A stretch of 64,000 nucleotides of DNA, from positions 1,478,974 through 1,542,973 of the forward strand of contig NZ_DF968181.1 in the NCBI RefSeq assembly GCF_001192795.1, given 5' to 3'. Source of the DNA: Flexilinea flocculi (GTDB taxonomy: Bacteria > Chloroflexota > Anaerolineae > Anaerolineales > Anaerolineaceae). The position numbers were made by a program, and so were the translations under genes. Shown one piece after another: positions 1 to 64,000 of this stretch. The notes beneath the pieces were generated by a model. That model saw only the letters and a list, made by a program, of their open reading frames with translations, had not been told where the DNA came from and searched no databases. Within the stretch, counting starts at the first letter, position 1; the number at the start of each line of letters is the position of its first letter.

Positions 1-156
1 TATCGCACGAGTGACCTCACGCCGATCCATAAGAATGGAAATCGGATTGATATGATGACCATAAACGACACCAGGGATTTTCCCCTCGCGGCGCAAAACG
101 CCGACCTTCTTACCGATTACATCACGTTTTACTGCTTTGATAATTACTTTTTCCAT
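1..156 (-). CDS. rplY: 50S ribosomal protein L25 (general stress protein Ctc/TL5 family), 5' part only
   Basis: Fifty-two N-terminal codons are visible and the gene runs off the left edge. The reverse-strand translation begins MEKVIIKAVKRDVIGKKVG and continues through LRREGKIPGVVYGH, the signature of the L25/TL5 5S-rRNA-binding domain; the family replaces a Lys/Arg-rich start with this conserved REGKIPxVxYG segment. The ATG at 154-156 is preceded by a good GGAAG Shine-Dalgarno sequence. L25 binds 5S rRNA in the large ribosomal subunit. Whether the protein has the long C-terminal CTC extension cannot be seen. The gene is transcribed away from bcp. Confidence 0.9.
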   Translation of the reverse strand, partial: MEKVIIKAVKRDVIGKKVGVLRREGKIPGVVYGHHINPISILMDRREVTRAI

Positions 157-516
157 AATTCTTCCTTCGAGCGCCTCTCACGGATTTATACCATTACCTT
201 CGCCCTTTTAAAGAGATTTTTGCTGATTAAGCTTTGTGATTTTAGCTGTTTTTATTAAGGGCGTCAAGGATCAACAGGTTCGGTTGTGACATAACCGACT
301 GATTCCTCATGCAAGTCTGGCTAATCAGTAATACGAAATTTGAAAAAATGAATTGTTATTGTGGTGTTTTATTTGAAGAGTAAAAGCACTGCAATAACCT
401 GTTTTCTTACGATATTCGAAATGCTTGTTAAATTTTCAAACTACAGATCGAGTTGCTGGTACAGTATGCAATTCAACAGATTTATGATACATTATTCTAT
501 AGAAGGAGAATTCGAT
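157..516. other. divergent intergenic region rplY/bcp
   Basis: This 360-bp gap separates two divergent genes and must hold both promoters, but I could not pick unambiguous -35/-10 pairs. It contains an 8-bp inverted repeat (ACTGATT at 298-304, AATCAGT at 323-329) and one full copy of the dispersed intergenic repeat, annotated separately. No credible coding sequence is present. Confidence 0.6.
325..446. repeat. dispersed intergenic repeat, copy 1 (full length, diverged)
   Basis: About 122 bp. The left end CAGTAATACGAAATTTG and right end AAATTTTCAAACTACAG are diverged versions of the family's outer inverted ends. The inner stem pairs GTTATTGTGGTGTTTTA (about 355-371) with TAAAAGCACTGCAATAAC (about 376-393) with few mismatches. 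It lies just upstream of bcp. Confidence 0.6.
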
Positions 517-972
517 ATGTTAGAAACAGGAATAGCTGCACCAGATTTCAAATTGATGGACAAAAATGGCAATCCGGTCTCTTTATCTGATTTTCGGGGG
601 AAAAAAGTTGTCGTTTATTTTTATCCCAAAGATGATACCCCGGGATGTATTCGCGAAGCATGCGCATTTCGCAATGCATATGACGGCTTCAAAAAGAAGA
701 ATATTGAAGTCATCGGAATCAGCAAAGATAGTATTGAATCCCATGTAAAATTTGCAGAAAAATACAACCTGCCTTTTTATCTTTTAGCTGATCCCGAGTT
801 ATTTGCCATAAAGGCTTATGATGTATGGCAGGAAAAATCTCAGTTTGGCAATACCTATATGGGCGTTGTCAGGACGACATATGTTGTCGATGAAACCGGA
901 AAAATCATTAAAGTTTTTCCCAATGCCAAACCTGATACGAATGCACAAGAAATTTTAGATTTTCTGGGATAA
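517..972 (+). CDS. bcp: thioredoxin-dependent thiol peroxidase (BCP/PrxQ peroxiredoxin)
   Basis: The 151-residue protein reduces hydrogen and organic peroxides in the cytoplasm using thioredoxin. The start at 517 is chosen over upstream in-frame codons because it has an AGAAGGAG Shine-Dalgarno sequence and gives the normal family N-terminus (GxxAPDFxL). The peroxidatic cysteine is C44 in DDTPGC, and C49 five residues later matches the resolving cysteine of E. coli BCP. The usual Thr after the peroxidatic Cys (TPGCT) is Ile here. The downstream hairpin at 1027-1078 could end its transcript. It stands alone between rplY and the citrate lyase operon. Confidence 0.93.
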   Translation: MLETGIAAPDFKLMDKNGNPVSLSDFRGKKVVVYFYPKDDTPGCIREACAFRNAYDGFKKKNIEVIGISKDSIESHVKFAEKYNLPFYLLADPELFAIKAYDVWQEKSQFGNTYMGVVRTTYVVDETGKIIKVFPNAKPDTNAQEILDFLG

Positions 973-1000
973 TACGGTTTTCATCAATCCGGTATTAATT

Positions 1001-1116
1001 GCAGTATTTCGTACTATTAGAGAGGGTTTTTGTTGTTCTTTTATATATTATGCAAAATAAAAAAAAGAACAACAAAAAATCTTCTGTTTTTCAAAGGGCT
1101 GATTTCGAACCGATGA
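1001..1116. repeat. dispersed intergenic repeat, copy 2, strong inner hairpin
   Basis: The inner stem is perfect: TTTTTGTTGTTCTTTT (1027-1042) pairs with AAAAGAACAACAAAAA (1063-1078) around an AT-rich loop. The outer ends (near 1002 and 1101-1116) are only weakly recognisable. It could act as a bidirectional terminator between bcp and citD. A further small inverted repeat, GGTTTTC/GAAAACC at 1134-1162, lies in the citD leader. Confidence 0.65.
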
Positions 1117-1211
1117 AATAGCTGTTATGTAACGGTTTTCAAGGTTCTTAATATAGAAAACCATTTTATTATTTTCAACTTTTAAACACTCAATTTTCCA
1201 AAGGTACAGTC

Positions 1212-1499
1212 ATGAATCTCATATCAAAAGGATTTGCAGGAACGCTGGAATCAGGTGATATTTTCATCGAAATTGAAAAAAGTGAACAACCTGGAATTCA
1301 TATTGATTTGCAGAGTAAAGTAAAAAATCAGTATGGAAAACAAATTTTCTCAGTGATTACTGAAACGCTCAAAGAAAATGGCATTACTAATGTGAATGTT
1401 AAGGCTGTTGATCAGGGTTCTCTGGATTGTACAATTCGTGCCAGAGTGACAACTGCGATTTATCGGGGCTGCGGCAGAACTGATTACCGCTGGGAGTAG
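1212..1499 (+). CDS. citD: citrate lyase acyl carrier protein (gamma subunit)
   Basis: CitD carries the phosphoribosyl-dephospho-CoA prosthetic group on which acetyl and citryl thioesters are held during citrate cleavage. The 95-residue protein has the family length and the GTLESGD motif whose Ser14 is the attachment residue, as in Klebsiella CitD. The C-terminal TTAIYRGCGRTDYRWE is also typical. It is the first gene of citDEFXCG, and citE follows after 3 bp, so the subunits are probably translated together. AAAGGT before the ATG serves as the ribosome-binding site. Confidence 0.95.
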   Translation: MNLISKGFAGTLESGDIFIEIEKSEQPGIHIDLQSKVKNQYGKQIFSVITETLKENGITNVNVKAVDQGSLDCTIRARVTTAIYRGCGRTDYRWE

Positions 1500-1502
1500 C
1501 CA

Positions 1503-2396
1503 ATGAAAAGACTGCGAAGAACCATGCTGTTTGTCCCCGGCAACAGTCCGGGAATGATTCGTGATGCGCACATCTACGGTTCGGATTCCATCATGTTTGA
1601 TTTGGAGGATTCTGTCGCATTGGGAGAAAAAGATGCAGCACGACATCTCGTTTATCAGGCATTAAAATTTATCGATTATGGAAACATTGAAAAAGTTGTT
1701 CGCGTGAATCCGTTGAACACTGCCTATGGGAAAGATGATATCGAAGCGATGGTCTGTGCGGGAGTTGATGTGATCCGTCTTCCGAAAACTGAAACCCCTC
1801 AAGATATTTTGGACACAGAAAACGCTATTACTGAGATCGAAAAAAAGACGGGAATCGAAATCGGATCCACAAAAATGATGGCTGCCATTGAGAGTGCATT
1901 GGGTGTAGTGAATGCTTATCCGATTGCAATTTCTTCAAAGCGTCTGGTAGGAATTGCTTTAGGTGCGGAAGATTACACTGCCAGTTTAAAGACAACTCGA
2001 TCCTTGGACGGAACGGAGTTGTTTTTCGCCCGATCTCAGATTGTAGTTGCAGCACGGGCTGCTGGAATTGATGCGATTGACACGGTTTTTTCAAATCTGA
2101 ACGATATGGAGACTTTTGAAAAAGAGATTCGCCTGATAAAGCAATTGGGGTTTGATGGAAAATCAGTCATTAACCCACGCCAGATTGATGTCGTGCATAA
2201 AATTTTTAATCCAACTGAAAAAGAGATTGAAAAAGCTCTGAGAATTCTTGAGGCAATGCGAGAGGCTGAAACGAAAGGTTCCGGAGTTGTAAATCTGGAT
2301 GGAAAAATGATCGACAAACCGGTGTTACTTCGTGCTGAGCGGATGATTGATATGGCGATTGCATCCGGTATGTATTATCCTGACGATATGGAGTAG
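1503..2396 (+). CDS. citE: citrate lyase beta subunit (citryl-ACP lyase)
   Basis: CitE cleaves citryl-S-ACP to oxaloacetate and acetyl-S-ACP. The 297-residue protein has the CitE/HpcH TIM-barrel features: RTMLFVPGNSPGM near the start, SIMFDLEDSVALGEKDAAR with the Mg-binding acidic residues, VVRVNPLNT, and ALGAEDYTASL in the second half. Length and order match the family. It sits between citD (3 bp) and citF (7 bp) in an operon with all accessory genes, which supports true citrate lyase over a stand-alone CitE-like or malyl-CoA lyase paralogue. Confidence 0.95.
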   Translation: MKRLRRTMLFVPGNSPGMIRDAHIYGSDSIMFDLEDSVALGEKDAARHLVYQALKFIDYGNIEKVVRVNPLNTAYGKDDIEAMVCAGVDVIRLPKTETPQDILDTENAITEIEKKTGIEIGSTKMMAAIESALGVVNAYPIAISSKRLVGIALGAEDYTASLKTTRSLDGTELFFARSQIVVAARAAGIDAIDTVFSNLNDMETFEKEIRLIKQLGFDGKSVINPRQIDVVHKIFNPTEKEIEKALRILEAMREAETKGSGVVNLDGKMIDKPVLLRAERMIDMAIASGMYYPDDME

Positions 2397-2403
2397 GTGT
2401 AAT

Positions 2404-3960
2404 ATGAAGAATTCTGCCATGCGTGAAATTCCAGACTACTTATTGGAGAAAGGAGAATTTTCTCTGTACAATCCTCTTATCACAGAGGGCCTCAAAAAAA
2501 AGGAGTCACTTTCTTCTGCTGAACGGCAAAAACAATCGCGGAAAATCATATCTTCACTGGAAAAAGCAGTCACTTTATCAGGGCTTCGAGATGGTATGAC
2601 AATATCCTTTCATCATCACTTTCGCGATGGTGATTATGTTGTTAATTATGTTATCGATCGGTTAGCGGAAATGGGATTTAAACACCTACGATTAGCTGCA
2701 AGCAGCCTTACAAATATTCATGCACCCTTAATTCGGCATATTCAGAATCATGTCATTGACTCTATTGAAACCAGCGGTTTACGTGGGGAACTGGCTGAAG
2801 CGATTTCCAAGGGATTAATGGATATTCCTGTGACGTTCCGATCTCATGGCGGCAGAGCTTATGCTGTTTCAAGTGATCAATTGCACATTGATGTGGCTTT
2901 TTTGGGGGCGCCATCCTGTGATCCTTTTGGAAATGCGAACGGATATTCGAGAGATACCGAGGACACCTCTGCTTGCGGTTCTATGGGCTACGCACGAGTA
3001 GATGCAAATTATGCGGATAAGGTAATTATTCTTACCGATCATATCGTTCCGTATCCGAATATCCCTTTCGGGATTTCCCAATATCAAGTGGACTATATTG
3101 TTGAGATTCCAGAAATTGGGGATAAGAATAAAATCATGTCCGGAGCAACTCGTTATACGAACAATCCGCGCGATTTGCTCATTGCACAGAAGGCGGTGGA
3201 TGTCATTGCCGCCTCAGGCTATTTTTACGATGGCTTTTCACTTCAAACCGGTTCGGGCGGTGCTGCTTTGGCAACGACACGTTTCCTGCGTGAAAAGATG
3301 CTGGCTCGTAATATTAAAGCGAATTTTGCATTGGGAGGAATTACCGGTCAGATCGTAAAATTGCATGAAGAGGGGCTGATTAAGAAATTGCTGGATGTAC
3401 AAAGTTTTGATTTGGATGCTGCAGAATCATTAAAAAATAACCGTTTTCATCAGCAGATTGATGCCAATTATTATGCGGATCCATTCAGCGAAGGAAGTGT
3501 TGTCAATGAACTGGATGTCGTGGTTTTGTCAGCTTTGGAAGTGGATACCGAATTCAACGTAAATGTCCTGACCGGATCAGATGGAATTATCCGCGGTGCG
3601 ATAGGCGGTCATCAGGACACAGCTGCAGGAGCAGCGTTTTCGATTGTTGTGGCTCCATTAACGCGAGGTCGTAATTCTTCGATTCTCGATCATGTCACTA
3701 CATTAACCACCCCTGGTGATACGGTTGATGTTGTAGTTACTGATCAGGGTATTGCAGTCAATCCATTGCGTCCTGAAATCAAGGAAAGAATGAAAAAAGC
3801 ACATATTCCATTAAGTACGATTGAAGAATTGAAAGAAAAAGCAGATAAAATTGTCGGAATTGCGGAACCTCTGCCGTTTGACGATCAGGTGGTCGGCATT
3901 GTCACATATCGGGATGGCTCAATTCTGGATGTTATCCGAAAAATACGCTCCGATCAATAA
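2404..3960 (+). CDS. citF: citrate lyase alpha subunit (citrate:acetyl-ACP transferase)
   Basis: CitF exchanges the acetyl group on holo-CitD for citrate, releasing acetate. The 518-residue protein begins MKNSAMREIPDYLLEKGE; the start at 2404 follows GGAGTAGGTG and avoids overlap with citE. Diagnostic stretches are SFHHHFRDGDYVVN, GAPSCDPFGNANG, and a GSGGAALATTRFL segment in the second half, all typical of CitF. Family length is about 510 residues. A 153-bp gap without obvious promoter or hairpin separates it from citX. Confidence 0.95.
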   Translation: MKNSAMREIPDYLLEKGEFSLYNPLITEGLKKKESLSSAERQKQSRKIISSLEKAVTLSGLRDGMTISFHHHFRDGDYVVNYVIDRLAEMGFKHLRLAASSLTNIHAPLIRHIQNHVIDSIETSGLRGELAEAISKGLMDIPVTFRSHGGRAYAVSSDQLHIDVAFLGAPSCDPFGNANGYSRDTEDTSACGSMGYARVDANYADKVIILTDHIVPYPNIPFGISQYQVDYIVEIPEIGDKNKIMSGATRYTNNPRDLLIAQKAVDVIAASGYFYDGFSLQTGSGGAALATTRFLREKMLARNIKANFALGGITGQIVKLHEEGLIKKLLDVQSFDLDAAESLKNNRFHQQIDANYYADPFSEGSVVNELDVVVLSALEVDTEFNVNVLTGSDGIIRGAIGGHQDTAAGAAFSIVVAPLTRGRNSSILDHVTTLTTPGDTVDVVVTDQGIAVNPLRPEIKERMKKAHIPLSTIEELKEKADKIVGIAEPLPFDDQVVGIVTYRDGSILDVIRKIRSDQ

Positions 3961-4113
3961 TCGTCAATGATCGAGTCTTTGGGATTTATTCGAAAAACAA
4001 GTTGATAATTTGAATTATTGTTTTGTCACTATTTGTTCACCTATCAAGTTTACGATTCAATTTAATGCCGGTTCACATTGGTGTCAATAGATAGTAAATC
4101 TTCTGTGATAAGA

Positions 4114-4683
4114 ATGAAAACGACAACTTTAAATGAAATTTTAATGAGACGGGAGGAACGTTCCATCTATCAAAAAAAATTGACAGATTCATATCAGATG
4201 CCTCTGATCAGTCTTCAGAGTAATATCCCCGGTTTTTTGAAATACACTTCTGAAATCTGTCTTATACATGCAGCAGGTACTCAGGAAATATATCATACTC
4301 TGAATCAAAACAACATCCGATGTTTCTTTGCAGAAATTAGACATGAAATTACTGGAATTGAAGGCTTTTTTATCGTTGATTACGATCCTTTTCAATTGAA
4401 AAAACTGTGTTGTGAAATAGAGGAAACGCATGTTCTTGGTCGATTATTTGACATTGATGTGATGGATGTTATGGGAAATCGGATCAGCCGAATGTCGCTT
4501 GGATATTCTGAAAGATCCTGTATGATATGCGGCGGCGACGTGCTGTCGTGCAGACGAGAGAGAAAACATTCCAAGGAAGCATATTCCTCCCATATCGAAC
4601 AACTGATTCTGTCTTATTTAGGATGTGATACCGATATTTTAAAAATTTTTAAGGAATCTTCAGATCATATTTTAAATGAATGA
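4114..4683 (+). CDS. citX: holo-ACP synthase of citrate lyase (apo-CitD phosphoribosyl-dephospho-CoA transferase)
   Basis: CitX transfers the phosphoribosyl-dephospho-CoA moiety from its triphosphate precursor to CitD. The 189-residue protein starts TTLNEILMRREERSIYQ, like other CitX proteins, and has a central GRLFDIDVMD segment followed by RSCMICGGDVLSCRR, which match the family's GRxxDIDV and CxIC...C motifs. The ATG at 4114 lacks a strong ribosome-binding site; a TTG 36 bp upstream is an alternative. It overlaps citC by 8 bp. The conservation is moderate, but the operon position makes the assignment firm. Confidence 0.87.
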   Translation: MKTTTLNEILMRREERSIYQKKLTDSYQMPLISLQSNIPGFLKYTSEICLIHAAGTQEIYHTLNQNNIRCFFAEIRHEITGIEGFFIVDYDPFQLKKLCCEIEETHVLGRLFDIDVMDVMGNRISRMSLGYSERSCMICGGDVLSCRRERKHSKEAYSSHIEQLILSYLGCDTDILKIFKESSDHILNE

Positions 4684-5755
4684 ATATCCGTTCGAATTGA
4701 GAAAAATATCGCTCAACGGGAAGTCAAGGCAGCAGCTTGTGACTTTCCTTGAATCTTTTCATTTGAATTTCGATGATGATGTCCAGGAGGCGATTGGAAT
4801 TTTTATTTCTGCTCAAAATTCCAAGACAGAATCGTCTCAGCAATTTGGCGAAAATGATCTGATCGCTTGTGGCGGATGTTCGGGGCATGTCATTAAATGT
4901 ATCGCTATTCGAGAAGAATTTCAGAATACTGGCCTTCTTTCAAAAATCATTTCCTATTTTTATTCCCGAATGAAGAAAAGCGGGATCCAAAATATTCTGA
5001 TTTATACAAAACCGGAACAATCCGAAAAATTTATCAATCTCGGTTTTAACGCTATCGTGAAAACTGAAAATGTTGCTCTTTTAGAAAGTGAATCAGATGG
5101 AATCAGCCGGTACGTTGAAAAAATCCGTGAGCGTCTACCGGCCGAAATTAATGAATTCGGCTGTATCGTTATGAACGCTAATCCATTTACGAATGGACAT
5201 CAATATTTGGTTGATACAGCGTCGCGCCAATGCAGACATTTATTGATTTTTCCTGTAAAAGAAGACCGATCTGTTTTTCCGTATGATGTTCGGCTTCAGT
5301 TGATTAAAGAAAATATTCGGCCGTATGAAAATATTTCACTGCTGGATGGAAGTGATTACATCATTTCCGCCGCATCCTTTCCGACTTATTTTCTGAAGGA
5401 AAATTCCGACATTTCACGGATACAGGCAGAATTAGATCTGACATTGTTCGGGTCACGAATTGCAGCACCATTGCGAATTACGCAGCGATTCGTCGGCACT
5501 GAGCCATACGATTTAATGACCGCTGGTTATAATGCCCAAATGAAAAAAATTCTTCCCATGTATGGGGTTCAGCCGATTATTATTCCACGGTTGGAAATTG
5601 AGGGAAAAGCAGTCAGCGCATCCCAAATTCGAAAAATGCTATACGAGAATGATTTTTCATCGATTGAAAAATTCGTTCCGCCGGCTACATATCATTTTCT
5701 TATCTCTGATGAAGCAATTCCGATTATCCAAAAAATCAAACAAAAAATGTTATGA
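4676..5755 (+). CDS. citC: [citrate (pro-3S)-lyase] ligase
   Basis: CitC acetylates the prosthetic group thiol of citrate lyase using acetate and ATP, switching the enzyme on. The 359-residue protein has an N-terminal acetyltransferase-like domain (about residues 20-130, including CIAIREEFQNTGLLSK) and a C-terminal nucleotidyltransferase fold beginning at CIVMNANPFTNGHQYL, which holds the NPFTxGH ATP-binding motif; VSASQIRKML near the end is the second family motif. It overlaps citX by 8 bp and citG by 4 bp (ATGA), so all three are probably translationally coupled. Confidence 0.93.
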   Translation: MNEYPFELRKISLNGKSRQQLVTFLESFHLNFDDDVQEAIGIFISAQNSKTESSQQFGENDLIACGGCSGHVIKCIAIREEFQNTGLLSKIISYFYSRMKKSGIQNILIYTKPEQSEKFINLGFNAIVKTENVALLESESDGISRYVEKIRERLPAEINEFGCIVMNANPFTNGHQYLVDTASRQCRHLLIFPVKEDRSVFPYDVRLQLIKENIRPYENISLLDGSDYIISAASFPTYFLKENSDISRIQAELDLTLFGSRIAAPLRITQRFVGTEPYDLMTAGYNAQMKKILPMYGVQPIIIPRLEIEGKAVSASQIRKMLYENDFSSIEKFVPPATYHFLISDEAIPIIQKIKQKML

Positions 5756-6615
5756 ACAAACTACATCCTGAGAAAATTGCTACTTTAGCGTTGCAATCAC
5801 TGCTGGCAGAATTGTCCGCAACGCCAAAACCCGGATTAATTGATCGAAATAATTCAGGCGCACATCAGGATATGGATTTTTTTATGATGCAAAAAAGCGC
5901 TTCGGTATTGGCATTTTATTTTTTACAATTTGCAGAGATCGGCAGGGAATTTCATGGAAATGCTGCTGATCTGTTTATAGCAGTACGCGAAAAAGGAAAA
6001 ATTGCTGAAGATGCAATGTTCAAAGCGACAAGCGGTATCAATACACATAAAGGCGCTTTATTTTCTTTCGGTATCATCTGTGCAGCAGCAGGATATCTAA
6101 GCACCCATCAATATTCACAAGTACTGTGTAAAGACATTTGTGACTTTATCCGTGAAATGACCGAAGGGATATGCCGAAAAGAATTGGTGCAGATGAAACT
6201 GGCTGGTGCTCTGACGCACGGAGAAGCAGTGTATCTCAAGTACCAAGTTCCAGGGATTCGTGGAGAAGTGGAAAATGGATTTCCGCACGTTCGAAATTTC
6301 GCATATCCAATTTTGGCTCAACTACTAAAAGAGGGCCGTTATTCAATGGATACGGTCTTTTCGCATACCCTCTTATATCTCATGGCGAATGTTGTTGATA
6401 CGAATGTTCTATATCGCCACCAAATGGAGACTGTAACCTATGTGCAGCAATCTGCTCAAAGTGTACTACAGAAAGGCGGATGTTTAACGGACACTGGATT
6501 ACAAGCTGTCTATGAATTGGATCAAGAATTCATCAAGAAAGGTATCAGTCCTGGTGGATGTGCCGACTTATTGGCGGTAACTTATTTCTTGTATAGTCTT
6601 GAAAATTGTCGATAA
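5752..6615 (+). CDS. citG: triphosphoribosyl-dephospho-CoA synthase
   Basis: CitG makes 2'-(5''-triphosphoribosyl)-3'-dephospho-CoA from dephospho-CoA and ATP, the precursor of the CitD prosthetic group. The 287-residue protein shows the family motifs ELSATPKPGLIDRNNSGAHQDMDF near residue 20, SGINTHKGALFSFG near residue 95, and GALTHGEAVYLKY near residue 150. Its start overlaps the citC stop. It is the last gene of the lyase operon; two copies of the dispersed repeat lie directly behind it. Confidence 0.93.
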   Translation: MNKLHPEKIATLALQSLLAELSATPKPGLIDRNNSGAHQDMDFFMMQKSASVLAFYFLQFAEIGREFHGNAADLFIAVREKGKIAEDAMFKATSGINTHKGALFSFGIICAAAGYLSTHQYSQVLCKDICDFIREMTEGICRKELVQMKLAGALTHGEAVYLKYQVPGIRGEVENGFPHVRNFAYPILAQLLKEGRYSMDTVFSHTLLYLMANVVDTNVLYRHQMETVTYVQQSAQSVLQKGGCLTDTGLQAVYELDQEFIKKGISPGGCADLLAVTYFLYSLENCR

Positions 6616-6680
6616 AGCAGAATTCGGAATAATATTTCCTAATTTGTTTGAAAAGCAAGCCTATATTTTGAATTGTTGCT
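6616..6680. repeat. dispersed intergenic repeat, copy 3 (short form)
   Basis: A 65-bp form with outer ends AGCAGAATTCGGAATAATA and CTATATTTTGAATTGTTGCT that are roughly inverted copies of each other. It starts at the citG stop codon and lacks the TTGTTGTT inner stem. Confidence 0.6.
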
Positions 6681-6694
6681 TATAATGACAAAAG

Positions 6695-6819
6695 AAGCAA
6701 TTTGAAATTCAGATTCGATTTTTGGATAAAGAGTAATTTATTGTTGTTATTACGTTTTTTTTGTTTTGTTCAAAATCACAATGACAACAAGTAAACCTGC
6801 TCACCTTTCGAATTATTGT
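6695..6819. repeat. dispersed intergenic repeat, copy 4 (full length)
   Basis: A 125-bp copy. Outer ends are AGCAATTTGAAATTCAG on the left and CCTTTCGAATTATTG on the right. Inner arms are TTGTTGTTAT (6741-6750) and ATGACAACAA (6781-6790), with a T-rich loop containing TTACG. It lies 14 bp after copy 3, upstream of the aconitase-family gene. Confidence 0.7.
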
Positions 6820-6867
6820 TTTTAAAAGAGGATTTTCATAATTATTTCCATTTTAAGGAGAGTCCAT

Positions 6868-9195
6868 ATGATTGAGTGTATTGACAAAGGCTTTTATTAT
6901 TCTGAGGGAACACAGATTATTGATGCTCAAAGTATTTCAGAAGCAGAAATATCCGCATTAAAACGAAGAAACGGATTACCTGAAAATAAAAATCTGCGAG
7001 AGAACACCATGACATATCAGATCATGATGGCTCATAATCTATCTGCTGTTCCTGGAAAAATGCGGATAAAATTTGATGCTCTGATTTCTCATGATATTAC
7101 TTATGTCGGTATTATTCAATCTGCTCGTGTTGGAGGTTTGACGAAATTTCCGGTCCCTTATGCATTAACAAACTGCCATAACAGTTTATGTGCAGTTGGG
7201 GGCACTATTAATGAGGATGACCATGTATATGGACTTTCTGCTGCCAGAAAATTCGGCGGGATCTACGTACCTGCAAACCAGGCTGTCATCCATCAATATG
7301 CACGAGAAATGATGACTGGTTGTGGAAAAATGCTTCTTGGTTCAGACAGTCATACACGTTACGGAGCGATGGGAACCATGGGTATCGGTGAGGGAGGTCC
7401 GGAACTTGTCAAACAACTCTTATCAAATACGTATGATATCGATAATCCGCCTGTTGTAATGGTTTACCTCGAAAACGAACCCAAAAATGGTGTAGGACCT
7501 CATGATGTGGCGCTGGCGCTTGTCAAGGCAGTTTTCGGAAACGGTTTTGTCAAGAATAAAGTGTTGGAATTTGTCGGTCCTGGAATCAAGAAGCTTCCGA
7601 TGGATTTTCGAATTGGAATCGATGTGATGACAACAGAAACGGCTTGCCTATCATCGATCTGGGAAATTGATGAAGAAGTTGAAGCATATTATGAAACACA
7701 CGCACGACCAGAAGCATATCAACCGTTGCATCCGGGAAGTCTGGCGTTTTATGACAGCATGATTCGGATCGATTTGTCGGAAATTGAGCCGATGATTGCA
7801 TTACCGTTTCATCCTTCAAATGCTTATTCGATTCATGAACTCTTGGAAAATCCAGGCGATATTTTGCGTTCTGTTGAAATTGAATCGGCAAAGAATTTTG
7901 GAGATAACCTCCAACTGAAACTGACAAACAAGGTTCAGGGAAATCATATTTTGACGGATCAGGGTATCATCGCCGGATGTTCTGGAGGAATGTTTGACAA
8001 TATTTGTGCTGCTGCAGATATCCTGGATCATAGTTCTTCCTCTGAAAGATTCGATGGAATTGGCAACAGTTATTTTTCACTGAGTGTATATCCATCCAGC
8101 ATGCCGGTCAGCGCAGCACTGATGGAAAATGGTGTGTTGCTGCGGCTTCAAAAAGCAGGTGTCGTCACGAAGATGGCTTTTTGCGGACCTTGTTTCGGGG
8201 CTGGTGATGTTCCTGCAAATCATGCACTGAGTATTCGCCATACAACACGAAATTTCCCAAATCGGGAAGGTTCTAAACCTGATCAAGGTCAAATTACCGG
8301 TGTCGCATTAATGGATGCCCGATCAATCGCTGCTACAGCAGCAAATGGTGGTTTCTTAACTGCAGCAACCGATCTGGAAATTCCACTGCAGAAAATGAAA
8401 TATCATTTTGATAAGGGAATCTATCAGAAGCGCGTATATTTCGGATTTGATAAGCCAATTGCGACAGAATCACTGCGCATGGGTCCGAATATTACCGATT
8501 GGCCAACGATTTACCCACTGGCTGAAAATTTGTTGTTGGTTTTAACAGCTGTAATCAAAGATGCGGTGACAACGACTGATGAATTGATACCCTCCGGTGA
8601 GACTTCCTCCTATCGTTCCAATCCGCAAAAGCTTGCAGAATTTGCACTCTCGCGTAGAGTCCCCAGCTATGTTCGAGATTCGAAACGTGTACAACAATTG
8701 GAATTAAATCGATTGGCTGGTAATCCCCCGGAAGAAATTCTTGCAGTGTTGCGTTTGGTTACAGAGAATCCTGATCAAGCAATCTCCAAAACAGCAATCG
8801 GTTCCGTCATTTTTGCGAACAAACCAGGTGACGGATCAGCCAGAGAACAGGCGGCATCCAGCCAAAAAGTCCTGGGAGGATATGCCAATATTGCTCGCGA
8901 ATATGCCACGAAGCGCTATCGAAGTAATTGTATCAACTGGGGTATTCTGCCGTTTACAATCGGATCTGAAGTTGAGTTTGATTACAAATCCGGAGATATG
9001 ATCTATGTTCCCAATATTCGAGAAGCGATTCAAAATGGCGTTGAAAAGATTCCGGCAAAAATTATCACACAAACAGATATTCAGGAAATCATATTGTATT
9101 GCAGCGGATTAACCGTTGATGAGCGGCAAATTATCCTGGACGGTTGTCTGATGAATTTTTATGCCTCAAAAAAAGATCTTGCATCGGAGAAATAA
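6868..9195 (+). CDS. aconitase-family hydratase (YbhJ-like), probable aconitate hydratase
   Basis: The 775-residue protein belongs to the aconitase superfamily and probably interconverts citrate and isocitrate. The three [4Fe-4S] cysteines are visible in GCSGGM (about residue 372) and CGPC (about residue 440); the LLGSDSHTRYGAMG and RSNCINWG segments are active-site motifs. It resembles the E. coli YbhJ-type branch more than AcnA or AcnB; the first Cys motif is GCSGG rather than the canonical SCTNS. A strong AAGGAG precedes the start. Isocitrate dehydrogenase follows after 3 bp, which supports a citrate-to-isocitrate role. The true substrate is inferred from context. Confidence 0.83.
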   Translation: MIECIDKGFYYSEGTQIIDAQSISEAEISALKRRNGLPENKNLRENTMTYQIMMAHNLSAVPGKMRIKFDALISHDITYVGIIQSARVGGLTKFPVPYALTNCHNSLCAVGGTINEDDHVYGLSAARKFGGIYVPANQAVIHQYAREMMTGCGKMLLGSDSHTRYGAMGTMGIGEGGPELVKQLLSNTYDIDNPPVVMVYLENEPKNGVGPHDVALALVKAVFGNGFVKNKVLEFVGPGIKKLPMDFRIGIDVMTTETACLSSIWEIDEEVEAYYETHARPEAYQPLHPGSLAFYDSMIRIDLSEIEPMIALPFHPSNAYSIHELLENPGDILRSVEIESAKNFGDNLQLKLTNKVQGNHILTDQGIIAGCSGGMFDNICAAADILDHSSSSERFDGIGNSYFSLSVYPSSMPVSAALMENGVLLRLQKAGVVTKMAFCGPCFGAGDVPANHALSIRHTTRNFPNREGSKPDQGQITGVALMDARSIAATAANGGFLTAATDLEIPLQKMKYHFDKGIYQKRVYFGFDKPIATESLRMGPNITDWPTIYPLAENLLLVLTAVIKDAVTTTDELIPSGETSSYRSNPQKLAEFALSRRVPSYVRDSKRVQQLELNRLAGNPPEEILAVLRLVTENPDQAISKTAIGSVIFANKPGDGSAREQAASSQKVLGGYANIAREYATKRYRSNCINWGILPFTIGSEVEFDYKSGDMIYVPNIREAIQNGVEKIPAKIITQTDIQEIILYCSGLTVDERQIILDGCLMNFYASKKDLASEK

Positions 9196-9198
9196 GAC

Positions 9199-10416
9199 AT
9201 GAAAAAAATAGAAATGCAGAATCCCATTGTTGAAATGGATGGGGATGAAATGACACGGATCATTTGGAAGATGATCAAGGACGAATTATTGCTACCATTT
9301 GTTGACTTGAAAACCGAATATTATGATCTTGGGCTGGAAGAAAGAGATCGAACGGACGATCAAGTTACCATTGCTGCCGGTAATGCAATAAAAAAGTATG
9401 GAGTAGGCGTCAAATGTGCTACCATCACTCCAAATGAAAAGCGACTTGAGGAATATAACCTGAAAAAAATATGGAAAAGTCCAAATGGAACAATCCGTGC
9501 GATTTTGGACGGGACAGTGTTTCGCGCGCCGATTCTGATTGATTGTATCAAACCAGTTGTAAAGACCTGGAAAAAACCGATCACGATTGCCCGTCATGCA
9601 TATGGAGATGTTTATCGTGGGACAGAATTTCGGGTTCCAGGAAAAGGGAAAGCTGAACTATTGTTTACTGGCGAAGATGGTTCAACATTCCGAGAAACGA
9701 TTTATGATTTCGAATGTCCAGGAGTGCTTCAGGGTACATTTAACAAAGATACCTCGATCGTTTCTTTCGCCCATTCCTGTTTTCAATATGCACTTACAAC
9801 AAAACTAGACCTGTGGTTTTCTGCAAAAGACACAATTTCGAAGAAATACGACGGCACATTTAAGGCGATTTTTGAGAACGTTTTTGCAGAACAATATCGG
9901 ATGAAATTTGAAGAAGCCGGAATTACATATTTCTATACTTTAATCGATGATGCAATTGCCAGAGTGATTCGATCGGAAGGCGGATTTATTTGGGCATGTA
10001 AGAACTATGATGGCGATGTCATGTCGGATATGATTTCGACTGCTTTCGGTTCCTTGGCAATGATGACCAGTGTGTTGGTAAGTCCGGATGGAAATTTTGA
10101 ATACGAAGCTGCGCATGGAACTGTGACGCGGCACTATTATCGTTATCTGAAGGGTGAAGAGACATCCACGAATCCTGTAGCCACCATTTTTGCATGGACA
10201 GGTGCTCTGGCAAAAAGAGGAGAGTTGGACCAAAATAGCGCACTATCAGGTTTTGCAAAAGATATGGAAAAAATCATCATTTCGATGGTTGAAGAAGGCA
10301 TTTGCACAAAAGATTTAGCCGGACTATATGAAGGGGTGAATCCGCAGTCTGTATCAACAATCGCTTTTATTCAAGAGATCCGGAAACGTATTACAAAGCA
10401 GTACAGTGGTGTATGA
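9199..10416 (+). CDS. icd: isocitrate dehydrogenase (NADP-type, eukaryote-like subfamily)
   Basis: Oxidatively decarboxylates isocitrate to 2-oxoglutarate. The 405-residue protein begins NPIVEMDGDEMTRIIW and has CATITPNEKRLEEY, SPNGTIRAILDGTVFRAPI and HGTVTRHYYRYLKGEETSTNP, all markers of the homodimeric subfamily found in eukaryotes and some bacteria, which is usually NADP-dependent. It is coupled to the hydratase gene upstream (3-bp gap). With citrate lyase, this makes a citrate branch point: cleavage to acetate and oxaloacetate, or oxidation toward glutamate. A repeat copy and a hairpin terminator follow. Confidence 0.94.
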   Translation: MKKIEMQNPIVEMDGDEMTRIIWKMIKDELLLPFVDLKTEYYDLGLEERDRTDDQVTIAAGNAIKKYGVGVKCATITPNEKRLEEYNLKKIWKSPNGTIRAILDGTVFRAPILIDCIKPVVKTWKKPITIARHAYGDVYRGTEFRVPGKGKAELLFTGEDGSTFRETIYDFECPGVLQGTFNKDTSIVSFAHSCFQYALTTKLDLWFSAKDTISKKYDGTFKAIFENVFAEQYRMKFEEAGITYFYTLIDDAIARVIRSEGGFIWACKNYDGDVMSDMISTAFGSLAMMTSVLVSPDGNFEYEAAHGTVTRHYYRYLKGEETSTNPVATIFAWTGALAKRGELDQNSALSGFAKDMEKIIISMVEEGICTKDLAGLYEGVNPQSVSTIAFIQEIRKRITKQYSGV

Positions 10417-10584
10417 TCCAGCAATTCGGAATATGAAGAGGATAAATTTTTGTTCTTGATTCGGAACGTCAATCCAAAATTTGAATTTCTGAATATGATC
10501 TGGATCAGATGATTGTTAGTCACAGGTTTTTCATTAGTTTATTTTGATAATCATCAGTAATTCCAAATTTCGAATCGTTGGATC
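10417..10584. repeat. dispersed intergenic repeat, copy 5 (long form)
   Basis: Outer ends GATCCAGCAATTCGGAAT (10415-10432) and AAATTTCGAATCGTTGGATC (10565-10584) are inverted copies with few mismatches, spaced about 170 bp. The inner part has TGATTGTTA and TGATAATCA arms. It starts directly after the icd stop codon. Confidence 0.65.
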
Positions 10585-10603
10585 ATCCTATGAGTGGATA
10601 ATG

Positions 10604-10651
10604 AAAAGAGTCGGTTTTTCCCCTTTGTTTGAGGAGAAAACCGACTCTTTT
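10604..10651 (+). terminator. intrinsic terminator (bidirectional) after icd
   Basis: The arms AAAAGAGTCGGTTTTTC and GAAAACCGACTCTTTT form a stable stem with a short loop and flanking A and T runs. It lies between convergent icd (+) and the small RHH gene (-), where it could serve both. Confidence 0.8.
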
Positions 10652-10713
10652 AGAATTTCAAAAATATTGTGTTTTATCTTCCGAAATATAGATTGATCAA
10701 TGAATGTCCGATT

Positions 10714-10908
10714 TTATTTTCCTTTCTTGTTTTTCTCATCTTCTTCATCGAGGTTTTCCATTGTATATTCGAGACATTGAATAACAAGCTGGTTTAATGA
10801 GATATTGTTATCAGTAGCCAGTTTCTCCAAATTATCGACCAGATCAATCGGGAGCCTGAATGTTTTACTGATTGAGTTGTACCCTTTTTTAATGCGAAAA
10901 ATGCTCAT
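10714..10908 (-). CDS. small ribbon-helix-helix (CopG-like) DNA-binding protein
   Basis: The 64-residue protein has the MetJ/Arc fold pattern: a short strand (NSISKTFRLP), helix A (IDLVDNLEKLATDN), then NISLNQLVIQCLEYTMENL as helix B, ending in a charged tail. The start at 10908 is chosen because AAAGGAG lies 6 bp upstream; an ATG 15 bp earlier would place that sequence inside the gene. No toxin gene is adjacent, so it is not obviously an antitoxin. Its target is unknown; an autoregulator or small transcription factor is likely. Confidence 0.72.
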   Translation of the reverse strand: MSIFRIKKGYNSISKTFRLPIDLVDNLEKLATDNNISLNQLVIQCLEYTMENLDEEDEKNKKGK

Positions 10909-11497
10909 AACAGCTCCTTTCATTATAAGACTACCTATTTCATATTGGATTCAGAATCCGAAAGAACGAATCGGAATTACTGGATCGATAAAAAAAGCAA
11001 TGGTATGCTTTTGACAGTCTGACTGAATACCTCAAAAAAATTGCGCATGATCTGAATTCTTATATGACCTTATGCTATCACTTGTTTATTCTGTATTTAT
11101 TACGAAAAGAACTCGATTATTTTGTTCAAAATAAACCAAAATCACATAATTGGTTTAGTTGTATGAACTTATATACATTGTAGCGATGCAATTTAAAAAA
11201 GTCAAGTAATGATTTGAAAAAGAAGATTTATATTGCACAAAAAATCACAAATTCTGCGGGTTAATAAATCGCATATTTGCTAAAAATGAATTCAATGAAA
11301 ATTGCGGGAAAAATCAAACAGAAAGCATAATACACGAAAAGTGGTAACCGTGAAAGAAGCGCGGTAAAGAAAATGTTTCAATGCTCAGGCTGGTCTATAA
11401 ACAAAGTGAAAAATATTGTTGTTCTGTTTCTTTACGCAAAAAAAATGGAAGAACAGCAAATAAATTGGCAAATGGAAAACACCAATGAGCGTCAATA
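10909..11497. other. AT-rich intergenic region with repeat remnant
   Basis: No convincing gene is visible in these 589 bp. The part next to the RHH gene should hold its promoter. One inner-stem fragment of the dispersed repeat is present near 11416-11460 and is listed separately. The remainder is AT-rich sequence without clear structure. Confidence 0.55.
11416..11460. repeat. dispersed intergenic repeat, copy 6 (inner stem only)
   Basis: Arms TTGTTGTTCTGTTTC and GAACAGCAA flank a TTTACGC loop followed by an A run, the same loop seen in several full copies. Outer ends are not recognisable. Confidence 0.55.
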
Positions 11498-12271
11498 TTA
11501 TGGTCCGATGATAAATCCATCATCGGCGTCATGCATCGTAAAACGAAATCGAACAGAATCACCTGCCCACAACGTATTCGAATATTCTAATGGCTGATTA
11601 TCATCAAAGAAAGAAGTTCCTTTAATCAGAATTAATGGAGTATCATAAGCGCATTTTAATAGATTACATTCTGATTGAGTTGATCGAACTACTTCCATAA
11701 AATCTTCAACCAGATTGGCGTGGAGCCGGTATTTTCGCTGCAGCGTCTGGGAAAGAGAATTATTAATGAGTGGTGTGTTTTCTAAATCCGGAACAATTTT
11801 TGCGGAAATCCAGGATCTTCCAACGGCTAATGGTTTCCCATTGAGAACAAATAAACGTTTAATATAAACAATACGGTCATCCGGTTTTAATTCGAGGTGT
11901 TCATAAACGTCCGGGAAAATATCAGTAACGATCATCTGTTCCAAAACAGTAGCAGCAATTGAATATGGCTGCTGTTTGATTCTATCGCCTGAAATTAATG
12001 TGTAACTCAGATTGTTTACATACGGAGCCGGGTCTGAGTTGATAAAAGTGCCTTTCCCCCGTTGTTTTGAAATTACGCCATCTTTTTCTAATTCAGCCAG
12101 AGCTTGTCGTAGTGTTATCCGACTGACATTGTAATGTTTCGCAAGTTCGATTTCTGTCGGGAGTTGTTGATTTTTGTCCCATTCCCTCCGGATAATTCTC
12201 TTTTTCAGATCTGTCTCAATCTGATAATAGATTGGAATAGGAGAATTTCTATCGATTGCTGCTTTTAACAT
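11498..12271 (-). CDS. GntR-family transcriptional regulator (HutC/UTRA type)
   Basis: The 257-residue protein has an N-terminal winged helix-turn-helix (residues about 8-75: PIYYQIETDLKKRI, QLPTEIELAKHYNVSRITLRQAL, GVISKQRGKGTF) and a C-terminal UTRA ligand-binding domain (about 95-245) with RLFVLNGKPLAVGRSWI. Such proteins respond to sugars, amino sugars or amino-acid metabolites. GAGGTGA lies before the start. No divergent or co-directional target gene is adjacent except the distant pyrFE operon, so the regulated genes and effector cannot be named. Confidence 0.88.
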   Translation of the reverse strand: MLKAAIDRNSPIPIYYQIETDLKKRIIRREWDKNQQLPTEIELAKHYNVSRITLRQALAELEKDGVISKQRGKGTFINSDPAPYVNNLSYTLISGDRIKQQPYSIAATVLEQMIVTDIFPDVYEHLELKPDDRIVYIKRLFVLNGKPLAVGRSWISAKIVPDLENTPLINNSLSQTLQRKYRLHANLVEDFMEVVRSTQSECNLLKCAYDTPLILIKGTSFFDDNQPLEYSNTLWAGDSVRFRFTMHDADDGFIIGP

Positions 12272-12720
12272 GAGTCACCTCAAGATTCAGTCATACATAT
12301 TTTTTTGAGTAGATAATTTAACAAATATAAGGATCATAAAAACTGATGTATAGCATATTATACTTTCTCTCTTTTGGCAAGATAATCATTTAAATTAAAC
12401 CCACAATGTATCAGCATCAGGCGTGAAAATTTTATTGATTCTTAGTTTTTCCATTTCGCCTAACAGCTGTGAAACAGAAAAACCCCATAACTGTTTTAAT
12501 GGGTTGTTTCTTATTTCGAATGTCTCAATTAGCCTTGCTTTTAGAAATAGAAGGAATATTATTACCAAGATGATGCTTTGTGAAACAAAAAATCGATTAA
12601 GGTTTTCTTTTGAGAAAAATTTTATACAGGAAAAAGCAGTGTGTGTTCCAATTATTGGTATTTCTCTTAAACGAAACGATTTACATCGAGAAAGATGGGA
12701 CTTTTTTAAGTAAGAATTTC
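12272..12720. other. intergenic region upstream of the GntR-family gene
   Basis: The stretch should contain the promoter of the minus-strand GntR gene. A weak hairpin (AACCC...GGGTT, about 12480-12507) and a single ATTTCGAAT repeat end near 12514 are visible. A 96-codon open frame on the plus strand has low-complexity, non-protein-like composition and is not called. Confidence 0.5.
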
Positions 12721-12837
12721 CGGCAATCTGGAATATGAGAAAAACTCAATCATTGTTGTATCGTTTCTATTTGGTTTTCATAAAAACGATACAACAAGTT
12801 TCTCTGTTTAAAAAAACGGTCAAAATTGCGAATCGCA
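12721..12837. repeat. dispersed intergenic repeat, copy 7 (full length)
   Basis: A 117-bp copy with left end CGGCAATCTGGAATATGA and right end CAAAATTGCGAATCGC. The inner stem is perfect over 14 bp: TTGTTGTATCGTTT (12753-12766) and AAACGATACAACAA (12784-12797). It sits 38 bp downstream of the pyrE stop on the minus strand. Confidence 0.7.
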
Positions 12838-12875
12838 GAAAAAGATCACCCTGCTATTTGATTTGATCTACCCAG

Positions 12876-13607
12876 CTATAACGATTGCCAGATATTATCC
12901 GATGGATTGGCTCGGAATGCCAGCAATTTCTTTACATCAGATAATTCAATGATTCTTTTTTCCAGGGCAGTTTCAATCAAGGTGTCAAAATCCGAAAGAG
13001 AAATATTGATCACATTTGCTTCCCGAAGGTTTTCCAATCCCTTATTCATGCCATAAGTAAATATCGATACGATTCCCAGTACATTACAACCCGCATCACG
13101 CAAAATTTCTACAACCTGGATGGCGCTGCTTGCGGTTGAGATCAGATCTTCGATGACGACTACGTCCCAGCCTGGTTCAATTCGACCTTCAATCTTATTG
13201 TTTCTTCCGTGATCTTTAGCTCCTGCTCGGACGTATCCCATGGGCAAATTCAGAATATCTGCTGTTAGAGAGGCATGAGGAATTCCTGCGGTTGAGGTTC
13301 CGTACACTGCCTGACAGGTTGGAAAATGACTTCTGATTATCTCTGCCAGCCCTTGTTCAATTTCTCTTCTGACTTCGGGATAGGAAAGAGTCAGTCGGTT
13401 ATCACAATAGATAGGACTGACGATTCCGCTTACCCAGGTGAAGGGATCGTTAGGGCGCAAAAAAATTGCTCCGATTTCTAATAAATGACGGGCAATTTTG
13501 TTCTTTTGCGGTTCGCCGGTATCCACTTGAGTCTGTGAGAACTGAAATGAATCTGTGCAGTTCGAAAATTCAATATTTTGAATCGTTGTAATTTCTTCCT
13601 TGAACAT
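12876..13607 (-). CDS. pyrE: orotate phosphoribosyltransferase
   Basis: PyrE converts orotate and PRPP to orotidine 5'-phosphate. The 243-residue protein contains [26 protein letters not shown], a substrate-binding region, and the PRPP-binding loop [14 protein letters not shown] (usually DLxSTGGS). It carries an extra N-terminal segment of about 35 residues compared with ordinary bacterial PyrE (about 210); the start is supported by AGGAAT and by the 2-bp gap after pyrF. It forms a pyrFE operon under the leader described below. Confidence 0.92.
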
Positions 13608-13609
13608 TT

Positions 13610-14311
13610 TTATTCCTCTCCCAAAAACGCATTAAGAAAAGTATGATAAGCAGCAAGTGGATCCTCTGCACGGGTAATCGGTCTGCCAACCACGATAAAA
13701 TCAGTTCCGATTCTTTTCGCCTGTTCCGGTGTTGAAACGCGAACCTGGTCATCCTTCATTGCGTTGGCCAGACGAATTCCAGGCGTGATCGTAACAAAAT
13801 TATTCCCGATGGTTTTTTTAACAATTTCCGCTTCCAACGGACTGCAGACAATTCCTGAAAGGCCAGCCTTCTGAGCATTTTTTGCATAATGAAGAACGGT
13901 TTCCTCCATGGAGGCAGGAATCAACAGTTCATGGTTCATAATGTCCTGGCTTGTTGAAGTCAGTTGCGTGACCGCGACCACGATCGGTTTTGTACCATCC
14001 TGCCGCGTCACTCCTTCCAGTGCTGCTCTCATCATTTCAATTGTTCCGGCAGCGTGGACATCGATGATGTCAGGGTCAAGATTCGAAAGACTCTGCATCG
14101 CTGATTTGACTGTGTTGGGAATATCATGCAGTTTCAGATCAAGAAAAATTTTATGACCGCGAGCTTTCAACTCCCTTACAATCGAAGGGCCTTCGGTATA
14201 GAAAATCTCCATACCCACTTTTACAAACGGTTTTTTGTTCTTGAATTGATCCAGAAAATTAAGGGTTGTTTTTGCATCTTTGAAATCACATGCAATAATC
14301 ACATCTTTCAT
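13610..14311 (-). CDS. pyrF: orotidine 5'-phosphate decarboxylase
   Basis: PyrF decarboxylates OMP to UMP, the last step of UMP synthesis. The 233-residue protein starts [17 protein letters not shown], contains the catalytic [11 protein letters not shown] segment and ends with [16 protein letters not shown], the phosphate-binding motif. The start at 14311 follows AAAGGAG; upstream in-frame codons run into the leader hairpin. It is the first gene of pyrFE, 2 bp before pyrE, and the leader contains a terminator followed by the ribosome-binding site, suggesting attenuation. Confidence 0.95.
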
Positions 14312-14363
14312 AAATACACTCCTTTTTTTCTTTTCTGGCATACTGAAAGTTGGATTTTGGCAT

Positions 14364-14397
14364 AAAAAAACGGGTCTCACTTGCGCGAGACCCGTTT
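14364..14397 (-). terminator. intrinsic terminator in the pyrFE leader (attenuator)
   Basis: On the minus strand AAACGGGTCTC pairs with GAGACCCGTTT around a short loop and is followed by a run of seven T. It lies about 50 bp before the pyrF start, with no gene ending upstream, so it fits an attenuator rather than a terminator of another transcript. Confidence 0.8.
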
Positions 14398-14410
14398 GTT
14401 AATCCAATAA

Positions 14411-14446
14411 ATACTATGCTATCCAATCTTGCGGATCTCTCAGTAT
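14411..14446 (-). promoter_or_regulatory. candidate PyrR-type anti-antiterminator hairpin in the pyr leader
   Basis: On the minus strand a stem ATACT/AGTAT, an internal loop with GAGAG on the 5' side, and an upper stem ATCC/GGAT enclose a small loop. A stem with a purine-rich GAGAG internal loop recalls PyrR-binding RNA of Bacillus pyr leaders. No pyrR gene is in the window; the assignment is inference from structure and position. Confidence 0.4.
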
Positions 14447-14471
14447 CGCGCTTAAAGATTAATTTAAATAA

Positions 14472-14477
14472 AGTATA
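14472..14477 (-). promoter_or_regulatory. probable -10 element of the pyrFE promoter
   Basis: TATACT on the minus strand, about 25 bp upstream of the leader hairpins. A TTGAAG lies 15 bp further upstream, short of ideal spacing, so the -35 is unsure. Confidence 0.35.
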
Positions 14478-14523
14478 ACCGAATTTTTTGTACTTCAATC
14501 ATCCAATTTATTTTTGTGACAAT

Positions 14524-14575
14524 CCGGAAACTCGAAATATTGACTTATTATTCTCCCCATATTTCGAATTGCTGG
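14524..14575. repeat. dispersed intergenic repeat, copy 8 (mini form)
   Basis: A 52-bp form holding only the two ends: CCGGAAACTCGAAATAT and ATATTTCGAATTGCTGG, with 18 bp between. The right end is the best match to the family consensus. Confidence 0.7.
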
Positions 14576-14819
14576 TGAAAATCATTGATGCATCCCAGTC
14601 CTTCAAATTGAAAATCGAATTTATAGTTAATATATTAGATCAAATATTCAACAAAAACTCGAATATTTGCGTATAACCAAAAAACCTTCAATCATTGCTT
14701 TATTCTGAATCTTATAAGAATCGTAAAAAGGATACTTTTTTCTTGTATATAAATTTTTGGAAAAACAAGAAGAGAATTCGATGATAAGGTATGATTTATT
14801 TGTCGGAACATATTTAAAT

Positions 14820-14945
14820 CAGCGATTCGAAAAATTGACTTGCTATTTGAATCAATCGGGAAAAAACTTTTTTTGGCGACGAATTTTACGTGGAGCGTAA
14901 AATCATCACTGCAAAAGAGAATCTAACTTATATTTTGAATTGTTG
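14820..14945. repeat. dispersed intergenic repeat, copy 9 (full length, different inner stem)
   Basis: A 126-bp copy with ends CAGCGATTCGAAAAATTGA and CTTATATTTTGAATTGTTG. The inner stem is ATTTTACG/CGTAAAAT around GTGGAG instead of the TTGTTGTT type. It ends 27 bp before the flavoprotein start. Confidence 0.6.
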
Positions 14946-14972
14946 AATAAAAAATAAAAAGGATGATGGATA

Positions 14973-16346
14973 ATGACTGTTTATGATGTAATCATTGTTG
15001 GAGCCGGAATGGGTGGTTTGTTTTCAGCATATGAGCTCATTCAAAACAATCCTTCTCTGAAAATCAAGATTATTGAAAAAGGGAAAAAGCTGAATGAACG
15101 GAAATGCTTTGTTTCAAATACGCAGCAATGCATCCGCTGCAATCCGTGTTCGATTATGTCTGGTGAAGTAGGAGCAGGCGGATTTAGTGATTTTAAAACA
15201 ATTCTGTCTCCTTCGTATGGAGGTTGGCTTCAGGATTATATCGGATGGGATCAAACACAGGTATTAATAAATCAATTCAATGAAATCCTTGAAAAATTTG
15301 GTGATCAGACGGAAATAAAATATCCGGATGATGAGCTTCAACAACGCTGTTTGCGGCACAATTTGCGATTAATATCATCACCTCTGAAGCATATTGGGAC
15401 TGATCATGGCAGAATCATTATGAAAAACATGATTGATTTTTTGCTGGATAAGGGCGTCGAAATCGATACGGAGATGGATGTGAAATCGATTATTAATGTG
15501 CAGGAGAATTTATTCAAAGTTCAAACGAATAAAACAGATGAAGAATGCCGCAAGGTGATTTTCGCAGTTGGCAGAGTCGGCAATAAATTTATCGAGGATT
15601 ACTGCAACAGAAACGGTATAAAAGTATATTCCAATCACGTCGATCTGGGAGTCAGAGTCGAATTACCTTCTGTAATCTGGAAGGAATTTGAAGATAAGAT
15701 TTATGAACCGAAAATTCAATATCGGACGAAAACATATGAAGATACGACAAGAATGTTTTGCCATAATTCTCGCGGTTATGTGGTCACTGAAAACACAAAT
15801 GGAATTCTGACAACGAATGGTCATGCTTATAAAGAAGAAAAACTTAAGACCAATAACAGTAATTTTGCGATTCTTTCTTCGATTCATTTTACGGAACCTT
15901 TCAATAATCCCATTGAATATGTCAGCAGTATTGCGAAGCTGTCGAATATTATTGGTAACGGAAATGTACTGATTCAGCGATTTGGCGATTTGATTCGAGG
16001 TCGCAGATCCACGGAATCCCGAATTGCAATGTCAACAACGATTCCGACTTTGAAAGCGACTCCGGGAGATTTGTCACTTGTGCTGCCCAAAAGAATCCTG
16101 GATAACATAATCGAGACAATATATGCATTGAACCAGGTTGCGCCCGGAACCTCGAATGATGATTCCTTGTTATATGGCGTTGAAGCAAAATATTATTCAA
16201 TACGTCCGCAAACCAATGAAAACTTTGAGATTTCAAAAAATGTGTACTGTATTGGCGATGGCAGCGGTATTACGCGGAGTTTGTCACAGGCCGGAGCAAT
16301 GGGTATTTACGTGGCTAAGAAAATATTAGGCAACGCTGAAAAATAA
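14973..16346 (+). CDS. FAD-dependent dehydrogenase, COG2509 type
   Basis: The 457-residue cytoplasmic flavoprotein has the FAD-binding GxGxxG at residues 9-14 (VGAGMGGLFSAYEL), a CIRCNPCSIMSGEVGAGGFSDFK segment typical of uncharacterised COG2509 dehydrogenases, an internal VIFAVGRVGN second dinucleotide motif, and a C-terminal VYCIGDGSGITRSLSQAGAMG that closes the FAD site. The cysteines around residue 47-53 (CIRCNPC) could bind a metal or be redox active. Its substrate is unknown for the whole family. It stands alone, with repeat copies on both sides. Confidence 0.85.
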   Translation: MTVYDVIIVGAGMGGLFSAYELIQNNPSLKIKIIEKGKKLNERKCFVSNTQQCIRCNPCSIMSGEVGAGGFSDFKTILSPSYGGWLQDYIGWDQTQVLINQFNEILEKFGDQTEIKYPDDELQQRCLRHNLRLISSPLKHIGTDHGRIIMKNMIDFLLDKGVEIDTEMDVKSIINVQENLFKVQTNKTDEECRKVIFAVGRVGNKFIEDYCNRNGIKVYSNHVDLGVRVELPSVIWKEFEDKIYEPKIQYRTKTYEDTTRMFCHNSRGYVVTENTNGILTTNGHAYKEEKLKTNNSNFAILSSIHFTEPFNNPIEYVSSIAKLSNIIGNGNVLIQRFGDLIRGRRSTESRIAMSTTIPTLKATPGDLSLVLPKRILDNIIETIYALNQVAPGTSNDDSLLYGVEAKYYSIRPQTNENFEISKNVYCIGDGSGITRSLSQAGAMGIYVAKKILGNAEK

Positions 16347-16382
16347 TCAATACTCTTGCTTTCATTAATAATAAAAAATATT

Positions 16383-16496
16383 AAAACGATTCGAAATACA
16401 GAAGGAAAGACTGGTTCATCTTTCAGTTTATAGTGTTCAAAGTGGTCATAATGATTGAACATCATGGAAAAGGTATGTAATTCAATATTCCGAAAG
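16383..16496. repeat. dispersed intergenic repeat, copy 10 (diverged)
   Basis: The left end ACGATTCGAAATACAG is clear; the right end near 16481-16496 (ATATTCCGAAAGCC) is diverged. The inner stem is not well preserved. Confidence 0.45.
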
Positions 16497-16606
16497 CCGG
16501 TAACTCCTTTTGGATAAAGAAAGAAAAATCGTTGTTGTGTTATTTTTAGGTTTTTCTCAAAAATAACACAACAACAAATGATTCTTCACATATTTCGAGT
16601 CGCGGA
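16497..16606. repeat. dispersed intergenic repeat, copy 11, perfect 17-bp inner stem
   Basis: The inner arms GTTGTTGTGTTATTTTT (16531-16547) and AAAAATAACACAACAAC (16559-16575) pair perfectly. The right end CATATTTCGAGTCGCGG is clear; the left end CCGGTAACTCCTTTTGG is diverged. It directly follows copy 10. Confidence 0.7.
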
Positions 16607-16972
16607 ATGCAATTATGAAATTGTCGATTTAGCTTTCATAATGCTTTGTGTCTTTGAATGAAGTGATTGATATTTTTCCCGTCTATTAAAAAAAACCAAT
16701 TGCAAAAACGAAGATCTGGATTTCATCATCAGACCGCAAATTTTGCTTTCTGAATATTATTTTCATGATAATATTTATTCACTAAATCTTGTCTTTCTAC
16801 ATCTGAGACAGAATTTCACCATATGTGAGAATCATGATTGTTCATTTTATTTCGCGCGCAATGCAATGAAAATGAACAGTACGCTCATTTCTGCATTTAG
16901 TAGTCTGGTCTGCATTTTGGATTACTGTTTCTGAAGTACTTGGATTTTTTTGTTTGCCAAAACGGGGGAGTC

Positions 16973-19210
16973 ATGTTCGTAAACTATTTTAAAATGCTTC
17001 GAAACTATGCAAATTTTTCCGGAAAAACGACGCGTAAACAGTTTTGGTCAGCCATAACATTGCATATTATTATATTATTGTTATCCGATCTCGGAATTCT
17101 GATGACTTCACCACGTTATACTGCAGGAGAGTCAAACCTTTTCCTGGTACTTTTTTCTTTCAATATCTTTTATCGGTTCTTAACCTGGTTTCCGCTCTGG
17201 ACGATAACTGTTCGTCGCCTGCATGATATTCAAAAAACCGGCTGGTGGATTCTCATTCAATTGATTCCCATTTTCGGACAGATCGTTTTAGTGGTGTTTC
17301 TTCTCATGAAAAGCAAAGAAACACGAATGGAAAAAATTTTGTTTGATGCGAATCCTCGTCTTCGAGCAATTCTGAATAAACCAAGGAACGGTGGATGGAT
17401 ATGGCTTCCGTTGATTCTTACAGCCGTATGCATAATATATTATATAAAAGATCAACAATTTCAAAATAAGTATTTATCAGCAGTTTCATTTTTTGCTGAA
17501 GAAATTCATTTATCCGATCAAACCTATACTGCTATTGTTGAGAAGACTACAGATTTGATTTCGAGTATTCAGAATCACCGTATATTCTCTGGAAAAACTG
17601 TCACGGAAACAGCTGTGTCGATTGGATCGCCTGAAATTACAAAGGCTCAAGCTGAAGTAACGAAGACAGTCCATAATGAGACATCAGAAACAACTGAAGC
17701 TGTTGTGGAATACTCAACTGAAACCCCTATATCAAGTAATGTAATTTTGGAAAGTAACTCTTTGAAAAGTAAATCAGATCAGGCAGTTATCGTTCGGATC
17801 CAAATGGATCCAAATAACAACAGCACAACAGATGAATCTGCTTTGCATGGATCGGATTCAAATAATGACTTCTGGATAGATCAATATGAAGTGACCAATC
17901 AACAATATCATCTGTGTGAAACGTCCGGTTTTTGCACACCGCCAAACAATGTGCGCTCTGCAAAGACTGAGGACTATTACACAAATGATGCATATTCTGA
18001 ATATCCAGTTATTCACGTAACCTATGAACAGGCTTCATCGTACTGTAATTGGGCTGGCAGGCGATTACCGACCGATTCAGAATGGCAATCTGCTGCGGAA
18101 AATGAATCAGAAGATCCATACCCATGGGGAAAAACTTTTTCAAAAGACAAAGTAAATGCCGCAGACAGTGGAAATCGGGATACAACCGCAGTGGGAACTT
18201 ATCCAAAGGGTAAAACGAAAGATTCCATCTTTGATCTTGCTGGTAATGTATGGGAATGGGTCAATCCAGATAACGATTCAAAAACTGAAGCAAAATTTAT
18301 CAGAGGCGGCGCTTGGAATAGCTATGCAATTTCAGTCCAGACAACAAGTAAATTATTGGTGTCTCCTGATTATTATGCAGACGACCTCGGCTTCCGATGT
18401 GGAATTTCTACCAGAGAGATAAATCCTGCCGATTACAATGTACATAAGATTATGAATGATGAACCGGCAGAAACTGATTCACCGGATATAGGTTCGGAAC
18501 GCGATCGTGAATCCGACGGGATGATCGAGGTATTCATTCCAGAAGGCAATTTTGTGATGGGTAATCCAAATGGAGCTGTCAATGAAAAACCTGCACATAC
18601 AGTTTTCCTGAGTTCCTTTTGGATGGATAAGTTTGAAGTTAGCAATCAACAGTATGCTTCCTGTGTTAATGCTGGTGTTTGCACAGAACCAGGAGGAAAA
18701 AATTCTTTTAAAAGGAAGGATTATTATGGAAATCCCGAGTTTGAAAATTATCCTGTAATTCAGGTAACCTGGCAGCAAGCATCTGATTATTGCCACTGGA
18801 TAGAAGGGAGACTCCCGACTGAAGCAGAATGGGAAAAAGCAGCAAAAGGACTTGATGGTACGCTCTATCCATGGGGAAATGAGTTTGTTCCCCAGAACTT
18901 GAATTTTTCCGGAAGCGGAATAAATGATACACAACCTGTTGATATGTACGAAAATGGGATGAGCGGCTATGGTATTTTGAACCTGTCCGGAAATGTAGCG
19001 GAGTGGGTTTCTGATCTATATGCGGAAAATTGGTATACCACAACAAATCAGCCGGAGAATCCAACCGGACCTGATATTGGGGCTTATCGCATTTTGCGCG
19101 GCGGCTCATGGCTGACTTCACAGAATACTGCGCAGACTGTGAATCGATTTCAATCTTTGCCCACTGGTGCAGGATTCGATCGAGGTTTCCGTTGTGTTCG
19201 GCAGAATTAA
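16973..19210 (+). CDS. DUF805 membrane protein fused to two FGE-sulfatase-like domains
   Basis: The 745-residue protein starts at 16973 after GGGGGAG. Residues about 1-115 form a DUF805 membrane domain (NYANFSGKTTRKQFW, TVRRLHDIQKTGWW, several hydrophobic helices), a further helix lies near 140, then a Ser/Thr/Glu-rich linker. Two formylglycine-generating-enzyme-like domains follow (about 300-475 and 515-745), each with EVxNQQY, GRLPTxxEW, YPWG, LxGNVxEWV and RGGxW motifs. The active-site cysteine pair of true FGE is absent from both, so they are probably binding or structural domains outside the membrane. It leads the radical SAM cluster, 2 bp before the next gene. Its role there is unknown. 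Confidence 0.82.
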   Translation: MFVNYFKMLRNYANFSGKTTRKQFWSAITLHIIILLLSDLGILMTSPRYTAGESNLFLVLFSFNIFYRFLTWFPLWTITVRRLHDIQKTGWWILIQLIPIFGQIVLVVFLLMKSKETRMEKILFDANPRLRAILNKPRNGGWIWLPLILTAVCIIYYIKDQQFQNKYLSAVSFFAEEIHLSDQTYTAIVEKTTDLISSIQNHRIFSGKTVTETAVSIGSPEITKAQAEVTKTVHNETSETTEAVVEYSTETPISSNVILESNSLKSKSDQAVIVRIQMDPNNNSTTDESALHGSDSNNDFWIDQYEVTNQQYHLCETSGFCTPPNNVRSAKTEDYYTNDAYSEYPVIHVTYEQASSYCNWAGRRLPTDSEWQSAAENESEDPYPWGKTFSKDKVNAADSGNRDTTAVGTYPKGKTKDSIFDLAGNVWEWVNPDNDSKTEAKFIRGGAWNSYAISVQTTSKLLVSPDYYADDLGFRCGISTREINPADYNVHKIMNDEPAETDSPDIGSERDRESDGMIEVFIPEGNFVMGNPNGAVNEKPAHTVFLSSFWMDKFEVSNQQYASCVNAGVCTEPGGKNSFKRKDYYGNPEFENYPVIQVTWQQASDYCHWIEGRLPTEAEWEKAAKGLDGTLYPWGNEFVPQNLNFSGSGINDTQPVDMYENGMSGYGILNLSGNVAEWVSDLYAENWYTTTNQPENPTGPDIGAYRILRGGSWLTSQNTAQTVNRFQSLPTGAGFDRGFRCVRQN

Positions 19211-19212
19211 TT

Positions 19213-20595
19213 ATGAATTCTGCGGATATTTTTGCTGTGCCTGTCGGTAAAAAAGTATTAATTTATGCCCCGCTGCATGATGTGACCGCTTTAATTAATC
19301 GAGTCGCCTGGAAGAAGTGGTCTGGATACCTTGAAGATAACAAGCAATGTCCGGAATCCGCTTTGGAATTGTTTTCACGATTTGAACTATCGCAGAAGGG
19401 AGAGCCGAGTTGCCGATCCGGTAACCTGACGGACCCGTTGTTGCTTGGATTGATACCGACACGTGCCTGCAATATGAGCTGCAGATATTGTGATTTTACT
19501 TCATCTAATCCTGCAATTATGTCCTTTGATACTGCAAAGAATGCCATTCGCGCTTATCTTGAATTACTCCATCAAAATGACAAAAAAAAAGGAGAAATCC
19601 ATTTTTTTGGCGGAGAACCGATGATTGTTCCTGAATTGGTACAGTTTGCGGTTGAATATGCGCGATATGAAGCCGGAAAAAATAAAATCGAGATTCATTT
19701 TGAACTGATTACGAACGGTTTATATTCAACAACTCTCGCGCAATGGCTTTCTCAAAATTTTGACACTGTGATTCTTTCTGTAGATGGATTTGGCGAATTT
19801 CAAAATCGATTTCGTCCGATGAAAAATGGATCCCCGTCATTCGAAACTGTCTGTAACAACGCTCGTATTTTCTCGGATTCAGATTGTGAATTCGTGATCC
19901 GTTCATGTGTATTTCAAGATAATGCAGCACATCTGCCTCAGTGGGCTGAATGGATTGGAAACAACTTACTGCCATCGATGGTCTGTTTTGAGCCGATGAC
20001 AAAATCTCAGGAATCGCAAAAAAATGAAATTTTTCCAGCAAAACCTGTTGATTTTGTGCAAAATTTTTGCAATGCATCTGATATTCTTAAAAATTTTGGA
20101 ATTCCAGTAATTTTTTCGACTACCGATATTACAAAAAATACAAATTCAATTTGTCCGTTGGGACAGGATGCTTTGATAATCTCGCCCGAAGGATCCATTT
20201 CCAGTTGTTATCAGCTCGAAACAGAATGGAAAAGGCAAAAAATGGATTTGTCTTTTGGATGGATAGATTCAGAAGGTTTCCATTTTGATATGGAAAAAGT
20301 GAATCACTGTCGCGAATTTTCTGTTCATAACAAACGGTTTTGTGAAAACTGTTTTTGTAAATATCATTGTACAGGTGGATGCCATCTTTCTCACAACACC
20401 GATAAAGTATCTGGTTTGTATGATGATTTCTGCATTGAAACGCGAATGATCAGTGCGGCATTTTTATTGGATGAATTAAATCAATCTGCGCTGAAAGAAG
20501 AATGGCTGTCCGATGAAGACAGTATTCGGATCATGGCAGCACAATCTTCGGATCGCTGGTTGGATTATAGATCCATGGCGATAGCCGAACTCTGA
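19213..20595 (+). CDS. radical SAM/SPASM protein (rSAM-1)
   Basis: The 460-residue protein has the radical SAM motif C86-NMS-C90-RY-C93, the GGEP motif (FFGGEPMI), and a C-terminal SPASM region (CPLGQDALIISPEGSISSC, then RFCENCFCKYHCTGGC) expected to bind auxiliary iron-sulfur clusters. Such enzymes mature peptides or act on proteins through thioether, C-C or epimerisation chemistry. The start at 19213 lies 2 bp after the DUF805-FGE stop. About 80 residues precede the barrel and may form a recognition domain. The substrate is unknown; the Cys-tailed WD40 protein downstream is the obvious candidate. Confidence 0.88.
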   Translation: MNSADIFAVPVGKKVLIYAPLHDVTALINRVAWKKWSGYLEDNKQCPESALELFSRFELSQKGEPSCRSGNLTDPLLLGLIPTRACNMSCRYCDFTSSNPAIMSFDTAKNAIRAYLELLHQNDKKKGEIHFFGGEPMIVPELVQFAVEYARYEAGKNKIEIHFELITNGLYSTTLAQWLSQNFDTVILSVDGFGEFQNRFRPMKNGSPSFETVCNNARIFSDSDCEFVIRSCVFQDNAAHLPQWAEWIGNNLLPSMVCFEPMTKSQESQKNEIFPAKPVDFVQNFCNASDILKNFGIPVIFSTTDITKNTNSICPLGQDALIISPEGSISSCYQLETEWKRQKMDLSFGWIDSEGFHFDMEKVNHCREFSVHNKRFCENCFCKYHCTGGCHLSHNTDKVSGLYDDFCIETRMISAAFLLDELNQSALKEEWLSDEDSIRIMAAQSSDRWLDYRSMAIAEL

Positions 20596-20680
20596 AAATA
20601 AGATAGAACCGACCAGGCATATTTTTTTCGGAATGATGACAATTTCTTTTCCGAGGATCGGGAAAACAAAGGTTGATTTT

Positions 20681-20956
20681 ATGAATATCTGGAATTATTC
20701 ATTTACCAATAATCTTTATTGGGTCAATGATAGGAATGGTGTGGTTGTGGTTGATGAGCAGCATCAGCAATCCTATTTACTGGGATCCTCTGAAAGTATT
20801 CTATGGCGTTTACTTATTATTCATATAGATTCTGATGCGATTATCAGACGATTTTCAGCTATTATTTCGGTTTCTGAAGATGAGGGCAAAGGAAAAATAC
20901 TTTCTATTCTAAGCAAGTGGGAGAAAAACAACCTTGTGGAGCACGGGAATGACTAA
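20681..20956 (+). CDS. PqqD-like small protein (RiPP recognition element candidate)
   Basis: Ninety-one residues. The segment GSSESILWRLLIIHIDSDAIIRRFSAII followed by a helix and KWEKNNLVEHG matches the winged-helix pattern of PqqD-type recognition elements, which bind leader peptides for radical SAM maturases. The start at 20681 is preceded by AAAGG; an in-frame ATG at 20633 is possible but lacks a ribosome-binding site. It overlaps the next radical SAM gene by 8 bp, so the two are probably coupled. Assignment is by pattern only and should be tested by profile search. Confidence 0.6.
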   Translation: MNIWNYSFTNNLYWVNDRNGVVVVDEQHQQSYLLGSSESILWRLLIIHIDSDAIIRRFSAIISVSEDEGKGKILSILSKWEKNNLVEHGND

Positions 20957-21917
20957 TTTGATCATATCCAACATCTGTAATGCAAATTGTGATTTTTGTT
21001 TTGCATCCTCATTCCTGCATGAAAGAGAAAACCATTCAAAACAGAAATTTATGTCATTCGATGAGATCCGATCATATGTTCATCTTTTCGATCAAGCCGA
21101 CATCCATGATATTCGATTGTTAGGCGGAGAACCAACGCTCCATCCTGCTTTTGATGAAATCATCGCATTCGCCAAAGCGAATTCAAAACATATCACGATT
21201 TTTACCAACGGATGTTTATCTGAAATTGCGTTGGCGGCTTTGGAAAACCTCTCTCCCGATGAATGTGCCATTATCATGAATATGAATGCAAAGATTTCTC
21301 AGGAACAGATCAGGACTCGGGAAAAAACACTGATCCGGCTTGGAGACAAAGTGATTTCCGGATATACAATCACACAACCTGTTTTTTCATTAGATAGTCT
21401 GATTCAAACGATTCTGGATTACAACCTTCAACGAATCGTTCGATTAGGTTTATCACTGCCGATTTTTTCAAAAAAAAATAAGGCGCTTCATCCAAAGCAA
21501 TTTCCCGTAGCAGGTCATTGCTTAGCCCAACAATCATTCACTGCCTTTCAGTACGGAATTCAAATTGAACCGGATTGCGGTTTCGTACGATGTATGTTTT
21601 CAGAAGATGATTTTCAAATTTTAAAGAAACACGACTTCCATTATGTTTCTTGCTGCAGTCCCGTCATAGACATCTGTTCGGAAGGACATTTCTTACATTG
21701 TTTTGCCTTGTCTGAAAAATTCTATGAAAAATACCATGAATCGATGGGAATCCACGAAATTCGTGAAAATTTGATCGAAAGGACGAATCCCTGGCAAATC
21801 AGCGGAATTTACCCGGAATGCGGAACATGTCTCTATAAAAGAAGCGGGGAATGTTGCGGTGGATGCCTTTCAATGATTCTAAATCGTTTTCATCCGATTG
21901 GAAACTCAGGGAATTAA
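20949..21917 (+). CDS. radical SAM protein (rSAM-2), short form
   Basis: The 322-residue protein has C10-NAN-C14-DF-C17 near its start, RLLGGEPTLHP, and a Cys-rich C-terminus (PECGTCLYKRSGECCGGC) that may bind an extra cluster. It lacks an N-terminal domain of its own; the PqqD-like protein encoded just upstream (8-bp overlap) may supply that function in trans. The start at 20949 has GGAG 7 bp before it. Two mid-protein cysteines pairs (CGFVRC, SCCSPVIDIC) add to the unusual cysteine content. Substrate unknown. Confidence 0.85.
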   Translation: MTNLIISNICNANCDFCFASSFLHERENHSKQKFMSFDEIRSYVHLFDQADIHDIRLLGGEPTLHPAFDEIIAFAKANSKHITIFTNGCLSEIALAALENLSPDECAIIMNMNAKISQEQIRTREKTLIRLGDKVISGYTITQPVFSLDSLIQTILDYNLQRIVRLGLSLPIFSKKNKALHPKQFPVAGHCLAQQSFTAFQYGIQIEPDCGFVRCMFSEDDFQILKKHDFHYVSCCSPVIDICSEGHFLHCFALSEKFYEKYHESMGIHEIRENLIERTNPWQISGIYPECGTCLYKRSGECCGGCLSMILNRFHPIGNSGN

Positions 21918-22381
21918 TGAAAAATCGAAAATCATACTTGTTCGACTGTGATCATATTTTACCTATTGAAAAATTAAGGGTAACGATACCGCGTCGGGCA
22001 GTCCTATCTTTTGCAAAAGAACAGATTCAAGCGAAAAAAATGCGTCAAATTGGCATTCCGACCTATCTGATTGACAATTTAACCGATTTGGAAACAAATG
22101 AATTTATGCAGATTAAACCGGTTGTTTGTAAAGGCGTAAAAATTCAGATTATCGAGCAAATCGTTTGCGGGACACCATGCTCCGGAAACGAACCGATACG
22201 ATTATTCCCAATTCAATCGCTGACGCTCAATATATTCAATCAATTTAATGGACAGCAAACGATAGCTGAGATTGTTTCGATCATTCAAGAAGAAACAGGT
22301 TGGAGTTTGGATAAATCTGCAGCAGTTGTCAGAAATTTATTCTTACGATTATGTGAAGTCAGAATCTGTGAACCAGGGTAA
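21917..22381 (+). CDS. small protein with C-terminal PqqD-like domain
   Basis: The 154-residue protein begins in a TAATG overlap with rSAM-2, with AGGGA before the start. Residues about 100-150 (SLTLNIFNQFNGQQTIAEIVSIIQEETGWSLDKSAAVVRNLF) fit the PqqD pattern of a substrate-binding winged helix. The N-terminal 90 residues are not recognised; they contain VCKG and CGTPC motifs with three cysteines. It is followed after 3 bp by rSAM-3. A likely role is presenting a substrate to one of the maturases. Confidence 0.6.
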   Translation: MKNRKSYLFDCDHILPIEKLRVTIPRRAVLSFAKEQIQAKKMRQIGIPTYLIDNLTDLETNEFMQIKPVVCKGVKIQIIEQIVCGTPCSGNEPIRLFPIQSLTLNIFNQFNGQQTIAEIVSIIQEETGWSLDKSAAVVRNLFLRLCEVRICEPG

Positions 22382-22384
22382 ATC

Positions 22385-23776
22385 ATGGACGAGTCGGTGA
22401 TGGAATCAGTCGCTATCTCAATACAGAAAGGATTTTTTTTCCAACAAATCCAGACTTGCGATTTACCGATTTTTATGCATGAATATAAAGGACATACGCT
22501 TTTTTACACACCTGGATTATTGATTGCTGCAAGTCCGGATCAGGCTTCACAACTGATTTTCGATTTGCATAATCCGAATCCCCGGTCCGTCTATGCAAGA
22601 CAGATCAGACAAAAAGCTGAAATGGCTGTCAGTCAGTTTGATTTACAGCATCGAATTTCGACTTTTACACCTTATTGTTTGACGTTATATACTTCGACCG
22701 ATTGTAATTTAGATTGTTGTTATTGTTACTCAGGAAGCAAGGAGCATACAAGCAGTGTTAATTTAGATCTGATAGCAATCCGAAAAGGCGCCGGAATCGT
22801 TGCTGAAAAATGCAAAAAAGCTTCGCTTCCGATGAGTGTTGTTTTTCATGGCGGTGGTGAACCGCTGATTGATCCACGCTTACCAAAAATCTGGAATTGT
22901 ATCCATGAAATTGCCGATATCTACAATGTAAAAATTTCTTCTTATATTGCAACCAATGGAGTCGTATCAGAAAAAGCTGCCAAATGGGCAGCAGCACATA
23001 TCGATCAGATTGGTTTATCCTGTGACGGATATCCGGACATTCAGAATCGGCAGCGGTCTGGAAGGAATGGAGATCAGACTTCACCCATGATCGAACGGAC
23101 TGCTCGCATTCTGCATGATGAGAAAAAGAAGATAATTATCCGTGCAACGATCACAAAGGAATCGTGTTCGCAAATTCCGGAGATCATAAGATACTTTTGT
23201 GATACGTTGCATGCAGATGAAATTCATCTGGAACCGGTTTTTGACGGATTGGATTCGGAAAGAGTTAATGGCTTTTCAATTCGAGATGCAGAATATTTTT
23301 GTAGCCAATTTGTAAAAGGAAATGAACTGGCAGCAAAAAAAGGAGCAACCGTAGAATTCAGCGGAAGCAGACTGAATGAAATTCATGGAAGATATTGTCA
23401 AATTTTTCGTCATGTGCTCCAAATCGTTCCCGGCGGAGGCATTTCGACATGTTTTAAGACGATAGACCGAAATACTGCAAAAAATGGAGGAAGTTTGATG
23501 GGTGATATTCATGATAGTGATGTAAATTTGCTTCAGTTATCGGAGATAAGCAGAAAACTATCAATGGATGATCCCGCTTGCCTTTATTGTTTTAACCGCT
23601 TTCATTGCTCACGCGGATGTCCTGACATATGTCCATTGGCTGGAAGTGAAGATTATGGGAGTTTTCGATGTCGGATCAATAAGATAATGACAGGATATTC
23701 CTTACTCAAATTTACTGATGATTTTTTGCTTCCGATGATTTCTGAACATGAGATCATCGGAATGGAAATCCATTAG
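22385..23776 (+). CDS. radical SAM/SPASM protein (rSAM-3)
   Basis: The 463-residue protein has a recognition-like N-terminal domain (residues 1-95), the radical SAM motif C107-NLD-C111-CY-C114, an FHGGGEPLID motif, and a SPASM-type C-terminus (CQIFRHVLQIVPGGGISTC, CLYCFNRFHCSRGCPDIC). The order and length resemble anaerobic sulfatase-maturase and peptide-maturase relatives. No sulfatase is encoded here, so a peptide or protein substrate is more likely. It is coupled to the PqqD-like gene upstream and followed by a repeat copy before rSAM-4, to which it is similar in layout. Confidence 0.87.
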   Translation: MDESVMESVAISIQKGFFFQQIQTCDLPIFMHEYKGHTLFYTPGLLIAASPDQASQLIFDLHNPNPRSVYARQIRQKAEMAVSQFDLQHRISTFTPYCLTLYTSTDCNLDCCYCYSGSKEHTSSVNLDLIAIRKGAGIVAEKCKKASLPMSVVFHGGGEPLIDPRLPKIWNCIHEIADIYNVKISSYIATNGVVSEKAAKWAAAHIDQIGLSCDGYPDIQNRQRSGRNGDQTSPMIERTARILHDEKKKIIIRATITKESCSQIPEIIRYFCDTLHADEIHLEPVFDGLDSERVNGFSIRDAEYFCSQFVKGNELAAKKGATVEFSGSRLNEIHGRYCQIFRHVLQIVPGGGISTCFKTIDRNTAKNGGSLMGDIHDSDVNLLQLSEISRKLSMDDPACLYCFNRFHCSRGCPDICPLAGSEDYGSFRCRINKIMTGYSLLKFTDDFLLPMISEHEIIGMEIH

Positions 23777-23800
23777 GTTATTAAAAATGCGCCAAAAAAA

Positions 23801-23923
23801 CAGCAATTTGAAATTTGGGACGGATTTTTTGTTGTTGGGTTTTCTGAATTCATCGCGAAAAAATAACACTATAACAAGTTTTCGCTCTTTTCTCATATGT
23901 TTTTCCCAAATTTTCTGTTGCTG
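23801..23923. repeat. dispersed intergenic repeat, copy 12 (full length) inside the radical SAM cluster
   Basis: A 123-bp copy. Ends CAGCAATTTGAAATTTGGG and CCCAAATTTTCTGTTGCTG pair over most of 19 bp. The inner arms start with TTGTTGTTGGGTTTTC and end with ATAACAAG. It begins 24 bp after the rSAM-3 stop and ends 16 bp before the rSAM-4 start, interrupting an otherwise tight operon. Confidence 0.75.
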
Positions 23924-23939
23924 AAAAGAAAGGCTGGTT

Positions 23940-25238
23940 ATGGACTTTTTCCGAATACCATTTGAAAATAAAGAGATATTGTACCGTCCGAAACTGCATT
24001 ATGCAGTTTTGGCGAATCATTTTGCTGCCGATCTGGCCGAAGAAGTCTGCAATCATCCTGATCGAATGGATGTATTGATTCAGAATGAAGTTATTCATTA
24101 TTTGAAAGAGACTGGTTTTTTTCAGGAAGACCCGATTATCGAGAGTCAATCTTCTTTCAGCCTGGATTTTTCTCCGACAGCTGCCGCGTTATTGATGACC
24201 AATCGTTGTAATTTACGCTGCATTTATTGTTACGCAAATGGCGGTAGCGAAAATGATCTGGATATGACCTTTTCAACAGCGAAAAAAGCAATAGATCTGG
24301 TTTCAAACAACGCGATTAAAAAAAATCGATCTTTTTTTCATGTTACTTTTCACGGTGGGGGAGAGCCGACATTAAATTGGGACGTATTGGTTGAAGCAGC
24401 TACCTATGCCAAACAAAAAAGTATTCCGGTTAAGACCTGTCTGGTCAGCAATGGAATTTGGAGTCAAAAACAGTTTGAGTGGATCAGCCAACAAATTGAT
24501 GAAATCACTATTTCAATGGATGGCGATCAACAGACACAAGATTATCAACGTCCCTTTTCAAACGGAAAAGGTTCTTTTGAACCTGTTATGGCAACTATCG
24601 CAAAATTAGATCAAATTTCTTTCCCATATCATATTCGCGCAACGGTAACGCCGGAAAGATTTTCTTGTATGAAAGAAGATATCTCCTTTTTATGTGATGC
24701 GACGAACTGTAAATCCATCCAGATTGAACCTGCATTTAACACAATCCGCGGCAGTCATCAAAAATCAAATACAGAGGATAATGAAAGATTTGCCGATGCA
24801 TTTTTGGAAGCATGGGATGCTGCACATGAGAGAAACTGTAATCTGTATTACTCAGGGGCACGACCTTGGCTGGTGACTAATGTGTTTTGTGAAGCGCCCT
24901 TTGGACAGAGTCTGACAGTCAATGCAAAAGGAGAGGTGGTCGGATGTTATGAAATGACTGGAAGAGACACAAATATTGACGATTCTTCTCTATTCGGTTC
25001 CGAGGATGCATTAGATTTTCGAATAGACAATGAAAAAAGAGCAGCATTAATGGAAAAGATCGGGCATCGTAAGAATCGTTGTGATCAATGCTTCTGCCGT
25101 TGGCATTGTGCAGGAGATTGTTACACCAGAGGTTTCCCAACCGGGAATGGGGAATGGCCATATTCGCGCTGTGATATTAATCGGAAAATTACTGCGGGAT
25201 TAATTGTACGAGGAATTGCAGAACAGAGTTCATTGTGA
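23940..25238 (+). CDS. radical SAM/SPASM protein (rSAM-4)
   Basis: The 432-residue protein has C90-NLR-C94-IY-C97, FHGGGEPTLNW and a SPASM C-terminus with CDQCFCRWHCAGDCYTRG. Residues 1-80 resemble the N-terminal part of rSAM-3 and may be a recognition element. AAAGGCTGG precedes the start. The WD40 Cys-tail gene begins 61 bp after its stop, making this the maturase closest to the proposed substrate. Which residues it modifies is not known. Confidence 0.88.
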   Translation: MDFFRIPFENKEILYRPKLHYAVLANHFAADLAEEVCNHPDRMDVLIQNEVIHYLKETGFFQEDPIIESQSSFSLDFSPTAAALLMTNRCNLRCIYCYANGGSENDLDMTFSTAKKAIDLVSNNAIKKNRSFFHVTFHGGGEPTLNWDVLVEAATYAKQKSIPVKTCLVSNGIWSQKQFEWISQQIDEITISMDGDQQTQDYQRPFSNGKGSFEPVMATIAKLDQISFPYHIRATVTPERFSCMKEDISFLCDATNCKSIQIEPAFNTIRGSHQKSNTEDNERFADAFLEAWDAAHERNCNLYYSGARPWLVTNVFCEAPFGQSLTVNAKGEVVGCYEMTGRDTNIDDSSLFGSEDALDFRIDNEKRAALMEKIGHRKNRCDQCFCRWHCAGDCYTRGFPTGNGEWPYSRCDINRKITAGLIVRGIAEQSSL

Positions 25239-25299
25239 AAGTAATTTTTGCGATGAATCAGTTTTTATCGATCTTATTCAGAAAAAAATGGGAGTACCT

Positions 25300-26652
25300 A
25301 TGAATGATTTTGAAAACAAAAATCTTGATGATGAAAATGAAATTCCTGAAATCTACTCCTTGAAAAAAGGAAAAAATGGCTGGCAAATCAGTCGCAGGGA
25401 TTTCTTGAAAACGGCTGGCGCTGCTTCGGCTTTAGCTGCGGCAGGAATCGGAAATCGCAGCAGATTAATTCCAGTCTCAGCTGCTGAAATGAATGATCTT
25501 TGTAAAGTAAGCAAAGCGCATAACGAAGAGATCACAGCAATCGCGGTCAATTCGTCCAGTACCCGTTTTGTTTCTGGCGATGAAAGCGGAGAGATCAAGG
25601 TGTGGACTTTGCCTGACTTTGGATTGGAAAATTCGTTGATGATCGGAAATGGAACGATTCGATCTTGCATTTTTAACATAGACAGCACTATTTTATATGT
25701 CGGGACTGATCTCGGAAGTGTTTTTCGAATTCTGTTGGAAACGATGGAGATACAGGAAACGATCTTAACTGATACTTCCTCACCAATTTCATGTATGGCG
25801 ATCAGTAAAAATGGAAATATGATTGCTTTGAGTAATGATGAAGGAAAGCTTTTCCTTTATGATAATGAAGCTGGCAAAATAATCGCCCAACTCGACACCA
25901 CTGATCACAGTTTTGTGAAAATGAATTTTTCGGCTGATGCCAAGACGCTGTATACCTGCAGTTTTACTGGAAATATTCGTACCTATTCTGTGCCCGAACT
26001 AAAGTTGCTTGATACCAGCCTGGAACTGGATCGGACCATCACTGCAGCAGGATTCATCCCTGGAGATATCCATTTGATTTATTCTCTGCATGAGGGCGGT
26101 TTCGTTTTTTACTCTTTACCGGAAGACAGGGAAATCTGGGCGGCAGATAATCCTGGCGATACTGTTTTTGCTTTGGAAAGCAGTCCGGACGGTTCTCTTT
26201 TTATAACTAGCGGTACACAAAACACGTTGAAAATGTGGAGTACTAGCAACGGGAAATTAATTTCCGAGATTTTTTCATTCTCTCAAAAACTTCCTCTTCT
26301 TTCCATCACACCGGATGGCACCTTATTGATTTCAACCACCGGGAAATCGATCCTGGTTTGGTCTCTTCCAGATGGTAAATTAATTCAATGCCCTGTTGAC
26401 TTGAGCATTATGCCAGAAAATGAAAAAGCTATTACGATTGAAAAGGTCGATGAAGTGACAGGAAAAACGATCACTTTTACGCTACCTTGTGGATCACCAC
26501 TTCCAGCAGGAGCCGTATGTGTCTGCAATTGTGTGGGAGGATCTTTGTGCAGTTGTGATGCTTACACAACCTGTAGCTGCGACAGTCATTCAACATGCAG
26601 CTGTGTCGGGCATACCGTGACGTATTCCTATCATTACTGGCACCCCAATTAA
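25300..26652 (+). CDS. Tat-exported seven-bladed WD40-type protein with C-terminal CxC repeat tail
   Basis: The 450-residue protein starts at 25300 (GGAG 5 bp upstream). A long n-region precedes a Tat signal, SRRDFLKTAGAASALAAAG (residues 31-49). Residues about 75-385 contain seven WD40-like units, each ending in a pattern such as IKVWTL, LKMWST or ILVWSL, enough for a closed propeller. The tail has ten cysteines in residues 397-435; CxC pairs start at 409, 417, 425 and 433, an exact 8-residue period, and the protein ends in an aromatic YSYHYWHPN. Lying between rSAM-4 and a HemN-like protein, the tail is a likely radical SAM substrate; a metal-binding tail is the alternative. Confidence 0.82.
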   Translation: MNDFENKNLDDENEIPEIYSLKKGKNGWQISRRDFLKTAGAASALAAAGIGNRSRLIPVSAAEMNDLCKVSKAHNEEITAIAVNSSSTRFVSGDESGEIKVWTLPDFGLENSLMIGNGTIRSCIFNIDSTILYVGTDLGSVFRILLETMEIQETILTDTSSPISCMAISKNGNMIALSNDEGKLFLYDNEAGKIIAQLDTTDHSFVKMNFSADAKTLYTCSFTGNIRTYSVPELKLLDTSLELDRTITAAGFIPGDIHLIYSLHEGGFVFYSLPEDREIWAADNPGDTVFALESSPDGSLFITSGTQNTLKMWSTSNGKLISEIFSFSQKLPLLSITPDGTLLISTTGKSILVWSLPDGKLIQCPVDLSIMPENEKAITIEKVDEVTGKTITFTLPCGSPLPAGAVCVCNCVGGSLCSCDAYTTCSCDSHSTCSCVGHTVTYSYHYWHPN

Positions 26653-26654
26653 TC

Positions 26655-28028
26655 ATGAATGTTTGGGATGAAGTACCACAAGAATATATAGCCATCATCA
26701 AAGATCAGTTAGGTGCGCTTGAAGATAAAACGGAGCGGCACAATAATCTTGAACAGATCGTTGGACGTCGCTGGATGCCGAAGCCGTTATGGGCTGTGCG
26801 AAACTATGATCATGATGGAATTGAAGCCTGGGAGAAATTATCCGGGATTCCTTCTTCGCATAGCCGAATAACCCCATATTGTATTTATATTCACGTTCCG
26901 TTTTGCCGAGCGCGATGTGGTTATTGCGATTGTTATGCCTTCCCATTATCAAAGAATGAACAACGGCATATTCAGCAGTATACCGATGCTCTGGTTCAGG
27001 AAATTGAGATGTGGGGGTCTCAGGAACTACTCAAAGAACGGATTATTTCCACAGTCCATTTTGGAGGAGGGACTCCTTTAATGCTGGGCATCTCGAACCT
27101 CGACAGAATTGTCAACGCATTAAAACACAATTTCTGCTTTTCAAGCAAAACTGAGTTGGCGTTTGAGACGACCAGTTCTATGCTGACTGAAGAAATCCTC
27201 GCTTCATTCAATCAATTGGGATTTTCAAGAATCCATATTGGTGTACAAAGTTTGCAGGAGGATGTACGAAAAAAAATTGGCAGACGGGAATCGCCCAAAA
27301 CTGTTCTGGAAAAAATCCGATGTGCAGTTCGTTTCGGATGGATTGTCAGTACCGATGTAATTATCGGGCTCCCCGGTTACAGAAATCCCGGAATATTAGA
27401 TGATTTGGATTCTCTGATGGAAAACGGTGTGGAAGGTTTTTCCATTTATGAATTGGTTCAATCACCTCGTAATCGGTTGTTTTTTGATCAATTTCATCTG
27501 ACACAACAGCCAATTCTGGATAAATTTATTATGTTTCAAACAGCTTTTCAACATTTGTTAAAGCACGGTTTTGAGAATTGTCTTTATAACCATCTTTCAA
27601 AGCATAGAGATAAAAATCTATATTTCACCTCACCATCCAGGCATGAAGATCTTTTGGGAATCGGGACGATTGCCGATGGATATTTTGGCAATTTCCAATA
27701 TCGACATAGTACCTATTTGGCTTATTTAAAATCAATTTCTGAGAAGAATCCGGGTTTTGAAGGAGGACTGGTACGATCTGCAGCAGAGGATGTGTACAGG
27801 CAGCTTGAGGTGGAGATTCGCAGCGGTAAACCGGATCCATTGGTTTTTGTTGCAAATATCGGCTACGAAAAATCAATGGATTTGTTTGCTAAATGGATTC
27901 GATTAAAAATGATCTGTGTCGATCCATCCGGTGATTCCTGCACATTGACTCCCAACGGAGCTTGGTTTATTGGCAAGTTATTATCTGACGCCGCTGAAAA
28001 CATTGACACAACAACATTTATCTATTAG
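26655..28028 (+). CDS. HemN/HemW-like radical SAM protein (rSAM-5)
   Basis: The 457-residue protein has the HemN-type motif C84-RAR-C88-GY-C91-D-C93 after IYIHVPFC, then VHFGGGTPLML and IHIGVQSLQEDVRKKIGR, all markers of the coproporphyrinogen-oxidase-like group. It has about 75 residues before the motif that are not usual in HemW. It begins 2 bp after the WD40 Cys-tail gene and shares its operon, so a modification role (class C radical SAM methyltransferases share this fold) is more likely than haem synthesis. That reading is inference from context; the substrate is unknown. Confidence 0.82.
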   Translation: MNVWDEVPQEYIAIIKDQLGALEDKTERHNNLEQIVGRRWMPKPLWAVRNYDHDGIEAWEKLSGIPSSHSRITPYCIYIHVPFCRARCGYCDCYAFPLSKNEQRHIQQYTDALVQEIEMWGSQELLKERIISTVHFGGGTPLMLGISNLDRIVNALKHNFCFSSKTELAFETTSSMLTEEILASFNQLGFSRIHIGVQSLQEDVRKKIGRRESPKTVLEKIRCAVRFGWIVSTDVIIGLPGYRNPGILDDLDSLMENGVEGFSIYELVQSPRNRLFFDQFHLTQQPILDKFIMFQTAFQHLLKHGFENCLYNHLSKHRDKNLYFTSPSRHEDLLGIGTIADGYFGNFQYRHSTYLAYLKSISEKNPGFEGGLVRSAAEDVYRQLEVEIRSGKPDPLVFVANIGYEKSMDLFAKWIRLKMICVDPSGDSCTLTPNGAWFIGKLLSDAAENIDTTTFIY

Positions 28029-28141
28029 TTTTTCAGTATATATATCGGATTGCTGAATTGCTGTACAACAATTGATCATAGGTTTTCTGTCCACTCGAAA
28101 AACATATTCTTCTATTGAATTGCAGATTGCTGTCCCGCCGC

Positions 28142-28170
28142 TTGAAAAACCAATTTCAATTTGATATAAC
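28142..28170 (+). promoter_or_regulatory. sigma-70-type promoter of the dodecin gene
   Basis: TTGAAA (28142-28147) and TATAAC (28165-28170) are separated by exactly 17 bp, and TGA directly precedes the -10, giving an extended element. The dodecin ATG lies 59 bp downstream. Confidence 0.65.
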
Positions 28171-28228
28171 TAAAAATAAGAATACTGATCCCTATTTGTT
28201 ATCGAAAAGAATTCTGGAAAGGAACCAA

Positions 28229-28450
28229 ATGAGCGAAAGTGTTTACAAGATTATTGAATTGGTGGGAACCAGCACTGAATCATGGGAGAAAGCAGCCGTG
28301 ACAGCTATAGAGACTGCAATGAAGACCTTGGATGATGTAAGAATCGCAGAGGTTGTCAAACAAGATATTCAGATTGAAGATGGTAAAATCCTGGCTTATC
28401 GGACACGGCTCAAGATTTCATTTAAATATCATAGTAAGGATGTGTCCTGA
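28229..28450 (+). CDS. dodecin family flavin-binding protein
   Basis: The 73-residue protein matches dodecin in length and sequence: MSESVYKIIELVGTSTESWEKAA, then AIETAMKTLDDVRIAEVVKQDIQIEDGKI and a final RTRLKISFKY strand. Dodecins form hollow dodecamers that store flavins or their breakdown products. The start at 28229 follows AAAGGA and gives the standard N-terminus. It has its own promoter and is followed after 10 bp by a repeat copy, so it is probably monocistronic. Confidence 0.9.
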   Translation: MSESVYKIIELVGTSTESWEKAAVTAIETAMKTLDDVRIAEVVKQDIQIEDGKILAYRTRLKISFKYHSKDVS

Positions 28451-28459
28451 ACTCGATTG

Positions 28460-28550
28460 GCAATTCGAAATATCGAATAAATTCAATAATCAAGAGAGAA
28501 TAATCAATTTATTTACTCTGTTCAAACGATAATTCGATATTTCGAATTGC
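28460..28550. repeat. dispersed intergenic repeat, copy 13, perfect 19-bp outer inverted repeat
   Basis: The ends GCAATTCGAAATATCGAAT (28460-28478) and ATTCGATATTTCGAATTGC (28532-28550) are perfect inverted copies. The 53-bp centre lacks the TTGTTGTT stem. It lies between the convergent dodecin gene and ABC transporter operon. Confidence 0.8.
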
Positions 28551-28593
28551 AGGAAATCTTCCTGATTGATTACATGATCAAAAAAAAAAGGGA

Positions 28594-29403
28594 TCATGCA
28601 ATTTTTTCTGATAACGGAATTTTTTGATAAAAATTTGACTCCTGGCGAATTAAGTCCAGGAGATTGCGTTTGTATGATAAAAACGCAGGACTGCTCTCAA
28701 GGTCAATCAATCCCCTCGGCCGGGGTAATTCAACATCGATCATGGTCTTGATTCTCCCAGGACGATTGCTCATAACATAGATTCTGTCTGACAAAATTAC
28801 AGCTTCTTCTACATCATGTGTAACGAATAAAACAGCCAGGCGCTGCTGATCCCAGACGTCCAATAACAATTCTTGCATAGACATGCGGGTTTGCGCATCC
28901 AATGCGCCAAATGGTTCATCCATCAATAAAATTTTTGGTTGATATACAAGCGCTCTGGCAATAGCAACGCGTTGGCGCATACCGCCTGAAAGCTGATTGG
29001 GATACGCATTTTCAAATCCTTCCAAACCAATCATTTGAATGTAATGGTTAACGAGCGCTTCTTTTTCTGGTGTTGATAAAGGACTTTTTTTGAGAGAGAA
29101 AAGAATATTTTCATAAGTTGTGAGCCATGGGAACAAGGTGTAGGTTTGAAAAACCATACCGCGATCTGCTCCCGGATGGGTGACAATATGACCATCTACC
29201 CGTATTTTACCGAATTGCGGTCGTTCAAGCCCCGCTGCTGCTCGAAGAAGCGTTGATTTTCCACAGCCTGAAGGACCAATTATCGATACGAACTCGTTGG
29301 AATTGATGTTGAGACTGACATTTTCAACAGCTGTGATCTCTTTCTGATTGTTTGATTTAAATTTAATACTGAGTTGACTGATCTCAAGTGCGGGTGAGTC
29401 CAT
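28594..29403 (-). CDS. ABC transporter ATP-binding protein (NitT/TauT/SsuB type)
   Basis: The 269-residue ATPase energises import by the permease and binding protein encoded upstream. It has Walker A GPSGCGKSTL (about 42), the Q-loop MVFQTYTLFPWLT, signature LSGGMRQRVAIARAL, Walker B ILLMDEPFGALD and the H-loop VTHDVEEAV. These and the length are typical of the nitrate/sulfonate/taurine group. It is the last gene of hisD-SBP-permease-ATPase, 3 bp after the permease. A GATC-containing inverted repeat (28573-28598) overlaps its stop. Confidence 0.92.
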   Translation of the reverse strand: MDSPALEISQLSIKFKSNNQKEITAVENVSLNINSNEFVSIIGPSGCGKSTLLRAAAGLERPQFGKIRVDGHIVTHPGADRGMVFQTYTLFPWLTTYENILFSLKKSPLSTPEKEALVNHYIQMIGLEGFENAYPNQLSGGMRQRVAIARALVYQPKILLMDEPFGALDAQTRMSMQELLLDVWDQQRLAVLFVTHDVEEAVILSDRIYVMSNRPGRIKTMIDVELPRPRGLIDLESSPAFLSYKRNLLDLIRQESNFYQKIPLSEKIA

Positions 29404-29406
29404 GAA

Positions 29407-30246
29407 TTATCCTTTCCCATCCAGCCAGCGAAACAACTTTCGATATGTAAATTTGAAAATCATGTCTGTTATCAATCCCATCAAACCGATCATGAGGATA
29501 CCTAAAATAATTGATTCTGTCTGTAAGAAACGTTGTGCTTTCATGATTCGATATCCCAAACCGGAACTGGCTGCGACCAGTTCCGCTACAACCAGATACG
29601 TCCATGCCCAGCCTAAAGTGATTCTGAAGGTATCCCAGATTCCTGGCATCGCATAACGCAGAATGACATCCCTGAGAATTTCAAAACGCGACAAGCCGAA
29701 AGTTGAACTGACTTCGATTAATTCTCTGGGGACACTTTTAACATTATCCATGATCATCAATACTTCCTGAAAAAATGTCCCGATAAAAAGAATTAGAATC
29801 TTTTGACTATTTCCTACACCCGCCCATAAAATTGTCAAAGGTACAAATGCAACGGCGGGCATATATCGAATAAGATCGATAAAAGGCTCCAACATCCCCT
29901 CAAAAAGTTTGAAGTTCCCCATCAGGATGCCTATCGGGACGGCAATTATCGTTGAAATAATCCATCCAAGCATAATTCGATAAAGACTCGCACTCGCATC
30001 CTGCAATAATATACCTTCATGCAGTTGACGGAGAAATTCATCCCAAACCGCTTCGGGTCCAGGCAGAAATAGCGGTGAAACGATTTTCAGAGAAGTTAAG
30101 AACAACCAAAGGATAAAAATGAAAATGAAAAATAAACCTCCGGCACTCCAATAAATGCGGCTTGGAATATCGCTGCGCAAGTCCAGGAGCCGGTATGAAG
30201 CCGACTCGCTGGATTCTTTTTCTTTTACAGATAGTATTTGATCCAT
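29407..30246 (-). CDS. ABC transporter permease (NitT/TauT/SsuC type)
   Basis: The 279-residue inner-membrane protein has an N-terminal helix (about 34-55) and a BPD permease domain of about five helices; SPLFLPGPEAVWDEF and the cytoplasmic loop EVSSTFGLSRFEILRDVILRYAMP (EAA-like motif contacting the ATPase) are typical of SsuC/TauC. It sits between the binding protein (4-bp gap) and the ATPase (3-bp gap). Substrate cannot be read from the sequence. Confidence 0.9.
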   Translation of the reverse strand: MDQILSVKEKESSESASYRLLDLRSDIPSRIYWSAGGLFFIFIFILWLFLTSLKIVSPLFLPGPEAVWDEFLRQLHEGILLQDASASLYRIMLGWIISTIIAVPIGILMGNFKLFEGMLEPFIDLIRYMPAVAFVPLTILWAGVGNSQKILILFIGTFFQEVLMIMDNVKSVPRELIEVSSTFGLSRFEILRDVILRYAMPGIWDTFRITLGWAWTYLVVAELVAASSGLGYRIMKAQRFLQTESIILGILMIGLMGLITDMIFKFTYRKLFRWLDGKG

Positions 30247-30250
30247 TTGA

Positions 30251-31219
30251 TTAATCTACATAAGAAGCATCAATCAGATTCGAAAAATCAGGAATGGTTT
30301 CGAACAGACCGATACTTTGAGAAACCATTGCAACATCCTGAATTGTTGTCAGGAAATCACCGGAAAGAGCTTTTTGATTCTCGTTGACGTCAAAGAACTG
30401 GACTCCATCAAAAGCGGTAACTAAATCTTCCGGCGCACTGCCAACGGCATCTGCAATGATCTTCCTGGCGTCTTCCGGATTCTCCTGATAATACTGCAAT
30501 GCCTCATCCCAAACCTGCAGAAGCTTGCGAACAGTTTCCTCGTTTCCCTGAGCCCACTTGGCGCTTACAACGAAGACATCGGAAATCAAACCGGGACGCT
30601 CCTCCGCTTTATAAAGAATTTTTATCGAATCATTATTCTTGAGAATTTCACTGATATAAGGTTCATAGGTTACTGCTGCCTGGACATCTCCGGATAAGAG
30701 TGTGGTTCCCGCATCGGAAGCCGGCATTGGAACCGGAGAGATATCAGAAAGACTTAATCCGGATTGTGTCAGCGCATAGTTAAGAAGAAGATCACTGGTC
30801 GTTCCTTCCTCATAAGCAACTGATTTCCCTTTCAGATCAGCGATAGAACTGATCTCGTTGGATACCAGGATTGCATCTGCACTGGTTGAAATATCTTCAA
30901 CAAGAACCAGTTTCAGATCCAAACCGACACTGAAGAGTTTCAATGCAGTATGGGTTGCAATGTTAGCCGCATTCATGTCTCCGCTGGCAAATGCTGCATT
31001 GACTTCTTTATCTTCGATGAAATCCACCAACTCGGCTTCCAATCCATATTTTTCAAATAATCCTTGATCTTTTGCGATCCACCAAGGTCCATATCCAATC
31101 CAGGGTTGTGTACCGATCCGGACTTTTGTGGTTTCTTCCGGTGCAGGTGCCGCAAAAACGAGCATCGTTGAACTGAAAACAAAAATTACAGTAATTAATA
31201 TACTTATCCATTTTTTCAT
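30251..31219 (-). CDS. ABC transporter substrate-binding protein (NMT1/SsuA-like)
   Basis: The 322-residue protein has a signal peptide (KKWISILITVIFVFSSTMLVFAAP) with no lipobox cysteine, then TKVRIGTQPWIGYGPWWIAKDQGLFEKYGLEAELVDF, the opening of the NMT1/SsuA family. The start at 31219 has AAAGGA before it; an ATG at 31240 overlapping the hisD stop is the alternative. Family members bind sulfonates, nitrate, thiamine precursors and other small compounds, so the ligand is open. Overlap or near-overlap with hisD suggests coupled translation. Confidence 0.88.
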   Translation of the reverse strand: MKKWISILITVIFVFSSTMLVFAAPAPEETTKVRIGTQPWIGYGPWWIAKDQGLFEKYGLEAELVDFIEDKEVNAAFASGDMNAANIATHTALKLFSVGLDLKLVLVEDISTSADAILVSNEISSIADLKGKSVAYEEGTTSDLLLNYALTQSGLSLSDISPVPMPASDAGTTLLSGDVQAAVTYEPYISEILKNNDSIKILYKAEERPGLISDVFVVSAKWAQGNEETVRKLLQVWDEALQYYQENPEDARKIIADAVGSAPEDLVTAFDGVQFFDVNENQKALSGDFLTTIQDVAMVSQSIGLFETIPDFSNLIDASYVD

Positions 31220-31239
31220 TTTATTTTTTCCTTTATTCA

Positions 31240-32571
31240 TTAGACTGATCGTAGTTTTGCAGCCAATGCATGGGAATCTAATCCTTCAGCACGGGCAATG
31301 ATTTCTGCTTGTGAACCAAGGTAAGACGCAGTCGTCTGATTTAAACCAACCAGGCTGATAATCTTAATAAAATCCGTCACATTTAATGGCGAAGAAAAAC
31401 GTGCTGATCCGCTGGTAGGCATTACATGACTCGGCCCTGCTATGTAATCACCCATGACTTCACAGGAGTATTCGCCGATAAATATGCCACCGGTATTTGT
31501 TATATGATCAATCCAGTTCCAGGCATCCTTGACGGCAAGGTTCAAATGTTCGGGAGCGTAGGCATTCGACAGCGTGATTGCCTCTGCAATATCTTTTGTA
31601 ATAACTGCGCCACCGCGATTTTTGAGAGATTGTCTAATGATTTCTGCTCTTTTTAATTTGATGTCTGATAAAAACTGATCAATCTCTGCGCATACATTAT
31701 TCGCAAGTGTTTCCGAAGGAGTGATCAGAATAGCGGTTGCCATAAGATCATGTTCTGCTTGAGCGAGTAGATCAGCAGCAATCCATTTGGGATTTGCAGT
31801 TTCATCTGCGATTACGATGGTTTCAGTAGGACCGGCAAGCCCATCAATTCCAACTTGTCCAAATACTTGCTGCTTTGCCAGGGTTACAAATAAATTCCCG
31901 GGTCCGACAATCTTATCCACTGGTGTTATGCTTTCACTGCCATAGGCCATAATTGCGATCGCTTGTGCGCCTCCCGCGATGTAAATTTCATCAACACCTG
32001 CAATCGCAGCAGCAGCAAGAATCGCAGGATCGATCGCATCGCTGCCATATCGCGGCGGAGTTGTGATGACAATCTCTTTGACTCCTGCGACAATGGCTGG
32101 AATGACTGACATTAATATCGTGGAAGGGAGCGGCGCGGTTCCTCCGGGTACATAAAATCCAACCCGATGAATCGGACGAACAAGTTGTCCCAATGTTCCA
32201 CCCATCGATTGATCCATCCAGGAAAATACAGGTTGTTTCTGATGAAATTGTCGTATTCGGACTGCCGCATCTTCCAGTGCCGATCGAATTGCCGGATCGA
32301 TTTCATTTAAAGAAGCTTTAATTTTAGAATCTGAGACTCTTGGCTGAGGAATATCAGCGTTGTCGATGCGTTTTGTCCAGGATCGTAACGCATTGTCGCC
32401 ATGGATACGAATGTCTTCTAAAATGCGGCGAACCGCTTCGGAAGGTTGGATTCGCTCGCCGAATGTTTTTTCCAAATTATCGAAAATTTTTTCTGGTATA
32501 ACCGTTTTTTCCAAAGAAGTTCGATTCAGTATGGTTCTTTTTGCAGTTGTTACATCCAGGATTGAAAGCAT
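31240..32571 (-). CDS. hisD: histidinol dehydrogenase (HisD family)
   Basis: The 443-residue protein has the HisD fold and motifs: VPGGTAPLPSTILMS, VDKIVGPGNLFVTLAKQQVFG, DGLAGPTETIVIAD, NAYAPEHLNL with the catalytic Glu-His pair, and GPSHVMPTSGSARFSSPLNV. It would oxidise histidinol to histidine in two NAD-dependent steps using zinc. The start at 32571 follows GGAG. No other his genes are nearby; instead it heads an operon with a NitT/TauT-type importer. HisD homologues also include sulfopropanediol dehydrogenase (HpsN), so a catabolic role is possible, though the sequence reads as ordinary HisD. Confidence 0.85.
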   Translation of the reverse strand: MLSILDVTTAKRTILNRTSLEKTVIPEKIFDNLEKTFGERIQPSEAVRRILEDIRIHGDNALRSWTKRIDNADIPQPRVSDSKIKASLNEIDPAIRSALEDAAVRIRQFHQKQPVFSWMDQSMGGTLGQLVRPIHRVGFYVPGGTAPLPSTILMSVIPAIVAGVKEIVITTPPRYGSDAIDPAILAAAAIAGVDEIYIAGGAQAIAIMAYGSESITPVDKIVGPGNLFVTLAKQQVFGQVGIDGLAGPTETIVIADETANPKWIAADLLAQAEHDLMATAILITPSETLANNVCAEIDQFLSDIKLKRAEIIRQSLKNRGGAVITKDIAEAITLSNAYAPEHLNLAVKDAWNWIDHITNTGGIFIGEYSCEVMGDYIAGPSHVMPTSGSARFSSPLNVTDFIKIISLVGLNQTTASYLGSQAEIIARAEGLDSHALAAKLRSV

Positions 32572-32826
32572 AATTTGCTCCAGAAAATTTACTTGATGGG
32601 ATCCATTTATTAATCGAATCAAGACGACTATTGAAAACACAATTTCAATTCAATCCGCAAATAGGATCCATAATTTCAAGTTTTCAAGATATCCGATTCT
32701 GATACAAAATGAATGATGAAAGGAATTCTAAGAGGCAATATTTTTTCTGTCAATGGTAATTTAGTAATTTATTACGATAAAGTGATACATTGGTTAAGGT
32801 CGGACGATCCAATCCATAGAGACAAA
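32572..32826. other. intergenic region between divergent hisD and deoD
   Basis: The hisD promoter should lie here. Beyond AT-rich sequence nothing definite is visible. A degenerate repeat copy follows at 32827. Confidence 0.5.
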
Positions 32827-32909
32827 TTATTGTTGCGTTTTTCTTAAATACCACGAAAAAACAACATAACAGCAATCATGGATTCTCCCTTTATTTTGAA
32901 TTAATGTTG
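32827..32909. repeat. dispersed intergenic repeat, copy 14 (degenerate)
   Basis: Inner arms ATTGTTGCGTTTTTC and GAAAAAACAACA with CAGCAAT are recognisable; the right end TTTATTTTGAATTAATG is diverged and the left end is lost. It lies just upstream of the deoD promoter. Confidence 0.5.
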
Positions 32910-32934
32910 ACTTACGCCAAAAGAATTTGTGGTC

Positions 32935-32943
32935 TGATATAAT
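32935..32943 (+). promoter_or_regulatory. extended -10 promoter element of deoD
   Basis: TGATATAAT, an extended -10 (TGnTATAAT), lies 28 bp before the deoD start. No -35 at ideal spacing is seen, as is common with extended -10 promoters. Confidence 0.55.
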
Positions 32944-32971
32944 TTTGTGAATAGTGAAAGGATATGAAACA

Positions 32972-33691
32972 ATGAATCCTGCAAGTATTACCCCACATAT
33001 TGGCTGCAGCCCTGAAGATTTTGCAAAAACCGTATTAATGCCGGGAGATCCGCTGAGAGCGAAACTGATTGCCGAGAATTATCTGACTGACGCTGAACTT
33101 GTTAATAATATTCGTGGTATACAAGGATATACAGGATATTATCAGGGAAAAAGGATTTCTGTGATGGCCAGCGGAATGGGTATGCCATCAATCGGTATTT
33201 ATTCTTATGAATTGTATAATATGTTCCATGTGGAAAGTATCATTCGGATCGGATCAGCCGGAGCGATTCACCCTGATCTGCAATTATATGATATCGTGAT
33301 CGCTCAGGGCGCTTGTACGGACTCAAATTACTTTCAGAATTTTAAAATTCGCGGATCTTATGCTCCGATTGCAGATTTTGAATTGCTCAGCAAAGCGGTT
33401 GAAACATGCAAAAGTCGCGGATTGAGATATAAACTTGGCAATATTCTTTCTTCCGATGTTTTTTACAATGAAGGTGGTGTACAAGAAACCCTGCAATGGC
33501 GGAAATTCGGTGTTCTGGCTGTGGAGATGGAAGCGGCGGCGTTGTATATGAATGCTGCCCGTGCTGGAAAAAAAGCGCTTGCGATTTGCACAATCTCTGA
33601 TTTGATGGAGAATGGAGCGGTTACAACTGCAGCGGAGCGTCAGAATGCTTTCAATGCAATGATGGAAGTTGCATTAACCATTGCAGAGTAG
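32972..33691 (+). CDS. deoD: purine nucleoside phosphorylase (DeoD type)
   Basis: The 239-residue enzyme splits purine nucleosides with phosphate to free base and (deoxy)ribose 1-phosphate. PHIGCSPEDFAKTVLMPGDPLRAKLIA at the start, ASGMGMPSIGIYSYELY, IRIGSAGAI and VLAVEMEAAALYM are hexameric DeoD motifs. The start at 32972 follows AAAGGA and an extended -10 promoter. It appears monocistronic: a terminator follows 65 bp after the stop. Confidence 0.95.
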   Translation: MNPASITPHIGCSPEDFAKTVLMPGDPLRAKLIAENYLTDAELVNNIRGIQGYTGYYQGKRISVMASGMGMPSIGIYSYELYNMFHVESIIRIGSAGAIHPDLQLYDIVIAQGACTDSNYFQNFKIRGSYAPIADFELLSKAVETCKSRGLRYKLGNILSSDVFYNEGGVQETLQWRKFGVLAVEMEAAALYMNAARAGKKALAICTISDLMENGAVTTAAERQNAFNAMMEVALTIAE

Positions 33692-33755
33692 GTTCGTAAT
33701 TTAATCGTATCAATCATTTATTTTCTTCGACAGATTATTATTTAACGATCGCTCT

Positions 33756-33794
33756 AAATAAAACTAAAAATTTAATTATTAGTTTTATTTTTTT
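33756..33794 (+). terminator. intrinsic terminator after deoD
   Basis: AAATAAAACTAA (33756-33767) and TTAGTTTTATTT (33779-33790) form a perfect 12-bp stem followed by TTTT. The stem is AT-rich, so strength may be modest. Confidence 0.65.
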
Positions 33795-33883
33795 GTGTAG
33801 AAATAAATATATAAATGGTCTGATCATTTTTTATTTCGTAAAAAAAGATGACTATTAATTTTTTTTAATTTCAATTACGAATA

Positions 33884-34675
33884 ATGAGTCAATCGGACAA
33901 TCACTATTTAAGCGGAATTGATCTTTCGGTCGGTTCGATCATCGCGCTGACCGGATGTGTAGGCGCTGCAATTGTATCGCGGCATGGCCTTCCGATTGCT
34001 GCAGCGATCTTAGGCGGCTTACTGGTTGGGTTACTGTTTGGTATTTTCAATGGTTTTGTCATTTCAAAAACGACAATTCCGCCTTTTATTGTTACATTGG
34101 CTACGATGAATATTGCTAAAGGTTTAGCCTATGTCTATACAGGCGGAGCACCTGTCCGTGTTGTCACGAAAGAATGGCAGTTTTTGGGAGCTGGTTATAT
34201 TGGACCATTCCCCACACCAGTCATCATTCTTATTGGCGTTTTAATTCTGACCGGAATTATTATGAATAAGACGCAAATAGGGCGTCATATCTATGCGGTT
34301 GGCGGCAATGCCCAGGCAGCCCAATTTTCTGGTATTAATGTACAAAAAGTTAAGTTCTTTGTTCATGCATATTCCGGTTTACTTGCAGGACTGGCTGGAA
34401 TGGTTTTGGCGTCCCGAATGTATTCCGGACAGCCAACTGCAGGGGACGGTGCGGAAATGGACGCAATTGCAGCCGTAGTGGTCGGTGGAACATCCATGGC
34501 AGGCGGATCCGGTAAAATAGGCGGAACGATCATCGGCGGTCTAATTATTGGCGTTTTAAATAACGGTCTGAATTTGCTAAACGTGAATTCATTTTGGCAA
34601 TATGTTGTGAAAGGCGTTGTCATCTTGTTAGCCGTTTATATCGATTTCCTGCGAAATACAAAATCAAAACGTTAA
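33884..34675 (+). pseudogene. 5'-truncated ribose-type ABC transporter permease (RbsC family)
   Basis: The 263-codon frame matches RbsC from GIDLSVGSIIALTG to the C-terminus (GGNAQAAQFSGINV, AAVVVGGTSMAGGSGKIGG, LNNGLNLLNV). The first roughly 65 residues, including the first membrane segments, are missing; homology begins at about codon 10 and the preceding AT-rich DNA does not encode the lost part. There is no rbsA, rbsB or rbsD next to it and no good ribosome-binding site. It is therefore probably a remnant of a sugar importer, although the frame itself is intact. Confidence 0.7.
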
Positions 34676-34682
34676 TCTGGGG

Positions 34683-34726
34683 AAAAAAAGAACGCTGTGG
34701 AATAATCTCCACAGCGTTCTTTTTTT
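34683..34726. terminator. strong bidirectional terminator
   Basis: AAAAAAAGAACGCTGTGGA (34683-34701) pairs perfectly with TCCACAGCGTTCTTTTTTT (34708-34726). It separates convergent genes and ends 14 bp before the peptidase stop. Confidence 0.9.
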
Positions 34727-34740
34727 CGAAAAAACGTAAT

Positions 34741-35817
34741 TTAGAAGCTGGTGATTTGTTCTCGATTTAATTTCCTGCAAATTTCAACACCCAATTTGAC
34801 TGTATTTACATAATCTGAATAGGATGCTAAGCCATAGTGTGTATGAATATATCTGACTGGGATGCCAATAACGATTGCAGGGATTCCCAAATTTGCTAAA
34901 TGAATGGGCGCTCCATCTGTGGCTCCTCCGGTACGTACCGATTCTTGAATTGGAATATCAAGCGATTTTGCGAGATTTAATGCAAATCGTTGGTATCTTG
35001 GATTAGTAATCATACATGCATCGATATGACGAAGCATCGGACCATGCTTCATCGCTGTTTGAACCAAATAGGGCTCGACAACGGTATCATCTGCTGGACA
35101 GCCTTCAAAAACAATTGCGATATCCGGTTTAATTCGATTGACCGAAACAGAAGCACCACGCATTCCGATTTCTTCCTGTGATGACAATGTCCCCACGATA
35201 TCCATTCCTAATTCAATTCCATCTAACTCGCGTAAAATATTGATGATTGCAGCGCAGCCGAGACGACAATCAAACCCTTTCCCGAACATTACGTCATGGC
35301 TTGAATCGTATTCAAAGGACACATCGGGAACGATTGGAGCGCCGATTTGAATCTTATAATCATGCAGCGCTTCTTCTTTTGTCGATGCTCCGATATCGAT
35401 GGACAATTGTTCGATCGAAAGTTTTTGACAATCGCCGGATTCTGAAGAAAAATGAGGAGGTTTTGAAGTAACGATTCCCGGAATATAGACACCGTCTGCA
35501 TTTTGTACTCTGACTTTATGTGCCGGGATATTGTTTACAATCCAGTTTCCGAGTGAAATAAATCTTAAGGTTCCGTCTGGTTTGATTGCATGAACCATAA
35601 AACCGACTTCGTCGCTGTGAGCGTCCAATTGAATAACCGGTTTTCCTTGATGGTGCTCTTTTCGAAAAATATACAGATTCCGTAAACTGTCCTCTGAAAA
35701 AGATGAGCCAACTGGGGCAAATTTACGGGCTATCTGTAGTACTTCATCTTCGAACCCTGAGACGCCATTTGCATTGGAAAATTCTTCGATTATTGAAAGG
35801 TCAATTTGATTTGGCAT
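34741..35817 (-). CDS. M42 family metallopeptidase (glutamyl aminopeptidase/endoglucanase family)
   Basis: The 358-residue cytoplasmic enzyme has the dinuclear metal ligands of the family: DAHSDEVGF (about 68), GKGFDCRLGCA (about 183), SSQEEIGMRGA (about 216), VFEGCPADD (about 236) and IHTHYG (about 328). M42 peptidases are large oligomers that trim N-terminal residues from peptides. Length is normal. It is monocistronic, ends at the strong terminator, and has two repeat copies upstream. Confidence 0.92.
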   Translation of the reverse strand: MPNQIDLSIIEEFSNANGVSGFEDEVLQIARKFAPVGSSFSEDSLRNLYIFRKEHHQGKPVIQLDAHSDEVGFMVHAIKPDGTLRFISLGNWIVNNIPAHKVRVQNADGVYIPGIVTSKPPHFSSESGDCQKLSIEQLSIDIGASTKEEALHDYKIQIGAPIVPDVSFEYDSSHDVMFGKGFDCRLGCAAIINILRELDGIELGMDIVGTLSSQEEIGMRGASVSVNRIKPDIAIVFEGCPADDTVVEPYLVQTAMKHGPMLRHIDACMITNPRYQRFALNLAKSLDIPIQESVRTGGATDGAPIHLANLGIPAIVIGIPVRYIHTHYGLASYSDYVNTVKLGVEICRKLNREQITSF

Positions 35818-35882
35818 TTTTTCTCCCGTACGAAAAATTAAAATTGAATTACTTCCATTTTAACGCTTTACTTATTTTTCGA

Positions 35883-35957
35883 CAGGAATTCGAAATATGA
35901 AAAAAATACAATGTTGTTCTTTCTTTTATCAAACAGTCAATCGATATTTCAAACTGA
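35883..35957. repeat. dispersed intergenic repeat, copy 15 (short)
   Basis: Ends CAGGAATTCGAAATAT and ATATTTCAAACTG with a truncated inner part containing TGTTGTTC. It abuts copy 16. Confidence 0.6.
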
Positions 35958-36084
35958 AAGTGATTTGAACTATGAGAAAATCGAGGGCAAAAATATACGA
36001 ATAAAAATTTGTTGTTACGTACTCTTTACGCTTCGCAGAAAAAGTACGCAACAACAAATAATGCTTTCTATCAATTAAATCTTG
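35958..36084. repeat. dispersed intergenic repeat, copy 16, long inner stem
   Basis: The left end AGTGATTTGAACTATGAG is diverged. Inner arms TTTGTTGTTACGTACT and AGTACGCAACAACAAA (36008-36059 overall) enclose the loop CTTTACGCTTCGCAGAAA, the clearest form of the shared loop. It lies just downstream of the minus-strand homocysteine methyltransferase gene. Confidence 0.65.
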
Positions 36085-36108
36085 GAAAGAACAAAAAGAA
36101 ATTTATAA

Positions 36109-36993
36109 TCAGGCGGTTTTTATTCTCGATGCGATTGCATGGATATGGGCTGCGGTCGATCCGCAGCAGCAGCCGATGAACTGAGCGCCTATCGCTAACC
36201 AGTCAGGAACTCTGGATGCAATTTCTTCTGGAGTAACATGATAATGCGTTTTCCCGTCAGAACCGATTTCCGGTTTTCCTGCATTTGGTTTGAACCACAG
36301 CGGCAATGTCGTCGCGTCACGCATCATTTTTAGACATTCTGTATTTTCATCTAACCCTTTACCACAATTTATTCCGATCACATCAGCGCCAAGGTCAGTG
36401 AATGTCTGAGCGACAGTGCTCGGTTTGGCTCCCATCATTGTGCGTGTGCCTCGATCAAAGCTAAATGATACGACTAAAGGTAAATCGGAAACAGAGCGGA
36501 TTCCTTTTAATGCTTCTGTTCCTTCTTCAATGGAATAGAAGGTTTCAAGAACCAAAAGATCAACGCCGGCTTCTGTTAAGTATTTGGCTTGTTCAGCGAA
36601 GCTGGTATAAAAATCATTTGGTTCTAAAGGTCCATAAGGTGCCATCAGTTTCCCGATTGGTCCTAAACTGCCTGCAATGGAAATGTTTTTTCCTTTTGCT
36701 GCTTCTTTTACAAGATCGACAGCTTTATAGTTGATTTCTTTTGTCCGCTGTGCAAATGGAGTATCGGAAAGGTGAATTGGATTTGCGCAAAAGGTCATTG
36801 TCAACAAAATATCAGAACCTGCTTCGGCAAAATCCGAATGAATTTTCAGAGGAATTTCTGGTTTTTCAAGAACCCACTCTTCATTCAGTTTTCCGGCTGG
36901 AAGACCGTTCAATTGCATATTAGTGCCGAGAGCGCCATCCAGAATAAATATTTTGCCGTTTTTTATATCGTCTATCAGAGGTTTTCCAGCCAT
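36109..36993 (-). CDS. homocysteine S-methyltransferase family protein
   Basis: The 294-residue protein matches the Hcy-binding module of MetH/BHMT: ILDGALGTNMQL near the start, VLETFYSIEEG in the middle, GINCGKG and the C-terminal GCCCGS, which supply the zinc cysteines. It would pass a methyl group, here probably from the corrinoid protein encoded upstream, to homocysteine to make methionine. It is the third gene of the MtaA-like/corrinoid/HMT set, 100 bp after the corrinoid gene. Together these resemble a split methionine-synthase-like system. Confidence 0.87.
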   Translation of the reverse strand: MAGKPLIDDIKNGKIFILDGALGTNMQLNGLPAGKLNEEWVLEKPEIPLKIHSDFAEAGSDILLTMTFCANPIHLSDTPFAQRTKEINYKAVDLVKEAAKGKNISIAGSLGPIGKLMAPYGPLEPNDFYTSFAEQAKYLTEAGVDLLVLETFYSIEEGTEALKGIRSVSDLPLVVSFSFDRGTRTMMGAKPSTVAQTFTDLGADVIGINCGKGLDENTECLKMMRDATTLPLWFKPNAGKPEIGSDGKTHYHVTPEEIASRVPDWLAIGAQFIGCCCGSTAAHIHAIASRIKTA

Positions 36994-37093
36994 ACTTTCT
37001 CCATTTAGCGAAAATACTACTTTCTATTAATTTAGAGGCAATATGAATAATCTACAAAAATCATTGATTCTTTTTTATTCTTCAAAAATATTG

Positions 37094-37729
37094 TCAGGCG
37101 ATGAGTGATTTGGCTAATGCTACGGCTCGGTTTGCATCCGGTGAATATCCATCTGCATGAATCTCTTTTGCATATTGATCCGAGAGCGGAGCTCCACCAA
37201 CCATTACCTTTACTTTATCACGTAGTCCGGCAGTCTCCAATGCTTCAATTGTTGCTTTCATGCTTGGCATCGTCGTGGTTAACAATGCCGAAAGGGCAAC
37301 AATCTGAGCGCCATTCTCTTTCACGGCTTCCACAAATTTCTCAGGTGAAACATCAGCTCCTAAGTCAACGACTTCGAATGCAGCTCCTTCAAGCATCATT
37401 CCGACTAAATTTTTCCCAATATCGTGCAGGTCACCCTGGACTGTTCCAATAATCACTTTTCCGGCTGATTTTACATCCGCCTGAATTAATCGCGGTTTCA
37501 GAATTTCCATTCCAGAAGCCATTGCACGTGCTGCGACAAGCATTTCTGGAACAAAGAACTCCCCATCTTCAAATAGTTGTCCAACCTCGGACATCCCTTT
37601 AATCATCGCTTCATTCAGAATGGTTTCTGGATCAATTCCAGCGTCCAAAGCTGCCTGGACTTTTCCGGGTACAACTTTCTGTAAACCGTCAATTACGGCT
37701 TCTTTAATTTCATTAAGTAGATCTGCCAT
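37094..37729 (-). CDS. corrinoid (B12-binding) methyltransferase protein
   Basis: The 211-residue protein has the methionine-synthase-like cap (residues 1-88, GMSEVGQLFEDGEFFVPEMLVAARAM) and a cobalamin domain with GTVQGDLHDIGKNLV, whose H102 is the lower axial cobalt ligand, followed by GADVSPEKFV and SALLTTTMPSM. Such MtaC/MtbC-type proteins shuttle methyl groups between two methyltransferases. Four bp separate it from the MtaA-like gene. The first substrate methyltransferase (MtaB/MttB type) is not recognisable next to it. Confidence 0.93.
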   Translation of the reverse strand: MADLLNEIKEAVIDGLQKVVPGKVQAALDAGIDPETILNEAMIKGMSEVGQLFEDGEFFVPEMLVAARAMASGMEILKPRLIQADVKSAGKVIIGTVQGDLHDIGKNLVGMMLEGAAFEVVDLGADVSPEKFVEAVKENGAQIVALSALLTTTMPSMKATIEALETAGLRDKVKVMVGGAPLSDQYAKEIHADGYSPDANRAVALAKSLIA

Positions 37730-37733
37730 GTGA

Positions 37734-38783
37734 TTATTCCTTCTCTAAAAAAGCTGATTCATTATCATTATTTTTGATTTTATCATAATACTCTTTTACA
37801 GCTCCGAAGAACGCGTCAATGTTTTCCCAACTTGAAAGCGGAGGGATATCGCACCCGGATGAAATGACAAAATTTGGATGATGAGAGCATTTTTCAAGTG
37901 TTTCAAGCGTTGCTTTTCGAACAGACTGCGGTGTGCCGCCTTTAATTTCTTTTGCCGGATCAATATTTCCCATCACGATGATGTGTTCGGGAATTTTTTG
38001 AAGCATTACAGACATATCGATACTATTACCAAAATGAAACGCGGCAGCTCCTGTGAAAAGAATCGAATCGATCATCTGAATCGTGTTGTTTCCACAATTA
38101 TGATAAATAACCAGGAAATTATCATCCTGTATTTCGTCAACGATTTTTTTTACATACGGGGATGAAAATTTTCTCGCCAGAACCGGTGACAAGATACCAG
38201 TCAGCGGTTCTGCCATGATTATTCCATTTGCACCTGATTTTTTATACGCCTTCGCATAGTTTATTAAAAATTCGGTAGATTTCTCCATTACTGCATGGAC
38301 TAATTCCGGATCATCATAACAATGGACCATAATCTCAGTTACATTCAATAATCGTCCAGAAAGCGAAAATGGACCGATCATACCGGCAAAAACAGGACGA
38401 TCCTGAATCATCTTTTTGGCTTTTGTCACTGCATCAATGTAAATCCCGGTTCGACCTGTTCCGATTTCAGGAATACTTAATCGTTCTGCACTCTGCATAT
38501 CTGTAACGATACTGCCTGTCACAGTCGGAACTTCGTAATCTGACTTGCGAATTTCAGAACCGAAACATTCCGCCTCTACGGAAAGATCCATTAAGCTGAG
38601 GGATGCTGCGGAATCAACACGATCTGCAATCATCTTCATGGCTTTTGCTTGAAGATCACTGTCATTGATCAAATCCAAAACGGTGATCCCCATTAACTGG
38701 ATTGCGGGAAAGGATAAAACCGGCATTGCTTTTTTCACCGATGAGTTGTGTAAATCCTCAAGCCATTTCATCATATGCTGCAT
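37734..38783 (-). CDS. MtaA/CmuA-type uroporphyrinogen decarboxylase-family methyltransferase
   Basis: The 349-residue protein belongs to the URO-D fold methyltransferases, which act on corrinoid proteins. It has the zinc motif YHNCGNN (HxC) and the later SSGCDIPP cysteine, plus GPFSLSGRLL and AEPLTGILSP. The start at 38783 follows GGAGG; an in-frame ATG 87 bp upstream lacks one. Being coupled to the corrinoid gene, it probably demethylates or methylates that protein. The methyl donor is not evident; related proteins use methanol-, methylamine- or methoxy-derived groups. Confidence 0.86.
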   Translation of the reverse strand: MQHMMKWLEDLHNSSVKKAMPVLSFPAIQLMGITVLDLINDSDLQAKAMKMIADRVDSAASLSLMDLSVEAECFGSEIRKSDYEVPTVTGSIVTDMQSAERLSIPEIGTGRTGIYIDAVTKAKKMIQDRPVFAGMIGPFSLSGRLLNVTEIMVHCYDDPELVHAVMEKSTEFLINYAKAYKKSGANGIIMAEPLTGILSPVLARKFSSPYVKKIVDEIQDDNFLVIYHNCGNNTIQMIDSILFTGAAAFHFGNSIDMSVMLQKIPEHIIVMGNIDPAKEIKGGTPQSVRKATLETLEKCSHHPNFVISSGCDIPPLSSWENIDAFFGAVKEYYDKIKNNDNESAFLEKE

Positions 38784-38846
38784 CAATTTTTCACCTCCGA
38801 TAAAGTAATTCGAAGAATCGACCGGTTTTCGAATACCGGAAGGAAT

Positions 38847-38882
38847 TTCGTTGTAAATTTGTAATGGCAAATTTACAACGAA
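38847..38882. repeat. perfect 15-bp inverted repeat upstream of the corrinoid operon
   Basis: TTCGTTGTAAATTTG and CAAATTTACAACGAA are perfect inverted copies around a 6-bp loop. It lies between pfp and the MtaA-like gene. There is no U tract on the minus strand after it, so it is more likely an operator, a stabilising hairpin or a diverged member of the dispersed family than a terminator. Confidence 0.6.
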
Positions 38883-38918
38883 TAATCCGATTGATTTCGA
38901 AATTTTGTCTCTGTTTTG

Positions 38919-40202
38919 TTATCGTAATCCCTGTGGAATGTAACTGGGCAGAATCTGGGGAACAAAAATCGGTTCAATCCTTGCGTACCGCTGGATTCCA
39001 TTTACCAGAGGAATGGCAGGCCAGTTTTCTCCGATTAAGGGTCTGGCATAATTGATAAAGTCATCTGTCACATCGAATCGATTTGGAGAAATCCATGATT
39101 CAGGGAAAAAGCGTTCTGAATTTGCGACAACTTCCAGCGGTACTTTATCATACCGGACGCTATAAATCGGCCCAGCATTTCTGAGAATGGTGCTCATATA
39201 TCCCGATTCGCCCCTTGATGCGATCAAGGCAGCCTCTTGTCCCAATTTGTAGGCTTCCTCTATATCAACTGTCGAAGCGTAGATCATGTTGCGTCGCTGA
39301 TCGGTTCCAGGCGTATCGCCGCGTGCCAGACCCTTGGCCTTCAGACCATGTTCGTTGAGATAGTTAACAACTGCCTGGGTTACGGAAATTTGACTTGCAC
39401 CGAAAGCTATATGCCCGAAATTATCCTTTCTGGCGCCAATATCTCCTACATCAAAACCTTCTGAAACAACGACGATACAACGTTTGCTTTTTCGAAGTTC
39501 GTCATTCACATTATCCGCTAATTCCGGAAGTGTTACTTTAGATTCCGTCATATAAATTTGAAGCGGCATTTCACGTTTTGGATCAGCAAGTCTGGCAGCC
39601 GCAGGAATAAATCCGATTTTTCGCCCCATTGCCTGTAAAACTAAAACCGGGTCAGCAGGATAGGATCCTTCATTTTCCTCATTGGCGTTTTGAACGTTGA
39701 GCGCCCAGTATCGTGCTACGCTCCCATAACCGGGTGTATGGTCGATAATCTTAAATTCACTATCACCTACGTCATTATCAATAGTTTTCGGTCCGCCCAC
39801 TCCAATCAGGTCCAATCCTTTTTCTACAGCCAGTTTTGCAACTTTATTTGCTGTATCCATCGAATCGTTGCCGCCAATATAGAAGAAATACCCGATGTTA
39901 TGGGCTTTAAATACATCAATAACCCGGTTAAAATCTTCAAGTTGACTCGAGCGTAATTTATAACGGCAGGTTCCAATTCCGCCGGCGGCAGGTGTGAAGC
40001 TGAGATATTGGATCTCTTCTTCTTTTTGCGCACTTAAATTGATCAATTCCTCTTTAAGAACACCTTCAATCCCATGGAAACCCGCGTAAATATCACCAAA
40101 AATGTCTGGCATACTGTGGCAGAAATCGAATATTCCCCGCAGTGTACTGTTGATGACCGGACTAGGCCCCCCCGATTGAGCGACGATCACGTTCTTTTTC
40201 AT
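38919..40202 (-). CDS. pfp: 6-phosphofructokinase, pyrophosphate-dependent type
   Basis: The 427-residue enzyme interconverts fructose 6-phosphate and fructose 1,6-bisphosphate. VAQSGGPSPVINSTLRG, FYIGGNDSMDTANKVA, GGPKTIDNDV and the LQAMGRKIGFIPAAARL segment are typical of the long PPi-PFK group; the GGND in place of the GGDG of ATP enzymes and KTIDND argue for PPi. The phosphoryl donor is inferred from these residues. It is the last gene of the minus-strand sugar-acid cluster, 9 bp after gnd. Confidence 0.88.
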   Translation of the reverse strand: MKKNVIVAQSGGPSPVINSTLRGIFDFCHSMPDIFGDIYAGFHGIEGVLKEELINLSAQKEEEIQYLSFTPAAGGIGTCRYKLRSSQLEDFNRVIDVFKAHNIGYFFYIGGNDSMDTANKVAKLAVEKGLDLIGVGGPKTIDNDVGDSEFKIIDHTPGYGSVARYWALNVQNANEENEGSYPADPVLVLQAMGRKIGFIPAAARLADPKREMPLQIYMTESKVTLPELADNVNDELRKSKRCIVVVSEGFDVGDIGARKDNFGHIAFGASQISVTQAVVNYLNEHGLKAKGLARGDTPGTDQRRNMIYASTVDIEEAYKLGQEAALIASRGESGYMSTILRNAGPIYSVRYDKVPLEVVANSERFFPESWISPNRFDVTDDFINYARPLIGENWPAIPLVNGIQRYARIEPIFVPQILPSYIPQGLR

Positions 40203-40211
40203 GATTCACTC

Positions 40212-41624
40212 CTAACCTTCCCAAATTGTGTGAAAACTTCCTTCCTTATCAATTCGTCGATACGTATGCGCGCCAAAGAAATCACGCTGTGCCTGCGTTA
40301 AGTTAGCAGGAAGGACTTCGCTTCGGTAACTGTCATAGTATGATAATGCTGAAGAGGTGGCTAACATGGGAATACCCAGATCAACGGAAGTTTTAACGAT
40401 AAATCTCCAATCCGCCTGTCGGGATTCAATCGCCTGATGGAAGAAATCGTCTAACATCAAGTTTTGTAATTCAGGATTGGCATCATATGCTCGCGTAATA
40501 TCGTTTAGAAAATCAGCACGGATGATGCAGCCGGCTCTCCAAATTTTTGCAATTTCTCCCAAATTCAGCGCATAGCCATATTCTTTGCTGGCTATTTTTA
40601 ATAATCCCAATCCTTGCGCATAGGACGCTATTTTTGCACAATAAAGTGAATTTTCAGCAGCTTGAATCAGTTTCTCTTTGTCACCCGTATATTTTGGATC
40701 GGGTCCGGTAAGAATTCGGCTGGCATGGACGCGTTCTTCTTTCAATGAAGATAAAATCCGGCATTCAACGCCGCTGTTCAGAGTCGGTGTTGGCGCTCCA
40801 ATATCCAGAGCATTTTGAGCTGTCCATTTACCGGTTCCCTTTTGCTGCGCCTCATCTAAAATGATATCTACCATCGGTTTTCCGGTTTCCGGATCATATT
40901 TCGTGAGAATTTGTTCTGTAATTTCGATCAGATACGATTTCAGAACTCCGTTATTCCATTTCGTAAAAATCTGGCGCAGTTCATCTTGCTGTAGATTGAG
41001 TCCTCTATGAAGTAAATCATATGTTTCTGCGATCAATTGCATATCGCCATATTCGATGCCATTATGTACCATTTTGACATAATGACCGCTGCCACGCGGT
41101 CCGATATATTCGACACAAGGTTCGCCATCTATATATTTTGCTGCAATCGATTTTAGAATCGGACGAAGCGCTTCCCAGCACTCTTTCTGTCCGCCAGGCA
41201 TGATACTGGGCCCCCAAAGAGCGCCTTCTTCACCTCCACTGACTCCCATCCCGAAGAAATTCAGACCGCTTTTTGACAGATATTCGCTTCTTCTTTCTGT
41301 ATCCTGAAAGAAGGAATTTCCGGCATCTATCAAAATATCGCCTTTTTCCAGAAATGGTTTAACAAGTTCAATTGTTTCATCAACCGCGCTGCCGGCTTTT
41401 ACCATCAATATAATTCTGCGAGGTTTTTCGAGCATGGCGATCAATTCTTCAACCGATTCAGCTCCAAAAACCTGTTTACCTGAGGCATCCCCTTTTACGA
41501 ATTCTTTTGTTTTTTCCAACGTCCGATTATAGACAGCAATTGGAAAACCATTTCGTTCGATATTCAATGCCAGGTTGGAACCCATGACACCCAGACCGAT
41601 CAGACCAATTTTTGCTTTTGACAT
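40212..41624 (-). CDS. gnd: 6-phosphogluconate dehydrogenase (decarboxylating)
   Basis: The 470-residue enzyme oxidises 6-phosphogluconate to ribulose 5-phosphate and CO2. It shows IGLIGLGVMGSNLALNIERNGF, GMGVSGGEEGALWGPSIMPGG, HYVKMVHNGIEYGDMQLI with the catalytic Lys, and the C-terminal RDFFGAHTYRRIDKEGSFHT, all full-length Gnd features. The start at 41624 follows GAGGAG. Placing it with uronate genes links hexonate products to the pentose phosphate pathway. No zwf or gntK is seen here. Confidence 0.95.
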   Translation of the reverse strand: MSKAKIGLIGLGVMGSNLALNIERNGFPIAVYNRTLEKTKEFVKGDASGKQVFGAESVEELIAMLEKPRRIILMVKAGSAVDETIELVKPFLEKGDILIDAGNSFFQDTERRSEYLSKSGLNFFGMGVSGGEEGALWGPSIMPGGQKECWEALRPILKSIAAKYIDGEPCVEYIGPRGSGHYVKMVHNGIEYGDMQLIAETYDLLHRGLNLQQDELRQIFTKWNNGVLKSYLIEITEQILTKYDPETGKPMVDIILDEAQQKGTGKWTAQNALDIGAPTPTLNSGVECRILSSLKEERVHASRILTGPDPKYTGDKEKLIQAAENSLYCAKIASYAQGLGLLKIASKEYGYALNLGEIAKIWRAGCIIRADFLNDITRAYDANPELQNLMLDDFFHQAIESRQADWRFIVKTSVDLGIPMLATSSALSYYDSYRSEVLPANLTQAQRDFFGAHTYRRIDKEGSFHTIWEG

Positions 41625-41638
41625 TATCTTATCTCCTC

Positions 41639-42583
41639 TCATCTATCCAATCGAAATGAATGCTGGCTTCCGGTTTCGTCATGGTGTTTGAGATTCCATG
41701 GCGGCACTTCTGGAAGCAGTTTTTCAAACTCATCGATTAACATTGTCTCATAGGAACCACTGAAAGTTCCGTCCAGGAATTTCTTATATCCTTCGGAGTA
41801 GAATCGCTCCCAGGATTCTTCTTCATGTCCGGGGTTGATCGGGAAGAAAAGGGCATTAACTGCGCGGGCAGCTTTGAGATCTCCGGGAGCATCTCCCATC
41901 ATCAAAACGTGATCCGGAGCATACTTTCCAAAGGCGCCATGCCGAAGGATATCCTCTTTTGTCCCAATTTCCTGACCGCAAATCATGCGGACCAGGTGAT
42001 CGATACCGCCTGAACGCCATTCCCTCTCCAATGCTTCGGATGGAGTCGCTGAAACGCAAAATACATCCGCATCATTCTGGAGTGCTTCCATGCTTTCTTT
42101 CGAAAATGGGAACGGCATCAATCCATGGACAATATTTTTGATCGTTTCATTGACCGACGTAGTCCATTCCCAGGCCTGATCCAACTCACGACTGCTGTGA
42201 GTTTCCATATATTTTAATAATCCGGAATCACTCGTTGGCAATCCACTGGATATAAATGCACGTATGTCATTGCCTAATGGGATTTGCGCTTTCCGTCGTA
42301 ATACTTCCGGGCGATCTTTAAGGAGTTCAAAAACTTTTATTAATGCCGGCCAACGATTGATTCCGCGCCATTTCGAGTAAAGGTTTACAAACTCTACGGC
42401 TTCTCTTGCGTATTTTGAAATTGGCTGCAACTCCCATACTCGAATTGTATTCGGGCAAAAACATTCTTTCTGTTTAATTTCCATCGCATCGTATACGCAG
42501 CCATCGGAATCAATTCCGACAAAAAAGTCATGTTGGGGCTTCAGCGATAATAATTTTTTCGTCAGTTCTGAGTCTTCACTCAT
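41639..42583 (-). CDS. HAD-superfamily hydrolase
   Basis: The 314-residue protein has HAD motif I FFVGIDSDGCVYD (DxDG), motif II FCVSATPSEALEREW and motif III/IV VLMMGDAPGDLKAAR. The insertion between motifs I and II is large (about 150 residues), a C1-type cap. It may dephosphorylate a sugar phosphate or hexonate phosphate, given its place between gnd and the mannonate oxidoreductase gene, but the substrate is unknown. Its stop overlaps an ATG just before gnd. Confidence 0.78.
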   Translation of the reverse strand: MSEDSELTKKLLSLKPQHDFFVGIDSDGCVYDAMEIKQKECFCPNTIRVWELQPISKYAREAVEFVNLYSKWRGINRWPALIKVFELLKDRPEVLRRKAQIPLGNDIRAFISSGLPTSDSGLLKYMETHSSRELDQAWEWTTSVNETIKNIVHGLMPFPFSKESMEALQNDADVFCVSATPSEALEREWRSGGIDHLVRMICGQEIGTKEDILRHGAFGKYAPDHVLMMGDAPGDLKAARAVNALFFPINPGHEEESWERFYSEGYKKFLDGTFSGSYETMLIDEFEKLLPEVPPWNLKHHDETGSQHSFRLDR

Positions 42584-42609
42584 GATTATGTCCTCTGAAT
42601 AATATTTTT

Positions 42610-43428
42610 TTATACGCCGGAAAATGAGGAGAATCCGCCGTCAACCGGTATCACAACGCCAGTTATGAATTCAGAAGCGGGTGAAATCAGGAATAACGTT
42701 GCTCCCATCAGTTCTTCAAATTCACCAAATCGGTTCATCGGTGTCAGGTTGATGATGGATTTTCCTCGTTCTGTTAACTCGCCAGTCTCTTTATCAATCA
42801 ACAGATCACGATTTTGATTGCCGATAAAAAAACCGGGAGCAATTGCATTCACACGAATTTTTGGAGAGACATTCTTTGCCATGTCAACCGCCAACCATTG
42901 CGTGAAATTATTGATGCCGGCCTTGGCTGCACTGTAGGCTGGAATTCTGGTTAATGGGCGAAATGCATTCATACTGGAGATATTCAAGATGCAGCCTTCA
43001 CCGGTTTTTGCCATGATTTTTCCAAAGACCTGGCTTGGGAGCATCGCACCCAGACAATTCAAATTGAATACCCATTGAATGGCATCAGCTGGAAGATCAA
43101 AAAAAGAAACCTGCGAATTGGTTGTTGCTTGAGGTTTATTCCCGCCGGCACCATTGATCAATACATCAACGCGATCCCATTGCTGCATGACGATCTCTGC
43201 TGCTGTCTCAATGCTGTCTTTTTCCAACACATTGCATGCAACGCCAATCGCTTGCCCCCCCTTAGCCGTAATTTCATCGGCAATTTTCTGGGCAAAATCT
43301 TGCCGCAGATCCAGAACTGCTACTTTTGCTCCGGCTTCTCCAAACGTTCGGCACATCGTACCGCAGATTGCTCCGGCTCCACCTGTTACAACAATTACTT
43401 TATCTTTAATACAAAAATCAGGTATCAT
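42610..43428 (-). CDS. uxuB: SDR-family D-mannonate oxidoreductase (fructuronate reductase)
   Basis: The 272-residue short-chain dehydrogenase has the cofactor motif VTGGAGAICG, INGAGGNKPQATT, NISSMNAF, the catalytic YSAAK, and a C-terminus TPMNRFGEFEELMG...VIPVDGGFSSFSGV that matches the Bacillus-type UxuB rather than KduD or generic SDRs. It would reduce fructuronate to mannonate with NAD(P)H. Uronate isomerase and tagaturonate epimerase genes are close by, in line with this. No mannonate dehydratase (uxuA) is present in the window. Confidence 0.85.
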   Translation of the reverse strand: MIPDFCIKDKVIVVTGGAGAICGTMCRTFGEAGAKVAVLDLRQDFAQKIADEITAKGGQAIGVACNVLEKDSIETAAEIVMQQWDRVDVLINGAGGNKPQATTNSQVSFFDLPADAIQWVFNLNCLGAMLPSQVFGKIMAKTGEGCILNISSMNAFRPLTRIPAYSAAKAGINNFTQWLAVDMAKNVSPKIRVNAIAPGFFIGNQNRDLLIDKETGELTERGKSIINLTPMNRFGEFEELMGATLFLISPASEFITGVVIPVDGGFSSFSGV

Positions 43429-43483
43429 AATTTCTCCTTGTCAGACAATTTGATCGAAATAGGAAACAAATAAATCGAATCGA

Positions 43484-44755
43484 TTATTGTCGTATTTTAT
43501 AAAGTGTTTCTCCTGCGTGGGGAACGTAGAGAATCCCTTCATTTTCCATATTTTTATAAGAATCTGGATTAATTTCCTCCGGATTGATATAGCCTAATCC
43601 GAGCATTTCGCATCGTTCTTTTGGAATACGCGTAGCCAAAGTGACTCGAATCCGTTTCTTTTCTGTCCCATTTTCGAAGGTTCCTAATCCTGTCAGGTGT
43701 GTAGAATGAGCCAAAACACCCCATGGCTCGTCTTTAAATTTTTCCCATTGGTTGACAAAATAGTCCCTGCAATGGTATCCAATTTTGTCCAATATTTTCC
43801 CATGGGTATAACTGATCTCATCGATATGCGGAGCGTAAATAATAAGCTCGCCATCGTCTTCAACGACTGCTTCCAATTTATACATTCCTTTGGCTGCAGT
43901 CCAAATGTCATCATACAGAAGCGGCATTTCGGAAAAAACCGTGTGAAATGCTTTGGATTTATATTCAACATGGACTTCTGCAGATAAATCTGCTGCTTTT
44001 TTCCAGGTTTCAAATGGATCGCCGGCAAACAATCCATAGATTCCTTCTGATTTGACAACAGGGCAGCAATATAACCGAGGGACTGGGATCCATGCAGCGG
44101 CTCTTTCTAAAAGGCCCCGCTGCGGTGTGTCGCGGACACCGATCGTTTTCATACAGGTATTCATGGCACCGATCCAATGGGTTGTATTTGTAAATTCAGG
44201 GCCACTGATCCCTGGAAAGAAGTACTTTGTTCCGCCGGAAAATCCCATGACTTCATGTGGGAAAACAGGACCGCAGACGATTAAGACGTCATAATCAAGA
44301 ATAATTTTGTTGATTTGTACCGTTACATCTTTTTGAATTGTTCCAAAAGTCAAGCGGCTGATTTCTTCAGCATCAAATTTACCCAAATCAATAAATGTCT
44401 CTTTTTGATCCCAAGCATGATTAAAAAACCGGATATCTTGATAAGTACTGTTCATTTCTTCAAGCGAAATGTCGAAATGACGGCAAATTGCTTCCCTGCT
44501 CATGGGGAGATGGGTTCCAAGAGCGATGATAAAGTCCATTTTTGCTGCTTTTCCGCGCAGAAGTTTGACAAAATATTGAAAGAAAATGGGGAGAGGCATT
44601 GTACGCGTACTATCGGGAATAATCACCAGAATCCGCTTGCCGGAAAGATTATTTGCGGTAAAAACCCCATTCAGAATGTCAAAGACTTCCTGATTTGTGA
44701 GGAGTGCATCTGAATCAGGACTTCCATAACCAAAAACAGCCTTCGATAGTTCCAT
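43484..44755 (-). CDS. LarA-family nickel-pincer racemase/epimerase (DUF2088)
   Basis: The 423-residue protein has the LarA pattern: IPDSTRTMPLPIF, ALGTHLPMS (substrate-binding His), GPVFPHEVMGFSGGTKYFFPGISG, where the Lys would hold the pyridinium pincer cofactor and the His is catalytic. LarA itself racemises lactate; homologues include malate racemase and D-gluconate 2-epimerase. In this hexuronate cluster a sugar-acid epimerase is the better guess. No larB, larC or larE maturation genes are in the window; they must be elsewhere if the cofactor is used. Confidence 0.83.
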   Translation of the reverse strand: MELSKAVFGYGSPDSDALLTNQEVFDILNGVFTANNLSGKRILVIIPDSTRTMPLPIFFQYFVKLLRGKAAKMDFIIALGTHLPMSREAICRHFDISLEEMNSTYQDIRFFNHAWDQKETFIDLGKFDAEEISRLTFGTIQKDVTVQINKIILDYDVLIVCGPVFPHEVMGFSGGTKYFFPGISGPEFTNTTHWIGAMNTCMKTIGVRDTPQRGLLERAAAWIPVPRLYCCPVVKSEGIYGLFAGDPFETWKKAADLSAEVHVEYKSKAFHTVFSEMPLLYDDIWTAAKGMYKLEAVVEDDGELIIYAPHIDEISYTHGKILDKIGYHCRDYFVNQWEKFKDEPWGVLAHSTHLTGLGTFENGTEKKRIRVTLATRIPKERCEMLGLGYINPEEINPDSYKNMENEGILYVPHAGETLYKIRQ

Positions 44756-44912
44756 TATTAACCTTTGCTTTATTCCTTCTCATCCAACTCACATTCAATA
44801 TCCGACATGTCATTTCGAATTGAATGAGTAGATGAAATCCATTTGATGTGAAACATTCCGTCCGTGACGAAAACCATGCAATTTGTCCAATCCAACACGT
44901 TCAAATCGGCTA

Positions 44913-46316
44913 TCATTGGATAAAATCCGCCAAGTGCCGACTAAAATGATTTTTAATTGTTTTGTCGTAAATGTCTCTGTTATGTTTGAGCATCACGAGG
45001 AGCTCTTTCCCGAATTGATCCAGAACAGAACCGAAGCAGACATGCAGCGCTTGTCTTGCCTGGAAATTGTCTAATAAAACAGGCAATTGATCATCCGACA
45101 ATTCATCTGGAATCGGCATTTTCGAGAATTCTGCTGAAACATGATATGAGACTTTATCGGTATCATATTGCTTTCTGCTGAAATCATAAATTTCGCGAAA
45201 TAACTTTGGCTCTATTAATGCCAGAACACGCAGTGCCTCCAAATAACTTGTACCGGCTGTTTTTAAATGGATTTTATAATCACTGTTGGTTGCACAGATA
45301 CGGTAGATACTGAACTTATCACTGCCAGAGTGCAGACTGATCTTATAATTTCCAAAATATTTTTGTATCGCAGCATGAATTTTATATTCGGTTTCGAATT
45401 GACTTAAATCCCCGATATAATCAACACCTTTTTCAAACCTGCCAACGAAACGCGGCGCCAGGGATGTCCATTGAATACCAAGTCTTTTCATTTCATTCGC
45501 GATGAAATAATGTTCAAAGACTGATGTTGGCCAATCAGTCTCATCTACTGATACTTCAAAATCAAAGGGTTTTAAACCCATTCGCTGACTTAAATCCAAA
45601 AACATTTCTTTGACATGCAGGATTGCTTTGCCATATTTTATCAATGCAATCAGAACATCGTGATCGCTGCAGTTGATGTTTTCTACAGGCAGTTTTTGTG
45701 TATTGTAGGATTTCAACAGAGAATCCAACGAAATTTGGAAAGACTCAAAATTAAAATCATCCAGTGATTCTATTAATTGGACGTTACTGATTTTCGGATC
45801 TGCTTTGCATACAAAAGCACCAGGATCGATTGTAAAAAAAGTGTATCCGGCATCAACAAAACTTTTTATATCTTCTGAATTCTTCAAATGATCGCCATCA
45901 GCGCCCCAAGGCAATCTCCATCCCATTTCAAAGACACCCCACATGGCATCATCCATCACCTGCTGCGGAGTGCGATGCGTCCGAACATTTTCCCTGACAG
46001 ATTGCTGAGCGAAAATCGGGGCTATTCCCGATCCTTCAAATGCCAGAATATGTCCTGTTGTTGCCAAACCAAGCCGGTCGCCTGTTCCTGCACTGGTTTG
46101 CAAACCGAGCGGTTGAGGATTTAACCATGAAAAGTATTTTCGCATTAATGCTGCATTGTGAGCTGAAAGAGCGAAGATACCTGGTTCGATTTGATCTGTA
46201 AGTCCAAGCGGGTTACCTGGGGAACATAAAAATCGATCCCCATTTTGGTTTTTACTCAACCATAAATCTGATCCTTCATAGGATACGATTGATTTTTCAA
46301 TTTTTTGATAATTCAT
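44913..46316 (-). CDS. uxaE: tagaturonate epimerase
   Basis: UxaE converts tagaturonate to fructuronate, joining galacturonate and glucuronate breakdown. The 467-residue protein has family features GDRLGLATTGHI, LPWGADGDHLK, FEVSVDETDWPTS, SLAPRFVGRFEKGVDYIGD and SLHSGSDKFSIY. The start at 46316 follows GAAGGAA. It lies between larA and uxaC, with a repeat copy separating it from uxaC. UxaE-type epimerase replaces the reductase route (UxaB/UxaA) in Thermotoga and related anaerobes. Confidence 0.9.
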   Translation of the reverse strand: MNYQKIEKSIVSYEGSDLWLSKNQNGDRFLCSPGNPLGLTDQIEPGIFALSAHNAALMRKYFSWLNPQPLGLQTSAGTGDRLGLATTGHILAFEGSGIAPIFAQQSVRENVRTHRTPQQVMDDAMWGVFEMGWRLPWGADGDHLKNSEDIKSFVDAGYTFFTIDPGAFVCKADPKISNVQLIESLDDFNFESFQISLDSLLKSYNTQKLPVENINCSDHDVLIALIKYGKAILHVKEMFLDLSQRMGLKPFDFEVSVDETDWPTSVFEHYFIANEMKRLGIQWTSLAPRFVGRFEKGVDYIGDLSQFETEYKIHAAIQKYFGNYKISLHSGSDKFSIYRICATNSDYKIHLKTAGTSYLEALRVLALIEPKLFREIYDFSRKQYDTDKVSYHVSAEFSKMPIPDELSDDQLPVLLDNFQARQALHVCFGSVLDQFGKELLVMLKHNRDIYDKTIKNHFSRHLADFIQ

Positions 46317-46349
46317 ATCAATTCCTTCTTGTTTTCGATTCACAATGAT

Positions 46350-46472
46350 CCAGCAGTTCGAAATATATGCGTGCCTTTCAAATCAGTTGAGATCACTTGT
46401 TGAAGTGTTGTTTTTATATTTCGAGCAAAAACAATCCGATAAATAATCATTTCCCCTATGTTTCGAATCGCT
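46350..46472. repeat. dispersed intergenic repeat, copy 17 (full length) between uxaC and uxaE
   Basis: A 123-bp copy with ends CCAGCAGTTCGAAATATAT and ATGTTTCGAATCGCTG. The inner stem TTGTTTTT/AAAAACAA (46408-46434) is shorter than in other copies. It ends 5 bp from the uxaC stop codon and lies inside the minus-strand cluster. Confidence 0.72.
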
Positions 46473-46477
46473 GTACA

Positions 46478-47905
46478 TCATCCGAGTTTGTATACGGATT
46501 TTGGCTGTCGATAGACCAGCATATTCGCCAGATCGAGCGCATCTTGTGTATCGATAAACGATCGAGAAACCATTTTCGCTAGCCAGTTTGAAACAACTCT
46601 TCTCCATACATCATGCCTGGCGGGAATACTGGGAAAGGCTCTTGTATCATCGATAAATCCACTCAGATTATATAATCCGGCAGTTTCAGTAACTGAGTCA
46701 AAGAAACGAGTCATTCCATTCCAACTGTCATTAAACCACCAGGGAGGTCCGAGTCGAATCGCAGGATAATGCCCTGCAAGCGGTGCCAATTCTCGTGAAT
46801 ACGTGTATTCATCGACAGTAAACAGGCATAATGTAAAGCGAGGATTATTGCCAAATTTTGATAATAAAGGCTGTAAATTCCGGGTGAATTCTGTTGTTAC
46901 CGGAATATCGCATCCTTTATCAGCTCCAAATCGGTCATAAATCATATGGTTGTGGTTTCTGAGAACTCCGGGGTGAAGCTGCATCACCATACCATCTTCA
47001 CAGCTCATACGAGCCATCTCGTTCAACATATGACCAGAAAAAGCGGCCTGTTCGGCTTCAGTTGATTCGCCTTTCAGTGCGTTCGTAAAAATTCTATTCA
47101 ATTCAGGTTCAGGTAGTTCGGATGTCATTGGACATACAACTGCATGATCTGTCGAAACAGCACCCATTGATTTGAAGAACTGGCGACGTGATTCAAGCGC
47201 ACGAATATAGGTTTTAAAGTCAATAATGTCAATGCCAGCGGCATTGGATAGTTTGTCAATTTCTTGTTTGAAATTTGGCGAAGTGATGTTCATCACGGAA
47301 TCGGGACGAAAAGCTGGAATGATATTTCCTTTCCAACCTGATTCCTTGATTTCTTGATGGATAGAGAGAGAATCGGCGGCTCCGTCGGTGGTGCTTAAGA
47401 CTTCAATCTGAAATCGATCAAACAGATTTCTTGGTTGGAATTCCGGCGATTTTAATTTTTCATAAATATCGTCATAAATTTCCTGAGCATTGTCTGAATC
47501 TGGAATTTCATCGATCCCTAAAATAAATTTAAATTCATAAGCCAGCCAACTATATGAGGCAGTTGTTCTCAGCATATGAAAATTATCGGCAAATCGCTGC
47601 CAGATTTTCCGATGATCTTGTTCAATTTCTTCCTTGGAACCGTCTCTCCTTGGAATTCCAAAATCCTCCAACCGAAGACCCTGAGAATAAAAAAGACGAA
47701 ATACATAATGATCAGGGATGATCAACAGATCGGCTGGGGTTCCAAAGCCCTCAGAATCTTTGCTGAACAGTTTCGGGTCAACATGACCATGAGGACTGAC
47801 GATTGGCAGATCTTTAACTGAATGATAAATCTCTAATGCAATTTTCTTCTGCGAATCATCCGGATCAAAAAAGCGATCCTCAGGTAAAATCCATTTCCTA
47901 CTCAT
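46478..47905 (-). CDS. uxaC: glucuronate (uronate) isomerase
   Basis: UxaC isomerises glucuronate to fructuronate and galacturonate to tagaturonate. The 475-residue amidohydrolase-superfamily protein has SPHGHVDPKLFS as metal-binding HxH motif near the start, DRFQIEVLSTTDGAADSL, and C-terminal GFIDDTRAFPSIPARHDVWRR, which fit the uronate isomerase family. The HGHVDP form differs from the HCHL of E. coli UxaC. The start at 47905 follows AGAGGAA. UxaE and UxuB genes follow on the same strand. Confidence 0.9.
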   Translation of the reverse strand: MSRKWILPEDRFFDPDDSQKKIALEIYHSVKDLPIVSPHGHVDPKLFSKDSEGFGTPADLLIIPDHYVFRLFYSQGLRLEDFGIPRRDGSKEEIEQDHRKIWQRFADNFHMLRTTASYSWLAYEFKFILGIDEIPDSDNAQEIYDDIYEKLKSPEFQPRNLFDRFQIEVLSTTDGAADSLSIHQEIKESGWKGNIIPAFRPDSVMNITSPNFKQEIDKLSNAAGIDIIDFKTYIRALESRRQFFKSMGAVSTDHAVVCPMTSELPEPELNRIFTNALKGESTEAEQAAFSGHMLNEMARMSCEDGMVMQLHPGVLRNHNHMIYDRFGADKGCDIPVTTEFTRNLQPLLSKFGNNPRFTLCLFTVDEYTYSRELAPLAGHYPAIRLGPPWWFNDSWNGMTRFFDSVTETAGLYNLSGFIDDTRAFPSIPARHDVWRRVVSNWLAKMVSRSFIDTQDALDLANMLVYRQPKSVYKLG

Positions 47906-47941
47906 TTTTTCCTCTTTGTACTGATTCGATATATCCACATT

Positions 47942-48985
47942 TCAGTGTTGGAAGTTCCATTCTTTGATCGCTTTACACATGGCATCAATATTTTCTGCAG
48001 GAGTAGCGGGGGAGACGCCGCCGCCAAATGAGAGAATCAATTTCCCGTCATCCTGTGCTTGTTTCAGACAGTTCCATGCTGCCTGATAAACCTGGTCAGG
48101 TGTTCCGAAAACTCCAAGATCTCGCGGCGCGACATTCCCCAATAAAACGATATTTTCTCCTATAAGTCGCCTTGTTTCTGAAATTTCCGTTTTATGAGAG
48201 AAATTGAAAACATCAAAACCGGCATTTTTGAAAACTGGATAGAGATGCTCGCAAGGCGTATCATTATGATAAATTCGAATTTTCCCTTCAAAATGGTTCC
48301 AGATCCGTTTAAAATGGGGCTCTACCATTTTCTGATATTGCCGTTTTGAAATCATTCCAACCAAATCATCCAGAACCATGACGCCATCCGGATCTCGCAT
48401 CCGTTTCAATTGTGCATCCAGCCAGTCAATAATCGTATCGGTTACTTTCTCAAGAATTGGCGTGATGGTATCTGGATCGGAAATCAGTGATTCCATCAGT
48501 GTGGTAACACCCATAAACCAGGATGTAACCGTTAAGATACCGCGTGAACAGGCAATATGCTGTCCCAATCCATAGGGCTCCATACGATGATCCATGCGTT
48601 CAATCTGTCGCAATACGAGCGGCATGAGTCCGGATGTTTCTGGATTTTGTTTTTTTATGTGAGTTGCCCAAAACTGCAAATCTGTACTGAAAGGTTCGAC
48701 TGAAGGTGGTTGATCATGATGGAAGAGAAGGTGCCCGCCAAAAGCCGAGGCTTCGATCGCCATCCCGTATTCCCACCAAAATCCTGGAATCATCACAGCT
48801 TCCGGAAAACGATCACGCAATCCCATATTGATATCGAACCACAAATTTTCATCCAGATAATAATCGAGTGTGTCAATTCCTGCATAACCCGGGATCCAGG
48901 GACTGTCAACGATCAATCCCAGTAAAACCTGATCCGTTTTTTCCCCTCGTGCTGCTTTTTTAAAGAGTTCCCAATGTTTATCCAT
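47942..48985 (-). CDS. uroporphyrinogen decarboxylase-family protein A
   Basis: The 347-residue protein has a URO-D-type fold with ACSRGILTVTSWFMGVTTLM, GKIRIYHNDTPCEHLYPVF and LLGNVAPRDL. The usual HxCG zinc motif is replaced by HNDTPC and the late cysteine (SSGC) by SFGGGV, so metal binding may differ or be lost. Such proteins act as methyltransferases rather than in haem synthesis when clustered with corrinoid genes. It is the first of three adjacent URO-D paralogues, with a junction of 0 bp to B. The substrate is unknown. Confidence 0.78.
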   Translation of the reverse strand: MDKHWELFKKAARGEKTDQVLLGLIVDSPWIPGYAGIDTLDYYLDENLWFDINMGLRDRFPEAVMIPGFWWEYGMAIEASAFGGHLLFHHDQPPSVEPFSTDLQFWATHIKKQNPETSGLMPLVLRQIERMDHRMEPYGLGQHIACSRGILTVTSWFMGVTTLMESLISDPDTITPILEKVTDTIIDWLDAQLKRMRDPDGVMVLDDLVGMISKRQYQKMVEPHFKRIWNHFEGKIRIYHNDTPCEHLYPVFKNAGFDVFNFSHKTEISETRRLIGENIVLLGNVAPRDLGVFGTPDQVYQAAWNCLKQAQDDGKLILSFGGGVSPATPAENIDAMCKAIKEWNFQH

Positions 48986-50059
48986 TTATTTACCTGACAA
49001 CTTTCTGTATTTTTCTACGACCTGACAGACTGCGAACAAATTTTCTTCCGGTGTGCCATAATCCATATTGATACAACAGATTCCAACGCGATCTAAAGAT
49101 CCGACCCGATTTAGTAAGTATTCCGTATCAGCGATGATTTCTTCCAGCGTGTTGCGGAGCATGCGGATTGGACTAAGCCGTAAATTTAGAAAGGAATCCG
49201 GCAGCGCTTCACGGCATTTCATAGGATCCGAACCCCACCCAACATCACAAAAATCTGTTGGAACTTTGGCATATTCCGCTGCATATCTTTCCATCTGTAT
49301 GCCGCAATGATGAATTCCAAACGGCTGAATCCTTTCAGCCATTTTTTGTTCGATCGCAAGATGGCAACGGGAATAAATGCGAGGGGATATCATTTGAACA
49401 GAACAATTTGCGTGAATAAATGGGGTGGGATTCAGATGAGCTGCCATTCGATTGACTGAAATCGAGTAACTTCCGGTTCGGTGCTGAATATAAGAAGCAG
49501 TTTCTACAATTAAATCTGAAATTTCTTGCATAAAACGAATGGGACGATCTGGTTCTTCTAATAAATCTGTAAAAAGATCTGCGCCGTAAAAATGATATGC
49601 GGCATTCAGTAAACCATCTGTATTTAGATCTCCAACCAGATATCCGTATTTATTTTCCTGTGCATCCCAGCTCCTGATTAGTTCCGACATCGGCCATGTT
49701 TCCCGAAAAACCGGATGTGAAAATGATTCAATTTGTTGTTTCGTTAACGTTACAGGGAGCGGCTGTGGAGCTTCCGCGTCTGAAAACCGGATTTGCGCTC
49801 CCAGCATTGCCGGAATGATAAATCCTCCGGCGACGAACAGAGAACCGATAACCGGTCGCAGTTGTGGATTTTTTTCACCAAATCCAAAATTTCCGAGCTT
49901 TTCATAAAGAACTCGCCGCATGATTTGATCATTTTTCTCCCGAGTATCCGCATCCATATAGAATGTTGAATCAAATTTGATCCCTGCATTTTTATTCCAC
50001 CAATTTGGATTAAAAACAAACTCAAGAGGAAGAAATTGATCTGCAGTGAGGCTCATCAT
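48986..50059 (-). CDS. uroporphyrinogen decarboxylase-family protein B
   Basis: The 357-residue protein is the most diverged of the three paralogues. It keeps FGIHHCGIQMERYA (HxCG zinc motif) and the late GICCINMDYGTPEEN, where a cysteine follows the strand as in corrinoid methyltransferases. Start at 50059 is chosen because it overlaps the end of gene C by little; alternative ATGs lie at 50092 and 50056. No ribosome-binding site is clear, suggesting coupled translation. The role is inferred only at the family level. Confidence 0.75.
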   Translation of the reverse strand: MMSLTADQFLPLEFVFNPNWWNKNAGIKFDSTFYMDADTREKNDQIMRRVLYEKLGNFGFGEKNPQLRPVIGSLFVAGGFIIPAMLGAQIRFSDAEAPQPLPVTLTKQQIESFSHPVFRETWPMSELIRSWDAQENKYGYLVGDLNTDGLLNAAYHFYGADLFTDLLEEPDRPIRFMQEISDLIVETASYIQHRTGSYSISVNRMAAHLNPTPFIHANCSVQMISPRIYSRCHLAIEQKMAERIQPFGIHHCGIQMERYAAEYAKVPTDFCDVGWGSDPMKCREALPDSFLNLRLSPIRMLRNTLEEIIADTEYLLNRVGSLDRVGICCINMDYGTPEENLFAVCQVVEKYRKLSGK

Positions 50060-50060
50060 T

Positions 50061-51212
50061 TTAGTAAACCCCATATGTATGAAGCGTTTCAATCATTGCA
50101 ACTAAGTTTTCCGGCGGAACATCTGCCTGAATATCATGGATTGTGTTGAAAATATAACCACCTCCAGGCATTAATGCCTCGAGATTTCGTTTTACGTCAT
50201 CTCGGACTTGTTGCGGTGTTCCCATCGGCAGAATCCCTTGCGTATCAACTCCGCCGCCCCAAAACACAATTTTGTCGCCATAATCTTTTTTTAATTCAAA
50301 CGGGTCCATTCCTGCTGCTCGAACATGGATCGGGTTGAGGATTTGAACACCAATTTCCAAAAAATCTGGAATAAGAGGGCGAACATTCCCGCAGGAATGG
50401 AAAAACCGTTTTGCATTTGGCGCATAAGCTTTCACGCAATCAAATACTTCCTTGAGCCTGGGCTTAATTTGATTGCGAAACATTCGTGGGGAAATCAACT
50501 GTGATACCTGCGTTCCATAATCATCCATCAACCCGACGACATCGATGGAATCTTGTAAAATCGGCAAAGCCATTGTAAAAAAGTCGATTTTTAATTCCAG
50601 CATTTTATCAAAAAGAAGTCCCGCAAGTTCCGGTTCGCTTGCCATCAACATAAGCAGATAATCCATACCGCATATTCGCTGAGACATTTCAAAAATTCCG
50701 GCGAAAGGATCTTTGACTACGACCGCAAAACCTTTGGAATGGTATTCATCCGCCAGCGCTTTTAGTCCCTGTATTCGAATAGGGTCCTTAAAATCAGGCC
50801 AAGGATGATTCTTAATTGAGTCTGGAGTCAGTCTCTCATTTTTTAGTGGTTCCTGAAGAATTGAAAAATATAGGCCGTTAACTTTTGGTTTGCGGTAGGT
50901 GATTCCCCATTCGTCGTGATACATCCAATAATCACCGCCGTCTGTAACTTGAACATTCCAATTGTGCGCATTGAGCGGGAATATTCCCCTTGTATCTACG
51001 CCGATGAGTTGTAAAAAATCCTCATCGGGCAATGCCAGCCCTTGAATTTGATCTGAATAGACGACTTCTTTATCCGGCAACCCATATGCTTTCCGAAGGT
51101 TGCGATAAGCGATTTCGTTTATCCCCGTGACCTGAGTACTTCCTAAATCGAAAGGAACTCGATCCGGTTCCTGGAAATTCATTGCAGTTAATAACCGTTC
51201 TCTTGAATTCAT
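50061..51212 (-). CDS. uroporphyrinogen decarboxylase-family protein C
   Basis: The 383-residue protein starts MNSRERLLTAMNFQEPDRVPFDLG, the standard opening of URO-D-fold methyltransferases, and has RFFHSCGNVRPLIPDFLEIGV and FWGGGVDTQGILPMGTPQQV. The HSCG motif supplies His and Cys zinc ligands; the third ligand usual in MtaA is replaced by GGGVDT. Its ATGA start overlaps the SGNH hydrolase stop. Three URO-D genes in a row in a sugar-acid operon suggests one enzyme system acting on a methylated compound. Confidence 0.82.
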   Translation of the reverse strand: MNSRERLLTAMNFQEPDRVPFDLGSTQVTGINEIAYRNLRKAYGLPDKEVVYSDQIQGLALPDEDFLQLIGVDTRGIFPLNAHNWNVQVTDGGDYWMYHDEWGITYRKPKVNGLYFSILQEPLKNERLTPDSIKNHPWPDFKDPIRIQGLKALADEYHSKGFAVVVKDPFAGIFEMSQRICGMDYLLMLMASEPELAGLLFDKMLELKIDFFTMALPILQDSIDVVGLMDDYGTQVSQLISPRMFRNQIKPRLKEVFDCVKAYAPNAKRFFHSCGNVRPLIPDFLEIGVQILNPIHVRAAGMDPFELKKDYGDKIVFWGGGVDTQGILPMGTPQQVRDDVKRNLEALMPGGGYIFNTIHDIQADVPPENLVAMIETLHTYGVY

Positions 51213-51844
51213 TTTGAATCCCAATCTTCTTTCATTGCTGAAAACATATTGATAGAGCCTGCCAGGAAAGCAGCTTGCAAAACACGAATTCTTTCAGTGA
51301 AATGGACGTGATCGATATATAACGGGGTTTCCAGCTTTTTTGTGAAACTTCCTAAATCGATAATCCGTATTCCATGTTTTCTCATAATTTCTGATGATGC
51401 CCGGTTATATTGCAGTACATCCTGATCGAAACGGAAAAAACCCTTTTCAAATTGTCGATGTCGCTCATCATCCACCGGAGTGGTAGTGACCCATATCATC
51501 ATCTTCCCTGCTGCTGATATCAGATCAATGATTTCATGTAAATATCTTTTATATTGCTGTAAAGAAACTTGGCAGGGATCATTGTCAGTCGGCAGTCGTT
51601 TCACATCATGAAGTCCTGCGTTTAGAAGGATGACCTTTGCATCCATGCGTGGAAGGATTGTCTGCAAGTAGCGCAATACAACACCTGAGTCTGTGCCATT
51701 CTCTTTGTCTACCTCTCCGGGAATCTCTGGCGCGGCAATCTCTCCTTTTCGCACTACTTTCCATTCCGGACTTAAAAAAGCTCGCAGATACGGTGTGTAA
51801 TGGATGGAAATACTATCACCAAGGATAAATAATTCATTCGTCAT
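51209..51844 (-). CDS. SGNH/GDSL-family hydrolase
   Basis: The 211-residue protein has block I LFILGDSISIHY (GDS, nucleophile Ser), block III NAGLHDVKR, and block V YIDHVHFTE with the Asp-x-x-His pair. No signal peptide is evident, so it probably acts in the cytoplasm as a deacetylase or esterase on imported sugars. The start at 51844 gives the usual N-terminus; an ATG 24 bp upstream is possible. It overlaps URO-D protein C by 4 bp. Confidence 0.82.
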   Translation of the reverse strand: MTNELFILGDSISIHYTPYLRAFLSPEWKVVRKGEIAAPEIPGEVDKENGTDSGVVLRYLQTILPRMDAKVILLNAGLHDVKRLPTDNDPCQVSLQQYKRYLHEIIDLISAAGKMMIWVTTTPVDDERHRQFEKGFFRFDQDVLQYNRASSEIMRKHGIRIIDLGSFTKKLETPLYIDHVHFTERIRVLQAAFLAGSINMFSAMKEDWDSK

Positions 51845-51877
51845 CAGCAATTTCTCTTGACTTCGCATAGCCTCATT

Positions 51878-52663
51878 TCAAAGATTTGAGGGGAGAATTC
51901 TCTGTGCAGCATCTCTATCTAAAAAGAGCGTACACCAGGGTGTGTCTTTTAGAATAGTTGCCGGACATTCATCATTGATATCCTGTATTTTTGTCTTCTC
52001 GACAGCTTCAGCTTTTCTCGATTCCGGAACCATACACAGCATTCTCTTCGCTGACCGCAATGCAGGAATCGTTAATGAGAGGGCATAAGTAGGCACTTCT
52101 TCGATAGCGTGAAAATGTCCTTCTCCTACCTGTTGTCGGCGTGATTTTTCAGCCAGACGGACTTTCTTAATAAATACCGGATCATCAAAATCAGCAAATG
52201 GAGGATCATTGAATGCGATGTGCCCGTTTTCTCCGATTCCCAGTGCGCATAAATCAGCAGGATTATCCCGCAGTAATTTTTCGTATGCCAGCATGTCTTC
52301 TCTTAAAGTATCCGGATTGCCAGGTACTGGATAAAACGCTTTAACTTTGTCAATATGATCCAGAAAATGTTTTTTCAAAAAATATGGGAAACTGGCAGTA
52401 TGACCAGCAGGAAGACCTACATATTCATCCATGTGGAAGACATTTACTTTTCCCCAATCAATCTGATCCAGTTCCCGCAGCGCTTTTAGAAAGGAAAGCT
52501 GAGAGTTGCCTGTCGCAATAATAATATTGGAAAAACCTTTTTCTTGTATCGCCTGATTAATGATTTCACGAGCTTCTAAAGCAGCAGCTTTTCCCATTTC
52601 ATCGTTTGTTTCATAAACAAAGACTGGAAGTTTTCCCCAAACATCTTGAAAAATTGGTTTCAT
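51878..52663 (-). CDS. nagB: glucosamine-6-phosphate deaminase (NagB family)
   Basis: The 261-residue protein converts glucosamine 6-phosphate to fructose 6-phosphate and ammonia. It has IIIATGNSQLSFLKAL, VNVFHMDEYVGLPAGH and ALGIGENGHIAFNDPP, the NagB active-site motif. Start at 52663 with AAAGGAA. It lies downstream of nagA with a cupin gene in between, so both amino-sugar steps are co-expressed. Length is close to the family norm (about 240-266). Confidence 0.92.
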   Translation of the reverse strand: MKPIFQDVWGKLPVFVYETNDEMGKAAALEAREIINQAIQEKGFSNIIIATGNSQLSFLKALRELDQIDWGKVNVFHMDEYVGLPAGHTASFPYFLKKHFLDHIDKVKAFYPVPGNPDTLREDMLAYEKLLRDNPADLCALGIGENGHIAFNDPPFADFDDPVFIKKVRLAEKSRRQQVGEGHFHAIEEVPTYALSLTIPALRSAKRMLCMVPESRKAEAVEKTKIQDINDECPATILKDTPWCTLFLDRDAAQRILPSNL

Positions 52664-52677
52664 TTTGCAATTTCCTT

Positions 52678-53028
52678 TTATTTGCATGAATAGTTGTTTA
52701 CATAGATGTATTGCATTTTTTCTCCGGCGCTCAAACGGACTCCGTGCAGCGTATTCAGCGGTATATTTACAATTGACGGTTCACTGATATGTATTTCCGA
52801 ATTTCCCAGAATAACTGTTCCGGATCCCGAGAGAATTACGTAAGCTTGCATCCAGTCAGAATGGGAATTGATTTCAGTTTCAGTAGGCCCTTCGAGCGTA
52901 ACAAGTCCCATAGAAATATTATTCCCTGCTATTCCTTTTGGCAGCAAATGTTTATAAACGATATTGGGACCACTCTCTTGTGTGTATTGTTCTAATTCTT
53001 CAAATGTTTTTATATAATTCGTGTTCAT
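52678..53028 (-). CDS. small cupin-domain protein
   Basis: The 116-residue protein is a single cupin: GLVTLEGPTETEINSHSDWMQAYVILSGSGTVILG and IVNIPLNTLHGVRLSAGEKMQYIYVN match the two cupin motifs, with His and Glu metal ligands partly kept. It may be a sugar-phosphate isomerase or binding protein. It sits between nagB and nagA (14- and 11-bp gaps). No specific function can be assigned. Confidence 0.78.
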   Translation of the reverse strand: MNTNYIKTFEELEQYTQESGPNIVYKHLLPKGIAGNNISMGLVTLEGPTETEINSHSDWMQAYVILSGSGTVILGNSEIHISEPSIVNIPLNTLHGVRLSAGEKMQYIYVNNYSCK

Positions 53029-53039
53029 ATGATTCCTTT

Positions 53040-54230
53040 TTAATTGACAGAATATACGGTAATACCTTTTTGAAACACTCTGACTGGTGTGAAATCATCA
53101 TTAAAAATGACCAAATCCGCAGAAAGGCCTGATTTTATGCTTCCAGTCTCCTGATCGATGTGAATAATTCTTGATGGTATTTCAGTGACCATCCGAATCG
53201 CATCCGGAATAGAAAGTCCGACTTTCTCAATGAGAACCGGTATTTCTCGATTTAATAGTGTTGTACTGCCTGCAAAACAACTCCGATCAGGAACCATACC
53301 GACACCGTCAGCAACTTCATAAATCTGATCTCCGACAGTAAAATGAGAACCTTCGGGTAATCCAGCGCCATTTAATGCGTCCGAAACTGCACAAAGAGAA
53401 CCTTTCTTTGACTGTACTGCAAGTTTCATTAAAGTAGGGGGTAAATGGCGATTATCTGCGATAATTTCTGCCGTTAATGATGGATTCGTCAGCGCAACCT
53501 CCAATAACCCCGGCTGACGCCAGGGACCATGGCGAACGACACTTGACATAGCGCTCCACAGATGCGTTACATGAGACGCTCCAGCATCTATTGCCGGAAT
53601 TATTTCTTTTTCAATCGCCATGGAATGACCTAAGGCTGCAATAATCCCTTTTGCTGTAATCTTTTTTATCGAATTAATGGCTCCCGGTAATTCCGGTGCA
53701 ATCATCAGCATTGAAAGCGCATCAGGAATTTCCAAAAGTTCCTCGATTGATCCATCATCCGGTATTCGCAATGTCGAGGCAGGAATGGCTCCATTAGCAG
53801 CCGGTGAGATATAGGGACTTTCCAGATAGGCACCCGTAATTTGGGACATTCCGATTGTCTGTGCTTTTTTCCAGGTTGCAATGAAGTCAAGCGAACGACA
53901 TAATTGCGGAATAGCGGCAGATACCAGTGTCGGTTGGAGCGTCGTAACACCGCAGGAGAGCGTTTTAGACAGGATGGTTTGAAACGCCGATTCGTCCGCT
54001 TCATTGAATGTATGATGGAGGCAGCCATGGATATGTAAATCGATCAAGCCCGGCGTAATGAATTTTTGCCTTGCATCGACACAATCATATTCATTTTTAT
54101 TAATGGAATCAATTTGGTCGATGGCTTTAATTTTTCCATCTGCAATCAATAAAGTTTTTCCTTCAAGAATTTGATCAGAAAGAATGATTTTTCCATGAAT
54201 AATTGCAGTTGGTTTACTGGCTATACTCAT
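53040..54230 (-). CDS. nagA: N-acetylglucosamine-6-phosphate deacetylase
   Basis: The 396-residue protein removes acetate from GlcNAc 6-phosphate. It has [16 protein letters not shown] (HxH metal site), [15 protein letters not shown] (family LEGPF, here Ser for Gly), [25 protein letters not shown] and CAVSDALN with the catalytic Asp. It overlaps oppF by 4 bp, so sugar import and deacetylation are coupled. The small changes at LESP could shift substrate preference to another N-acetyl hexosamine. Confidence 0.88.
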
Positions 54231-55270
54231 TTTTTCAGCCCTTCCAACGATAATTCTTCTGCTCTATGACAGGCAGTCCAGTGATTTGGTGAGATTTCTC
54301 TCAATTCCGGAACTTCAGCTTTACACCGATCTTTGCAGTAGCTGCATCTGGGATGAAAGTAACAACCGCTTGGCGGATTTGCCGGGCTGGGAACTTCGCC
54401 GGGAAGTCCTTTGCGATCCTGCTGCAATCTTGGATCCGCAATCGGAACTGCTGCCATCAACGCTTCTGAATATGGATGACGGGGATTGTAATACAGTTCC
54501 TCAGTCGGTGCAGTTTCAACAATTTTTCCGACGTACATTACGGTAACGCGGTCGCATATATGCCGTACTACAGAAAGATCATGTGCAACGAACAAATAGG
54601 TAAGCCCCATGTCTTCCATTAATTCCATTAATAAATTTAAGACTTGTGCCTGAACGGAAACGTCCAAAGCCGAAACTGGCTCATCTGCCACAACAAGTCT
54701 TGGCTGAAGCGCCAGTGCACGCGCTATACCGATCCGTTGTCTCTGTCCGCCGCTAAATGAATGAGGATACCTGACCATATATTCAGGTCGTAAGCCAACT
54801 TTTTTTAATAAATCGACAACGCGTTCTTCTCTTTCTTTGCGATTTCGAATTCCGTTTACCAGCATCGGTTCGCTGATAATATCAAAAATGTTCATGCGTG
54901 GATTCAAAGAACCAAAGGGGTCTTGAAATATCATTTGCATTTCTGGCCGCATCGGGCGAAGATCTTTATCCGACAAATGCGCAAGATCGACATATTCCTG
55001 CTTTTTATTGCGAAAGAAGATTTCACCTGCAGTCGGTTCATAAGCCCGCAGGATACATCGGGATGCGGTAGTCTTTCCGCAACCAGACTCCCCGACCAAT
55101 CCGAGTGTTTCGCCTTCGTTAACATAGAGATTTAAATCATCAACAGCCTTGACATCCCCAATATGTTTCTTAAAAATCCCGCTGGTGATGGGAAAATATT
55201 TTTTCAGATGATTGACTTCCAGGAGTCTTTCAGCAGGAATATTTCTTTGAGTAAAAGTTATATCGCTCAT
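54227..55270 (-). CDS. oligopeptide/oligosaccharide ABC transporter ATP-binding protein (OppF type)
   Basis: The 347-residue ATPase has Walker [17 protein letters not shown], signature [18 protein letters not shown], Walker [13 protein letters not shown] and the C-terminal Opp/Dpp extension with cysteines [14 protein letters not shown] that bind an iron-sulfur cluster in related proteins. It pairs with the OppD-type ATPase encoded before it (4-bp overlap). In this cluster the transported ligand is more likely an oligosaccharide than a peptide. Confidence 0.93.
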
Positions 55271-56292
55271 CTGTTGTTAACCTCGTTTTTTTCGTAGCGG
55301 AAACAACTGGCAAATTGTTGATCTCCCACAATATACTCAACAGGCAGCTCGACATCGCATTTTCCTTTGATTGCATCAATGCAACGCGGATGGAATGGGC
55401 AGCCTTTCGGCTTATTAAAGGGATGGGGAATCGAACCGGTGATGGTTGGCAGTTTTGTTTTCGTGGTTTTTTGCGCTGACGGAATAGATCGCAGCAGTGC
55501 CTGTGTGTAAGGGTGTTTTGGATTGTGGAATATGGCATCGACTGGTCCTTTTTCCATTACACGACCAAGATACATCACGACGACATATTGTGCCATTTGC
55601 GCAATAACACCCAAATCATGTGTGATAAACAGAATGGACATCTCTCTTTGACGCTGTAAATCTTTTAGCAACCTTAGAATTTGTGCTTGTGTTGTGACAT
55701 CAATTGCAGTGGTTGGTTCATCCGCAACCAGAAGTCGGGGATTCCCAGCAATTGCCATGGCAATGATCGCTCTTTGACGGAGTCCTCCTGACAACTGCCA
55801 TGAATATGAATCTACTCTTTTCTCCGGCATGGACATCCCGACAGATTTGAGCGATTGTACACAGATTTCTCGTGCTTCATTTTTATTGACGTTGCAGTGA
55901 AGCATAATTGCTTCCATAATCTGGTTGCCGATAGTGTGAACCGGACTAAAAGCAGCCATCGGCTCCTGCGGAATCAGAGCAATTTCGCCACCACGTACCG
56001 CACGAATTTCTTTTCCTTTCTCGTTCATAGCAGTCAGATCGAGGTATTCATCCGGATGATCGCGCTTGCTTAGAAGAACTTGCCCTCCCATAATTCTCCC
56101 GGGTGGTTCGACAATTCTGAGGATCGATTTCATCGTTACCGATTTTCCACAACCTGATTCGCCGACAATTCCCAATACCTGACCTTTGTAAGCGTCAAAC
56201 GAGACACCATCAACCGACTTAACGATTCCTTCATCTAAATGAAAGTAAACTTGTAAATCACGTACAGATAATAATGGTTTTTGATCAGTCAT
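55267..56292 (-). CDS. oligopeptide/oligosaccharide ABC transporter ATP-binding protein (OppD type)
   Basis: The 341-residue ATPase contains Walker [17 protein letters not shown], signature [18 protein letters not shown], Walker [14 protein letters not shown] and the Opp-type C-terminal region with CPFHPRC and CFRY. It is encoded 8 bp after OppC and overlaps OppF, as usual for these paired ATPases. Gene order B-C-D-F with the binding protein first is classic for this importer class. Confidence 0.93.
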
Positions 56293-56300
56293 TTTTGCTC

Positions 56301-57473
56301 CTATTTACTGTACGGATCAGCTGCATCACGCAAACCGTCTCCGGCAAGATTGAACATAAGTACCGCAATGACGACTACTAAACCAGGAATCATCAGCCAG
56401 GGCGCTTGAGCCATCGTTTTTACATTTTGAGCTTCCTGAAGCATAACGCCGTAACTGATTGCAGGCGGTCTGAGCCCAAGGCCAAGAAAACTCAAAGAGG
56501 TCTCATTGACAATCATCTGTGGAATCATCAGGGTTCCAGTTGCAATGATGTGACTTAAGAAAGTTGGAACCATGTGGTTGGCGATAATGCGAAACTTACT
56601 GCAGCCAATTAATTCTGCTGCCAAAACATAATCTTCTTCACGAATGGACAAGAATTTTCCTCGGACTTCACGCCCTAAGGTTGTCCAGCCTAATAAGGAA
56701 AGAATCACAGTAATTGCAAAAAATCGTTGTTCGGATGACCAGTTTCGCGGCAATGCTGCTGTCATTGCCATCCAAATTGGGACATAAGGCACGGAATTTA
56801 AAATTTCTATGAGTCGCTGAATAATCATGTCCGCCGTTCCGCCAAAATAACCGCTGATTCCACCGAGCAGCACACCTAACAACACGCTGATCAGAACAGA
56901 AACCATACCAACGGTCAAGGATGTTTTTGTCGCGTACATCAGACGCGACCATTGGTCTCTGCCCATTCGATCGGAGCCTAAAATGAAAATACGTGTTGAT
57001 GCGTCTGCCGGAACAAGTAAATGACGTTCTGTATTCCAGAAAAGGAATTTCCATTGGAATCCTTTTCCAAAAAATTGAACGTCAACCGATTGAGCAGGAT
57101 CAGAAACCCATTCCATGGCCAGCGTTTTCATGTTTCTTTTACCGACTAATTTTTCAGCCCAAAGATCAACTTTCCCATCTTTAAAAAAGTGGATTTTTTG
57201 AATGGGAATATATGCCTCACGCGCATTCGTCTTTTCGGAATACTGATTTGCATAGAAATCAGGGAAAATAATAATGGTCAGAACGAAGAATAAAAGGAAT
57301 AAACTGATAACTGCGAGACGATTCTTGCGATAACGCCACCAGACAAGCTTCCAGTTTGACGCAACGGATACTTTTTCTTCACTTGCCGAAGATGAAAATT
57401 CTTCTGCGTTTTCTTTGTCCGCAATCATAGTAAATTCGTTTTGTTTGGATGAGGATCCTTTTTTTTGTGTCAT
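56301..57473 (-). CDS. ABC transporter permease (OppC/DppC type) with enlarged periplasmic loop
   Basis: The 390-residue permease has an N-terminal cytoplasmic tail rich in Ser/Glu, a first helix (about 53-75), then an outside loop of about 110 residues, longer than in DppC, holding DRMGRDQWSRLMYATKTSL, the motif before the permease domain. The EAA loop is YVLAAELIGCSKFRIIANHMVP. This loop form is common in the sugar-type OppC proteins that go with ~640-residue binding proteins. 6 bp separate it from oppB. Confidence 0.9.
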   Translation of the reverse strand: MTQKKGSSSKQNEFTMIADKENAEEFSSSASEEKVSVASNWKLVWWRYRKNRLAVISLFLLFFVLTIIIFPDFYANQYSEKTNAREAYIPIQKIHFFKDGKVDLWAEKLVGKRNMKTLAMEWVSDPAQSVDVQFFGKGFQWKFLFWNTERHLLVPADASTRIFILGSDRMGRDQWSRLMYATKTSLTVGMVSVLISVLLGVLLGGISGYFGGTADMIIQRLIEILNSVPYVPIWMAMTAALPRNWSSEQRFFAITVILSLLGWTTLGREVRGKFLSIREEDYVLAAELIGCSKFRIIANHMVPTFLSHIIATGTLMIPQMIVNETSLSFLGLGLRPPAISYGVMLQEAQNVKTMAQAPWLMIPGLVVVIAVLMFNLAGDGLRDAADPYSK

Positions 57474-57479
57474 TTTCCT

Positions 57480-58463
57480 TTACTCCATTCGAATGCGGGG
57501 ATCAACCCATACCAACAACATATCGGAAAGAATCGTTCCTATAATTGCCAAAAGACAATAAACCAACAAAATAGATCCGGAGAGATACATATCCTGCATG
57601 GATAATGCTTGCAGTAATAAGGGACCGATATTTTGAAGATTCATAACGGTAGCAACAACCAGAGAACCCGAAAAAAGCTGCGGTATATAATTGCCAATGG
57701 TACTGACCAGGGGGTTAATTGCTAACCGGACTGGATATTTCATAACAAGAGCCCATTCAGACATACCTTTTGCTCTGCCGGTAATCATATAAGGTTTCCC
57801 GAGTTCATCCAGTAAATTCGCTCTCATAATGCGTGTAAGCCTTGCGGAACCACCCAAAGCTAATATCAGTGATGGCAGCCAGATATGGCTTAACAAATCG
57901 CCAACCTTAGCCCAACTCCATGGCGCCATTTCATATTTCGGCGAAAAAAGACCGACCAGATTTAATCCCCAGAGATCATAACAAATCCACATAAGAAGCA
58001 ATGCCAGGAAAAAATTCGGAATAGCAACGCCGATGTAGTTGATAACCGTAAAGAAATAATCACCAATTGAATTCTTATGCGTTGCTGAATAGATTCCTGC
58101 GGGGATCGCAATCAGCCAGGATAGTATAAAAGAAAAGAATGCAAGCAAGACAGTCAGGCCAATTCTGTCACCAATCAATTTTGTGTTCGGGAGCATATAA
58201 AGCAATGACAATCCCATGTCTCCATGCAGTAGCTTGCCCATCCAGCGAATGTATTGAATATGCATGGGTTTATCCAAGCCATAATCAATGCGCATTAAAT
58301 TGAGCTGTTCATTATCCATCGATGATCCTGATCCGGCAAGAATAGCTGAATAGGTCGTCATGAAATCACCCGGAGGGGCCTGAATCAAGAAGAAAATGAC
58401 GATAGAAAAAACGAGTAACAATAACGGAATGACGAGTAATCTTTTTGCGATATAACTTGCCAT
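57480..58463 (-). CDS. ABC transporter permease (OppB/DppB type)
   Basis: The 327-residue permease begins MASYIAKRLLVIPLLLLVFSIV, a first helix followed by PPGDFM and a short outside domain with YGLDKPMHIQYIRWM, then five helices and the EAA-like loop GKPYMITGRAKGMSEWALVMKYPVR. GGAG lies before the start. The binding-protein gene lies 379 bp upstream, with two dispersed repeats in between, which may lower permease expression. Confidence 0.92.
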   Translation of the reverse strand: MASYIAKRLLVIPLLLLVFSIVIFFLIQAPPGDFMTTYSAILAGSGSSMDNEQLNLMRIDYGLDKPMHIQYIRWMGKLLHGDMGLSLLYMLPNTKLIGDRIGLTVLLAFFSFILSWLIAIPAGIYSATHKNSIGDYFFTVINYIGVAIPNFFLALLLMWICYDLWGLNLVGLFSPKYEMAPWSWAKVGDLLSHIWLPSLILALGGSARLTRIMRANLLDELGKPYMITGRAKGMSEWALVMKYPVRLAINPLVSTIGNYIPQLFSGSLVVATVMNLQNIGPLLLQALSMQDMYLSGSILLVYCLLAIIGTILSDMLLVWVDPRIRME

Positions 58464-58503
58464 TTATCCTCCTTGAAAATGATTTCTACATACTGAATCA
58501 TTC

Positions 58504-58590
58504 TGTTGTTGATAATTTCTTTTCTTACAGTCAATCTTATTGACTGGTAAATTTCTCAAAGAGAACTATAAAAAGAAATTATTAACAACA
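58504..58590. repeat. dispersed intergenic repeat, copy 18, long nested stem
   Basis: A 20-bp inner stem with one mismatch, TGTTGTTGATAATTTCTTTT (58504-58523) and AAAAGAAATTATTAACAACA (58571-58590). Inside it CAGTCAA/TTGACTG (58530-58548) forms a second hairpin. Outer ends are not clear. It lies 41 bp upstream of the oppB start. Confidence 0.65.
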
Positions 58591-58616
58591 AAACCTTCCT
58601 GCAAATCGAATCGATA

Positions 58617-58722
58617 CCAGTTGTTCGAAATATGGGGAGGTTTCTTTGTTGTTATTTTTTTTACGCAAAAAATAAAAACATCATAACAACAAATTTTTCA
58701 CCCTTTTTTCAAATAACAAATC
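58617..58722. repeat. dispersed intergenic repeat, copy 19
   Basis: The left end CCAGTTGTTCGAAATATGGG is clear; inner arms TTTGTTGTTAT and ATAACAACAAA enclose the TTTACGCAAAAAA loop. The right end (CCCTTTTTTCAAATAAC) is diverged. It follows copy 18 by 26 bp. Confidence 0.65.
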
Positions 58723-58796
58723 TATTTTTAAAATTACTGAATTGGTATTCTTATAAGCTTATTTTTCAAGATAATAAATCAATGTTATTGAAAGTT

Positions 58797-58825
58797 ACAG
58801 GTGGGTGAGGGGTCCACCCACCTGT
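58797..58825. other. GC-rich hairpin 18 bp after the solute-binding-protein stop
   Basis: ACAGGTGGGTG (58797-58807) pairs perfectly with CACCCACCTGT (58815-58825). On the minus strand no T run follows, so it is more likely to protect the 3' end of the binding-protein mRNA than to terminate fully. It is the most GC-rich element in its gap. Confidence 0.6.
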
Positions 58826-58842
58826 GTGAAAAAAAATAAATG

Positions 58843-60771
58843 TTATTTCGTGAAATAGAATTGTTCTGCTCGACCATTTCCTGGAGTGCGGAGCGGCCAG
58901 TCATTTCCGAGTGTGTCAGCAGCCGGAACGTTGGCTAAGTTCACATTGATCACTGCGACACCCTGAATCAATGGAGTAAGACCAACCAGACCAATTTCAT
59001 AACAGCCTTCTGACCAGATTCTGAACAGTTCTTTTCCTAATTCAGCCTGTTTTTCAGGATCGACATGTTTCGCTTCATCAATGATATCCATGATGCGTTT
59101 GAAATCAGCATTTGGTTCATAACCTTCTGCACCATTCGAGTTGAGCCATGTTCTGGCTGCCGTAGCAATACAGACACCCGGGCTTGTGCGAGGATCAAAT
59201 TTTGGAGCTCCGGTGAACGGGAATCCGGTGGTGTCCTCATTCCAAATTTCAGTCATGAGTTCATTGGAATCGCGTTTTGCGAAGTGGTTGGTTCGTTCAT
59301 TTTCTACGACAACACCTTCGATACCAATTCCCTTCCAGTCTTCGGCAACCATTTGGGCAATATCACCCCAGTTTGCGAACTGCGGGGCATAAGCAATTTC
59401 GATCATACAGCGTGATCCGTCCGGCATCAAACGATATCCTTCAGCATCTCGCTTGGTCAGGCCAAGATTATCGAGCAGCTCGTTGGATTTTGCCTGATCA
59501 TATTCTGTATATTTGAAGGCGTATTCATCGCCAGGATAATATGGGCTGGTGTTTCTTGGAACTGGCTGTCGTGCTTCACCAACGCCCAGGAAGGCACTCT
59601 GGATAATTTCTTCACGATCGATACCAATTGACAATGCAACCCGAAAATCATGATTTTGGAACAGCTTCATGTATTCCGGATCTTTGTCATAGTAATAGTT
59701 GATGGACAGGGCTGCGTCAACTCCGCCGAAGGTCGGCCATAAGCGGACATCGTATTTACCGGATTTTCCTGCTTCTTCAACCAATGCCGGGTAGTTTTGC
59801 ATGATCACATGGCGGTCCTGCATATCCAGTTCACCCTGAATCACAGCCATATTCAATGCATCAATGCTTTGATAGGTGATGAAATTGATTTGATCAATAT
59901 AAGGAAGCTGCTGACCGGCTGTGTCAACAATCGGATAATACGGATTGCGGACAAGCGTATAAATCGGGTCGTTAATGGTCGTGACGGACATCCAGGCTGC
60001 CATGACTGGGCGGGCAGGATTGCGGAAAGGAGCCTGACGATTTTCGAATAACTGTTTCCAGGTTTCGAAAGATTCTTTTTTCGCCATTTCATTCAGTTCG
60101 TCTACGTTGGTATAGGACGCATGGAATTGCTTTAAGTATGCTGAAGGCAGGAACATCGGGATGAGGTTGTCTCGATTGTCCATGGCTGCAACTTCCATCG
60201 GAACCGTTGTAATGGGATCCTTCCAGGTAAAGACCACTGTATAATCATCCGGCGCAGTGACCTCAACCAGTGAACCATCCGAGTTGTATAACCAGGGGAG
60301 TTTGGCAGGTTTTAATTCTGGATTGCAATAAACGTCATTAAACCAGAATAGTATATCTGCCGAGGTAAAGGGAGAACCGTCAGACCATTTTGCGCCTTTT
60401 AGCATCTCAAATGTCCAAACTTTATAATCCTCGCTGGGAGTTAAAGCTTTGATCAAATGAGGATACGTAGATGTTCCATCCTGTGAAAAACGGACCAGGG
60501 AATCATACATCCATCGTACATAACTGTTATGATCATTCGGACCGGTAATGCCACGACGAAGCGTACCGCCGTAAACACCGACTGACTCCAGCGGGGTTTC
60601 GACAAGTGGTTCTTCCGGAAGGCGATCCTTAAGCGCAGGCAGTTCGCCGGCAGCAACTTTTTCTGCCAGCATAGGGGCTTCGCTGTAATCAACAGCGGAG
60701 ACGATACCGACAGCAGCAATTACTAAGACAAATGTCAATAGTAATCCGAAAACAATACTTCTTCGATTCAT
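58843..60771 (-). CDS. ABC transporter substrate-binding protein, family 5 (oligosaccharide type likely)
   Basis: The 642-residue protein has a signal peptide (SIVFGLLLTFVLVIAAVGIVSA) with no lipobox cysteine, then EKVAAGELPALKDRLPEEPLVE and GVYGGTLRRG, a layout seen in the long family-5 proteins that bind plant or host oligosaccharides in Thermotoga and relatives. KWSDGSPFTSADILFWFND is the family-5 signature. GGAGG is a very strong ribosome-binding site. Ligand by context: an oligosaccharide with uronic acid and N-acetylhexosamine; this is inference. Confidence 0.87.
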   Translation of the reverse strand: MNRRSIVFGLLLTFVLVIAAVGIVSAVDYSEAPMLAEKVAAGELPALKDRLPEEPLVETPLESVGVYGGTLRRGITGPNDHNSYVRWMYDSLVRFSQDGTSTYPHLIKALTPSEDYKVWTFEMLKGAKWSDGSPFTSADILFWFNDVYCNPELKPAKLPWLYNSDGSLVEVTAPDDYTVVFTWKDPITTVPMEVAAMDNRDNLIPMFLPSAYLKQFHASYTNVDELNEMAKKESFETWKQLFENRQAPFRNPARPVMAAWMSVTTINDPIYTLVRNPYYPIVDTAGQQLPYIDQINFITYQSIDALNMAVIQGELDMQDRHVIMQNYPALVEEAGKSGKYDVRLWPTFGGVDAALSINYYYDKDPEYMKLFQNHDFRVALSIGIDREEIIQSAFLGVGEARQPVPRNTSPYYPGDEYAFKYTEYDQAKSNELLDNLGLTKRDAEGYRLMPDGSRCMIEIAYAPQFANWGDIAQMVAEDWKGIGIEGVVVENERTNHFAKRDSNELMTEIWNEDTTGFPFTGAPKFDPRTSPGVCIATAARTWLNSNGAEGYEPNADFKRIMDIIDEAKHVDPEKQAELGKELFRIWSEGCYEIGLVGLTPLIQGVAVINVNLANVPAADTLGNDWPLRTPGNGRAEQFYFTK

Positions 60772-60788
60772 TTTTTTCCTCCTAACAA

Positions 60789-60818
60789 ATTATGAATGTC
60801 ATTTTGACTTCAAATCAA
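60789..60818 (-). promoter_or_regulatory. candidate promoter of the solute-binding-protein gene
   Basis: On the minus strand TTGATT and CATAAT are separated by 18 bp, just after the terminator at 60822-60845 and shortly before the GGAGG of the binding-protein gene. The leader would be very short, about 10-15 nt. Confidence 0.4.
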
Positions 60819-60821
60819 AAA

Positions 60822-60845
60822 AGACGTGACAGCTTGTCAGCGTCT
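60822..60845 (-). terminator. intrinsic terminator at the end of the cupin gene
   Basis: AGACGCTGACA and TGTCACGTCT pair on the minus strand around AGC with one bulge, followed by TTTTTTGATTT. It overlaps the cupin stop codon and would separate lacI-cupin from the transporter operon. Confidence 0.6.
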
Positions 60846-61292
60846 ATCCTCACGAATTATATTAAAGTCCCAGCCCAGTTGATCACATAGGTTTTTAACA
60901 TGAGAATCCCAGGTCGGTTCTTCTGGATTAAAGCCGTTTGGGAAACAATCAACACATAAATACCGTACACCCTCTTTATTGAGTGCTGTAACCCGATGCC
61001 AGGTATGCGGGGGAATTCGAATTACCTGTCCGGGGATGATTTCAAAAAATTCTGATTCTGACGATCCGTCCTCTTTTATCTCTAATTTTCCAACGCCCTG
61101 AATCATATAAAAAATTTGTTCGGCATCATCATGCTTATGAAAAGGAGGTGCTTCTTTTTCATCTAATAAGACCATGAAAACCTCGGAAGATGCTGTTTCC
61201 TCACGAGGAATTGTCAGATCATTGATATGAGTTGGGTAACGATAACGAATAATTTTTCCTTCGGTCTCAAAAACATATTTTTTCTTTTCCAT
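60837..61292 (-). CDS. cupin-domain protein
   Basis: The 151-residue protein has the cupin pattern APPFHKHDDAEQIFYMIQGVGKLEI (two His and Glu ligands) and PGQVIRIPPHTWHRVTAL (third His). All the usual metal ligands are present. It may bind or isomerise a sugar or uronate. It lies between lacI and the binding-protein gene, ends at a terminator, and may be co-transcribed with lacI. No closer function can be named. Confidence 0.82.
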   Translation of the reverse strand: MEKKKYVFETEGKIIRYRYPTHINDLTIPREETASSEVFMVLLDEKEAPPFHKHDDAEQIFYMIQGVGKLEIKEDGSSESEFFEIIPGQVIRIPPHTWHRVTALNKEGVRYLCVDCFPNGFNPEEPTWDSHVKNLCDQLGWDFNIIREDRR

Positions 61293-61363
61293 CTTTTTCT
61301 AATTCTCCATTGATTTTCTCGGAATGAGATCCAATTTTCTTTATTATGATTTGTAAGAATTAT

Positions 61364-62383
61364 TCAGGGTGTCGGAGCAGGACCGGTAGAATATCTTAAG
61401 GTTAATGGTGCATCAATTTCCATATAACCTTCACCTTTTTCGTAATCGCCCATATTCATACGATAGACTGTTCGCATAGCTAATGCTCCAATTTGTACTT
61501 TTGGAGGCGAAATCGTAGTTAATGGCGGATTGGTGTGGGTTGTCAGATAAATGTTATCGATACCGATTACAGATATATCTTCAGGGACTCTCAGTCCTTT
61601 CATGCGTATAGCTTTTAAAGCGCCGACTGCAATCAGATCATTGTAAGCTAAAACAGCGGTTGGTCGTTTTGATTCCGGGAGTGTCAATAAAGAAATCATT
61701 GCTTGAAAACCGCCTTCAACGTTTGGAAAACTGCCGGGACAAAGATCAGGCTCCAGATTGAGATTAATCTGAGCCAAGGCATCCTCAATGCCGCTTCTTC
61801 GATTAAGAGAGGTGTCGCTCTTTGATGGACCTGAAAGATAAGCGATTCTTCTATGCCCTAAGTTGATGAGATGCGTTGTAGCCTGGAACAAGGATTTGTG
61901 ATAATCAACTGTAATGCAGCAAATCGATGGATCTTTAACGTACCGATTGACAAGTACTATTGGCAGATTGCATTGATGGTAAAAGTTCAACAAACGTGCA
62001 TCGGATATTCTAGAGGCGCATAAAATCAATCCGCATAAATTAAAATTTCCTATGGATCGAAATGTTTCCTCTTCGAATTGTACATCTTCATTCGTTTCAA
62101 AAATTTGCACACCATAATCGAGAACCTTTGCTTCGCTTGTAACACCGCGCATTATATCTAAGAAATACGGATTCGAAAGATCAGCCACAAGGAGACCGAT
62201 CACATTGGAGAATTCACGATGATGATTGCTTCTTTTGGGAAATTCAACACCTAATTTTTGCGAAGCTTGTAATACTTTCTGTTCCAATTCATAACTGACA
62301 GCGGCATTTCCTGTAACCATCCTGGAAATCGTTGATTGGGATACACCAGCTTCTTTTGCAATTTCCTTCAGTGTAATTTTCAT
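61364..62383 (-). CDS. LacI-family transcriptional regulator
   Basis: The 339-residue protein has the N-terminal HTH ITLKEIAKEAGVSQSTISRMVTG with the hinge region after it, and a periplasmic-binding-protein-like effector domain (GLLVADLSNPYFLDIMRGV, RRIAYLSGPSKSDTSLNRR, AVLAYNDLIAVGALKAI, SVIGIDN). The start at 62383 is the standard family N-terminus. It heads the minus-strand catabolic cluster and probably controls it in response to a sugar or uronate. Its own promoter carries a CRP-like site. Confidence 0.93.
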   Translation of the reverse strand: MKITLKEIAKEAGVSQSTISRMVTGNAAVSYELEQKVLQASQKLGVEFPKRSNHHREFSNVIGLLVADLSNPYFLDIMRGVTSEAKVLDYGVQIFETNEDVQFEEETFRSIGNFNLCGLILCASRISDARLLNFYHQCNLPIVLVNRYVKDPSICCITVDYHKSLFQATTHLINLGHRRIAYLSGPSKSDTSLNRRSGIEDALAQINLNLEPDLCPGSFPNVEGGFQAMISLLTLPESKRPTAVLAYNDLIAVGALKAIRMKGLRVPEDISVIGIDNIYLTTHTNPPLTTISPPKVQIGALAMRTVYRMNMGDYEKGEGYMEIDAPLTLRYSTGPAPTP

Positions 62384-62433
62384 AAAACCTGTATAAAAAA
62401 TTTCAGACAATTTCAGAAATTTTCTTCATACTT

Positions 62434-62442
62434 ATTATAGCA
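62434..62442 (-). promoter_or_regulatory. extended -10 promoter element of lacI
   Basis: TGCTATAAT on the minus strand gives a TGn-extended consensus -10. The predicted start point near 62427 leaves a leader of about 44 nt. Confidence 0.6.
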
Positions 62443-62461
62443 AACCACCCTGAATTATTGA

Positions 62462-62477
62462 TGTGACTTTTGTCACA
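62462..62477. promoter_or_regulatory. CRP/FNR-family binding site upstream of lacI
   Basis: TGTGACTTTTGTCACA is a perfect palindrome matching TGTGA-N6-TCACA. Its centre is about 42 bp upstream of the predicted lacI start point, the usual place for class II activation. Confidence 0.6.
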
Positions 62478-62526
62478 GATCCGTCATGAATTCAATTTTT
62501 GCACCGGCTAATTGCTTATGTTTTGA

Positions 62527-62580
62527 AATTATTTCAATCATAAGAAAGGAGGGCTTCATGAAAAATTTCATGAAATAATT
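62527..62580 (+). other. nested inverted repeat with an exposed AAAGGAGGG and a 6-codon frame
   Basis: AATTATTTCA (62527-62536) and TGAAATAATT (62571-62580) form an outer stem, and CATGAAA/TTTCATG an inner one. Between them lies AAAGGAGGG followed by ATG and six codons (MKNFMK). No plus-strand gene follows. Its meaning is unclear. Confidence 0.4.
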
Positions 62581-62683
62581 AGAAATATTCTTTGATGACA
62601 CCATATAATTCGTTCAGTAATTCGGAAGTTGGAGCAGTTAATCGAAATTTTAAAAAAATCCTATTGGGGTAAGAAAAAAATAA

Positions 62684-62725
62684 TAATCATGCAGTTTTTT
62701 ATGGAGAGTAAAAACTGCACGATTA
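62684..62725 (-). terminator. intrinsic terminator after the AEC transporter gene
   Basis: TAATCATGCAGTTTTT (62684-62699) pairs with AAAAACTGCACGATTA (62710-62725) with one mismatch; on the minus strand it is followed by TTATTTTTTTCTT. It lies about 100 bp after the transporter stop. Confidence 0.75.
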
Positions 62726-62828
62726 TATTTAATTCTTAGTCCTCATTTATTGAATAATTTTGGAATATAGCGATTCTCCATATCGATTTTGAAAATTCTG
62801 ACTAAATTTCAAATTGGAGATTCTCGTC

Positions 62829-63758
62829 TTATGAAAATAACGAAGAAAGACCGATCATTAATACTGGAAGCCACAGGAGCGCAACAGTTGTTGTACTGAA
62901 AATGCTGATTGCCGCAAAATCAGTATCCTTGTCAAAGGCTTTTGTAAAATTTACCATCGAAATTCCGGTTGGCATTGCTGCATCCAGGATGACAAATTGT
63001 TTCATCAATGGTTCAAGAGGAAGAAACCATACGATTCCAAGCAGTATTAATGGCGAGAGTACCATTTTAATCAGAATCAAATACCAAATTTGGGAGTATT
63101 TATGTCCGGCGAATGTCTGGATTCCTGCCAATTGGGAACCACACATGATTAAAGCAAGCGGAAGTGTAATTCTACTGACCATTTCAAAAGCCGGCGAAAA
63201 GAAATCCGGGATTTTTAGACCAAGTATTCCAATGATCATTCCAAAAATTACAGCAATAATATTCGGTTCTTTGAAAATAGCAAAAATGTTCCCTTTATGA
63301 TCTCTTTGAAAAAGCGATGGCAGCAGTATTAGGAAGAATGGAATTGATCCGCCAAAATCATAAAGCGTTGCAGCGACAATGCCTTGCGGTCCATAGAAAC
63401 TTGCCGCGAAAATCATTCCAAAGAAACCAGTATTTCCCATAATCGAACATAATCGAAAAGTAGACTCCCTTTCAGGACTGATATGGAAAAATCTTGTCAA
63501 AGGTTTTGAAAGAAAATAAAGGATGATTAATAAGATGAAATTAACGAGGAAATAAATAGGAGCCGAAAATACATATGCACGTGTCATATACGAACTGGCT
63601 GCCTGAAAGAGATAAATTGGAAAAAGTATCTTTAAGAGAAAGCGGGAAAAATCAATTGTCGCCTGATCATTAATAATTTTCTTTTTTCTAGATATATAAC
63701 CGACAGTAATCAGAAGGAATAATGAAAATGTTGTCTTGAAAATTTCGAAAAATTGCAT
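62829..63758 (-). CDS. AEC (auxin efflux carrier) family transporter
   Basis: The 309-residue membrane protein has about ten hydrophobic segments in two halves, each with the broken-helix motif of AEC proteins: an N-terminal half with SRFLLKILFPIYLFQAAS and SIMGNTGFFGMIFAASFYGPQG, and a C-terminal one with LPLALIMCGSQLAGI and DAAMPTGISMVNFTKAFDKD. Bacterial members export or import malonate, malate or other carboxylates. The gene stands alone; a terminator follows and a repeat copy lies upstream. Substrate unknown. Confidence 0.9.
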   Translation of the reverse strand: MQFFEIFKTTFSLFLLITVGYISRKKKIINDQATIDFSRFLLKILFPIYLFQAASSYMTRAYVFSAPIYFLVNFILLIILYFLSKPLTRFFHISPERESTFRLCSIMGNTGFFGMIFAASFYGPQGIVAATLYDFGGSIPFFLILLPSLFQRDHKGNIFAIFKEPNIIAVIFGMIIGILGLKIPDFFSPAFEMVSRITLPLALIMCGSQLAGIQTFAGHKYSQIWYLILIKMVLSPLILLGIVWFLPLEPLMKQFVILDAAMPTGISMVNFTKAFDKDTDFAAISIFSTTTVALLWLPVLMIGLSSLFS

Positions 63759-63811
63759 AATTTTTTATTTTGACCTTTTATCATCTGATTTATTAAACAC
63801 TCATCAAATCT

Positions 63812-63936
63812 CCAGCAATTCCAAATATGGAAAGGAATGCTTGTTGTTGTGGCGTTTGTACGCTTCGTGAAAAAAAGCCACAACAACAAGATCTCCTTAT
63901 TTTTCTCGTACGAGAAAAATAATTCGAAACACTGGC
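63812..63936. repeat. dispersed intergenic repeat, copy 20 (full length)
   Basis: A 125-bp copy with left end CCAGCAATTCCAAATATGG and right end AATTCGAAACACTGG. The inner arms CTTGTTGTTGTGGC (63840-63853) and GCCACAACAACAAG (63877-63890) are perfect around GTTTGTACGCTTCGTGAAAAA. A second perfect palindrome, TTTTTCTCGTACGAGAAAAA, lies at 63900-63919. It is upstream of the AEC gene. Confidence 0.75.
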
Positions 63937-64000
63937 GATTATCAGAGATGCATCCAGGATATTAGAGTATCATTGAAATTTGGATACGTGGATAGTTCCA

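Follow-up and report, generated by a model that had tools for sequence, protein, structure and literature searches.

Several described systems resemble in part the locus reported here. Ranthipeptide and SCIFF maturases such as CteB and PapB act on Cys-rich small precursor peptides; the ranthipeptide PapA has the motif Cys-X3-Asp, and PapB accepts spacings other than this one (PMC9413430). QhpD is a radical SAM enzyme making links in the QHNDH gamma subunit, i.e. acting on a protein-sized target (PMC8172795), and the view expressed in a preliminary description of this locus that known radical SAM RiPP systems act on small precursor peptides is therefore too strong. Bufferins, RiPPs modified by MNIO enzymes, have Cys-bearing precursors with an ordinary export signal, here a Sec signal, and face the need to delay export; in the corresponding paper, the precursors retrieved were first limited to fewer than 200 residues and the authors ask how the cell prevents precursor export before modification (PMC12452194). 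The cassette analysed here shares with ranthipeptides the Cys-rich target, but its candidate substrate is a 450-residue Tat-exported protein with C[ST]C repeats, accompanied by up to five radical SAM enzymes and two RRE-fold proteins, and it differs from the QhpD system by varied carriers and by a motif beside the Tat signal. Among the open-licence PMC papers listed by our literature searches, we recognised none describing this tail/radical SAM system.

The window, i.e. the whole stretch of 64,000 nucleotides of Flexilinea flocculi DNA that was analysed, contains at positions 16973-28028 nine genes, all on one strand, four of the eight junctions being ORF overlaps and the largest gap comprising 163 bp. 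The preliminary description was right as to the single strand, while its count of eight genes and its gaps of 0-160 bp need correction. It had correctly placed here five radical SAM enzymes and a DUF805-FGE protein, as the profile matches given with the following features show.

16973..19210, + strand: accessory protein with DUF805 and two FGE-sulfatase-like stretches (ATG at 16973; DUF805, 1.6e-19; FGE-sulfatase, 3.6e-83)
19108..20595, + strand: rA, radical SAM/SPASM-type enzyme (Radical_SAM, PF04055, above cut-off as for all five enzymes; own clade, 23 rows)
20633..20956, + strand: q1, stand-alone RRE-fold protein resembling PqqD and lasso B1 (family profile, AlphaFold model)
20934..21917, + strand: rB, short radical SAM enzyme with a C-terminal Cys cluster (PF04055)
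21851..22381, + strand: q2, the other small protein, RRE-like in its C-terminal half (family profile, AlphaFold model)
22385..23776, + strand: rC, radical SAM/SPASM-type enzyme (PF04055; own clade, 20 rows)
23940..25238, + strand: rD, core radical SAM/SPASM-type enzyme (PF04055; nearest solved sequence 5wgg)
25300..26652, + strand: Tat-exported WD40 carrier with Cys tail, putative substrate (PF10518, 2.3e-6; WD40 repeats)
25339..25410, + strand: leader motif EIPEIYSL and Tat motif SRRDFLK, putatively the place within the n-region where an RRE docks
26482..26652, + strand: tail with the head LPCGSPLPAGAVCVCNCV, CSC units and the end HYWHPN
26595..28028, + strand: rE, HemN/HutW-like radical SAM enzyme related to the methyltransferase NocN (PF04055)

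The genome of 3.51 Mb holds 21 radical SAM matches, and since five of these lie within the cassette and the gene set recurs elsewhere, the arrangement is not due to chance. We propose that the cassette encodes a protein-level, RiPP-like modification system combining RRE docking, modification of the tail by radical SAM enzymes and Tat export, a reading to which we assign a probability of roughly 0.7.

A scan using only the tail retrieved 58 loci with titles naming many phyla. Counting the window as well, 47 of 59 loci have a radical SAM gene no more than 300 bp away from the tail gene, a count inflated by related and overlapping loci and including ORFs cut by contig ends (L035, L075), and three further loci have one at 533-1741 bp; for the remaining nine, the enzyme is encoded elsewhere in the assembly in four and none was found in five. 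The neighbour count pattern had missed L041, L046, L073 and L078 and thus took in the window and 54 of the tail-scan loci, with 45 of 55 within 300 bp; manual addition of L041 and L046 led to the figure of 47 of 59. L043 shares a contig with L076 and overlaps it, L026, L043, L057 and L076 originate from one assembly, and L058/L062, L060/L063, L049/L051 and L030/L031/L032 are near-duplicates. The preliminary description had named a wide occurrence of tail homologues lacking radical SAM neighbours as the finding that would speak against it, and these counts leave the proposal standing. Ereboglobus sp. PH5-10 (L038), whose genome record bears no metagenome label, has a minimal version with one enzyme and two tail proteins.

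Of 396 genomes of the class, precisely those 10 that have a credible tail contain an rD match above 600 bits, the next best match reaching 304 bits and adjoining small CxC-rich peptides. A profile of the leader gives 10 full-length matches in 9 of the 396 genomes, all of them tail genomes, and the remaining listed matches reach at most 28 bits and cover little beyond the Tat half. Both profiles include rows from matched genomes (rD, at least the window, L058 and L072; leader, at least the window and L072), therefore those matches arise by construction and only the absence elsewhere is informative. The short tail of L041 was rejected as proof of rD specificity, as its genome encodes rD and a second tail protein at another place.

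The start of the propeller gene is, by comparison with a relative, most likely at 25300, resulting in a protein of 450 amino acids with a tail of 56 residues including 10 Cys. Its twin-arginine signal and a TatC encoded in the genome (9.3e-58) identify it as a Tat substrate, and a PE[VI][YF]A motif, not noticed earlier, precedes the Tat arginines; in its full length this motif was seen on no proteins other than tail proteins. WD40 carriers diverge to 18-27% identity, and the leader is kept at 46-67% and the tail head at 73-86%. The same tail is present on SH3-domain and linker-only proteins, showing that the propeller is merely the carrier and ruling it out as the defining part; of the earlier proposal that the C-terminus of a folded 450-residue propeller is the target, the tail is supported and the emphasis on the propeller is not. 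Tail ORFs elsewhere comprise 238 to about 1000 amino acids, mostly several hundred residues, some being cut by contig ends. Neighbour clustering yielded 18 clusters, mostly antisense ORFs, and in the remainder, read by eye without annotation, no rival recurrent substrate was seen. Our sequence comparisons support the Cys-tailed Tat protein as the best substrate candidate, as proposed earlier, with its modification being putative.

C-terminal sorting domains of other types also occur on varied carriers, and one conserved tail on varied carriers, together with the Tat signal and the conserved head and end of the tail, would fit a sorting or anchoring signal that the radical SAM enzymes modify for surface attachment. 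We regard this as unlikely: further residues follow the tail in L045 and L070 and a Peptidase_S74 domain in L054 and L056, the number of CxC units differs strongly among tails (composition counts omitting L053, L077 and two L043 fragments), and reading the unannotated recurrent neighbour clusters by eye revealed no partner resembling a transpeptidase.

Among the best 25 NCBIfam matches per protein, the five enzymes and the scanned tail proteins match no model above its cut-off except for the Tat-signal domain model. The best listed matches of rD are the PapB, CefB and SCIFF maturases, with scores far below the family cut-offs (PapB, 143.5 bits, cut-off 340; SCIFF, 103.3 bits, cut-off 425), and its score against the QhpD model is likewise too low (TIGR03906, 97.7 bits, cut-off 453). 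Its profile matches 5wgg at 1.3e-37, a PDB row named radical SAM domain protein which we take to be CteB. In a tree of 89 rows, leaving out L018-L020, L076 and partial and fused enzymes, the rD clade includes the single enzyme of the minimal systems. rE stays below the cut-offs of HutW/ChuW (190.8 bits, cut-off 400) and HemN (118.9 bits, cut-off 324.95). In some loci rB is fused to a further domain that matches Peptidase_U32 below threshold, so that a dedicated protease is conceivable. In one set of profiles, the number of sequences per profile was limited to 60.

CxC repeats are similar to sequence stretches that bind metals, and with the tail modification being putative and rD not found in the assemblies of 5 of the 59 loci (L040, L050, L053, L061, L078), the tail might be an unmodified metal-binding or disulphide-rich domain with the radical SAM enzymes acting elsewhere. 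The coincidence of rD and tail in the 10 of 396 genomes, the presence of RRE-fold proteins in the cassette along with a conserved N-terminal motif on the tail protein, and the lack of another recurrent candidate substrate by eye in the loci make this highly improbable.

The window copies of q1 and q2 have no noteworthy Pfam match, and their family profiles match RREs of lasso peptides (6.7e-7) and give a weak match to PqqD (0.0046). The AlphaFold models take the RRE fold of three strands followed by three helices, q2 in its C-terminal half only, bearing out the two PqqD-like candidate recognition proteins of the preliminary description. q1 matches the RRE TbiB1 with E 1.3e-4 and TMt 0.82; for q2, TbiB1 ranks second (E 5.4e-3, TMt 0.76) behind the methyltransferase 8hkr (3.4e-3), no Foldseek match being below 0.001. 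Profile comparison relates q2 to q1 only weakly (probability 6.9%) and found no q1-like RRE domain inside rD. q1 and the C-terminal half of q2 share their fold with lasso-peptide B1 and PqqD proteins, but the partners here are radical SAM enzymes instead, and among the genes of the cluster we recognised neither a lasso cyclase nor a B2 protease.

Of 33 loci with the HYW end, 30 contain one or more of q1, q2, rB and rE, versus 0 of 22 others; among the latter, L040, L050, L061 and L064 are truncated near the tail gene, and the L053 tail runs into an N. The Fisher value of 1.8e-12 is descriptive only, because loci overlap, share an assembly or are near-duplicates. rB-like genes occur in 1 of 19 genomes with non-HYW tails, at another locus. 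The link between these genes and the HYW end is partly decoupled from the rD tree, with L036, L043 and L065 on one side and L068 and L074 (fork support 83-84%) on the other, making the HYW end unlikely as a mere marker of rD lineage.

FGE-like proteins were seen in only 9 of the 59 loci. In an alignment with 5nxl and 6s07, the GGS-LC-YC stretch has two cysteines, the catalytic pair of the formylglycine-generating enzyme, and neither is present in the second FGE domain, ruling it out as an active enzyme of this type; the first domain was judged by eye. Taken together, this gives no evidence of formylglycine chemistry.

The computation shows which genes make up the set, that RRE folds are among them, that tail and enzymes occur together, that the leader is specific and that the carriers vary. 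For docking, order of steps, chemistry and purpose of the tail we infer a model according to which q1 and q2 would bind the PE[VI][YF]A motif of the signal's n-region and so guide the radical SAM enzymes towards the carrier's Cys-rich tail; in minimal systems rD itself presumably binds the leader. Thioether links on the C[ST]C units are most likely the work of the CteB/PapB-like rD, while the HYW[YH]PN end is the most likely target of rA-q1-rB and rC-q2-rE, rE perhaps acting by methyl transfer. As long as modification proceeds, the bound Tat signal would hold back export, after which Tat would export the folded product and signal peptidase would take off signal and leader in one cut. The wider proposal is that RiPP-like products of protein size, exported by Tat and having an n-region leader, an exchangeable carrier and a radical SAM-modified C[ST]C tail, form a class spanning phyla, in which RREs serve as Tat proofreading chaperones that do not free the signal until modification is complete, and the leader is removed by signal peptidase. 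This proposal is in our view evenly balanced between right and wrong.

The recurrence of tail, docking signal and enzymes on different carriers in many bacteria points to an undescribed route to modified exported proteins. If true, leader-guided radical chemistry would no longer be confined to short peptides but would include folded, exported proteins, at their tails, and up to five undescribed radical SAM activities would gain a defined substrate. The system would make testable the question of export before modification raised in the bufferin study (PMC12452194), and the minimal Ereboglobus version may make such testing practical. It would also offer a possible route by which a chemically modified tail is placed on a chosen protein, which is then exported.

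The cluster at 16973-28028 holds nine plus-strand genes, with overlapping reading frames at four of the eight junctions and a widest gap of 163 bp, and a profile search over the window places Radical_SAM above its cut-off in five of them. The gene content given in the preliminary description was borne out, while its count of eight genes has to be raised to nine.

Genes of the cluster
From 16973, plus strand: DUF805-FGE protein, first gene of the cluster, upstream of the radical SAM (rSAM) and q genes
Start 19108, plus strand: rA, rSAM enzyme, Radical_SAM over cut-off
Start 20633, plus strand: q1, small protein amid the rSAM genes
Start 20934, plus strand: rB, rSAM enzyme, Radical_SAM over cut-off
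Start 21851, plus strand: q2, small protein amid the rSAM genes
Start 22385, plus strand: rC, rSAM enzyme, Radical_SAM over cut-off
Start 23940, plus strand: rD, rSAM enzyme, Radical_SAM over cut-off
Between rD and rE, plus strand: Tat-WD40 protein with a Cys tail of 56 residues and 10 cysteines
Start 26595, plus strand: rE, rSAM enzyme, Radical_SAM over cut-off

A FAD-dependent oxidoreductase-like protein (14973-16346; below the cut-off of every NCBIfam model listed) precedes the cluster and a dodecin gene (28115-28450; PF07311, 1e-24), not counted in the set, directly follows it.

Matches of rD at 1e-20 in 7 of 61 related genomes supplied the first relatives of the tail. In a second survey the tail alignment alone, not the enzymes, served as the query against genome contigs; it yielded 58 loci from 102 pattern-matching stretches, 59 with the window. 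Mostly from metagenome bins, so that names may be wrong, these are assigned by record title to Chloroflexi, Acidobacteria, Armatimonadota, Nitrospira, genera of Bacteroidota, Proteobacteria, Verrucomicrobiota (Ereboglobus), Planctomycetota, Nitrospinota and lineages of sulfate-reducer type. In 47 of the 59 loci the tail gene has an rSAM gene no more than 300 bp away, and in three others (L047, L056, L065) the distance is 533-1741 bp; none was seen at nine. rD is matched at 1e-30 elsewhere in the assembly for L026, L064 (partial match), L073 and L077, and was not found in the assembly at this threshold for L040, L050, L053, L061 and L078; in L040, L050 and L061 the tail gene begins less than 180 bp from a contig end, and L078 reads as degenerate. 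More than one tail gene is present in several loci, e.g. L027 and L043, where tandem tail proteins adjoin one enzyme set.

Among 396 genomes of the class, on which both profiles were run, the tail profile matches 11 and the rD profile exceeds 600 bits in 10, i.e. the tail-matched genomes minus G137, which has a weak tail match (5e-4) with three stops. As the rD profile includes rows from some matched genomes (at least the window, L058 and L072), the informative side of this coincidence is that no further genome among the 396 has such an enzyme. At the search threshold an eleventh genome, G240, shows a 304-bit rD relative, next to a pair of small CxC-rich peptides whose leader differs (L119, G240:C145, 8095-10342). 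L119 is possibly a free-peptide version of the system, and its CxC-rich neighbours suggest that the rD family may act on CxC peptides more generally.

Most tails start with the head CG[SA]PIPxGAVC[TV]CNCV, followed by C-x-C units with Ser or Thr as x in 155 of 177 cases, spaced by 6 residues in 64 of 115 and by 8 in 24 of 115, and end in either an HYW[YH]PN-like or a CTCxxV-like terminus. Most tail proteins with the HYW end share a leader P-[EQ]-[IV]-[YF]-[AS] (variants PAVYS, PNVYS, PEVFD) whose end lies about 10 residues ahead of the Tat RR, and at the same position most of those from minimal systems, i.e. loci with a single rSAM enzyme, carry a FELxRVxxDGxxxxPxIxP-like sequence. A profile of the former type, run over the same 396 genomes, matches 228 at E ≤0.01; full-length matches number 10 and fall in 9 genomes, every one a tail genome; in the tenth tail genome, G250, the tail gene is cut at the contig end. 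All other matches listed score at most 28 bits and, with one exception, cover only the Tat half. The profile rows come partly from matched genomes, making specificity the informative side: the leader motif does not belong to Tat signals in general. Comparing the window protein with seven proteins from L022 to L031, and leaving out its close relative L021 (68% in the carrier), gives identities of 46-67% in the leader and 73-86% in the tail head versus 18-27% in the carrier. Carriers comprise WD40 propellers, SH3 domains (L060 above the Pfam cut-off, L049 under it), a protein domain-free besides its Tat signal (L067) and long multi-propeller proteins, two of which have a Peptidase_S74 domain C-terminal to the Cys tail (L054, L056). 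Across these proteins the carrier is exchangeable.

rD scores 143.5 bits against the PapB model (cut-off 340), its nearest solved sequence being 5wgg (1.3e-37), and rE 190.8 bits against HutW (cut-off 400), with matches to a HemN structure (2.4e-24) and the methyltransferase NocN (7.6e-19). None of the enzymes reaches the cut-off of an NCBIfam model listed, and we therefore assign none to such a family. In L055, L029, L057 and L027 rE forms a fusion with another rSAM enzyme that scores similarly with the rA and rC profiles; since rA is encoded separately in L055, L029 and L027, we take this half for rC. A domain of about 330 residues is joined to rB or comes after it in some loci (L055 6648-8633, L027 3060-5045, L029 7216-9216, L121 3190-4125); scans of L055, L027 and L121 gave for it no more than a Peptidase_U32 match below threshold.

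Of 33 loci with HYW ends, 30 have one or more of q1, q2, rB and rE, versus none of the 22 others. As to the three exceptions, L026 has rB elsewhere in the genome, L076 shares its contig with L043, a locus that includes q1 and rB, and for L035 none of the four was found in the genome. Among 19 genomes with non-HYW tails, rB-like genes occur in one, that of L037, at a locus that has an ABC exporter and in which no tail was seen. L132 (G458:C473, 3971-11403), with a tandem pair of rB-like enzymes, a q1-like protein, an apparent ABC exporter and no tail gene seen, is a related yet different rSAM locus. The enzyme tree divides rA, rC and rD into clades of their own, and those single enzymes of minimal systems that were long enough to be included fall within that of rD. 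L036, L043 and L065 combine a minimal-type rD with HYW ends, q1 and rB, and the converse holds for L068 and L074, suggesting that the HYW end tracks the extra enzymes and not the rD lineage.

The q1 family profile matches TfuB1 (6.7e-7) and TbiB1 (6.7e-6), which bind the leaders of lasso peptides; at E up to 1, Pfam PqqD is matched by 6 of 15 members (best 1.9e-5) and not by the q1 of the window. The q2 profile matches PqqD weakly (0.0046), and Pfam PqqD is listed for none of 19 members. AlphaFold models (mean pLDDT 82 for q1, 81 for q2) match TbiB1 in its leader-bound form, the target TM-score being 0.82 for q1 and 0.76 for the C-terminal half of q2; for q2, TbiB1 ranks second behind the methyltransferase 8hkr, none of its matches being below E 0.001. 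By predicted structure, q1 is an RRE and q2 very likely is, and both would bind the leader.

Most likely, the RREs (or rD) would hold the leader within the Tat n-region while the enzymes modify the tail, Tat would export the modified protein, and signal peptidase would remove leader and signal in a single cut. By eye, no recurrent exporter or protease was recognised among the neighbour-gene clusters, the rB-linked sub-threshold Peptidase_U32 aside. Kinship to CteB/PapB suggests rD forms thioethers, and co-occurrence suggests the other enzymes act on HYW[YH]PN. Modification by rSAM enzymes together with RREs is already known. QhpD is described as modifying a protein subunit (PMC8172795), bufferins as RiPPs with Sec signals (PMC12452194), and the substrate range of PapB is treated in PMC9413430. 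Our searches of the open-licence PMC literature turned up no earlier description of leader, Tat signal, carrier and tail combined with this enzyme set. The tail is most likely an exported, cross-linked Cys module, which may serve in metal or cofactor binding, anchoring or defence.
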